Shown: positions 1 through 36,850 of the stretch, in pieces
Position numbering within the stretch: position 1 is the first letter of the stretch
How the letters are laid out: every line of letters begins with the position of its first letter
Origin: an uncultured Planctomycetaceae bacterium
Lineage (GTDB): Bacteria > Planctomycetota > Planctomycetia > Planctomycetales > Planctomycetaceae
Assembly: GCA_937916515.1 (NCBI GenBank)
Contig: CALFSX010000050.1
Location: 1-36,850 of the forward strand
Length of the DNA stretch: 36,850 bases
Direction of reading: 5' to 3'
Translations under genes and position numbers: made by a program
The notes under the pieces: model-generated
What the model was told of the DNA's origin: nothing
What the model saw: only the letters and a program-made list of their open reading frames with translations
Database searches by the model: none

Positions 1-125
1 CTTGACCAATAGGCCCAGGCAATCCACAACAGCAGAACCAGCGCTGAGATTCCAAGCCATGATCCCCGCCAATTTCTTAGTTTGGTTCGCACAGACGACT
101 TCGCTGGTTTCGTTGTTTCGGACAT
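1..125 (-). CDS. Membrane-anchored or secreted protein, N-terminal fragment (runs off left edge)
   Basis: Reading the minus strand from the ATG at 125-123 gives 41 residues with no stop before the window edge. The peptide begins MSETTKPAKSSVRTKLRNW, a basic N-region of about 20 residues, followed by a hydrophobic stretch WLGISALVLLLWIAWAYW. This is the shape of a signal anchor or first membrane helix. The family cannot be named because the rest lies outside the window. No strong Shine-Dalgarno is visible. The frame on the opposite strand over the same bases (2-247) has no recognisable features and is judged a shadow. The gene would be divergent from the receiver gene that starts at 338. Confidence 0.55.
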   Translation of the reverse strand, partial: MSETTKPAKSSVRTKLRNWRGSWLGISALVLLLWIAWAYWS

Positions 126-337
126 TGTTTGTTCTGACTTTCAGGCGGCCAACCGATGGCGAAGCTTCAATTGATTCCGGCAGCAGGACGATCCCGGAGA
201 TTGACATTAGCTTACTCAAAAATGAGTCAGCTTTGCCAATGTTGTAATAATGTGTGATAGTTAGATAGCTAACACGGTGGCTTCCAAACAGAATGTTGTC
301 TGTGGTCGGAATTTTGATGATGGTGAGGACGTCTCGC

Positions 338-736
338 ATGCTGGATTGTGATCGAAAGCTTCGAGTCATCTTACTTGATGACCAGCCGATCGTGCTAAGC
401 GGTGTTTCTATGCTGTTGGGCGCTCTTGGGCATCAGGTGACACAGGCAAGTCGCGGCGAGGAAGTTGTGGAGCGGTTTCAAAATGGTGAACGGTTTGATG
501 TCGCCATTTTGGATATGACCGTCGAAGCTGGCCTTGGTGGCAGTGAAATTGCTGCTGATTTGTTACAGATCGACCCCGACGTGAAGTTGATTGTCAGCAG
601 CGGATAAGGCATTTCTGACGTTATAAGTGATTGCCAACAGTTTGGTTTCCATGGAGCTCTTCCGAAGCCGTTTAGTATGGCTGAGTTGAAACTCGCGATT
701 GACAGCGTGATGCAAGTCGACAAGTGTGCTGAATAA
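338..736 (+). pseudogene. Response-regulator receiver (REC) domain gene interrupted by an in-frame TAA
   Basis: The ATG at 338 has a good Shine-Dalgarno (GAGGA at 325-329, 8 nt spacing). The frame encodes a typical receiver domain: beta1 LRVILLDDQ with the acidic pair, the phospho-acceptor Asp in VAILDMTVEAGLGG, and the VSSG motif after beta4. A TAA stop at 605-607 then follows. The same frame continues after it (608-736) with FGFHGALPKPFSMAEL, which holds the conserved beta5 Lys-Pro, and ends at a normal TAA. In related receivers VSSG is usually followed by Tyr (VSSGY), so TAT/TAC to TAA by one base explains the break. The 89-residue truncated product would lack beta5 and helix 5. No kinase is encoded upstream in this window. 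Sequencing error or readthrough are alternatives to a pseudogene. Confidence 0.8.
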
Positions 737-1037
737 TGTTTGCGGAATGTTCACAAAACTGAAACTCTGGTTGTTGCCGGAATTGCTTCATGCTGGCTGG
801 GACATCACTATTCCCCTTGAGTTTTCGAGTTGATTGGGAAGCAATGGGCCTCCGATCGGCGAACGACGAATATGCCTGCATCTTCAGCCGAAACCGTGGC
901 GGTTGTTCCGGTTGGAATTGCGGCATCTGAGTGGCTGGTTGCGAACGTTGCGGCGACCCGATACCAGAGAGTTGGAGGCCTGTCTTCTCACCACAGATGG
1001 CTGGCAATTAATTTACTATTTGAAAGGCAATACCAAC
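737..1037. other. Intergenic stretch between the receiver pseudogene and mtaB
   Basis: No gene is supported here. The mtaB frame stays open back to 834, but the extra 68 residues have no family likeness and would precede the usual N-terminus of the protein. The promoter of mtaB presumably lies here, but no convincing -35/-10 pair was found. Confidence 0.5.
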
Positions 1038-2357
1038 GTGAATCTGGAAAGAACTTGTCGTCTTGTCACGCTGGGTTGCAAAGTTAATCAATACGAAACG
1101 CAGTTGTTTCGCGAGGCTCTGGAGCAAAGTGGCTATCGAGAAGCTTTGGATCACGAATCTGCAGACCTGTGCGTGGTCAACACCTGTACGGTCACAAACA
1201 ATGGCGACTCGCGATCTCGTCAGGTTATTCGTCAGCTGGCGAAAAAGAATCCAGGCACGAAGACAATCGTGATGGGGTGTTACGCCACTCGCGATCCGCA
1301 AGCTGTCAGCCAGCTTCCAAACGTGATCGAAGTTATTACCGACAAGCGTGAATTGCCGGATGTGCTGGGACGTTTTGGTATTGTGGATATGCCGGCCGGT
1401 ATCAGCCAGTTTGAAGGTCACCGCCGAGCGTTTGTAAAGATCCAGGACGGCTGCATTCTGAAATGTTCATATTGCATAATTCCCACCGTGCGGCCGGGAG
1501 TTCGCAGTCGTCGTCCTGTTGATATTGAAGAAGAAATTCGCCGGCTGGTCGATAACGGTTATCGCGAAATCGTGATCAGTGGCGTGCATGTCGGGCATTT
1601 TGGAATCGACACAAACAACCTGAAAAATGGTGACAAGCCAGAACGTCTGGGAGACCTGTTTCGTCGACTGGATCGAATTCCGGGTGACTGGCGAATGAGA
1701 CTATCCAGTATTGAAACAGTGGAAGTCAACGATGACTTCATCAAGGCCGCCGGTGATTGCGAACACCTTTGCCCCCAATTTCACCCGGCTTTGCAAAGCG
1801 GTTCTGATACGGTTCTGCAGCGAATGCGGCGTCGTTATCGAGTGGATCGTTTCTTAAGCCGCCTGAATCAGATTCGTGACATGCTGGGCAATGATCCCGC
1901 ATTTACGACGGATGTCATTGTCGGATTTCCGGGAGAGACCGATGCTGAGTTCGAAGAAACTCTGGAAACGTGCCGTCGTGCTCGGTTTATGAAGGTTCAC
2001 GTTTTTCCATTCAGCAAACGCGATGGAACTCCAGCGGCAGAGATGCCTGATCAAGTGCCCGGCAGCGTGATTAAAGATCGTGTACACGCTCTGGGAGAAT
2101 TGGAGCGAGATTTGGCCCTGGATTTTTACCAGGGCAGAATTGCTTCCGGAGCCGATCAGTTTGTGCTTCCGGAAGGCATCAGCGAAGAACGTCCGGGATT
2201 TGTGAAAGGCACGGATCAGTGGTACGTGCCAGTGGAAGTTCCTGGAACTGCGACAGACATCAACCAGTTTGTGCGTTGCCGCCCGCTGTCTGCGACAAGA
2301 GAACTCGTTATATCCGAACGCATTGAATCTTTGGCGACAGTGGACGCAAACGTCTGA
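1038..2357 (+). CDS. mtaB: tRNA (N6-threonylcarbamoyladenosine(37)-C2)-methylthiotransferase MtaB
   Basis: This is a radical-SAM enzyme that converts t6A to ms2t6A at position 37 of tRNAs reading ANN codons. With the GTG at 1038 it has 439 residues, a normal length. The N-terminal UPF0004 domain shows three cluster cysteines: LGCKVNQYE (Cys14), VVNTCTVT and MGCYATRD. The radical SAM motif is DGCILKCSYC (Cys139, Cys143, Cys146). The C-terminal ~65 residues fit a TRAM-like domain. LGCKVNQYE is typical of the MtaB branch rather than MiaB or RimO. The GTG is chosen because family similarity begins a few residues after it and an AAGG lies about 12 nt upstream. Longer in-frame starts back to 834 add unrelated sequence. 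The gene stands alone and is followed by a hairpin at 2443-2478. Confidence 0.9.
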   Translation: MNLERTCRLVTLGCKVNQYETQLFREALEQSGYREALDHESADLCVVNTCTVTNNGDSRSRQVIRQLAKKNPGTKTIVMGCYATRDPQAVSQLPNVIEVITDKRELPDVLGRFGIVDMPAGISQFEGHRRAFVKIQDGCILKCSYCIIPTVRPGVRSRRPVDIEEEIRRLVDNGYREIVISGVHVGHFGIDTNNLKNGDKPERLGDLFRRLDRIPGDWRMRLSSIETVEVNDDFIKAAGDCEHLCPQFHPALQSGSDTVLQRMRRRYRVDRFLSRLNQIRDMLGNDPAFTTDVIVGFPGETDAEFEETLETCRRARFMKVHVFPFSKRDGTPAAEMPDQVPGSVIKDRVHALGELERDLALDFYQGRIASGADQFVLPEGISEERPGFVKGTDQWYVPVEVPGTATDINQFVRCRPLSATRELVISERIESLATVDANV

Positions 2358-2442
2358 TGTTTCGTCTTTTCGTTTCGGGAAAAGCCAGAACCGAATGCTT
2401 GCCAATCGCTTCCAGTAGAGATGGCGACAGGCAGTGAAATAA

Positions 2443-2478
2443 AAAAGGCTCGCTCAGTTGAACTGAACGAGCCTTTTG
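2443..2478 (-). terminator. Intrinsic terminator of tRNA-His, possibly bidirectional with mtaB
   Basis: AAAAGGCTCG pairs with CGAGCCTTTT, and TCAGTT pairs with AACTGA inside, giving a nearly unbroken hairpin with one mismatch. On the minus strand the stem is followed by TTTTTT (complement of 2441-2446), a strong U-tract just downstream of tRNA-His. On the plus strand the tail is only TTTT, so it could also end mtaB transcripts, less strongly. Confidence 0.8.
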
Positions 2479-2483
2479 AAATG

Positions 2484-2557
2484 GGTGAGTAACCGGACTT
2501 GAACCGGCGGCCTCCGGAATCACAATCCGGCGCTCTAACCAGCTGAGCTATACCCAC
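2484..2557 (-). tRNA. tRNA-His(GUG)
   Basis: The minus strand folds into a full cloverleaf. The acceptor GTGGGTA pairs with TACTCAC (one G-U), the D-arm is GCTC..GAGC, the anticodon stem is CCGGA/TCCGG around loop TTGTGAT (anticodon GTG), and the T-arm carries GGTTCAAGTCC. A G at -1 (complement of 2558) faces a C at position 73, the G-1:C73 identity pair of tRNA-His. The 3' CCA is not fully encoded (CCAT after the acceptor, where the first C is position 73). A promoter and a terminator flank it. Confidence 0.95.
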
Positions 2558-2587
2558 CATGTTTACCGCAGTTGCTGCGATCCACGA

Positions 2588-2616
2588 AATATATCCATCA
2601 CAAATACGTCAATCAA
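2588..2616 (-). promoter_or_regulatory. Sigma-70-type promoter of tRNA-His
   Basis: On the minus strand TTGATT (2616-2611), a 17-nt spacer, then TATATT (2593-2588). This matches the consensus -35 and -10 at 4/6 and 5/6 with ideal spacing. The start site would fall about 20 nt before the mature tRNA 5' end. Confidence 0.6.
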
Positions 2617-2842
2617 GGTTATGGATCAATTTGTGCCATCTTTCGGCAGACTCCGGGGACGGATCTGCCTACAAAGTATCGTCTGGAGGGGCTGGGAAGA
2701 AAATCACGGCTGCTTTCAAGTAGGTTCTGCGTTGTTTTTTACCAGAATGTTCCGAGTAAGCGATGTGTTGCCGTGAAATTGGCGAAAGAGCTTTAGGGCC
2801 TATTTTCGCGAAGGCCACGGATTTGCAACGGAAAAATCGGCG

Positions 2843-3817
2843 ATGAGCGTTATCTGCACCGAAAATTTATGCAAATCATACGGCAGTCGTCGTGGTGTTG
2901 GTGACGTGAGCCTGTCGGTTGAGGCCGGCGAAATGTTTGGGTTTCTGGGGCCAAATGGGGCAGGTAAGTCGACCACGATTCGCATGCTGATGGGGTTTCT
3001 GAAAGCGTCGTCGGGCACGGCCACGATTTTGGGCCGAGATTGCTGGGCAGCCAGCGATCTGGTCAAGGAACACGTCGGCTACGTTGCTGGCGACGTCAGG
3101 CTGTATTCCTGGCTGACGGCCCGCAAGGCTTTTCAAATTGTGGGCGAGATTCGAAGGACAGACGTGGCCGAAGCAGGGCTGAAGCTTGCCGAACGATTTC
3201 AGTTGGAAGTTGATCTTCCCGTTCGCAAAATGTCTCGAGGAAATCGACAGAAGGTGGCGTTGGTTTTAGCCCTCGCCCACAGGCCGCGGGTGATGATTTT
3301 GGACGAACCAACGTCCGGCCTTGATCCATTGATGCAGGATACGTTAACGGAATGCCTGCGAGAACTTGCGGCGAATGGCAGTACTGTGTTTTTTTCCAGT
3401 CACACGCTGAGTGAAGTTGACGCACTTTGCGACCGTGTCGCCATCGTTCGCGATGGTCAGATTGTGGCCGATGAACACCTGTCGACAATGAAACACCAGG
3501 CACCTCGATCGGCCGTGCTTACGTTTAGAAGTGAACAGGCTGCAAAAGCGGTTGTGGTGCCGGACTTTGTTCGTTTGGCCAGCGCCAATGCGGAAACACT
3601 GGTCCTGGAACTGGTTGGTTCAGCTGTAGAGCTGACGAAGTGGGCTGCCACTCAGGCGATTACAGACATTGCAATTGGGCAGCCGAACCTGGAGACACTG
3701 TTTCGAGGATATTACAACGTGCCTATGCCTACGGCCCAGCGGCTGGATTCCGATGAAGCTGATTTTGGTTTGTCTGGTTATCCTGGCACTGAGCTGAAGT
3801 CGGTGGAACAATTATGA
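2843..3817 (+). CDS. ABC-2 type transporter, ATP-binding subunit
   Basis: Cytoplasmic ATPase of a two-gene exporter, 324 residues. The Walker A is GPNGAGKST at residues 36-44, the signature is MSRGNRQKVAL from residue 130 (a variant of LSGGQ), and the Walker B is VMILDEPTSGLDP from residue 150. The switch His is in FFSSHTLSEVDALCD. The roughly 110-residue C-terminal extension is common in DrrA/NatA-like exporters. The ATG at 2843 places family similarity at residue 3. The stop overlaps the permease start (ATGA), so the two are translationally coupled. The substrate cannot be told; drug, lipid or Na+ export are all possible for this class. Confidence 0.9.
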   Translation: MSVICTENLCKSYGSRRGVGDVSLSVEAGEMFGFLGPNGAGKSTTIRMLMGFLKASSGTATILGRDCWAASDLVKEHVGYVAGDVRLYSWLTARKAFQIVGEIRRTDVAEAGLKLAERFQLEVDLPVRKMSRGNRQKVALVLALAHRPRVMILDEPTSGLDPLMQDTLTECLRELAANGSTVFFSSHTLSEVDALCDRVAIVRDGQIVADEHLSTMKHQAPRSAVLTFRSEQAAKAVVVPDFVRLASANAETLVLELVGSAVELTKWAATQAITDIAIGQPNLETLFRGYYNVPMPTAQRLDSDEADFGLSGYPGTELKSVEQL

Positions 3818-4626
3818 AGGGTGTACTGCGAAAGATCTTTCACGAAGTGCGTTGGCCGGTTCTGTTTTTCAGCGTTGGGCTGGCCATTATTATGGCGCTA
3901 TTGACGGCCTTGCTGCCTAAAGTGCTGGGCGACATCGACAAGGTGTTTGAAAAACTGCCATTCATCAAGCCGATCATTACCGCCTTGTTGGGAATGGACC
4001 CGGGTGACGGTTTTACCGCGCAAATGATGCAGGCGTTTCTATGGGTTCACCCAACTGTGTTGTCGATCATCTGGGCTCATGAACTCATGTATTGTTCCAG
4101 AATGCCCGCAGCAGAAGTTGACCGCGGAAGCATCGACTTCCTGCTGGGGCTGCCGATTTCACGCTGGCGTCTGTATCTGGCTGAAACGATTGGCTGGTTG
4201 ATTTCTGGAGCCACGATTATTTGCGTCGGCGTTTCAGGTCACTTGATCGCGTCATCCATGCTTCAGCCGCAGATGCGTCCTGGAGCCTTTGCCATTTTTT
4301 GTGTGGTTGCGAATCTGTTTGCCGTGTATCTGGCGGTGGGCGGAATTTCGTTTCTGGTTTCAGCCAGCAGTGATCGTCGAGGACGGGCAATTGGGATTAT
4401 GTTCGCGATTCTGCTGGTGTCGTTTCTGTTGAACTTTCTGGCTCAGTTTTGGCAGCCGGCAAAGCAGGTGTCGTTTCTTAGCGTGATGGAATACTATCGT
4501 CCTGCGGCGGTGATTCAGTCGGGAAGTTTCCCCTGGTTTGATGTCGGCACTCTGTGTGGCATTGCCTTTGTTGCGTGGCTTAGCGCCGGCATTGTTTTTC
4601 GCAGACGTAGCATTTGTACGGTTTGA
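3814..4626 (+). CDS. ABC-2 type transporter, permease subunit
   Basis: A 270-residue integral membrane protein whose ATG overlaps the stop of the ATPase gene by four bases. It shows about six hydrophobic spans, beginning with VLFFSVGLAIIMALLTALL, and a cytoplasmic loop of the form IDFLLGLPISRWRLYLAET. That loop is the coupling segment typical of ABC-2 permeases, where such exporters read LPLSR. It would form the membrane channel for the ATPase at 2843-3817. The next gene starts 148 bp later and is probably separate. Confidence 0.85.
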   Translation: MKGVLRKIFHEVRWPVLFFSVGLAIIMALLTALLPKVLGDIDKVFEKLPFIKPIITALLGMDPGDGFTAQMMQAFLWVHPTVLSIIWAHELMYCSRMPAAEVDRGSIDFLLGLPISRWRLYLAETIGWLISGATIICVGVSGHLIASSMLQPQMRPGAFAIFCVVANLFAVYLAVGGISFLVSASSDRRGRAIGIMFAILLVSFLLNFLAQFWQPAKQVSFLSVMEYYRPAAVIQSGSFPWFDVGTLCGIAFVAWLSAGIVFRRRSICTV

Positions 4627-4774
4627 TTGTCGATGCGTTGACAGAATTAATTGGGCTGTTTTCGACCTTCATTTGACTGGCAAATTCAGTCGGTATCTGG
4701 CAAATTGCAATGTGGAAATCTGCTGCTGATGGGCGTGGCTGATCGAAGTCCAGGGGGACAGTGTCGGAGGTGAA

Positions 4775-5284
4775 ATGGATCGACTTGATAGCAGGTTTGT
4801 CGGTGGGCTGTTTACGTGTATCGCGATTATCATGTTCCTGAGCAGTACGCTTCTGCCCAATAGGGCCAATTCTGTTCCGTTGGTTATACCATTCGAAGAT
4901 GATGACGCTGAAATCCAGGCAGCTATGGTTGAGGCGCGGCTAACCGTCGATGAGTTTTGTTGTGCATTGGAAGCAGGCTCAGAAGCAGGCCACGATTTTG
5001 CTGTGAAGGTAGGATTTGGAGACTCCGGAGAACGTGAGTTCTTCTGGATTCAGCCAGTTTATTTGCGGGACGGCAATTTTCATGGAAGGATCGCAAATTT
5101 GCCCATGAAAGTTCATACCGTCGAATACGGTCAGTCTGTTCAGGTTGCAAAGTCCGACATTGCAGACTGGATGTACATCAGCAATGGTAAGCTGATTGGC
5201 GGCTATACCCAGCGCGTGATGCGAAACCGCTTGTCGCCGGATCAGCAACGCCAACTCGATCAGTCAGCGCCGTTTCGATTTTAA
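4775..5284 (+). CDS. DUF2314 domain protein, membrane-anchored or exported
   Basis: 169 residues. The start has a strong Shine-Dalgarno (GGAGG at 4766-4770, 4 nt before ATG). Residues 10-30 are hydrophobic (GLFTCIAIIMFLSSTLL), consistent with a signal peptide or anchor. From about residue 67 the sequence fits DUF2314 (YegJ-like): FAVKVGF..EREFFWIQPV, GRIANLP, then SDIADWMYISNGKLIGGYT and RVMRNRLSP. The molecular function of the family is unknown. It lies head to tail after the ABC exporter and converges with the large gene at 5317. Confidence 0.8.
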   Translation: MDRLDSRFVGGLFTCIAIIMFLSSTLLPNRANSVPLVIPFEDDDAEIQAAMVEARLTVDEFCCALEAGSEAGHDFAVKVGFGDSGEREFFWIQPVYLRDGNFHGRIANLPMKVHTVEYGQSVQVAKSDIADWMYISNGKLIGGYTQRVMRNRLSPDQQRQLDQSAPFRF

Positions 5285-5316
5285 TTTTAGTAGTCAATAT
5301 GGTGGCAGTACTGCGA

Positions 5317-8300
5317 CTACTTCGCGAAATGCTCCATGGCCGTATCTTTGACGGCTTTCAGGTCCAGCTTGCCTGTTCCCAGCAAAGGAATGTGCTCCAT
5401 TTCCATAAAGCTGTCTGTTGATGGAATCCACAGGTTGGGCAGTCCGGCTTCCTGAAGTTCGTTCAGGACCTGGCTAATCGGCTTGGTAAATGGCTTGTGC
5501 AGAACAATAAGGCGTTCGCCTTTCTTCGCGTCCGGAACAGCCGTTACGGCACACAGGATTTCAGGTTCCTCAGTAAGGTCGTCGTCGATGATCCGCATTA
5601 GTTCCTGTTCGATTCGAATGTGAGGGACCATTTCGCCACCGATCTTTGAAAATCGACTTTGGCGTCCGGTAATTTCAATGAAACCGTCTTCGTCGATGCG
5701 TCCGATATCGCCGGTGTCGTACCAGCCATCAATAATGACTTCGGCGGTTTTCTCCGGGCGATTCAGGTAGCCCATCATCACGTTTGGCCCCTTGATTCGC
5801 AGCAGACCTTCTGTGTTGACAGGCAGTTGCTCTCCTGTTTCCGCGTGAAATATTCCGGCAAAGGTTCCGGGAATCACCTGCCCAACGGTGCCGTGGCGGG
5901 TTAGCGACTGGTCGCCACTTTTTCCTGAACGTTTGTCGGGAACGTTTAGCGCCGCGGCGGGTGAAAGTTCTGTTGTGCCGTACGCTTCCGTCGGTTCGAA
6001 TCCATACTTTTCGTTCCAGGCCTCTCGTAGTTCCGGTGGCATTTTTTCAGCACCAACCAACGCAATGTCTACTGTCTTCATTTGTTCAGGGTCACAACGC
6101 TTCATGTATGACTTCAGGAACGTTGGTGTGGCCGCGATAATCGTGACTTTGTGTTTGCCAATCAGGTCTGCCACCACGCGAGCATCCAGCGGATTGAAGT
6201 GGTAGACGGCTGCTGGATCCATCGCAAACGGCAGCCACATTCCTACTGTGAAACCGAACGAGTGGAAGAACGGCAGAACGCCCAGAATCACGTCGTGAGC
6301 ATCCAGTCGGAACAGTTCTGTTGCGGCGTCCAGGTTGGAATTGATATTGCCGTTGGAAAGCATGACTCCCTTGGGTTCACCCGTTGAACCTGAGGTAAAG
6401 ATGATCGTCATCAAGTCATCGGCGGTTTTTTGTTGCAGGCCAAGTTTGTTGACCAGCATGCCGAACGGCATTAGCTTTGCGACGGCCAACGCACGCAGTT
6501 TGGCCAGTCCGCCAACCTGTTCTTTCAGGTCTTCCATGTAAACCAGTTCAGCGTCAAGCTTCATTGGCCGCTTTTGCATGAACTTTTTACTGGTGATGAC
6601 TTTCTTAATGCCTGCTTCACGGATGCAGAAGTTTACAACATCATCAGACAGCGTGTAGTTGAGATTGACCGTAACTCGCCCCGACAATGTGACGGCCAGA
6701 TTGGCAATCGATCCACCAACGGATGGCGGCAGCAGCAGCCCCACCATGTTTTCGTCTGCATCCAATACAGAGGATGTCAGCAGCTTGTGGAAGGCTAAAG
6801 CGCCAGTCAGCAGTTTACCGCCGGTTAACGTTGCACCGGCGGAATCGGAAACCTTTGTGCGTCCCCAAGCGGATCTGCATTGGCGAATAAAACGAAGAGC
6901 TGGAATCATGTGTCTGTCCTTTCTGCGGTTTGCAGATTCGTCTTTTAGTTGCAGCACAGCTGTTCGCACAGCGTCCACGTCTGTGACTTCTTCATACGGC
7001 ATAAGTTTGCCGAAATTAATTGATACCGGATAAGGCCATTGTTTCGGCTTCTTCCAAAAGAATTTTCCGCCTTCGTTGCTGAAAATGCTGCCCCACAGTT
7101 CATCCAGATATACGGGCAATACCGGAGCGTCCGTGCCTTTTAGGATCTTAATCATGCCGCGTTCGAATTTCAGAAGCTCGCCGGTTCGTGAAATCTTGCC
7201 CTCTGCGAAAATACACACCAGCTCGCCGTTCTTTAATGCGTCGCGAGCTGTGTTCAAAGATTGAATCAGTGCCTTCGGTCCATCGTCACTTTTGATGGGG
7301 ATGATTTCGAACAGTCTGGCAAGCCAGCCAATAAATCCACCCTGCACATAATCTGCGTAGGCAATCATTCTGATATTTCGTGAGCTTGTCAGCAGGATCA
7401 GTACGCCATCAATCCACGATACATGGTTCGCCACAAAAAGAGCAGGGCCGTGTTCCGGAATGTTTTCTGTTCCATACGTGCGGACTCGATAAATTGTACG
7501 ACTCATCAGCCACACAACAAATCGAATGGTCGCCTGTGGAATCAACCAGACGACGTAGACCACAATCGGCAAAGTTCCCAGGCCTGCAATCAGAAAGATC
7601 TGGTCAGCACTGCAATTCAGTCCGTTGCGCAGGAAGGGAAACAAAATTGAAACGGCCAGCACGCCGATGGAAGTAATCTGATGGCAGGCGGCCAGAATTG
7701 CTCCTAACGATTCACGCGGGCTTCGATCCTGCATGTAAGCGTTTAGCGGTACGTTAAACAGGCCGCCACCGATGCCGATCATCGCCAGTGAAATTCCGAA
7801 AATCCACCACGACTCACTACTGAAATAGGCGACAACACAAGCCAGCGCCATCAACACTGTGCCCAGTGGAACCATTCCCAGCTCAACGCGTCCACATGAC
7901 CACAGGCCAGCCAGGACGCTGCCAATTCCGACACCCAGCGATAACACCGCAAGGTACTGACCAACGCTGGTTTGCCCCATGTTTAAATTGTTGATCACAA
8001 ACGTGTCAATGTTCAGCTGAGCCAACGCGGCCAATGACCAAAAGAATGCAATCCCCATGGTGACTCGCAGAATCGGCAGGTCTGATGTGACCAGCTTGAT
8101 GTCACGCCATGAATATTTGATTGGATTCAACGGGAACTCGATCCCTGGATTTGCCGGGTTCACCTTAGCGATCAGAAGTGACGCGAATACTCCCGCAGCC
8201 GCTACTCCCAACAATGCTGTGGCTGAAATCCACAAGCCCGCAACTCCATCAGGTTGCGTGACTGCATACAACGCGTTGCCGGCAATTGTTCCGGCGATGA

Positions 8301-8811
8301 CGGCTACCAAAGTCACAAGTCCGGCAAGTCCGTTGGCAGCGGAAAGGTTTGACTTAGGAACCAGTTCCGGAATGATGCCGTACTTGGCCGTGCTTAATAA
8401 TGCGCTTTGAGCACCCGTCAGAAAAAGTACGATAAACATGCCCACAATGTTGCCGTACCAAATTGCAACCACGCCCAACAGCATGATCACTAATTCGGCA
8501 ATCTTTAGCCAAATCGTTGACGATCGTTTGCTGAAGCGGTCGGCAACCCAGCCAGACCAGGGCGCGAATACGATTGACGGAAGAATAAAACTTCCCAGTC
8601 CAACCGCCAGAACCAATGATTCATTCGCCTGTTTTTCTGCGTCGCTAAGTCCGGGGATTGAACCGTATTGATATTTCGCAATCGGGACGATCAGCCAACG
8701 AAACATGTTGTCGTTCACTGCCGTTAGAAACCCCATCACCAGATAGCCGATGAACGACTTTGATGTGAGCGAACCGTGGGCAGAATTGTCGTCGTTGGTG
8801 ACCTGCGTCAT
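5317..8811 (-). CDS. aas: Trifunctional LplT-PlsC-acyl-ACP synthetase fusion (Aas-like)
   Basis: About 1164 residues in three domains. Residue numbers here count from a possible GTG at 8862. Residues ~35-440 are a major-facilitator transporter like LplT (lysophospholipid flippase), with about 12 hydrophobic spans. Residues ~455-650 are a PlsC-type acyltransferase with the HX4D motif NHVSWIDG (His480, Asp485) and FAEGKISRTGELLKFERG. Residues ~660-1181 are an AMP-forming acyl-ACP synthetase with P-loop TSGSTGEPKG (823-832), YGTTEL and GWYDTGDIG. In E. coli LplT and Aas are separate neighbours that import lysophospholipid and re-acylate it; here all steps lie in one chain. The ATG at 8811 (MTQVTNDDN) is preferred, because the upstream GTG lies inside a dispersed repeat copy. 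Known fusion type, confident call. Confidence 0.9.
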   Translation of the reverse strand: MTQVTNDDNSAHGSLTSKSFIGYLVMGFLTAVNDNMFRWLIVPIAKYQYGSIPGLSDAEKQANESLVLAVGLGSFILPSIVFAPWSGWVADRFSKRSSTIWLKIAELVIMLLGVVAIWYGNIVGMFIVLFLTGAQSALLSTAKYGIIPELVPKSNLSAANGLAGLVTLVAVIAGTIAGNALYAVTQPDGVAGLWISATALLGVAAAGVFASLLIAKVNPANPGIEFPLNPIKYSWRDIKLVTSDLPILRVTMGIAFFWSLAALAQLNIDTFVINNLNMGQTSVGQYLAVLSLGVGIGSVLAGLWSCGRVELGMVPLGTVLMALACVVAYFSSESWWIFGISLAMIGIGGGLFNVPLNAYMQDRSPRESLGAILAACHQITSIGVLAVSILFPFLRNGLNCSADQIFLIAGLGTLPIVVYVVWLIPQATIRFVVWLMSRTIYRVRTYGTENIPEHGPALFVANHVSWIDGVLILLTSSRNIRMIAYADYVQGGFIGWLARLFEIIPIKSDDGPKALIQSLNTARDALKNGELVCIFAEGKISRTGELLKFERGMIKILKGTDAPVLPVYLDELWGSIFSNEGGKFFWKKPKQWPYPVSINFGKLMPYEEVTDVDAVRTAVLQLKDESANRRKDRHMIPALRFIRQCRSAWGRTKVSDSAGATLTGGKLLTGALAFHKLLTSSVLDADENMVGLLLPPSVGGSIANLAVTLSGRVTVNLNYTLSDDVVNFCIREAGIKKVITSKKFMQKRPMKLDAELVYMEDLKEQVGGLAKLRALAVAKLMPFGMLVNKLGLQQKTADDLMTIIFTSGSTGEPKGVMLSNGNINSNLDAATELFRLDAHDVILGVLPFFHSFGFTVGMWLPFAMDPAAVYHFNPLDARVVADLIGKHKVTIIAATPTFLKSYMKRCDPEQMKTVDIALVGAEKMPPELREAWNEKYGFEPTEAYGTTELSPAAALNVPDKRSGKSGDQSLTRHGTVGQVIPGTFAGIFHAETGEQLPVNTEGLLRIKGPNVMMGYLNRPEKTAEVIIDGWYDTGDIGRIDEDGFIEITGRQSRFSKIGGEMVPHIRIEQELMRIIDDDLTEEPEILCAVTAVPDAKKGERLIVLHKPFTKPISQVLNELQEAGLPNLWIPSTDSFMEMEHIPLLGTGKLDLKAVKDTAMEHFAK

Positions 8812-8835
8812 CGGAATCTTAAGTGGTTGAGTTAG

Positions 8836-9070
8836 ACTTCTTAAAACAGCGAACTTGTTCACGTTGAGTCAAGTTTTTTGAGCGACGTAGTCGCGTTTCC
8901 GAGCGTCAGCTCGAATGGTCTGAGGCACTGCCTCGTTAGAGTCTTATCTGGAAATGATGCGAGCACGGTGCGCATGTTGCCCGCAGCGACAACGGAGCGG
9001 CTCGGCGATTCGAGCGTTCCACGTCTTTCTGCCAGCCACGCCACTGGGTCAAGGGCAACGCCCTTGTTAA
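8836..9070 (+). repeat. Dispersed hairpin-string repeat, copy A (full length)
   Basis: Longest plus-oriented copy of a non-coding element also at 10305-10427, 15485-15614 and, inverted, 23559-23793. It starts with GAACTTGTTCACGTTGAGTC and ends with the hairpin CAAGGGC-AAC-GCCCTTG. In between are short perfect hairpins: GCGAC-GTA-GTCGC, CGAGC-GTCA-GCTCG and GAGGC-ACT-GCCTC. Weak open frames across it are not considered genes. It separates the divergent aas and DCC-family genes and abuts the aas 5' end. Confidence 0.9.
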
Positions 9071-9446
9071 GTATTTCAGAGGAGGAACGCGCCAGAGTTT
9101 ACAAATGCCAATGAGTTCCTTCGCGTTAAACGGCACTCCTACCGGTAGCGAATTCTTAATTATTGAAGTTTTTCGGCAAATTCTGTCTCATTTGGGCTCC
9201 ACTGACTGCTTTCCCGGTCGGAAATGATCACCTCAATGAGGTGAACGGGAACTCACACCCGGAAAGCACCGAATGCAACGGATGGCCTGTTGGCGTTGAG
9301 CCGCAAAAACAACGGGAAGCGAGTGTTGTGTGTTTAACTTCACCGAACGGTGTCGGATTTCACGGTCAGCTTCGTTAAGCTTCTGGCTGATTGACGGCGA
9401 GCAGGCCGTAGGCAGATATCTTCAACGGAGATTTCAAAGAGACTCC
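9071..9446. other. Intergenic region upstream of the DCC-family gene
   Basis: No gene is supported. The one clear structure is a perfect dyad TCACCTCA-A-TGAGGTGA at 9228-9244, which could be an operator or a small hairpin. Promoters for the downstream plus-strand gene presumably lie here, but no convincing pair was picked out. Confidence 0.4.
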
Positions 9447-9869
9447 ATGGTTCAGCAACTTACAACAGAAGCTCCCGCTTACCCTGTCGTTTTTTTCGAC
9501 GGAGTCTGTGGATTGTGTAACCATGCGATCAATTTTCTGATGTCGAAAGATTCGGCGGCGGTGCTTCGGTTTGCTCCGCTGCAGGGCGAAACTGCTGCTC
9601 GGATGGTTCCCGACGAAATTCGCCAGTCATTAAACACGTTCGTGTTTGCAGACAGTGGTCGGCTGCACTATCGCTCGGCGGCGATGTGTCGAATTCTGAT
9701 GCGAATCGGAGGCCTGTGGGGATTTGGGGGAGCACTGTTGTGGCTGATTCCCTGGCCCCTTCGCGACCTGGGATATCGTTTTGTGTCAAAGGTGCGATAT
9801 CGCTTGTTTGGCAAGCACGAAGCCTGTCGACTTCCAACGGCCGCCGAGCGTGCTCGCTTTCTGGACTAG
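9447..9869 (+). CDS. DCC-family thiol-disulfide oxidoreductase (DUF393)
   Basis: 140 residues from the ATG at 9447. The N-terminal strand carries VVFFDGVCGLCN, the DxxCxxC signature that names the DCC family, with Cys-Gly-Leu-Cys in a thioredoxin-like position. Further family landmarks are LRFAPLQGE, the YRSAAM segment and the C-terminal RYRLFGKHEACRLP. The family is predicted to carry out thiol-disulfide exchange; substrates are mostly unknown. The frame is open back to 9330, but the upstream part has no family similarity. A small membrane protein gene follows 15 bp later and may be co-transcribed. Confidence 0.85.
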   Translation: MVQQLTTEAPAYPVVFFDGVCGLCNHAINFLMSKDSAAVLRFAPLQGETAARMVPDEIRQSLNTFVFADSGRLHYRSAAMCRILMRIGGLWGFGGALLWLIPWPLRDLGYRFVSKVRYRLFGKHEACRLPTAAERARFLD

Positions 9870-9884
9870 CGGTGATTAGTTTTC

Positions 9885-10277
9885 GTGGCTAACGTTTCTG
9901 ATTCACAGCAACTGTGCAGATGGTTAAAAGTATTCGCAGTGACCACAGATCAACCTGAAAATCTTTCACGGCAAACGATCGCGGCGAGCTCCGATTTTGG
10001 TGCTTCGGTACCAGTCGATGGAGACGTATTACGATCGCCGGTTGAGATTCAAACGTCTGCGAAAGAACGACGTCTAAGCATTCTTTTTTCCTGTGCAGCA
10101 TTCTTCACCAGCTACGTTATCACCGCCGGACCGGCCGCTTTCATTACTCGAAAGTTTGATCAGCCGATGTTCGAATCTATTGTGAAGGCAATCTACGCGC
10201 CGCTGATTCTGATCATCAAGCTGAAGATTCCAATCATTGCTCCTGCAATCAAGGCGTGGGTCGAGCTGTTCCGTTAG
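9885..10277 (+). CDS. Small hypothetical protein with C-terminal hydrophobic segments
   Basis: 130 residues from a GTG at 9885, beginning 15 bp after the DCC-family gene. No family is recognised. The first ~70 residues are polar. Residues ~75-90 (ILFSCAAFFTSYVITAG) and ~108-122 (IYAPLILIIKLKIPIIAP) are hydrophobic and could be two membrane passes. Placement right behind another gene on the same strand and the ordered hydrophobic pattern favour a real gene. No strong ribosome binding site is visible. It may be a planctomycete-specific protein, but this was not checked. Confidence 0.5.
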   Translation: MANVSDSQQLCRWLKVFAVTTDQPENLSRQTIAASSDFGASVPVDGDVLRSPVEIQTSAKERRLSILFSCAAFFTSYVITAGPAAFITRKFDQPMFESIVKAIYAPLILIIKLKIPIIAPAIKAWVELFR

Positions 10278-10304
10278 CACAAAACGCTGCTGTTGACGGC
10301 TGGT

Positions 10305-10427
10305 TTAGAGTCTTACTCAAGAAGATGCGGGCATGATTCTCGAAGCGACACCGGAGCGGCTCGGCGATTCGAACTTCTTACTTTTTCCAGCCAACCACGC
10401 CACCGGGTCAAGGGCGAAGCCCTTGTT
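10305..10427 (+). repeat. Dispersed hairpin-string repeat, copy B (3' half)
   Basis: Matches copy A from TTAGAGTCTTA onward, including GGAGCGGCTCGGCGATTCGA and the terminal hairpin CAAGGGC-GAA-GCCCTTG. It lacks the 5' part of the element (GTTCACGTTGAGTCAAG and the first three hairpins). It lies between two genes of the same direction. Confidence 0.85.
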
Positions 10428-10502
10428 GTGATGCACGTGGAGGCGGTTGCTGTTCTAATACGTCAAACACTTTTTTCCTCCGTTTGATGTGAGACGCTGA
10501 TC

Positions 10503-11219
10503 ATGATTGTCCATTCCTGCCGTTCGCAATGTATTGCTGCTGTTTTGTTGTTCGTCGTCAATATTGCTGGTGCCCAGGATGTGAAGCACGCTGAGATTGA
10601 TGGCACTGGACCGGGGTGGGTTTCGTTGGGCCAGGACGACTTCGAAAAAGTAAACAGCGCTGATGATACGTGGACTTTTAAAGGCGAAGAAATCCACTGT
10701 ACAGGGATCCCAGTCAGCGTGATGAGAACGAAGACGCAATACACGAATTTTGAACTGGTGTGCGAGTGGCGTCATATGAAGTCAGCCGGTAACTCCGGCA
10801 TTTTCGTCTGGACGATTCCTGAATCATTGGAACGACTAACGGGCCCCGGTTTGCCACATGGGATTGAAGTTCAGGTATTGGACCTTGGCTACAAAGAACA
10901 GTACGAAAAAGGTGGCCGAAAGGCTGACTGGTTTACATGCCACGGCGACGTGTTTCCTGTGGGGGCATCAAAGATGACGCCATTCGCTCCCGTAGCTCCC
11001 AACGGAACTCGCAGTTTTCCATCCAAAGAACTTAGTAAGGGGACTGGTGAATGGAATCATTACTATGTTCGAGCAATCAACGGAGAAGTGCGTTTGTGGG
11101 TGAACGGCGAAGAAGTGTCCGGTGGAACAGCCTGCAGCCCCGCGACCGGATTTCTGTGCCTGGAATCCGAAGGTTCACCGGTTGAGTTTCGGGGATTGAA
11201 AATTCGCCAACTGCCGTAA
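10503..11219 (+). CDS. Secreted DUF1080 (3-keto-disaccharide hydrolase-like) protein
   Basis: 238 residues. Residues 1-24 form a signal peptide ending VNIAGA-QD. The rest is one LamG-like beta-sandwich of the DUF1080 family. Landmarks are DDTWTFKGEEIHCTG, NFELVCEWRHMKSAGNSGIFVW, HGIEVQVLD, GEWNHYYVRAINGEVRLWVNG and FLCLESEGSPVEFRGLKI. Members are abundant in planctomycetes and are linked to glycan breakdown, some with hydrolase activity on 3-keto sugars. The exact substrate is unknown. It stands alone between repeat copy B and mscL. Confidence 0.85.
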   Translation: MIVHSCRSQCIAAVLLFVVNIAGAQDVKHAEIDGTGPGWVSLGQDDFEKVNSADDTWTFKGEEIHCTGIPVSVMRTKTQYTNFELVCEWRHMKSAGNSGIFVWTIPESLERLTGPGLPHGIEVQVLDLGYKEQYEKGGRKADWFTCHGDVFPVGASKMTPFAPVAPNGTRSFPSKELSKGTGEWNHYYVRAINGEVRLWVNGEEVSGGTACSPATGFLCLESEGSPVEFRGLKIRQLP

Positions 11220-11533
11220 CGCTCATTCACGGCGAGAGCCTTCGGCGGACGTTCGGTTTCAGCCGGCACGCTACCCAATTGACTGCAGCAATGTTGCACA
11301 AAAACGACTTTGTGCGTTATGCGAAAATGAACACTCGGCAGAACGATTGCTTCCAGGGAACTCAGCCACATCAGAAAAGTACCGAACTTACGCTACCAGC
11401 GCCCTGAATTCGGTGCTTTGGGGCAGAGTCAAGATAATTCGAGGCATATGGCACAGTTATTGTATAAGACGTGCGGCACGGGCGCGGCTGTTGCGCCCAT
11501 CATCCCCTGTTTTGTATTTAGGATATTGGGCTA
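11220..11533. other. Intergenic region between the DUF1080 gene and mscL
   Basis: No gene, repeat or clear terminator was seen. It presumably holds the mscL promoter; a TATAAG at 11463-11468 is a possible -10, but no good -35 was found. Confidence 0.35.
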
Positions 11534-11974
11534 ATGGGTCTTATTAAAGAGTTCAAAGATTTCGCGATGAAGGGCAACGTTGTCGACATGGCTGTCGGCA
11601 TTATTATTGGAGTTGCCTTTGGAAAGATTGTCAGCTCGCTGGTAAGCGACGTGATCATGCCTCCCATCGGCAAACTTGTTGGTGGTGTGAATTTTTCTGA
11701 GCTTAAGTATTCTCTTGGAAAGACAGTCGAGAAAGTTGAAGTGAATGGAAAAATGACGGAGGAGGTCAAAGAGGCTTTCATCAATTACGGTTCGTTCCTT
11801 CAAACTGTATTTGACTTCTTGATTGTTGCCGTCGCCGTTTTTGCGATGATCAAGGTCATGAGCATGGCTCAATCGTTGGCGATTAAGGAAAAGGCCGCTG
11901 AACCGGCAGCCCCACCGCCAATTCCTGAAGACATTCAGTTGCTTTGCGAAATTCGTGATGCACTTGCCAAATAG
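11534..11974 (+). CDS. mscL: Large-conductance mechanosensitive channel MscL
   Basis: 146 residues, normal length. The amphipathic N-terminus MGLIKEFKDFAMKGNVVDMA leads into TM1 (VGIIIGVAFGKIVSSLVSDVIMP). A periplasmic loop (residues ~50-85) precedes TM2 (FLIVAVAVFAMIKVM), and the C-terminal helix ends DIQLLCEIRDALAK. These are diagnostic for MscL, the pentameric pore that opens under high membrane tension to vent solutes during hypo-osmotic shock. AGGA lies about 12 nt before the ATG. It converges with an mscS gene across a shared terminator. Confidence 0.95.
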   Translation: MGLIKEFKDFAMKGNVVDMAVGIIIGVAFGKIVSSLVSDVIMPPIGKLVGGVNFSELKYSLGKTVEKVEVNGKMTEEVKEAFINYGSFLQTVFDFLIVAVAVFAMIKVMSMAQSLAIKEKAAEPAAPPPIPEDIQLLCEIRDALAK

Positions 11975-12027
11975 TTGATGTGTCACAGCTGACACAATGA
12001 CACCGCAGTTTTCATTCTGCCAATGCA

Positions 12028-12060
12028 AAAGCCCCGAACCTGAAAAAGGTTCGGGGCTTT
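12028..12060. terminator. Bidirectional terminator between mscL and mscS
   Basis: Perfect 14-bp stem AAAGCCCCGAACCT / AGGTTCGGGGCTTT with a 5-nt loop. The A-run before and T-run after the GC stem allow function in both directions, for mscL (+) and mscS (-). Confidence 0.85.
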
Positions 12061-12086
12061 AGCTGTTTGGGGCTCTGAGGTGCTTC

Positions 12087-12989
12087 TTAGGCGGCCTTGT
12101 TCTTTGCCACAAGATTCTGCATGTTCGGCACATGGATGTCCATCTGAGGAAACGGAATGCCAATTCCTGCATTATCCAGATGATTCTTGACGGCTTCCGT
12201 CAACGCTTCACTGACGGGCCAGTAGTTTTCTGCATTCGTCCAGAATCGTACGGTCCAGTTAACGCTGGATTCACCAAGGTTACCAAGCACAACCTGAAAG
12301 CCGCGACCTTCGCCGATAACAAGATTGCTTTGAAGTGATTCCGCTGCCTGTTCCAGGACTGTGCGAGTGTGTCGAATGTCTGCGCTGTATTCGCAACCGA
12401 CTGATACATCAACTCGGCGATGTTTGTGGTGAGACGTGTTTTCAATCGTTCCAGAAGTGATTGCTGAATTGGGAACGATGATTCGTCGGTTATCAGGTGT
12501 GTCCAGCGTTGTGGTGAACAGGTCGATCTCGTTCACTTTGGCTTTGACACCAGCTGCCTGAATGACGTCACCAACCTTGAATGGTCGAAACACCATCAGC
12601 ATGATTCCGGCGGCGAAATTCCCCAGCGTGCCTTGAAACGCCATGCCAATGGCAAAGCCGGCTGATGCCAGAATTGCGGCAAAGCTGGCGACCTGAAATC
12701 CAAACTTGCCCATCACTGCGACCAGAATGCTGATCATGATGGAGTAGTAAACCATCTTGCCGACAAAACGTCCCAGCGTTTCGTCAACGCGTTTGCGAAT
12801 TGGTGCGCTGACCATTCGGCCGACGAACTTAGCAACCAGATAGCCCACAAACAGCAACAGCAACACGCCAACTGCTGGCACCAGATAGTTTTCCAGCAAC
12901 GGCCAGACCTTCTGCAGGTCTCCCTTTGTCAAGCCGTCCAGGGCGGCGTTGACATCTTTGCTGGCCTGGTCGGCAACTTTCTGAACCAC
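12087..12989 (-). CDS. mscS: Small-conductance mechanosensitive channel MscS
   Basis: 300 residues from the GTG at 12989. A short N-terminal segment precedes TM1 (YLVPAVGVLLLLFVGYLVAKF). TM2 is YYSIMISILVAVMGKFG, and pore helix TM3 contains FAAILASAGFAIGMAFQGTLGNFAAGIMLM, the Ala/Gly-packed helix of MscS. The cytoplasmic beta domain follows (FKVGDVIQ, NRRIIVPNSAI), with a C-terminal FPQMDIHV close. Start assignment is uncertain. A well-placed Shine-Dalgarno serves an ATG 33 nt upstream (13022) that is immediately followed by TAA in the same frame, so translation from there would end at once. The GTG itself has no good Shine-Dalgarno. Confidence 0.9.
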   Translation of the reverse strand: MVQKVADQASKDVNAALDGLTKGDLQKVWPLLENYLVPAVGVLLLLFVGYLVAKFVGRMVSAPIRKRVDETLGRFVGKMVYYSIMISILVAVMGKFGFQVASFAAILASAGFAIGMAFQGTLGNFAAGIMLMVFRPFKVGDVIQAAGVKAKVNEIDLFTTTLDTPDNRRIIVPNSAITSGTIENTSHHKHRRVDVSVGCEYSADIRHTRTVLEQAAESLQSNLVIGEGRGFQVVLGNLGESSVNWTVRFWTNAENYWPVSEALTEAVKNHLDNAGIGIPFPQMDIHVPNMQNLVAKNKAA

Positions 12990-13037
12990 TTCTTCGGGGG
13001 CGGCTTCCTGAAAGAATTACATTTTGGACTCCTGAAT
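12990..13037 (-). promoter_or_regulatory. Start-stop (AUG-UAA) with strong Shine-Dalgarno upstream of mscS
   Basis: Minus strand reads AGGAG, 7 nt, ATG (13022-13020), TAA (13019-13017), then eight further in-frame sense codons (FFQEAAPEE) leading straight into the mscS GTG. The codons after the stop look like normal mscS N-terminal sequence. Either the second codon has mutated to TAA or this is a minimal ORF controlling mscS by reinitiation. Confidence 0.6.
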
Positions 13038-13452
13038 AACACATCATCTTGAAATAAATTGCTGCTCACCTGTTGTGGCAGACGTAAACCGGCCCTGATC
13101 GCCAGCTTCAGCTGGTGATCAGAGAAATCTATTCAGCATCTGCAAATGCTGACAGGGCAGGTTCTGTTGTACCGGATGGTCGCTGAGATGTGCCTCGTCT
13201 GCCGGATTCACGCTGCTGTGATCTTCACCGAACAGCAGTTGCTGCGGCAGAATTTGCCGCTTCCTGAACGTTGGCGTGCGGAATAATCCCAGCGTTTTGC
13301 GGTCGTGTTGCGCCGGCTGTAATAGTTGTGTGGCTGGTTCTGAGATAAACGGTCATCGCAGTCATGCACTCTTTACGTTTGCTTGCGATCGTGGGTGTTG
13401 TGGGTCGATTGCTGAATTGTTCGAATGTGCTTCATTCACCGCTGAGCAAAAG
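13038..13452. other. Intergenic region between divergent mscS and porin genes, with hairpin 13095-13122
   Basis: No gene is supported. A 12-bp hairpin CTGATCGCCAGC-TTCA-GCTGGTGATCAG (one G-U pair) lies at 13095-13122, without a U-tract, so it is more likely a leader structure or small palindrome than a terminator. Divergent promoters are expected here but were not identified. Confidence 0.45.
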
Positions 13453-13505
13453 ATGGCAGCTATGAATTTTCAGGTTCTACTTCACGGTGTTTGCCTTGGC
13501 ATTTT
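13453..13505 (+). other. Out-of-frame signal-peptide start of the porin gene
   Basis: From ATG 13453 or 13462 the plus strand reads MNFQVLLHGVCLGI, the start of a signal peptide. It then runs out of frame with the porin body. Adding one T in the TTTT run at 13502-13505 joins it to FTIAITVAQA-QQ, which completes a hydrophobic core and an AxA cleavage site. The pieces together make a canonical signal peptide; neither piece does alone. Confidence 0.65.
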
Positions 13506-15407
13506 ACGATTGCCATCACGGTGGCTCAGGCCCAGCAACCGACCTGGCCAATTCGTACTAAGTCTGTGTCGATGACGGCGTCCGCATTGCCGCCGTCAGT
13601 TGGTAGACATGCAGGGTTATCAGGTTGGGATCAAACTCCGTTAGCTGCTCAGCAACGCTATCGAAGTCCCTTTGAAACCGGGGCGATCGAGCCTGGTCCG
13701 TGGCGCCCGAGTTTGTTTGTCGATGCAGCTCAGCCTTTGCTTAGTCAGCCTGATTCAGGTACGCACTCATTTGCGTATGGTCATGTTGACGTTCCGAACG
13801 GTTTACCGTCGGGGGAACGGCAGTATCAGTTGGCTGGCCCCGGTCATTCTCTGTCGCCGCCAATGCAGATGTACGGCACTTCACCGGATCTGTATGTTCC
13901 GCCGACAGGTCATGCCGCGGAAGCAGCAATCAACTATGCACCCACACCGCCGGAGGCATATCTTCAGCCTAATTCAGAGTTGTCGTATTCGTCACCATAT
14001 CTGCAGCCGCAAACGGGGCAGTCGCATGGAGTCGTTGCAGCGGATTCGTGTGGTTCTGTTGGTGTCTGTGCTGAAGGATGTCGTGATGCAGCTTCGTCTT
14101 GCGCGACGTTGTCGCCTTCCTGGATACCCGACGAATTGTTACCAATGATGAAGAATCAGCAGCGAGGCGGTTTAAGATCTTCATTTGGAGGTGAACTGCG
14201 TTACCGGTTTATGGATGAATCCAATCGGTTGAGACCTCCGGGGCCAGGTAATTCCAACTATAACCTATGGCGATTTACTCCGTATATTTCGATCACCGCA
14301 GCGGAGCGAGTCACCGTATTCGCTCAGGGAATTGATGCATCTGCCTTCGGCTATGACGCACCGTATTCGCCTGTGGGAATCGACGTCAATCGGTCTGATC
14401 TGTTGCGGGCTTATGTTGAGCTGAAAATTACAGACCGTCTGTCTTACCGCTATGGACGGCAGTTCCTGAGCTACGGTTCGCAACGATTGCTGTCTCCGTT
14501 GGCCTGGGGGAATACTTATCGCAACTTCGAAGGACATAAAGTTCGGTTTGAAGGCGATGATTGGGATGTTGATCTGTTCACAATGAACAGCGTCAACGCG
14601 GCGGCCGGAAATGTTTTCAGGCCAACGGGGTTTGATACCCCGAATGCTGATCGACGAATTTCCGGAGCCTACACTTCGTATAAAGGGTTGAAGAACAGTA
14701 CCGTGGATCTGTATTGGATGTGGCTGGACAATCAAAACGACGATCCCGCTCAGCATGATGGGAATCGCCATACGGTTGGGATGCGTTGGGCCGGTAAGCT
14801 GCCAGTTATGGAGTGCCAGCAGAATTCCCCGTTTTGGTCGTGGGATGTTGAAGGTGCCTACCAGTTTGGTCGCGATGACTTCGGCACTGGCCGAAATCTA
14901 ACTGTGAATGCAGGCTTTGTGGCAATGGAAACTGGCTACACGGCCAGCGATTTGCCGTGGTCACCTTCATTTGCGAGCATCTTTCACTGGGGCTCTGGGG
15001 ATAACAACCCCAATGACGGTCAGGACAATACCGTGTCTACTTTGTACCCGCTGGGGCATAGTTACTGGGGATTGATTGATAATCTCAACGGGCAAAACCT
15101 AATTGATTACGGACTGCGCGGCGGATTCAAGCCGACAGAGCGGTTATCGTTTTCAACGACCGTTCATTGTTTCGATAGAGCCTCGCAAAACGATTCCGTC
15201 TACAACGTTGCTGGAGTTCAATATGCCACCGGTGCTCCAGGGCGGAATATCGGAGTTGAGTCCGATTTTGTTGGAACCTGGGACGTGTCCAAAGCGTTTC
15301 AGGTTCAGGTTGGCTATTCGTGGTTCGGCTATGGAACGGCAATCGATAACAGTAGCCCGCGAGACGATGCGGAACAGTTTTGGGTGATGAGCACACTGCG
15401 GTTTTAG
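13491..15407 (+). CDS. Alginate-export-type outer-membrane porin (frameshifted signal peptide)
   Basis: 638 residues in this frame from a TTG. The first ~235 residues are Pro/Ser/Gln-rich, with a short Cys-rich piece (CGSVGVCAEGC). From ~245 the chain is a beta-barrel of the alginate export type: FGGELRYRFMDESN, LRAYVELKITDRLSYRYGRQ, FLSYGSQRLLSPLAWGNTYR, and a barrel-closing strand ending FWVMSTLRF. The terminal Phe is the classic outer-membrane targeting residue. It would sit in the outer membrane as a porin for large or anionic sugars; the substrate is unknown. The in-frame TTG start gives a poor signal peptide; a better one begins at 13462 in another frame (see the separate entry). Confidence 0.8.
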   Translation: MPWHFTIAITVAQAQQPTWPIRTKSVSMTASALPPSVGRHAGLSGWDQTPLAAQQRYRSPFETGAIEPGPWRPSLFVDAAQPLLSQPDSGTHSFAYGHVDVPNGLPSGERQYQLAGPGHSLSPPMQMYGTSPDLYVPPTGHAAEAAINYAPTPPEAYLQPNSELSYSSPYLQPQTGQSHGVVAADSCGSVGVCAEGCRDAASSCATLSPSWIPDELLPMMKNQQRGGLRSSFGGELRYRFMDESNRLRPPGPGNSNYNLWRFTPYISITAAERVTVFAQGIDASAFGYDAPYSPVGIDVNRSDLLRAYVELKITDRLSYRYGRQFLSYGSQRLLSPLAWGNTYRNFEGHKVRFEGDDWDVDLFTMNSVNAAAGNVFRPTGFDTPNADRRISGAYTSYKGLKNSTVDLYWMWLDNQNDDPAQHDGNRHTVGMRWAGKLPVMECQQNSPFWSWDVEGAYQFGRDDFGTGRNLTVNAGFVAMETGYTASDLPWSPSFASIFHWGSGDNNPNDGQDNTVSTLYPLGHSYWGLIDNLNGQNLIDYGLRGGFKPTERLSFSTTVHCFDRASQNDSVYNVAGVQYATGAPGRNIGVESDFVGTWDVSKAFQVQVGYSWFGYGTAIDNSSPRDDAEQFWVMSTLRF

Positions 15408-15440
15408 CCGGAACGCCGGTTCGTATGCATCAACGAATAA

Positions 15441-15464
15441 GGGCGTTCGATTGCTCGAACGCCC
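15441..15464. terminator. Hairpin terminator-like structure after the porin gene
   Basis: Perfect 10-bp stem GGGCGTTCGA / TCGAACGCCC with loop TTGC, 33 bp after the porin stop. No U-tract follows on either strand, so termination strength is uncertain. Confidence 0.5.
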
Positions 15465-15484
15465 TGCGTTGACATCTGCATAAG

Positions 15485-15614
15485 ATTTCTTAATGCATCG
15501 AACAAGTTCACGTTGAGTCAAGTTTGCCTGAGCGACAACGGAGCGACTCGGCGATTAGAGCGTTCTATGTCTTCCAGACATCCACGCCACCGGGGCAAGG
15601 GCGAAGCCCTTGTT
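15485..15614 (+). repeat. Dispersed hairpin-string repeat, copy C (internally deleted)
   Basis: Begins like copy A (GAACAAGTTCACGTTGAGTC at 15500) and ends like it (CAAGGGC-GAA-GCCCTTG). About 104 bp of the middle are missing. The junction reads TGAGCGACAACGG, which joins copy A's TGAGCGAC to its AGCGACAACGG. It sits between the convergent porin and YHS-like genes. Confidence 0.85.
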
Positions 15615-15626
15615 GGGCTGAATTGA

Positions 15627-16112
15627 CTACTCAGCTTTCTTCTTAACTGCTTTGAAGCCTTTATCAAATGCTTCTGTGCCGAAGATCATGGCAACCTGTT
15701 CATCGCCCTTGGCCGCTTCGGCCTTGGTTTTGCATTTATCACAGCAGAATTTCACCATCACGCCGCTAACTTTGGTCTTCTGTTCCTTGTCGATTGCACC
15801 GCCCGACAATGGACACTTCGCCTGTCGAAACTGCTTCGTAACAACCAGCTGATGGTTTGCCTTTGTGGCAAAAGCAGTTGAGTCCTTTTCCATTTTGGCT
15901 TTGCACGCATCACAGCAAACGTAAACGTTTGCATCTTTGTAGGATACAGTTTTTGCATCCGCGATCTTGATTTCCTTGCCAGCAACCGGGCAGTTAACAG
16001 TTGTTACCTCTTTTGCCTTTGCTTTTGGCTTTTCATCTTCTGCATTGCCAGCAGCGACAACAAAGCCCAATGCGGCAACAGCGGTCAGTAGCGTCAGGAT
16101 AGAGTGTTTCAT
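15627..16112 (-). CDS. Secreted protein with two YHS-like Cys motifs (putative metal binding)
   Basis: 161 residues from the ATG at 16112 (MKHSILTLLTAVAALGF), giving a signal peptide cleaved near VVAAGNA. A Lys-rich linker follows. Then come two copies of a ~60-residue module. The first has VNCPVAGKEI and YVCCDACKAKM; the second has AKCPLSGGAI and KFCCDKCKTKAE. The spacing CPxxG...CCDxC resembles YHS/TRASH-type domains, which bind metals such as copper. Binding is inferred only. The product should be periplasmic or secreted. A longer in-frame start at 16178 would place the signal peptide internally and is rejected. Confidence 0.8.
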   Translation of the reverse strand: MKHSILTLLTAVAALGFVVAAGNAEDEKPKAKAKEVTTVNCPVAGKEIKIADAKTVSYKDANVYVCCDACKAKMEKDSTAFATKANHQLVVTKQFRQAKCPLSGGAIDKEQKTKVSGVMVKFCCDKCKTKAEAAKGDEQVAMIFGTEAFDKGFKAVKKKAE

Positions 16113-16309
16113 GGATTTGCGGCTCTCGTAAATAGGTTTGTAATACAGGATGCAGGCTCCGTACCTGCTAGTTTCCAAAGTTAACGATTCATATGCAACT
16201 GCCAGCTGAAATTAGCGATTGCCGCGAATCGATTAGACTGAGCCAGCTTCCGTTTTTAGCTGGTATGTCGTGATTCTAAACACTGATTAGCTATGCTTGC
16301 TACGCAAAG

Positions 16310-16346
16310 AAAAGGCTGGCCCGCAGTTCTGCAGACCAGCCCTTTT
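16310..16346 (-). terminator. Intrinsic terminator of prc
   Basis: AAAAGGCTGG pairs with CCAGCCCTTTT (one bulge), with GCAG-TT-CTGC in the apex. Read on the minus strand the stem ends in TTTTCTTT, a suitable U-tract 27 bp after the prc stop. Confidence 0.7.
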
Positions 16347-16372
16347 CTGTTTGTCAGGCTTGAAACCGATGG

Positions 16373-18412
16373 TTAGTTGGTTCCTGCCGTTTGTTGTCGG
16401 TTTAAAGCGTTGGCGTAGTCGACTGAGATGTTAACAAGCTCTTTGTTGTAGAAGTCTTTAACAAAGTAGTCTTTTTCGTCGTCAGTGCCAGTCGCTTTCT
16501 TCATGGTCTCTTCTTCCTCTTCCTGCTCACGTTTCAGTTCTTCCTCTTCCTGTCGAAGAACCTGTTCGTTCAGCGAAATCGTCTTTCGGTTTTTTCGTTC
16601 AACATAACGAGCAATGTTGTGCTGAACTTTCTGGAAGTCACGATCTGCAGCAACTCGGGCTTCACTGCGTTTTGCCAGTTGAAGGGTTAGAGTGTCGTTT
16701 CCGTAGGAAGTGAATGGGATATAGCTTGCTCGCTGAATGCGGTCGAAGGCCAAAGCGTTGTCCAGTGAGTCTTCGCCGATGTCGCGATGGTTTAGGATCG
16801 ACGGCAGCACAATGTCGGAGACAACTCCTTTATTCTGAGTGCTGTCACCATTGACTCGATAGAACTTGCTGATTGTCAACTTCAACGCGCCTCTGTCTTT
16901 ACCAAACAGCGATAAACGACTGGCGACATTCATGACGTTCTGGACGGTTCCTTTACCATGAGTTGTCGTGTCACCGACAACGATGCCTCGATTGTAGTCC
17001 TTGATGGCACCGGCGAAAATTTCAGACGCGGAAGCTGACAGGCGGTTGCAGACAACAATCATAGGCTTGCGCCAGGCCATGTCCGGGTCTTCGTCGTCGT
17101 ACGGAGTGACTCCGTCGTTTGGTTCACGAACCTGAACAACCGGGCCTTGGGGAATAAACAACCCGGAAACTTCAATGGCTTCGCTTAGGGCACCGCCACC
17201 GTTCCATCGCAGGTCTACGATCAACGTGTCAACACCTTGTTCGTTGAAACGTTGAAGTACTTTCTTGACGTCTCGGCTGGTGCTTTTGAATTCACCGCCC
17301 TGTGTTGCTCCCTGAAAGTCGCGATAGAAAGACGGAATATTCAGGATGCCGATCTTTTTCGAGGTGCCATCCGTCCATGTGCCGGAATCGATGACTTTGC
17401 CTTTGACTTCCTGTTCTGTCAGTTTCACCGTCTGGCGAATCATTGTGTAATCTTCGATTCCGCCAGCTTCTTTTTTGACCTGCAAAGTCACTTCAGTGCC
17501 GGCAGGGCCCCGAATTTTTTCGACAACCCGAGACAGCTTCATTTCGACAACGTCGATGGTTTCTTCTTTTGTGGCTGTGCCATCCGGGTCAACTCCAATG
17601 ATCTTGTCGCCCTTGACAAGCTTACCATGTTCGGCAGCCGCTCCACCTTTGATAACCTCTTCAACGACCGTGTAGCCGTCGTCATACTTCAGGCGAGCGC
17701 CAATGCCCTGAAGTTGCAGTTTCATATTGATCTGGAAGTCTTCCAACGTTTGTGGAGACATATAGCTGGAGTGTGGGTCCAGGCAATGCGTCATGGAAGA
17801 CAGGTACAGTTCCAGAATTTCGTGGCCTTCTGTTTGTTGCATCAGATTGCGGTTGCCTTCATAACGTTTATGAAGACGCGTGCGAGCATCCGCAATTTCT
17901 TTGTCGTCCAGCTTAAGAATCAGCAGGTCGAACTTGATTCGCTTGCGCCAGCGTTCGGCAAGTTCGCTTTCTGTTTTCGCCCAGTCAAGATCATCGGGGT
18001 CCATCACCATTTCTTCATCGACGGTAAAATCGTGTTCGGTATCAATCAGCTTACTGATCATCCCGGCACGTTCAGCCATTCGGACCTGATACAGGTTGAA
18101 GACCTTGCTGGCGAAGGTGACGTCTCCCGCGCGAATCTGATCGTCTAACAGTCGGCCGGAAGTCTGGAAATCGTCAATGTCGGACTGCAGAAAATACAGC
18201 TTCTGCGGATCCCAGATGTCAACGTAGCGATTCAGGAGTCGTTCGGAAATCTTGTCATCAATCGCGGGATGACTGATGTGCCGAGAACTCACCATATCGG
18301 CCACCATTCTGGCCGTTGTGCCGTCGTCCTGTGTCACGGTGCTGGTATCTGCGGCGATAGCAAACGCCGAGATTCCAACAACGATAGACGCGGCGAACAA
18401 TCCTGATTTCAT
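16373..18412 (-). CDS. prc: Tail-specific (carboxy-terminal processing) protease Prc
   Basis: 679 residues with a signal peptide (MKSGLFAASIVVGISAFAIA-AD), so periplasmic. An N-terminal helical region (~30-230) is followed by a PDZ domain (~240-325: LQGIGARLKYDDG, GGAAAEHGKLVKGDKIIGV). The S41 protease domain comes next, with LRWNGGGALSEAIEVSGLF and the Ser-Lys dyad: Ser in NRLSASASEIFAGA (about residue 461) and Lys487 in HGKGTVQ. The C-terminal part (~520-680), with a Lys/Glu-rich coiled-coil, matches the DUF3340 region of long Prc enzymes. It degrades proteins from their C-termini and in other bacteria trims lipoproteins and controls cell-wall hydrolases. Single gene with its own terminator; a GGGAAG lies before the ATG. 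Confidence 0.93.
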   Translation of the reverse strand: MKSGLFAASIVVGISAFAIAADTSTVTQDDGTTARMVADMVSSRHISHPAIDDKISERLLNRYVDIWDPQKLYFLQSDIDDFQTSGRLLDDQIRAGDVTFASKVFNLYQVRMAERAGMISKLIDTEHDFTVDEEMVMDPDDLDWAKTESELAERWRKRIKFDLLILKLDDKEIADARTRLHKRYEGNRNLMQQTEGHEILELYLSSMTHCLDPHSSYMSPQTLEDFQINMKLQLQGIGARLKYDDGYTVVEEVIKGGAAAEHGKLVKGDKIIGVDPDGTATKEETIDVVEMKLSRVVEKIRGPAGTEVTLQVKKEAGGIEDYTMIRQTVKLTEQEVKGKVIDSGTWTDGTSKKIGILNIPSFYRDFQGATQGGEFKSTSRDVKKVLQRFNEQGVDTLIVDLRWNGGGALSEAIEVSGLFIPQGPVVQVREPNDGVTPYDDEDPDMAWRKPMIVVCNRLSASASEIFAGAIKDYNRGIVVGDTTTHGKGTVQNVMNVASRLSLFGKDRGALKLTISKFYRVNGDSTQNKGVVSDIVLPSILNHRDIGEDSLDNALAFDRIQRASYIPFTSYGNDTLTLQLAKRSEARVAADRDFQKVQHNIARYVERKNRKTISLNEQVLRQEEEELKREQEEEEETMKKATGTDDEKDYFVKDFYNKELVNISVDYANALNRQQTAGTN

Positions 18413-18798
18413 ATCCGCTTCCCTTTATTTGAGTTTCCTGGTGAACGAGTCACCGTCACTTCGCAGCATAATTCAACGATGAAGAACCAAGTAGCATGAC
18501 TCAATCATCCAGCAGATCGTATACCAGAAAGGAATATTGTCGCAAGATGTTTGCTGCACGCAGGATACACACAGTTTGCGTATGTCGCGAGACCCAGTCA
18601 AATGGTACGCGCAGAATGCCGTTCGGCGAGTGATTTCTATGGTTGGCCTTGCGAATTGCCCTCGCAAAAGTCGTCCTGAGGGTGAATCGGCCACGCCTCT
18701 CCTGAAATACGGTCATTCATTTAGACGCCATCGTTCGCGATCTCTGACACGTGAAGCTTCGCAATGTGAGGTTCTGGCTTAGATGCTGAAAACGGCAC
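18413..18798. other. Intergenic region between prc and the next minus-strand gene
   Basis: Nothing supportable was found: no repeat copy, no strong hairpin, no recognisable peptide on either strand. It probably contains the prc promoter and leader. Confidence 0.4.
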
Positions 18799-20169
18799 TC
18801 AGCGAACGGGCGGTGTGTTTTGAGGTGCGACGACCTGCATCGATTCCAGTATCTGATTGGCTTCGTCGCCGAACAATTCGTCGTCTTTCTTCGAGTGACT
18901 GAAGACGATGGAGAACTGTTCTCCCGTTTTAGCCGTGCACAGGTAATAGTCCCATAAAATTACGTCTCCCGAAGCATCACCGACGGCCTTTACATGACGA
19001 ATTCGCCAGGCAGTGTCGTCGCGTGTTGTGGTTTCGGAGATGACTTTTCCTTTGCGCTCTGCCACGGTTTCTGTGACGTCTGTCAGAAACTCGCGGTCTG
19101 GCGTATGATCGCCGGGGGAAACAGTAACGGCTGTTGTCAGATTGAATTGAGAAATCAAGCTGCCTTCTCGCAGTTGACGCATCATCAAAACGGTCGGCGT
19201 TTCGTGAAACAGATGCCATTCTCTGCTGTGTTGAATCTGCAGTTTCAGTGGTGTTTGCAGCAACAGCATTTGTTGCCTCGCACTCGGGACCTGCGAATTC
19301 ATGGTGACCGGAATGCTGGTCCTGGTCCGGTCGATCGTTTGGGTCCAGCGAATGTTGGCTGTGACATTCAGCCCCGGACTAACGGGGCCGGGGATCCGTT
19401 TTTCTTTCTGTTGGCCAACAAAGGATATGATTAAGCCAGCCTTGCGGTCCACCTGAAGTTCGCCAGAGAAACTTACGTTTGATGCTGAACCAACCGTCGC
19501 ACCGCTGATTTTGCCGACGATCGTAATCGTGGCCGTGTTGTCGTTAAGTGACGTCAACGTACACGTTGTTGATTGTTCAACGACGACTTCCATGCCGGTT
19601 AGCAGTGGTACCTGCCAGAAATCCGTATTCCATTTATCGTCCACCTTCACTTCGCCAGTTGGCAGAGTGCTGTTTAACACCAGCGGATCGAAGGGCAACT
19701 GCAGCAGGTCAAGTTGCCGCCTGGGAATTAGATATCTGGGCGACACAAATAGCAGGCGATTGTCATCCCCAAACGCATGCAGCGTTTGAAACTCGGGCGA
19801 CAGGCTGACTTTGGTGACATGGTCGGAGCCGACTTTGGTTGTTGTGCCAGCGAGGGAAAACTGTCGGATCGCTCGAAGAGAATTTGGGTTTGCATCACCA
19901 TTCAGAAATTGCCGCTGTTGAAATTTGAACGTTCCGTTTGACACCAGTGGTAATTTTCGATCTCCATTTGCGTCGGGGATGATGACCTGACCTTCGATGC
20001 TCATTTTGTAAGCCGTCTCGCTCACGATTTTCGGGTCAGGCGTCACCAAAAGTTTGGCCGCTGCTTCGTCGGCCGCCACCTCTGATAGGGCAAGATTCGT
20101 TATCGATGCTGCGGTGATCAGCAGAAGACGTAGAAAAAACAATGATATGTCGGGGGAGATTCGGCTCAT
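18799..20169 (-). CDS. Secreted protein of unknown function
   Basis: 456 residues. The ATG at 20169 is preceded by AAGGA with 9 nt spacing. Residues 1-33 form a signal peptide (FFLRLLLITAASITNLALS). The body is beta-rich with no recognised catalytic motif. The N-half contains a module beginning YKMSIEGQVII and GTFKFQQRQF. The C-terminus ends with a segment of the type YYLCTAKTGEQFSIVFSHS..ILESMQV, reminiscent of the closing region of PsbP/DUF1795-like folds. This is only a resemblance. Single-copy, no operon partner. Likely a planctomycete envelope protein. Confidence 0.7.
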   Translation of the reverse strand: MSRISPDISLFFLRLLLITAASITNLALSEVAADEAAAKLLVTPDPKIVSETAYKMSIEGQVIIPDANGDRKLPLVSNGTFKFQQRQFLNGDANPNSLRAIRQFSLAGTTTKVGSDHVTKVSLSPEFQTLHAFGDDNRLLFVSPRYLIPRRQLDLLQLPFDPLVLNSTLPTGEVKVDDKWNTDFWQVPLLTGMEVVVEQSTTCTLTSLNDNTATITIVGKISGATVGSASNVSFSGELQVDRKAGLIISFVGQQKEKRIPGPVSPGLNVTANIRWTQTIDRTRTSIPVTMNSQVPSARQQMLLLQTPLKLQIQHSREWHLFHETPTVLMMRQLREGSLISQFNLTTAVTVSPGDHTPDREFLTDVTETVAERKGKVISETTTRDDTAWRIRHVKAVGDASGDVILWDYYLCTAKTGEQFSIVFSHSKKDDELFGDEANQILESMQVVAPQNTPPVR

Positions 20170-20359
20170 CGAACGCGATCCTTCGCTCAGAATAAAACGA
20201 CTGAGTGACGAAGAATACGCGTTTTGGGTGGATGCGTCGACGTCTGTTCTGAGCGAACCATGGGGCCGTATACGTTAAGCCGTATGATACAGGAGGTTTT
20301 GGATGCAGAATTTTTGCCGCGTCGCTAAGCGGTTGCGAATTAATGCGGGAATATTGCGA

Positions 20360-20425
20360 GGGTGGCCGGGGTTGGAGCGAAACTCCGGGTTTTCCTTCGC
20401 AAGCTCAGTCCAACCACGGCCACCC
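20360..20425. repeat. Long imperfect palindrome downstream of dxs
   Basis: Arms GGGTGGCCGGGGTTGGA (20360-20376) and TCCAACCACGGCCACCC (20409-20425) pair over 17 bp with one mismatch, with an inner GCGAA/TTCGC stem. It lies 20 bp after the dxs stop. No U-tract follows on the minus strand, so it is more like a REP-type palindrome or processing hairpin than a classical terminator. Confidence 0.6.
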
Positions 20426-20445
20426 CATCAATTTCTTCACAACCT

Positions 20446-22356
20446 CTAAGCGACGCCAGCGGATTCGTTGGAGGTTTTGCCAGCCAGGCTACGAGCGGCT
20501 GCACAAATTCCGTTTGCGTCCAGGCTCAGGTCTGCCAGCAATTCGTCTCGATCACCGTGTTCCACAAATTCGTCCGGAATCGCCAGAACCTTAATGCGAT
20601 CTGTTGGTTCGCCAAGCCGATTGGCGGCTTCCAAAACGGCGCTGCCGAATCCGCCCATGAGAGCGTTTTCTTCAATCGTAATTACGAATCCAGTTTGAAT
20701 GGCCTTTTGAATGACGGCTTCGTCAACAGGTTTCACAAATCGAGCATTGACGACTCCAACGTCCAGGCCTTCCTTCTGAAGCAATGCAGCGGCTTCAACT
20801 GCGCGAGGCATCATGGTGCCGCATGCCAGAACATTTCCGTCTTCGCCCCAACTGATGACTTCGGCTTTGCCCAGTTCCACAGGCGCGATTTCGCGTTTGA
20901 TGGAGTCCACTTTTGTCTTGGGGTAACGGATGGAAGTTGGAGAATCGATCGCCAGAGCAAACTCGATCATGGGGGCCACGTCAAGTTGATCACCGGGAGC
21001 CATCACGACCATGTTCGGGAAGATTCGCATGTACGAATTGTCGAAAACGCCGTGGTGAGTTGGGCCATCGGGGCCGCACAAGCCAGCTCTGTCAAGGCAA
21101 AACAGCACTGGCAGATTCTGTAAAGCAACTTCCTGAAAAATCTGGTCGAAACTACGCTGCAGAAACGTGCTGTAGATATCAACAATTGGACGCATGCCAG
21201 ACTTGGCCATGCCGCCAGCAAAGGCAACCGCATGGCCTTCGCAGATGCCTGTATCAAAGAATCGATCCGGAAACTCGGCTCGAATGCGGCCCAGATCATT
21301 TCCAGCGCACATCGCAGCGGTTAAGACGCAGACACGATCGTCGTGCTGCATCTTTTCGTGAATGGCATCGGCCACGACCGTTGTGTAGGAAAGTCCTCCA
21401 CTGCTTTTGGCGGGCACAATTTCGTTGTTTTCGTCGCGGCAAAATGGAGCAGGCGTGTGAAACTTAACAGGGTCTTTAACGGCTGGTTCAAAGCCATGCC
21501 CCTTATCGGTAAAGACGTGCAGAAGTACTGGGCCCTTCACGTCTTTGACCATCGCCATGTAACGTTTCAGCGATTTGATGTCGTGACCATCCACAGGCCC
21601 GATATAACGGAAGCCCATTTCTTCGAACAGCATGCCGCCATGGAAGAAGGTCTTGACGGCTTCCTTAAACTGTCCCAGCATGTGTTCAACAGGTTCGCCA
21701 ACAACTGGCACCTTGTTTAGTAACCATGAAACGTCACGTTTCATGCCGCTGTAAAACGGGGCAACACGAGCCTTGTCAAGGTAACTGGCAATGCCGCCAA
21801 CTCGCGGGCAGATTCCCATCTTGTTATCGTTAAGGATGACTAGCAGGTCTTTGTTAAGACCGGCAGCGTTGTTCATGGCTTCAAACACGATGCCAGAGGG
21901 AAGGGCACCGTCGCCAATGACGGCCACAGACTTCCGGTCTTCGCCACGGAACAGCAGGTCATCGGCGGTTTTCATGCCAAGTACAGTCGACACGCTGCTG
22001 CCGGCATGACCAGTCACGAAGAGGTCGTATTCGCTTTCGGCGGGGTTGGGATATCCCATCAATCCACCGCGTTGGCGAATTGATTGAAATTCAGGAAACC
22101 GACCGGTGACAAGTTTGTGCGGATAAATCTGGTGTCCCGTGTCCCAGATCAGGCGATCCCTGGAAAAATCGAACACAGAATGCAGGGCGATGCACAGTTC
22201 CACGACACCCAGGTTGCTGGCAAAGTGGGCGGATCGATCAGAAACAATTGTCAGCAGTGCTTCGCGAATTTCGGCGGCCAGTGCAGTCTGCTGTTGATCG
22301 TCCAGATCTCGCAGTTGTTTCGCCGACGTCAATTCACTGAGAATCTTAAATGTCAT
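20446..22356 (-). CDS. dxs: 1-deoxy-D-xylulose-5-phosphate synthase Dxs
   Basis: First enzyme of the MEP isoprenoid pathway: condenses pyruvate and glyceraldehyde 3-phosphate using thiamine diphosphate. 636 residues, normal length. Landmarks are WDTGHQIYPHKLVTGR, VTGHAGSSVS, the TPP/Mg site GDGALPSGIVFEAMNNAAG (GDG at 148-150) through ILNDN, the catalytic Glu region EGHAVAFAGGMAKSG, and DRAGLCGPDGPTHHG. The C-terminal transketolase domain is complete. The ATG overlaps the ispA stop (TGATG), so translation is coupled to ispA. Cytoplasmic. Confidence 0.95.
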   Translation of the reverse strand: MTFKILSELTSAKQLRDLDDQQQTALAAEIREALLTIVSDRSAHFASNLGVVELCIALHSVFDFSRDRLIWDTGHQIYPHKLVTGRFPEFQSIRQRGGLMGYPNPAESEYDLFVTGHAGSSVSTVLGMKTADDLLFRGEDRKSVAVIGDGALPSGIVFEAMNNAAGLNKDLLVILNDNKMGICPRVGGIASYLDKARVAPFYSGMKRDVSWLLNKVPVVGEPVEHMLGQFKEAVKTFFHGGMLFEEMGFRYIGPVDGHDIKSLKRYMAMVKDVKGPVLLHVFTDKGHGFEPAVKDPVKFHTPAPFCRDENNEIVPAKSSGGLSYTTVVADAIHEKMQHDDRVCVLTAAMCAGNDLGRIRAEFPDRFFDTGICEGHAVAFAGGMAKSGMRPIVDIYSTFLQRSFDQIFQEVALQNLPVLFCLDRAGLCGPDGPTHHGVFDNSYMRIFPNMVVMAPGDQLDVAPMIEFALAIDSPTSIRYPKTKVDSIKREIAPVELGKAEVISWGEDGNVLACGTMMPRAVEAAALLQKEGLDVGVVNARFVKPVDEAVIQKAIQTGFVITIEENALMGGFGSAVLEAANRLGEPTDRIKVLAIPDEFVEHGDRDELLADLSLDANGICAAARSLAGKTSNESAGVA

Positions 22357-23369
22357 CAGTGATCTCTCTCTACAATAAATTGCGCTAGCTGTTTTAACGC
22401 GGCTGTGTTTTCAGAAAAGACTTCAAGTGCCCGACATGCGGTCTCGACAAGAGATTCCGCTTTCTGGCGACTGGCTTCGATTCCGATCAGCGACGGGTAC
22501 GTCAGTTTGCCCAACTCGTTATCCCGACCAGTTTCCTTACCGAGTCTAATATCACTTCCAGTCACGTCTAACAGATCGTCTGCGATCTGAAATGCGAGAC
22601 CTGTACACTGTCCGTACTGCTTGAGTGCTTCTTTTTGATCAACCGACGCGTTAGCGACGATTGCCCCAAGTTCCAAAGCCGCAGTAATCAGTGCTCCTGT
22701 CTTCATTCTATGAATTTGAATTAATTGTTCTACGCGGATCAGTGGTTTGTCGCTGGCAGGATCTGGCAATTCAGCATTCTGTTTGCTTGAAGAAACCGTT
22801 GGCGCAGTTGATTGTGAACCCGAATTTGCCTCCGTTTGGGCACTTGTGGCGGAATTTGCGGCAATGAAATCGCCGCGTTCGGCTTCCAAATCCAGTATCT
22901 GTCCACCCACCATGCCTTGACCACCAGCCGCTGAGGCCAGGGTTTTTAGGCACTCTGCGGTAACTAGTGCTGAGGTTTTTGCTTCCCCAAGCGTTTCGAA
23001 GGCCAGGGTCAGCAAAGCGTCGCCTGCCAGAATTGCCAACGCTTCACCAAACACCACATGGCTGGTCGGGCGACCTCGACGCAGATCGTCGTCGTCCATT
23101 GATGGCAGATCGTCGTGGATCAGCGAGTACGTATGAATCATCTCTATCGCACACGCTGCCGGCACAGCTTCGGTTGGGTTGCCGCCACAGACTTCCGTTG
23201 CCAGCAGCACTAAGACCGGCCTCAACCGCTTTCCACCAGCCATCAGGCTATACTCGACTGCGTTCTTCAGGGCAGAAGGCCACGGCAATGCGTCCACTGT
23301 TTCTTTCAACGCGGCATCGACCAGCGTTTTCAGTTCGGCGTAGTGTTGCTGAAAAGACTCATGAAACAT
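22356..23369 (-). CDS. ispA: Polyprenyl diphosphate synthase (farnesyl/geranylgeranyl type)
   Basis: 337 residues. Chain-elongating trans-prenyltransferase that uses IPP and DMAPP. The first Asp-rich motif is DDLPSMDDDDLRRGR (Asp86, Asp87, Asp92) and the second is IADDLLDVTGSD (Asp264, 265, 268). GGKRLRPVLVLL (substrate binding) and HRMKTGALI are also present. The DDX4D form and overall match fit bacterial short-chain FPP/GGPP synthases; product length cannot be fixed. A Ser/Gln/Thr-rich stretch at ~170-205, absent from most relatives, interrupts the fold between the LDLEAERGD segment and the Lys-Thr motif. First gene of the ispA-dxs pair, a common pairing. Confidence 0.92.
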   Translation of the reverse strand: MFHESFQQHYAELKTLVDAALKETVDALPWPSALKNAVEYSLMAGGKRLRPVLVLLATEVCGGNPTEAVPAACAIEMIHTYSLIHDDLPSMDDDDLRRGRPTSHVVFGEALAILAGDALLTLAFETLGEAKTSALVTAECLKTLASAAGGQGMVGGQILDLEAERGDFIAANSATSAQTEANSGSQSTAPTVSSSKQNAELPDPASDKPLIRVEQLIQIHRMKTGALITAALELGAIVANASVDQKEALKQYGQCTGLAFQIADDLLDVTGSDIRLGKETGRDNELGKLTYPSLIGIEASRQKAESLVETACRALEVFSENTAALKQLAQFIVERDH

Positions 23370-23558
23370 TGCGGTAGTTCGGTCGCAGAGAAAGGCTGGA
23401 AGTCGCGAATAGTGACAACGTTACCTGACAAAAACTACCGAATTAACGCTCAAAACCCTGGCTTTATTGAACAGTCGCTGGAATCCACCCAACATGCCCC
23501 GTGTTAAGCCGTGCGCAGTCTAATGTCCGTGCGATGTTCTCAAATTAAGGTAAGTCCA

Positions 23559-23793
23559 AACAAGGGCTTCGCCCTTGACCCGGAGGCGCGGCATGTCAGA
23601 AGACTTGGGACGCTCGAATCGCCAAACCGCGACGTTGTCGCTACGATCAATACGCTCGCAGCGTGCGTGCATCTTCGCAGCAACACTCTAACGAGGCTGT
23701 GCCTCAGACCATTCGAGCTACCGCTCGGAAACGCGACTATGTCGCTCAGAAAACTTGACTCATCGTGAACATGTTCACGGCTTCAAGAAGCCT
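23559..23793 (-). repeat. Dispersed hairpin-string repeat, copy D (inverted, full length)
   Basis: Reverse complement of copy A over its whole length. It begins (plus strand) CAAGGGC-TTC-GCCCTTG and includes GAGGC-TGT-GCCTC, CGAGC-TACC-GCTCG and GCGAC-TAT-GTCGC. It ends with GTGAACATGTTCAC, a perfect palindrome. Every hairpin stem of copy A is kept while the loops differ. It lies between ispA and the PepT-like gene. Confidence 0.9.
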
Positions 23794-23919
23794 AAGGAAC
23801 AGTCCTGAAACAACCTCCGTAGGGCCGGTTCCCACCGGCCGACACCGCGAACAGTGGCCGGTAGGAAACGGCCCTACATTGGACACAGATCGGGAAGTTA
23901 ATTCGAGACAGTTCCTAAG
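23792..23919. repeat. Nested inverted-repeat element (MITE/REP-like) ending at a gene's stop codon
   Basis: The outer arms CTAAGGAACAGTC (23792-23804) and GACAGTTCCTAAG (23907-23919) are inverted with two mismatches. Inside is a 22-bp hairpin: GTAGGGCCGGTTCCCACCGG.. (from 23819) pairs with ..CCGGTAGGAAACGGCCCTAC (to 23877), two mismatches. The right outer arm contains the stop codon of the PepT-like gene. The left arm touches repeat copy D. No transposase is inside. Confidence 0.75.
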
Positions 23920-25090
23920 TAGCTGCCGCTGTCAGGCGAGTCGCAATCTGGCAGGCGTTAAGAAATTGGGGGACGTTCAATGTTTCGTCAATAGTGTGAA
24001 TGCCGTGCTGGCCGCATCCCAACGTGACGGCCGGAAAACCATGAACAGCCATCCAGTTGGCATCCAGGCCTCCATCGCACGGCCCAACATTCGCAGTTAA
24101 GCCAGTGGCTTCAACGGCTGCTTTCGCTGTTTGCACGCACGCTGAACTTTCTTTGATACTGAAGGCTTCATAGCGAGTATCTTCATGGAAGTGCAGGACC
24201 GCCTTGGAACCGGCTTTGTTCTTCAATGACGAAACAGCCGACTCAAACGCCTTCCGATATTCTTTCACGATGCGTTTTCGAAATGCGGACTGATGGCTGC
24301 GAGCTTCCGCTTCGATGCGAACTTCTGGCATAACTACGTTTGTGGCGGCACCGCCGTTGATCATTCCAATGTTACTGGAACCGCGATTCTTTCCGCTTTC
24401 CACCAAACCATGCCAGCCATTCTTTTGTAGGTCGGCAATTGCCATGGATGCCACAACGGCGGCATTCACTCCGTCTTCCGGATGACCTCCCGCGTGGCTG
24501 GCAATGCCTTCAATGATAATCGCCAGATTGGTCGCTCCCACCGCGCCGATTGTCAGTCCTGCTGGATCTCGACCGTCCCAGTTGAAGCACAGTTCTGGTT
24601 TGCCAAGTTTGTTGGCTGAAATGAATCGAGCACCTCGCAGTCCGATTTCTTCCTGAACGGTGAATAGTAGAGTCAGTGGCGGGTGAGGCAGCTTTTGTCG
24701 CAGAACTTCGATGATCGCCGACAAAACGACCGCACACCCAGCTCGGTTATCACCACCCAGTGCCGTGGCTCGAGAAGCCGGTTGAATTACGTCGCCTTTG
24801 CGCACCGGCTTGCAACCGACCGCCAACGGAACGGTGTCCATATGAGCCATCAGCAAACGATGAGGCCCCTTCATTGTGCCTTTCAATCGCACAATCAGGT
24901 TTCCCGTTTCACCACCGGCCGGACTGCGTTTATGAGCCGTATCGATGGTGATGGCGGAGGCGGGAACGCCGGCTTTAAGCAGTTCCGCCTGAATCCATTC
25001 CGAAACTCGCGACTCTTCGCAGCTTTTGCCCGGAATCTCAATCAGATCCATAACTCGCTTAACCGCCAGTTTTTCGTCAATCGTCTGCAT
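23915..25090 (-). CDS. M20-family metallopeptidase, PepT-like
   Basis: 391 residues, cytoplasmic, no signal peptide. Two-zinc peptidase layout: the first metal His-x-Asp in MAHMDTVPL, the bridging Asp in ALGGDNRAGCAV, the catalytic Glu pair in FTVQEEIGLRGA, then NWDGRDPAGL and a dimerisation-domain His region (IASHAGGHPEDGVNA). The last metal ligand is probably the His in CGQHGIHTIDE. Length and motifs fit peptidase T-like aminopeptidases acting on di- or tripeptides; the precise substrate is not known. Its stop codon TAG (23917-23915) lies inside the arm of an inverted-repeat element, so the gene's 3' end may have been defined by that element. Confidence 0.85.
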   Translation of the reverse strand: MQTIDEKLAVKRVMDLIEIPGKSCEESRVSEWIQAELLKAGVPASAITIDTAHKRSPAGGETGNLIVRLKGTMKGPHRLLMAHMDTVPLAVGCKPVRKGDVIQPASRATALGGDNRAGCAVVLSAIIEVLRQKLPHPPLTLLFTVQEEIGLRGARFISANKLGKPELCFNWDGRDPAGLTIGAVGATNLAIIIEGIASHAGGHPEDGVNAAVVASMAIADLQKNGWHGLVESGKNRGSSNIGMINGGAATNVVMPEVRIEAEARSHQSAFRKRIVKEYRKAFESAVSSLKNKAGSKAVLHFHEDTRYEAFSIKESSACVQTAKAAVEATGLTANVGPCDGGLDANWMAVHGFPAVTLGCGQHGIHTIDETLNVPQFLNACQIATRLTAAAT

Positions 25091-25442
25091 GATGTTCCAC
25101 GTCGTAAAAGCAAGTAATGATCGTTGGGGTGTGAAGCATAAACAGCCTCTACGAAAAGTCTATCGCAGGGTCTGAAAATGAATTGGTCAGGCTGGTGTTG
25201 GGGCCATCCATATTGGTGTTTTGTTTCGTGTCGGGCGATGCCTGGCTGTTGCCGTTTCGAGTTAGCGAAACGTTCTTCCGGCAGATGGATGTTTGAATAA
25301 GCAGCATTGTGTATGCTGGATGTCGAGGTTCTACCGGCGGCGGAATTCTGAATAACGTGGATCGTTTGTGATCCTTTCAATGTTTGGCAGCCTCGCCAGT
25401 GGCTGTTTCGGTAACTCTTTTGATTTTCGGAAAGACTTGGAA
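25091..25442. other. Divergent intergenic region (PepT-like peptidase / tandem hydrolase)
   Basis: No gene or repeat is supported. It should carry promoters for both flanking genes, but no pair of boxes stood out. Frames open here on either strand lack recognisable features. Confidence 0.4.
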
Positions 25443-27776
25443 ATGCAACGTTTCTTGATGTCGGCAGGCGTTGGCCAATGTTGCTTGATGCAGGTTCGAG
25501 GGCGCACAATCGCATTCGCGGCAGCCACAATAGTTGTCGTGTTATTGTGTTTCAGTCCGGCCCAATTACTGGCTCAGGTAGAAATTGACTCAAAACCTTT
25601 GGCTGAGTCAGGAGACCTGGCGTCGATGATGGTCGATGGTATTGATCGATTTTTGTTGAAGCAGATTCAGTCGCAGAAATTAATACGGAATGCGGATTGG
25701 CTAAAGAATTCACCCGATGACGCCTGGCGAGATTTGAAACGCGATCGTTTACGCGAAATCCTTGGAGCTCGTGATACTCGGATGTCGCCAGACTTGCATT
25801 TGATTGTGACTCCGGGCGATTCTGGACAACTGCACCAGGCTGATCGTTACACTGTTTATCGCGTCCGCTGGAATGTGCTTTGCGACCCTGCGCCGACAGC
25901 AAAAAATTTGCCGTCGATACAGGGCGAAGGGCTGATGCTTGTGCCTTCGGGAATGCCGACTGCGTTTGCGGTGGTCGTTCCTGATGCGGATGAGACGCCG
26001 GAGCAATTATGCGGACTTGCATCAGGGCTGGAATCGGAACATCAGATTGCCAGACATCTGGCTGCTTCTGGCGTTCAGGTGATTGTGCCATCGCTCATCA
26101 GTCGGAAGGAGAGCAAACGTAACGGTCGATCTCGTTTAACAAATCGGGAGTATCTAAGTCGATCTGCATTTCTGTTGGGGCGTCAGTTGATGGGCTACGA
26201 AATCCAGAAAATTCTGTCGGCTGTCGACTGGTTTGAAACACGGCAGTCGAAATCCGCTGTGCCTATTGTTGTTTGTGGTCGCGGCGAAGGGGGAATGCTG
26301 GCGATGTACGCCGGAGCTCTTGATCGTCGGATTTCTGCAACGGGAGTGGCTGGTTATTTTGGGCCGCGAGATTCGTCGTGGAACGAACCACTGGATCGAA
26401 ATGTGTTCGGTCGGTTGACAGACTTTGGTGATGCGGAAGTTGGGCGGCTGATTATCCCAGAGCGTCTGGTGATCGGCGACTTTGGTTATCCGGAAGTGAC
26501 TCTGATGGGCGAAGGCGGAGCACCGGCTCAGCTTAAGCCCGTTTCGTCCGAAATGGTGAGTGCCGAAGTGCAGCGACTTCGCGAAATGTCCGGCAACGGT
26601 TTTCAGGAACACGTGAAAGTAACGAACTCGCCAGTGATGTTTCTTCAATCGCTGCTGCCAGGTGTGTCAGTCGCGACAGCAGATGCATCACTTGTGAATG
26701 GTCAGGCTCTGACAGAAGAAATAGCAGCTCGTGAATTACTTCAGCTTCAGCAGATCGATCGTCACAACCAGGCACTGCTGAGTGAAAGTTGGTTCGTGCG
26801 TGACGAGTACTTTGGGCAGCTTGACCGCAGTTCTGTGGCGGCCTACAGGAAATCTGTGGAAAAGTATCGAGACGAATTCAGGAATGATGTGATCGGATCT
26901 TTTGATCTTTCACTGCTGCCGCCCAATGTTCGCAGTCGCAAGACATGGGAAACTGACAAATGGACGGGGCATGAAATTGTTCTGGATGTCTTTGATGATG
27001 TTTTTGCTTACGGAGTTCTGTTGCTGCCCAAAGACATGAAGCCTGAAGAGAAGCGTCCGGTGGTTGTTTGTCAGCATGGTCTGGAGGGACGCCCGACAGA
27101 TACGTTTCAGGGAGATCATCGTGCCTATCACGACTTCGCAGCGAAATTGTGTGAGCAGGGCTACATCACCTTTGCACCTCAGAATCCGTACATCTTTCAG
27201 GATCGCTTTCGTACTCTGCAACGCAAAGCTAACCCTCTGGGGAAGACCTTGTTTTCTGTCATCGTGCCACAACACCAACAAATCGTGAATTGGCTGAAGA
27301 CCGTCCCTGGAGTCGATCCGGATCGCATAGCATTTTACGGATTAAGCTACGGTGGAAAATCGGCCATGCGAATCCCCGCGCTGGTGACCGATTATTGCCT
27401 GTCCATTTGTTCCGCAGACTTCAACGAGTGGGTTCGCAAAAACGCGAGCACGCGTGACAGCTTCAGTTATGTGTGGACAGGGGAGTACGAAATTTTCGAG
27501 TGGAATCTGGGCAGCACGTTCAACTATTTCGAAATGGCCGCTTTAATTTGCCCTCGCCCATTTATGGTTGAACGTGGCCACTTCGATGGCGTGGGAGTCG
27601 ATCATTGGGTTGCTTACGAATACGCAAAGGTTCGGAATCTTTACGCGGCGCAACTGAAGATTCCGGAACGAACCGAAATTGAGTGGTTTGAGGGGCCTCA
27701 CACAATCAACGGCCAGGGGACGTTTGCGTTTTTGAATCGTCACCTTAATTGGACGCCCAGATCAGCCAATGAATAA
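25443..27776 (+). CDS. Secreted tandem alpha/beta hydrolase (acetyl xylan esterase/dienelactone hydrolase type)
   Basis: 777 residues from the ATG at 25443 (GGAAAG upstream); 25488 or 25368 are alternatives. The stretch MQVRGRTIAFAAATIVVVLL, ending AQLLAQ, is a signal peptide. Two hydrolase-like halves follow. The first (~110-330) has an elbow GRGEGG at 279-284 in place of GxSxG, so no nucleophile Ser. The second (~480-777) has an intact elbow YGLSYGG (Ser635), an Asp in ERGHFDGVG and a His in EGPHTING, a full triad. The second half resembles acetyl xylan esterases and dienelactone hydrolases. It probably removes acyl groups from extracellular or periplasmic glycans. The first half may be structural or substrate binding. 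Confidence 0.8.
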   Translation: MQRFLMSAGVGQCCLMQVRGRTIAFAAATIVVVLLCFSPAQLLAQVEIDSKPLAESGDLASMMVDGIDRFLLKQIQSQKLIRNADWLKNSPDDAWRDLKRDRLREILGARDTRMSPDLHLIVTPGDSGQLHQADRYTVYRVRWNVLCDPAPTAKNLPSIQGEGLMLVPSGMPTAFAVVVPDADETPEQLCGLASGLESEHQIARHLAASGVQVIVPSLISRKESKRNGRSRLTNREYLSRSAFLLGRQLMGYEIQKILSAVDWFETRQSKSAVPIVVCGRGEGGMLAMYAGALDRRISATGVAGYFGPRDSSWNEPLDRNVFGRLTDFGDAEVGRLIIPERLVIGDFGYPEVTLMGEGGAPAQLKPVSSEMVSAEVQRLREMSGNGFQEHVKVTNSPVMFLQSLLPGVSVATADASLVNGQALTEEIAARELLQLQQIDRHNQALLSESWFVRDEYFGQLDRSSVAAYRKSVEKYRDEFRNDVIGSFDLSLLPPNVRSRKTWETDKWTGHEIVLDVFDDVFAYGVLLLPKDMKPEEKRPVVVCQHGLEGRPTDTFQGDHRAYHDFAAKLCEQGYITFAPQNPYIFQDRFRTLQRKANPLGKTLFSVIVPQHQQIVNWLKTVPGVDPDRIAFYGLSYGGKSAMRIPALVTDYCLSICSADFNEWVRKNASTRDSFSYVWTGEYEIFEWNLGSTFNYFEMAALICPRPFMVERGHFDGVGVDHWVAYEYAKVRNLYAAQLKIPERTEIEWFEGPHTINGQGTFAFLNRHLNWTPRSANE

Positions 27777-27972
27777 CCAATGGCGCTCAGCACGATCAGA
27801 GGTTTGTTGCTTCCAGGGCAAACTCAGCGGAGCGATACGCAGCAAGTCAATTCACAAACATAGCAACGGCTGCAAATCTGCTGGGGCTCTGCCCTGAAAG
27901 GATTGCGAGCATATGCGGGCTAACAGGGCTCGAAGGGTTTCCCGCCGGTTGGGTGGTCTACAGTCCAGCCTG

Positions 27973-27997
27973 CGCGCACGACCAGTTTTGGTGCGCG
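27973..27997 (-). terminator. Possible terminator hairpin of the secretin-lipoprotein operon
   Basis: CGCGCAC (27973-27979) pairs with GTGCGCG (27991-27997) 12 bp beyond the lipoprotein stop. There is no U-tract, so it could be only a stable hairpin. Confidence 0.3.
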
Positions 27998-28008
27998 ATT
28001 GCGTTGCC

Positions 28009-28698
28009 TTATCGGTTGGACTTAGGCATTGAGATCGTAAGCGTGTCCAGTTGCTCTGAGGCGGCTCGACTTGTTTCAGCTTTCGTGGCAGCATCAACGT
28101 TGGCGTGCCGTGGCGATGGTGGCTTGGTGACAACACCTCGCTCAATCGATGTGGATGGTTTCAGTGTGTTGCGACCCCTCAGGCTGACTTCGGTATATGG
28201 CGACGAAACTTTCTTGCCGTCCTTGTCTTCAATCTCGACTCGCAAAGCGCAGATGACATCTGCCTTGCCTTTTTCGACGTACGGAAGAAACACGTTATAC
28301 GTATGTCCTAACGTGCCATCTGTGCGGTGAGCTTCAAAAGCTCCGGGGGCAAAATTGAACTGATGAATCGGTGTCGGATCGATTTCATCAGCATCGAAAT
28401 TGCTGTACTCATAGATTCGAACGACGGAGTTCACTTTTATCGGCGATGGCGAACCGTGTGTGAAGAACATGATTTGCCCGGCAAAGCCTCGTCCCGGACG
28501 TTCATCCAGCCCCTGGCCCTCCGCCGGTTCCCAAAGGCATAGGATTTTGGAAACCGGTTTGTCTCCCTTTGCCGCTCGAACCAACGCCATCGGTGAGGTC
28601 AGCACGTTCTTTGACGTCTGCAGCAAAGAGTCAGTTGCACAGCCTGCCATGCACAGCAAGCCACAGAATACAGTCAGAAGTTTTGAATGTTGCATCAT
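28009..28698 (-). CDS. Putative outer-membrane lipoprotein linked to the secretin
   Basis: About 229 residues. The N-terminus MMQHSKLLTVFCGLLCMAGC is a lipoprotein signal with Cys after MAG. The start at 28698 puts the signal peptide at the N-terminus; an in-frame ATG at 28722 adds eight residues. The mature part contains a beta-rich domain (KILCLWEPAEGQGLDERPG, GQIMFFTHGSPSPIKVNSVV) and a polar tail rich in Ser/Thr/Ala. No family name is recognised. It starts 53 bp downstream of the giant secretin on the same strand, so it may be a pilotin-like or accessory partner. That role is inferred from position only. Confidence 0.7.
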   Translation of the reverse strand: MMQHSKLLTVFCGLLCMAGCATDSLLQTSKNVLTSPMALVRAAKGDKPVSKILCLWEPAEGQGLDERPGRGFAGQIMFFTHGSPSPIKVNSVVRIYEYSNFDADEIDPTPIHQFNFAPGAFEAHRTDGTLGHTYNVFLPYVEKGKADVICALRVEIEDKDGKKVSSPYTEVSLRGRNTLKPSTSIERGVVTKPPSPRHANVDAATKAETSRAASEQLDTLTISMPKSNR

Positions 28699-28751
28699 TT
28701 TAAAGACTGCTGTTGAAGACATGAATCAAACCATGAATCATCATTCATGAT

Positions 28752-31700
28752 CTACTGTTTTGCGTTCTTCGATCGCATAAATCGTCGAGCCCATGAGGCA
28801 GCCTCCTGGTCCTTGTCGCTGTTTGTCGTACCAGAGGCCGTCTTAACTTCCTTCGTTTGGTTGCTTCCCGACGCCGGAATGATTTCCGGCCCCGAACTGT
28901 TCATTCCACGAAAGTCGCTTTCCGTCAGACTGTTTTTTGAAACCTGCATGTTGTTGTTGCCGGATGCATTTGTTTGAGGTGGCAACAGCATTCCCTGATC
29001 GTTTGATGGACCAAACTCCTGGGTTGGAATCGGTGTTCCGATTCCGCCTGGAGGCAAAGGTTCGCCCATGTATCGATCAAGATCAGATTGAGGGACACTG
29101 AACAGCGGGCCATGCAATGCTTCAGCCTGCGATTCGATAAAGTGCATGCGTTCTGATTCAACCTGCTTGATTAATTCTGAATCAGCATCGCCGTAGATAA
29201 TGCGTGGAGTCAGGAAGATCAAAAGTTCACGACGAGCAGTACTTGTGCTGTCGTACCGGAATGCGGAGCCAATCAGTGGCAGGTCACCCAGCCACGGTAC
29301 CTTGCGTTCCAGAGTCTCATCGGACTTGGTAATCATACCGCCGATGACAATCGTCTGTCCGTTGGGAACGGATACAGCTGTGTCTGCAATGGCTGAGTCG
29401 ATGATCACAGATTCTACAACGTTGCCTGTTGTGACGTCGGTGTAAACCGGCACACCACCGGAGGACAGTGAACTCTTTTCAGCGTACACGGCCATGTTAA
29501 TGGTGTTGTCCGCTGTTACTCGCGGCGTGACTTCAAGGATAATTCCGATGTCCTGCTGAGTAATATTTGGCGTCACGAAGTTGTTCGTTGTTGTTACTCC
29601 GTCAACAACTGGAACCTGCTGCCCAACCTGAATTCGAGCAGTGTTGTTGTGAGTCGTTCGAATCTGAGGGCGGCTTAACACCTGGACAGTTCTTCGTGCA
29701 GCCAGAGCTCTGACCAGCACGCTGACAGCGTCGGATTGAGCCGAGAAGACAAAGCCTCCGAAGCCCAGGTCGCTGTTTTGGCGTCCCAGCGAAAAGTTGC
29801 TGATGCCCTGGGTGGCAACAAGGCTGTTGTTTGTTCGTCCGGAGTTGTTGCCGAGTGCCGAGGTAGTGTTGTTGAAGTTGAATCCCGGTGTTTCGTTTCG
29901 CGATTCAATGTTTGTGGTTGTTGTCTGCGTTCCGTTCTGCAGAGTATTCGTTGTTGTCGTTGTAACAATGTCAGCAACAGACGACAGAATACTTCGAGAG
30001 AACAACGTTGGGTCCTGAAAACCCAGTTCAATTCCAAATTCATCCGTGTTGTCCAGTTGGACTTCAACAATCAAAGCCTGAATGATGACCTGAGGCGGAT
30101 TTGCATCCAGCTCTGTAATGATCTGGCTGATCTGGCTGAAGTATTCCGGCGAGGCACTTACAATCAGCGAGTTGCTGTTGTTATCTGCGGTAACAATCAC
30201 TTCCTGACGGATACGTTCGATGTTGCTGATCAGGTCCGTATCCTGCAGCGCCTGTTGTTCCGTCAAAAACGCATTGACTGCATCCGCAACGATGCTGGCT
30301 TCTACGTTTCGCATCGGAACAACGGTGGTTTCGCGATGTCGCGATTCCGTTGTGTCCAGTCGCAGCAGAATAGCTTCCACCACAGACAGCGATTCTGCAC
30401 CTCCCACAGCAAGAACTGTGTTTGTGCGAGTGTCTGCAGAAAACTGAACCGGTATCAGGCTGCTGGCAGCGTCTTGTGCTCCTGCAATCTGGATTCCCAG
30501 TTGGTCTTCCTGATTCTGATTTTCAAACAACGATGTCAGCAGCTCAACAGATTGAGTCGCATCGGCATTTCGCAGTGCAAAAACTTTGATTTCCGCAATC
30601 GCCGTAGGTGGCATGTCCAGTTGCTTCACCAAAGCCAGCAATAAAGGCATGCTGGCTTCCGGTGCAGAAATAACCAGGCTGTTTGAGCGTGGATCTGAGC
30701 TCACTCGAACATCCACCAGAATGCCTGAACGAATCAGCTCTCGACCATTGCCGGTTGCCGTTAGAAACTCAAGAGCAACAGACTTGCTTCCCTGAAGTTC
30801 CTGGTTGGTTTGATTGCCACCACCACCGCCAGCTCCGCCTTGTGTCTGACGTTGAGGAGGATTGGATGCACTTTGGATTGCGTTTGAGATAATCGTAGAT
30901 AGCTCGTCCGCTGTGGCGTGTTTCAGCGCTACGATTTCGACACGATGCACGGCACCCGGTTGATCGCGGTCGATCTTTTCGATCAGCTTCGCAATTTCTT
31001 CAAGGTCGTTGGCTCGTCCCTGAACCACAAGCGAGTTCGTGCGGGCATCAGTGATGACTCGAACACGAGTACCCAGTCCACCGCGTTCTTCAAAGAACGT
31101 GGTGATCGAACTGGCGACTTCTGAGGCGATGGCATTCTGTAAGCCGAACGCTTTGAATTCCGTTTCCGGATCGACTCGTTTATCCAGTCGGTCCGCCAGG
31201 TCAAGAATTGATTCCAGGTCAATTTGAGGAGCCAGAATCAGAATCGCATTGGGTTTAACAACTGGCAGAAACGCGGCAGCTTTGCGATCGTTGGTGCCTC
31301 GGTTTCGAAGTTCAGCCAACTGTGTGTAGACGTCAGACAGCAACTGAGACATTGCTTCTGAATTGACATGCTGCAGTTCCAGCAGGTGAATGTCAGGCAG
31401 TGAGCCGACGCTCATTTCTTCCAGCTGTTGAATAATTCTGGACACTTTATCAACGTCGCCTTCATTACCCTTCAGAATCAGGATGCCCAGTTCCTGCATC
31501 GCCTGAACGTTGACGTCGCCTCGCAGGTTGAGCGAAGACCCGTCAGCTCCCGGTTGAGTTGTATTGCCGGCTTGTGGTTGACCAGCTTCACGTTCAGCTT
31601 GTTGCCCCGCTGGAGTCTGCAATGCCACCATTCGATGAATTTGCTCATTCAGGTCTTTGGCAGTGACATCGGTTACTCCCTTGTTGGGAAGCAGCTTGAC

Positions 31701-32696
31701 GGTTTCGTTGGCGTCGATCTGAGGCTTATCCAGCTCGTCGATCAGGCGAGTTAAGTGGCTGGCCCGTTTTGAGGTGGCTTCAACCAAAAGTGCATTGTTG
31801 GCCTGATCGATTCCGACGCGGAACAGTGCTTGAGGCTCTTCGCCGTCTTCCGTCTCAACAGCATCGTTGACGACGAATGTTGGCAGTCCATTCAATCCCT
31901 GCTTCACCAGTTTTGATCGAGATTCAAACACCAGATAGATCGAACGAGCCACATCGGCCGCCTTGGCGTTTTCGATACTGACTGTTTTTACTGAAACCGG
32001 ACCAGGGTCCTGAGGTGGTGTTGCAGCAGCTGATTCCTGAGCGTTGGCTGGTCGAGCATTTACGAAACCCGCAAACGGAGCAGCCGGCTGCTGAGCGGTT
32101 TCAGCATTTTGCTGTCCCTGTTGTTGCGACGCCCAGCTAACGCGAGGACTACCGTCTTCTGTGCGAGCACTTGCCTGCTGAAACGGAGACTGGGCGTTGC
32201 GGTTGCCGAACAACGTTGAGGTTTGCCCCGGCTTGGCAGGGTAGGCCGAATTGGACCATTCCGTGAGAGCAGGGCGAGCGTATTTTGTGCGAGCTTCCTC
32301 AAGCTTCATTACAATCAGAAATTCGCCCTGATTCATCAAACGGAAACCCTGAGGTTCCAGTTCGGCGTTCAGAATACGAATTGCTGATTCCGCTTCGTAC
32401 CGCTTGCGATCTCGGCGAGCGTACCGACCGTGGGGGACCTTATCCATCACAAGCGTGAGGTTGCCCTGTTCTGCGACATTGCGCAGCACTCGGTCCCACG
32501 TTGATTCGAAGAAGTTCAGGCGTATGCCTGCTTCATCTTCGATGGGTTCAGGAAGTTCTGTACCAGATCCAAAGGCTTCGCGAAATGGCTTCGCGGATTC
32601 TTCAGATGCGTCCAGAGATGTAGTTTGATTAAGCAACCAGGCTCCACCGGCAGTTGTGCCAGCAAGCAGAATCGCTAGAAAGCCATGACGTCTCAC
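28752..32696 (-). CDS. Giant secretin (GspD/PilQ superfamily) with expanded N-domains
   Basis: 1314 residues from a GTG with AAGGA 8 nt upstream. Signal peptide MRRHGFLAILLAGTTAGGAW. Residues ~57-133 are an STN/N0-like domain. A Gln/Ala-rich linker follows. Then come seven NolW/secretin-N-like repeats starting near residues 236, 333, 436, 514, 586, 703 and 790, each opening with a strand such as VKTVSIENA, IHLLELQHV or VEIVALKHA. The secretin pore domain (~880-1180) carries VPNGQTIVIGGM and VPWLGDLPLIGSAF. A low-complexity tail of ~120 residues closes it. Ordinary GspD has three N1-N3 repeats. It should form a large outer-membrane channel for type II secretion or pilus-like export. A lipoprotein follows; no ATPase or pseudopilin genes lie in this window. 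Confidence 0.88.
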   Translation of the reverse strand: MRRHGFLAILLAGTTAGGAWLLNQTTSLDASEESAKPFREAFGSGTELPEPIEDEAGIRLNFFESTWDRVLRNVAEQGNLTLVMDKVPHGRYARRDRKRYEAESAIRILNAELEPQGFRLMNQGEFLIVMKLEEARTKYARPALTEWSNSAYPAKPGQTSTLFGNRNAQSPFQQASARTEDGSPRVSWASQQQGQQNAETAQQPAAPFAGFVNARPANAQESAAATPPQDPGPVSVKTVSIENAKAADVARSIYLVFESRSKLVKQGLNGLPTFVVNDAVETEDGEEPQALFRVGIDQANNALLVEATSKRASHLTRLIDELDKPQIDANETVKLLPNKGVTDVTAKDLNEQIHRMVALQTPAGQQAEREAGQPQAGNTTQPGADGSSLNLRGDVNVQAMQELGILILKGNEGDVDKVSRIIQQLEEMSVGSLPDIHLLELQHVNSEAMSQLLSDVYTQLAELRNRGTNDRKAAAFLPVVKPNAILILAPQIDLESILDLADRLDKRVDPETEFKAFGLQNAIASEVASSITTFFEERGGLGTRVRVITDARTNSLVVQGRANDLEEIAKLIEKIDRDQPGAVHRVEIVALKHATADELSTIISNAIQSASNPPQRQTQGGAGGGGGNQTNQELQGSKSVALEFLTATGNGRELIRSGILVDVRVSSDPRSNSLVISAPEASMPLLLALVKQLDMPPTAIAEIKVFALRNADATQSVELLTSLFENQNQEDQLGIQIAGAQDAASSLIPVQFSADTRTNTVLAVGGAESLSVVEAILLRLDTTESRHRETTVVPMRNVEASIVADAVNAFLTEQQALQDTDLISNIERIRQEVIVTADNNSNSLIVSASPEYFSQISQIITELDANPPQVIIQALIVEVQLDNTDEFGIELGFQDPTLFSRSILSSVADIVTTTTTNTLQNGTQTTTTNIESRNETPGFNFNNTTSALGNNSGRTNNSLVATQGISNFSLGRQNSDLGFGGFVFSAQSDAVSVLVRALAARRTVQVLSRPQIRTTHNNTARIQVGQQVPVVDGVTTTNNFVTPNITQQDIGIILEVTPRVTADNTINMAVYAEKSSLSSGGVPVYTDVTTGNVVESVIIDSAIADTAVSVPNGQTIVIGGMITKSDETLERKVPWLGDLPLIGSAFRYDSTSTARRELLIFLTPRIIYGDADSELIKQVESERMHFIESQAEALHGPLFSVPQSDLDRYMGEPLPPGGIGTPIPTQEFGPSNDQGMLLPPQTNASGNNNMQVSKNSLTESDFRGMNSSGPEIIPASGSNQTKEVKTASGTTNSDKDQEAASWARRFMRSKNAKQ

Positions 32697-33077
32697 CGGA
32701 GTGATCCTTCACGAATTGCAGGCTTTCGATGGCCTCCCCCGTTCACCAATAGGATGTCAACAAGAGTGTTTTTGCACCGACACCAATCGCTGGCAGCAAA
32801 AACAAGTTCCCCTGAGGCAGAGGAGAACTGGGCACAAGCCGATCTCCAACTGTTGACTCTATCGATTATTAGGATCTATCGGTCGGTAGGGGTTGTTATG
32901 ATCAATCTGGTTTCAACGGTTTATCATATAGTTACGACCGTAACGTTTATTTCGAAGACTCAGGTCCCGTTAACAAACGAATACTTGCATAGATTGCGCA
33001 TTCTTAAGTGGCTGAAGAAACGAATTGCCTGTCCCATTTTTCAATGCTTATGGCTTTTTATCAGTGGCGCAAACGAA
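32697..33077. other. AT-richer intergenic region upstream of the secretin gene
   Basis: No gene is supported. A perfect dyad GTTACG-AC-CGTAAC at 32931-32944 is a possible operator. The secretin promoter is expected here, but no confident boxes were found. Confidence 0.4.
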
Positions 33078-33106
33078 AACGCCCCGCAGATGATCTGCGG
33101 GGCGTT
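33078..33106 (-). terminator. Intrinsic terminator of the Cys/Gly-rich protein gene
   Basis: Perfect 13-bp stem AACGCCCCGCAGA / TCTGCGGGGCGTT with loop TGA. On the minus strand the stem runs into TTTTCGTTT. It lies about 105 bp after the stop of the gene at 33212. Confidence 0.75.
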
Positions 33107-33211
33107 CCAGGTTTTAAGCTTATTGGTCAACAGTTAATGTCAGGTGCAGCCGCTTAATTCGCCTCAGCGCTTAATTGGAGTGCTGCCATCTCAAAGTGGT
33201 CTCAGTTTGCT

Positions 33212-33853
33212 TTAAGGGCTAGCTGGAGGAGCGCCCGAGTTGAACTTTGTTTTGTCGGATTTCGTGGTCGTGGCAACCGTAGTTGCGGTGACCGCAGCGA
33301 ACGCTCCGACGGCAGCCAGTGTGCCGATGCTGGCTCCACCGAATGCACCACCACCTAAAATTCCACCACCCAGCAGGCCACCGCGACATCCTGATCGACC
33401 ACAGTCTCCGCCGCATCCTTCACCGGAATCGCCACAGCAGTCTTCGTCGCACGCATACTGTCCACGCACTGATGTCTCATTGGAAGTGACAAGTGCCTGA
33501 CGAGCTGATGGGGGAGCTGTCTGTGGATTCCAGAAACGACAAGCCTGTTCAGTTGTTGAAGTTCGCACGACGTGCATCCCGGAACGCAGACCGCGAACGT
33601 AGTAACGACCGCTGGCGTCTGTTCTGGCTTGAGCCACCATTGTGTCGTTGTGGTAAACGCCTACGGCAACGTTCACTCTGGGAGTTCCATCGTCTGCGAC
33701 AACAAGGCCCAGAAAGTCGCCTGCGTCCGACAGGACGACATCAGAAATCGGTGCCTTGGCAGTTGCGGCGACCGGCTCGTTAAAGGCCTGTGCTGGCACG
33801 GCCATGCAAAGAACGGCGACCACTGACAAAAAACTTCCAATGTCAGACTTCAT
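33212..33853 (-). CDS. Secreted protein: carboxypeptidase-regulatory-like domain, Cys/Gly-rich stretch, C-terminal hydrophobic segment
   Basis: 213 residues from the ATG at 33853, which has GGAG with 9 nt spacing; an in-frame start at 33868 is less likely. Signal peptide MKSDIGSFLSVVAVLCMAVP ends AQA. Residues ~43-110 form a CarboxypepD_reg-like beta-sandwich (GDFLGLVVADDGTPRVNVAV, TDASGRYYVRGLRSGMHVV). Next is a stretch with many Cys and Gly (CDEDCCGDSGEGCGGDCG), then a Gly-rich region and a hydrophobic segment (GTLAAVGAFAAVTATTVA) that could anchor it. The fold domain usually has structural rather than catalytic roles. Function unknown. Confidence 0.75.
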   Translation of the reverse strand: MKSDIGSFLSVVAVLCMAVPAQAFNEPVAATAKAPISDVVLSDAGDFLGLVVADDGTPRVNVAVGVYHNDTMVAQARTDASGRYYVRGLRSGMHVVRTSTTEQACRFWNPQTAPPSARQALVTSNETSVRGQYACDEDCCGDSGEGCGGDCGRSGCRGGLLGGGILGGGAFGGASIGTLAAVGAFAAVTATTVATTTKSDKTKFNSGAPPASP

Positions 33854-33984
33854 GACTGATCTCTCCAAAGTAATCGAAAGGCCATTAACTGGTCGGTTGT
33901 CGACGGCAGGCCTGTGACGGTTGATTCAATTGATACTGAAGTAAAGATTCGGCAGGTAGTGACGGTAGGTTTTAAGAAAAAGGT

Positions 33985-34042
33985 CCCAACGGATGCCGGG
34001 ATTCGCAGGATAACTCACAGCGAATCACTTGCGACGGTTGGG
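33985..34042 (-). promoter_or_regulatory. Nested hairpin followed by a U-rich run in the leader of the Cys/Gly-rich protein gene
   Basis: An outer stem CCCAAC (33985-33990) / GTTGGG (34037-34042) encloses a perfect GATTCGC (34000-34006) / GCGAATC (34020-34026) stem. Read on the minus strand the structure is followed by CCTTTTTCTTAAAA. This looks like an attenuator or terminator ~130 bp before the start codon of the gene at 33853. A chance structure cannot be excluded. Confidence 0.35.
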
Positions 34043-34123
34043 CAAAACAGCGAAGTTCTGCGGAATGACGGCGGTGCTGGATAAGTGATTCGGGCCAAAA
34101 GTCAGTGTTTTTAGGCAAATGCA

Positions 34124-34555
34124 GTGTTTCAGTTCCTACGTCGCCTGCTGTCAGGCAACCGAAATCAGTCCAATTCCCCCAAACGAATGTTGCAGATGTT
34201 CGACCGCGAACGGCAAAATCTGCAGCAGGATTTTTTTCACGCCGCCGCAGCTTCCGGCAAACCTCGCGGCCTGCGCTGGAAAAATTGCGATTGGCTGGCG
34301 ACCTACGTTTTGGTGAATGACGAAGCAACCGGCACGTTGACGTTGTTTTGCGGCGTCAACGTTTCGTTTGAAGCCATTGAAGGCGGCGACATGGAAGGCG
34401 TGGAAGCCGTTTCCATGATTCGCGATGGCAGCGCCGTCTTTCACGCAAGGGAAGGACGCTGGGGAACCGGTGGCAAAGTGTTGTTTAACGTTACCCCGCA
34501 AACTGCTGCAACCGTTGCCGCTTCAGGTCAGTCCATTGTCGCAGCGTCTGACTAA
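34124..34555 (+). CDS. Small conserved-looking protein of unknown function
   Basis: 143 residues from a GTG at 34124 (MFQFLRRLLSGN). No signal peptide and no family recognised. Ordered blocks such as GLRWKNCDWLATYVLVND, TLTLFCGVNVSFEAIEGGDM and TAVFHAREGRWGTGGKVLF-like text (SAVFHAREGRWGTGGKVLFN) alternate strands and turns, as expected for a compact cytoplasmic beta-rich domain. The composition is protein-like throughout, which favours a real gene. It is convergent with the ABC-like gene at 34600, 44 bp away. Confidence 0.6.
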   Translation: MFQFLRRLLSGNRNQSNSPKRMLQMFDRERQNLQQDFFHAAAASGKPRGLRWKNCDWLATYVLVNDEATGTLTLFCGVNVSFEAIEGGDMEGVEAVSMIRDGSAVFHAREGRWGTGGKVLFNVTPQTAATVAASGQSIVAASD

Positions 34556-34599
34556 AAACCTGCGAGCCAAAGTCTTCGACTCCGCCTCTTGGAGACACG

Positions 34600-36450
34600 T
34601 CAGCCATCGCTACGGAATACATTAAACCGCATGTATTCCCAGTGTCTGTACAGTTCGGTTTTTCGAACCAGATCTTCGTGTCGTCCGTCTGCGGCCACTC
34701 TTCCGTTGTGAAGCATCACAACTCGGTCGCAGCGTTTTACAGTAGACAGCCGAGATGGCAGGAAGATCACCGTGCGGCCCTGGCAAATGCGTTGATAGGT
34801 GTCGTCAATCATTGCTTTTGTTTCGGTGTCCAGCATGGCGTCCGGTTCCTGAATCACCAGCAACGCCGGCTTTTTGGCGATCGCTCTGGCAAGGCTCAGT
34901 CGAAACACCTGGCCCACATCCAGCTTTGCGAAGTTGTCACCCAGATGGGTTTCGTATCCTTTGGAAAGCTGGCGAATAAAGGTCTCTGCATGAGCCGTTT
35001 TGCAGGCTTCAATGGCGTCCTGTCGAGAAATATCCGCCTGTCCGGCTGTGATGTTCTCCAACACTGTCGTGTTAAAGACCGGCTCATTGCCTCCCACAAT
35101 CACAGCTTCTGCTCGAAGCGATTCCAGAGTCACACGTTTAATGTCCTGTCCGTCAATCAAAACCTGTCCGCGTGTGGGATCGCTAAAACGTGGAATTAAG
35201 CTGATCAGCGCTTCTGCTTCAGCGGAATTAAGAGACAGCAATGCGACCTTTTGGCCGGCTTCAATCTTCAGGTCAAGGCCCGATAGCAATTCCGGGTTGG
35301 ATTCTGTTTCGACGCTGACCTGATTCAGTTGCAGCGATCGAGACATGGGTTCCAGGAAACGAGCTCCCACAACCTGGCTTACGGGAGGCACTCGCAGCAG
35401 GTACTGGTTGATTTCTTCTGCGGCCACGGTTGAAGCACCGTGGCTGGTTGGTACGCATTCCCAGCGTTTCAGGCAAAGTTTGACCAGAGCGACGCCAATT
35501 GCAATCATCACTCCCGTTGATAGTTCAATCACGGCGGGGCGTGCCAGTAGATGCCGAGTCAGAATAAAGCAGGGCAGGGCAATCGTTGTGATCATGATCA
35601 GCAGCGACGTCCAGCCACCGTAAAGCTGCTGCCGTCGCAGGTCTTCGTGTTTGGACTGATACCCCGACAGATTCGCCTTGAACTGTTCGTGTTCCAGGTT
35701 TTCCATTCCGTAACCGGCAACGATTCTGGCTTTCCCCAGATCTTCTGTGAGCCGCTGCAGCCCTCGGTCAACCTGTTCGGAAAGAAGATTTGCAGATGCC
35801 TGATGTCGTTTGGTTTCGATTCGGGCCACCCACCAGCCGACGATGATGGGAATTACACATTCCAGGCTGATTCTCCATTGCGTCGCAATCAGTAATGCGG
35901 CCAGCGCGATCAAATCACAAAACGTGGTTAGTCGGGTGAACGCCCAGCGTTGAGCATTATCCTGTAATTGTTGAGCTGTGGTTTGGAACAGCGAGGCTGC
36001 AATTCGCCGCTGTTTCCCCGTCAGGTCGCCGGGGTTTGACCGCAGAGCGTGTCGCTGGATGTGTTCGCGAAGACGGTTGACGCCTTTGGAGACCTGTCGG
36101 TTTACTTTTTCCTGAGCGAATGCTCGAAGAGCTGTCCGCAGAAACAAAAGCACGACAATCGCGAAAATGAGCGTCGTTAAAGCCGACATCCGACTGTGTA
36201 GCAGTGGAATGGCATCCACGATTCTTTGAATGGTCGTCGCAGCAGTTTCTGGATCGGCTTGCAGCAGGCCGACGTCGGAGCCTTGAGCGTTCCGGCTTAG
36301 CAGCTCAACAATTCCGCCGGAACACAACACGATAGCGATCAGTGCAACCGCGGAAATGACTGCAGCGACTGTCGTTGTGACCAGTGATCGACCAAGAAAG
36401 TGTCGGTCAGAAACTACGCGTTGCAGAGATGTGGAAGCAGCGTCGGACAC
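34600..36450 (-). CDS. ABC exporter-like membrane protein with degenerate nucleotide-binding motifs
   Basis: 616 residues. Residues ~20-330 are an ABC type-1 exporter transmembrane domain with about six helices. Residues ~370-600 are an ABC nucleotide-binding fold. Every ATPase motif is altered. Walker A (GxxGxGKST) reads VALLSLNSAEAEALISL (402-418), with Ala412 where Lys should be. The signature LSGGQ reads LDVGQVFRLSLARA. Walker B reads LLVIQEPDAMLD, with Gln for the Asp. The switch His is missing in FLPSRLSTVKRCD. Structural text around them (RLSTVKRCDRVVMLHNG, FNTTVLENI) is intact, so the fold is kept. Probably no ATP hydrolysis by a homodimer; it may pair with an active partner encoded elsewhere or act as a regulator. 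Confidence 0.85.
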   Translation of the reverse strand: MSDAASTSLQRVVSDRHFLGRSLVTTTVAAVISAVALIAIVLCSGGIVELLSRNAQGSDVGLLQADPETAATTIQRIVDAIPLLHSRMSALTTLIFAIVVLLFLRTALRAFAQEKVNRQVSKGVNRLREHIQRHALRSNPGDLTGKQRRIAASLFQTTAQQLQDNAQRWAFTRLTTFCDLIALAALLIATQWRISLECVIPIIVGWWVARIETKRHQASANLLSEQVDRGLQRLTEDLGKARIVAGYGMENLEHEQFKANLSGYQSKHEDLRRQQLYGGWTSLLIMITTIALPCFILTRHLLARPAVIELSTGVMIAIGVALVKLCLKRWECVPTSHGASTVAAEEINQYLLRVPPVSQVVGARFLEPMSRSLQLNQVSVETESNPELLSGLDLKIEAGQKVALLSLNSAEAEALISLIPRFSDPTRGQVLIDGQDIKRVTLESLRAEAVIVGGNEPVFNTTVLENITAGQADISRQDAIEACKTAHAETFIRQLSKGYETHLGDNFAKLDVGQVFRLSLARAIAKKPALLVIQEPDAMLDTETKAMIDDTYQRICQGRTVIFLPSRLSTVKRCDRVVMLHNGRVAADGRHEDLVRKTELYRHWEYMRFNVFRSDG

Positions 36451-36850
36451 GCAAAGACCTTACGTAAAATGGTCAACACTGAGCGTCGTTGACGCAAAGT
36501 GCCAACAAACCTTGGGTTGCCGACGTCTGAACCGAAACTCAAATCGTCTTAGTCTTCGACAAGATCGTACAACGCCTGGCTGTATGAAGCCTGTGTTTTA
36601 CGGACAGCGAAATGTTGCCAAAACTTTGCCCGATCTTAAGTCAGTCGGCAGCAGCCTGTAACAAGTTACAACTTACCTGCGATCTAAAGCAGTCACAACC
36701 ACCACATGACGCCGCTGTCCGCTTTTGCCCTGAATGCGAATTTGCTCAGGAATCTGGTAGCTTCAGGCGAAATGCACAATCTACTCCCCGTGAAACGCAA
36801 TAAGACTCACACATCGGTTTAGAGCGCATTTCACGGGAGACTGGCGCCAG
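36451..36850. other. Right-edge non-coding region with an inverted repeat at 36787-36837
   Basis: No gene is supported up to the window edge. CCCGTGAAACGC (36787-36798) and GCATTTCACGGG (36826-36837) are inverted with one mismatch around a 27-nt loop. It may be an operator pair or a hairpin near the 5' end of a gene beyond the window. Confidence 0.4.

Follow-up and report, generated by a model that had tools for sequence, protein, structure and literature searches.

A degenerate ABC exporter conserved beside an orphan NosY-like permease in planctomycetes

The exporter encoded by gene P0001 in the window (the whole stretch of DNA analysed here, contig C50, 36,850 nucleotides) is best explained, with moderate confidence, as an ATP-independent pseudo-ABC exporter that would assist an orphan ABC-2 permease in a structural or regulatory capacity. 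Judged from the aligned residues, its independence from ATP is well supported, and its partnership with the permease we infer from gene order alone. Degenerate ABC sites are well known; a family that has lost both halves of the site in all sampled members, while its fold persists and its gene mostly retains one neighbour in many families of a class, would reveal how much value a nucleotide-binding domain (NBD) has in the absence of ATP.

Domain layout, fold and motif state of P0001

The features of the locus, in window positions, are the following.

34600..36450, minus strand: pseudo-ABC exporter gene P0001, 616 aa, GTG start, one uninterrupted frame
35395..36390, minus strand: transmembrane domain (type IV exporter fold), residues 21-352
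35338..35394, minus strand: linker, residues 353-371
34657..35337, minus strand: pseudo nucleotide-binding domain, residues 372-598
35212..35235, minus strand: former Walker A, residues 406-413, SLNSAEAE in place of GxxGxGK[ST]
35089..35091, minus strand: position of the former Q-loop glutamine, now G454
34909..34923, minus strand: former signature, residues 510-514, LDVGQ
34846..34863, minus strand: former Walker B, residues 530-535, with the aspartate replaced by Q534 and the catalytic glutamate E535 retained
34753..34755, minus strand: position of the former switch histidine, now S566
34612..34656, minus strand: C-terminal segment, residues 599-613, family consensus YRHWEYxRFNxFR
36451..36850, no strand: contig end, 400 bp upstream of the exporter, after which the sequence stops

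P0001 carries an ABC_membrane domain (43.8 bits, cut-off 28) followed by an ABC_tran domain (52 bits, cut-off 25), and because both Pfam cut-offs are passed, automatic annotation may call the exporter ATP-driven. The structural matches of its AlphaFold2 model (a monomer built with 26 relatives as input; mean pLDDT 81.9, pTM 0.67) in Foldseek and VIA-align are MsbA and ABCB exporters, with a Z of 24.8, an rmsd of 4.8 and 537 aligned residues against MsbA 7ph2_A in VIA; at the level of a model, these matches bear out the initial annotation's view that the fold is preserved. Against the NCBIfam profile of the MsbA lipid A flippase (TIGR02203), P0001 scores 204.7 bits, below the curated cut-off of 602. 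Domain order and modelled exporter fold both identify P0001 as a type IV ABC exporter by descent. It resembles the MsbA/ABCB-type (type IV) exporters in the order of transmembrane domain (TMD) and NBD, in both Pfam domains and in fold, but differs from them in being without the P-loop, the Walker B aspartate, an intact signature, the Q-loop glutamine and the switch histidine.

Canonical exporters carry the Walker A motif GxxGxGK[ST] and the signature LSGGQ, and the replacements in P0001 were read from an alignment with such exporters. The substitutions S511D and G512V turn the signature into LDVGQ, with the second glycine and the glutamine retained; the D-loop aspartate (D541) is also retained. 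The gene had been described initially as an intact 616-codon frame with all ATPase motifs lost. A single open frame does run through 34600-36450 on the minus strand, and Walker A, the Walker B aspartate, the signature serine and the switch histidine are all replaced, but "all" is slightly too strong because E535 and D541 are still present. Loss of the Q-loop glutamine is an addition to the losses listed earlier. By its residues, then, P0001 is without the motif set of an ATP-hydrolysing ABC transporter. According to PMC7756269, an ATP site combines Walker A and Walker B from one subunit with the signature from its partner; since P0001 has lost Walker A as well as the signature, a homodimer would have no canonical site and in a heterodimer both sites would be spoiled. 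ATP hydrolysis by the known rules appears unlikely.

Distribution, descent and selection

Among named genomes, those closest to the window's are Fuerstiella and further metagenome assemblies of Planctomycetaceae (NCBI class Planctomycetia), and the exporter-bearing class, read from these relatives, is probably Planctomycetia. Within the order, members scoring 400 bits or higher occur in 143 of 150 genomes (G043, G069, G078, G098, G115, G147 and G152 have none). Across the class, a profile match of at least 345 bits, a chosen cut on which presence counts hinge, was obtained in 129 of 198 genomes (50 of family f1 and 79 others); motifs were inspected in 18 of the 79 scoring genomes outside family f1, and all 18 were degenerate, as were additional sequences examined. 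The 16 best-scoring loci outside the class were all canonical and none degenerate, in a search that a strongly degraded member could escape. One 99% complete family f1 genome (G043, genus g43) has neither an exporter at 345 bits nor a match to the permease described below, and another genome of the same genus (G078) has the permease only.

Motif residues were tallied over 80 distinct members including P0001, of which 62 score at least 600 bits (family f1) and 18 belong to other families; the tally omits one partial member (L067), repeats with identical last 520 residues, and five very degraded members (G401, G412, G430, G519 and G539), which also stand outside the adjacency count given below and whose P-loops are gone as well. 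None of the 80 has the second or third glycine of the P-loop or the Walker B aspartate, and all have the catalytic glutamate. Lysine occupies the Walker A lysine column in nine members (9/18 in the other families, 0/62 in family f1). In the signature, the serine survives in five members, the first glycine in none and the second glycine in 70. The Q-loop glutamine is kept in 12 (12/18 in the other families, 0/62 in family f1) and the switch histidine in 14 (12/18 and 2/62, respectively). By comparison, each of the 19 canonical controls from the same searches has the canonical residue at every tallied position. All 80 members are thus degenerate, with substitutions of the same kind as those first noted in P0001, and as judged from these alignments the degeneration of P0001 is more than chance, the same losses being found across relatives and absent from canonical exporters. 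Because the Q-loop glutamine and switch histidine mostly survive outside family f1, the simplest reading would be a stepwise loss, in which Walker A, Walker B and the signature went first and the Q-loop and histidine later, in family f1. Residue 408, in the old P-loop, is aspartate or glutamate in 60 of the 80, and phosphate would therefore be repelled there in most members.

In a tree of 65 rows, the 43 degenerate rows form one clade (support 100/100, stem 1.42); outside it lie 22 rows, namely 21 canonical exporters and L004, which is counted with them. On this phylogeny the degenerate exporters sampled share one origin within the class. Selection was gauged from 16 close family f1 pairs, for which dN/dS is 0.05-0.21; these pairs (dS 0.13-0.83) have overlapping members, are non-independent and come from the 40 pairs of lowest dS. 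Many of the 40 are distant, their dS unreliable and their dN/dS close to 1 or higher, among them canonical proteins and family pairs with L165 (L048-L165, 0.57; L165-L148, 0.95; dS unreliable in both). The ratio below 1 that the initial annotation had proposed as a check is accordingly found among relatives; the window's own gene is in none of the pairs because its nearest relatives are 62-64% identical.

That P0001 is a recent pseudogene or an assembly error has a negligible probability. Nothing beyond the lost motifs speaks for it, and its intact frame, the same losses in 80 of 80 members and the relatives' dN/dS stand against it; for a recent pseudogene, shared losses and low dN/dS are grounds for rejection. 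Intact orthologues combined with relaxed selection had been offered initially as the outcome that would overturn the reading of P0001 as preserved; the relatives proved instead to be degenerate, with close pairs well below 1.

Conservation is uneven along the protein. Taken as a whole, the NBD falls little short of the canonical controls in conservation (mean entropy 1.39 and 1.44 vs 1.29), and the linker has a mean top-residue frequency of 0.65 in the family versus 0.42 in the controls; because NBD core and linker are still conserved, a folded-dimer platform is suggested. The TMD is poorly conserved, with a mean entropy of 2.35 vs 2.21 in canonical controls. Residues conserved only in the family lie in the linker (Q359, F365, P368), the NBD (E443, K484, H487, D550, R554) and the C-terminus (R602, H603, Y606, N610). 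Within the NBD, the old Walker A now counts as one of the more variable stretches: equal or lower entropy is seen in 86% of NBD windows in family f1 and in 99% in the other families. For the former signature, Walker B and H-loop of family f1, only 29%, 18% and 24% of NBD windows, respectively, are as conserved or more so, and these regions may therefore have a retained or new role there. A site in the region of the former signature, Walker B or H-loop is possible on these alignments; a novel ligand-binding site within the former P-loop is disfavoured, the stretch being more variable than most of the NBD, though the acidic residue 408 recurs.

The conserved permease and the search for a partner

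After frames overlapping or opposing the two genes (clusters 2-5) were set aside, the neighbour that best keeps its place beside the exporter is a gene for an ABC-2 family permease (about 330 aa), located immediately upstream in the same orientation. PF12679 scores above its cut-off in three of five permease proteins (the other two lie just below) and in four of five in a second set, and the C-terminus reads FEDRDLA in 25 of 27 rows. One permease was modelled (from L159); its best match is NosY 7o0z_E (Z 19.4, rmsd 4.0, 245 aligned), and its Foldseek matches at E 0.001 or better number ten, all of them NosY chains. Among PDB sequences, up to E 1, NosY is the sole match of the permease (E 0.0052). 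The conserved neighbour is thus a NosY-like ABC-2 permease with, as modelled, a NosY-type fold; the two are alike in structure, but a nearby ABC ATPase gene is the exception for the neighbour permease.

The permease is adjacent upstream and on the same strand in 67 of the 75 genomes with at least 1 kb of upstream sequence (54/58 in family f1, 13/17 in other families), a count that omits named contigs duplicating G genomes, genomes with less than 1 kb upstream and the five very degraded members. The two open frames are separated by a median of 62 bp (range -102 to 754; 69 genomes). The arrangement is not universal: exporters with no permease in the upstream sequence available occur in G002, G019, G033, G092, G428, G446, G455 and G529. 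In G539, G401, G412, G430 and G519, the gene behind the permease is a very degraded exporter that escaped the first profile; these five were located via the permease and their count is thus non-independent.

By genome, the permease is present in 128 of the 129 class genomes that score for the exporter, in 63 of the 69 that do not, and in 191 of 198 overall. The single exception among exporter-bearing genomes is that of the window, where protein and profile searches of the assembly did not find it. In other loci of the genus (L159, L061, L173 and L060), 173-633 bp lie between the end of the upstream permease gene and the exporter start, and the absence of the permease from the window's genome is likely to reflect an assembly gap. 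Conversely, no exporter-like ORF follows the permease in 19 permease loci, most of them picked from genomes without a detected exporter, or in four further loci examined. Because the dependence is one-way, the exporter occurring with the permease and the permease often without the exporter, the exporter may be read as an accessory subunit. Outside the class, seven of eight ORFs tested downstream of the orphan NosY-like permease, in its orientation, encode a calcineurin-like phosphoesterase, the eight having been chosen from fifteen loci (named are L271, L272, L273, L275, L278, L280 and L285).

The initial annotation had raised the possibility that P0001 is one half of a heterodimer and had suggested looking for an active half-exporter encoded next to it. 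This found no support, the conserved neighbour being the NosY-like permease: only one (L151) of 38 neighbourhoods of degenerate members, each reaching up to about 8 kb on either side and shorter at contig ends, holds a second exporter-like ORF, 5 kb away. An intact partner could be encoded elsewhere, such as an MsbA-like exporter of the L002 type; all 29 genomes searched have three to nine PF00664 matches each, and for five of these genomes the analysis covered a canonical L002-type exporter. Degenerate-site exporters (TM287/288, TmrAB, TAP, CFTR and Pdr5) do resemble the family in that loss of catalytic motifs has been kept over evolution, and to our knowledge one working site is always left in the complex. 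Their losses, however, are split across the halves, leaving one site canonical, whereas both sites are affected in the family, where Walker A and signature are lost in one chain. The portions of PMC7756269 that deal with such transporters describe this split between chains, and in Pdr5 an alteration of all motifs of one site; the other site of Pdr5 works, in which it differs from the exporter family. Neither an adjacent intact half nor split losses, the two features of a degenerate-site heterodimer that were looked for, was found in the family, and with no intact exporter as conserved neighbour a heterodimer with a distant partner is distinctly improbable.

ABC ATPases are likewise scarce around these genes. 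An ORF with P-loop and signature lies within 2.5 kb of the exporter in two of the 38 neighbourhoods (L169 and L178, on the opposite strand) and within 8 kb in six; among 28 permease loci there is none within 2.5 kb and one within 8 kb. Of the 12 PF12679 loci in the complete genome G042, 10 lie within 2 kb of an ABC ATPase, and the pseudo-exporter locus has none. The corresponding figure in G018 is three of six, with the nearest ATPase about 88 kb from the exporter locus, and since half of its loci have no ATPase nearby, orphan permeases are not rare. A further 18 permease loci, 15 outside the class and three inside, have no ABC ATPase within flanks of up to 1.5 kb. As outgroup permeases also stand without an adjacent ATPase, the exporter did not displace one, and the permease seems to have been an orphan for a long time; the idea that the exporter replaced an ATPase of the operon is weakened by these outgroup permeases and by the three of six in G018.

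The same counts bear on the proposal that the pseudo-NBD docks on the coupling helices of the ABC-2 permease in place of its ATPase, giving a nucleotide-free hybrid complex. The G042 pattern, in which the exporter locus offers only the pseudo-exporter, counts in favour of such docking. We consider it quite improbable nonetheless: orphan permeases are common enough in G018, permeases from outside the class likewise stand without an ATPase beside them, the permease occurs in many class genomes in which no exporter was detected, an ABC-ATPase-like ORF does occur near the exporter in the few neighbourhoods noted above, and the geometry would be unusual.

A second degenerate exporter, of the L004 type, was rejected as a partner, as it falls outside the clade and has its own operon of exporter, HlyD and outer-membrane efflux protein; its position in the tree is unsure because of a branch length of 4.02. 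The L004-type exporter at L229:7103-9250 (G000:C12) keeps its P-loop and has lost the Q-loop, signature, catalytic glutamate and switch histidine; the HlyD and outer-membrane efflux genes follow at L229:9247-10719 and 10913-12730, an arrangement like that of a type I secretion operon. The type was matched in 12 of the 13 genomes whose loci were taken for it, weakly in G410, and it varies, L238 retaining the glutamate and histidine and L233 and L240 being without a P-loop.

Proposed role, alternatives and other features of the window

Since the TMD fold is retained and the ATP site is gone, the TMD might work alone as a facilitator, scramblase or ion-driven carrier, with the pseudo-NBD merely holding the dimer together. 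SbmA/SLiPT transporters, which have conserved acidic residues in the membrane, offer the comparison. In the part of PMC13316013 concerned with them, they are, like the exporter family, an exporter-type TMD uncoupled from ATP, SbmA being described as a proton-driven relative of the ABC exporter TMD; they differ in being described as related to the TMD alone, whereas the exporter family keeps its ABC_tran NBD. An SbmA-like proton path was rejected: with membrane position judged by eye, no aspartate or glutamate conserved in at least 60% of family f1 lies inside the hydrophobic stretches, the conserved acidic residues (142, 236, 250 and 253) falling in cytosolic loops and the conserved basic ones (105, 175, 215, 273 and 283) seeming, also by eye, to be close to where helices end on the cytosolic side. 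The low conservation of the TMD, though equally low in canonical controls, and the retention of the NBD count further against a carrier, which we regard as unlikely, if less so than the heterodimer.

In the preferred reading, the exporter would assemble as an ATP-independent homodimer, retaining the pseudo-NBD as a rigid cytosolic platform, and would contribute an accessory subunit, structural or regulatory, to a complex formed by the ABC-2 permease; any ATPase serving it would be provided from elsewhere in the genome. A scaffold or regulator, which the initial annotation had listed among its options, is thus a possible role. A bolder form, which we hold only tentatively and think unlikely, is a hybrid nucleotide-free machine, in which a type IV homodimer that degenerated early would join a NosY-like type V permease and the pseudo-NBDs would serve as docking platform. 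If true, the family would be one of stand-alone half-exporters that have given up ATP altogether and are yet under strong selection. Through the exporter, an orphan permease present in 191 of the 198 class genomes also becomes accessible to genetics. Among the open-access literature matches listed, none describes a planctomycete pseudo-ABC exporter, and the phrase "ABC transporter" is absent from the main text of a study of essential genes in Planctopirus limnophila (PMC10632474).

Several other genes were noted in the window. Downstream of the exporter, a small convergent ORF (34124-34555, plus strand, 143 aa) matches no Pfam family and has relatives in eight neighbourhoods including the window's own, two of them from the same genome. 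A secretin of 1314 aa is encoded at 28752-32696 on the minus strand, with five Secretin_N stretches and a GspD score of 368.4 bits, above the cut-off of 351.35. At 2843-4626 on the plus strand, an ordinary ABC ATPase gene overlaps a putative membrane permease gene by four bases, and the 1181-aa ORF at 5317-8862 on the minus strand appears, by eye, to be a putative fusion of transporter, acyltransferase and acyl-ligase.
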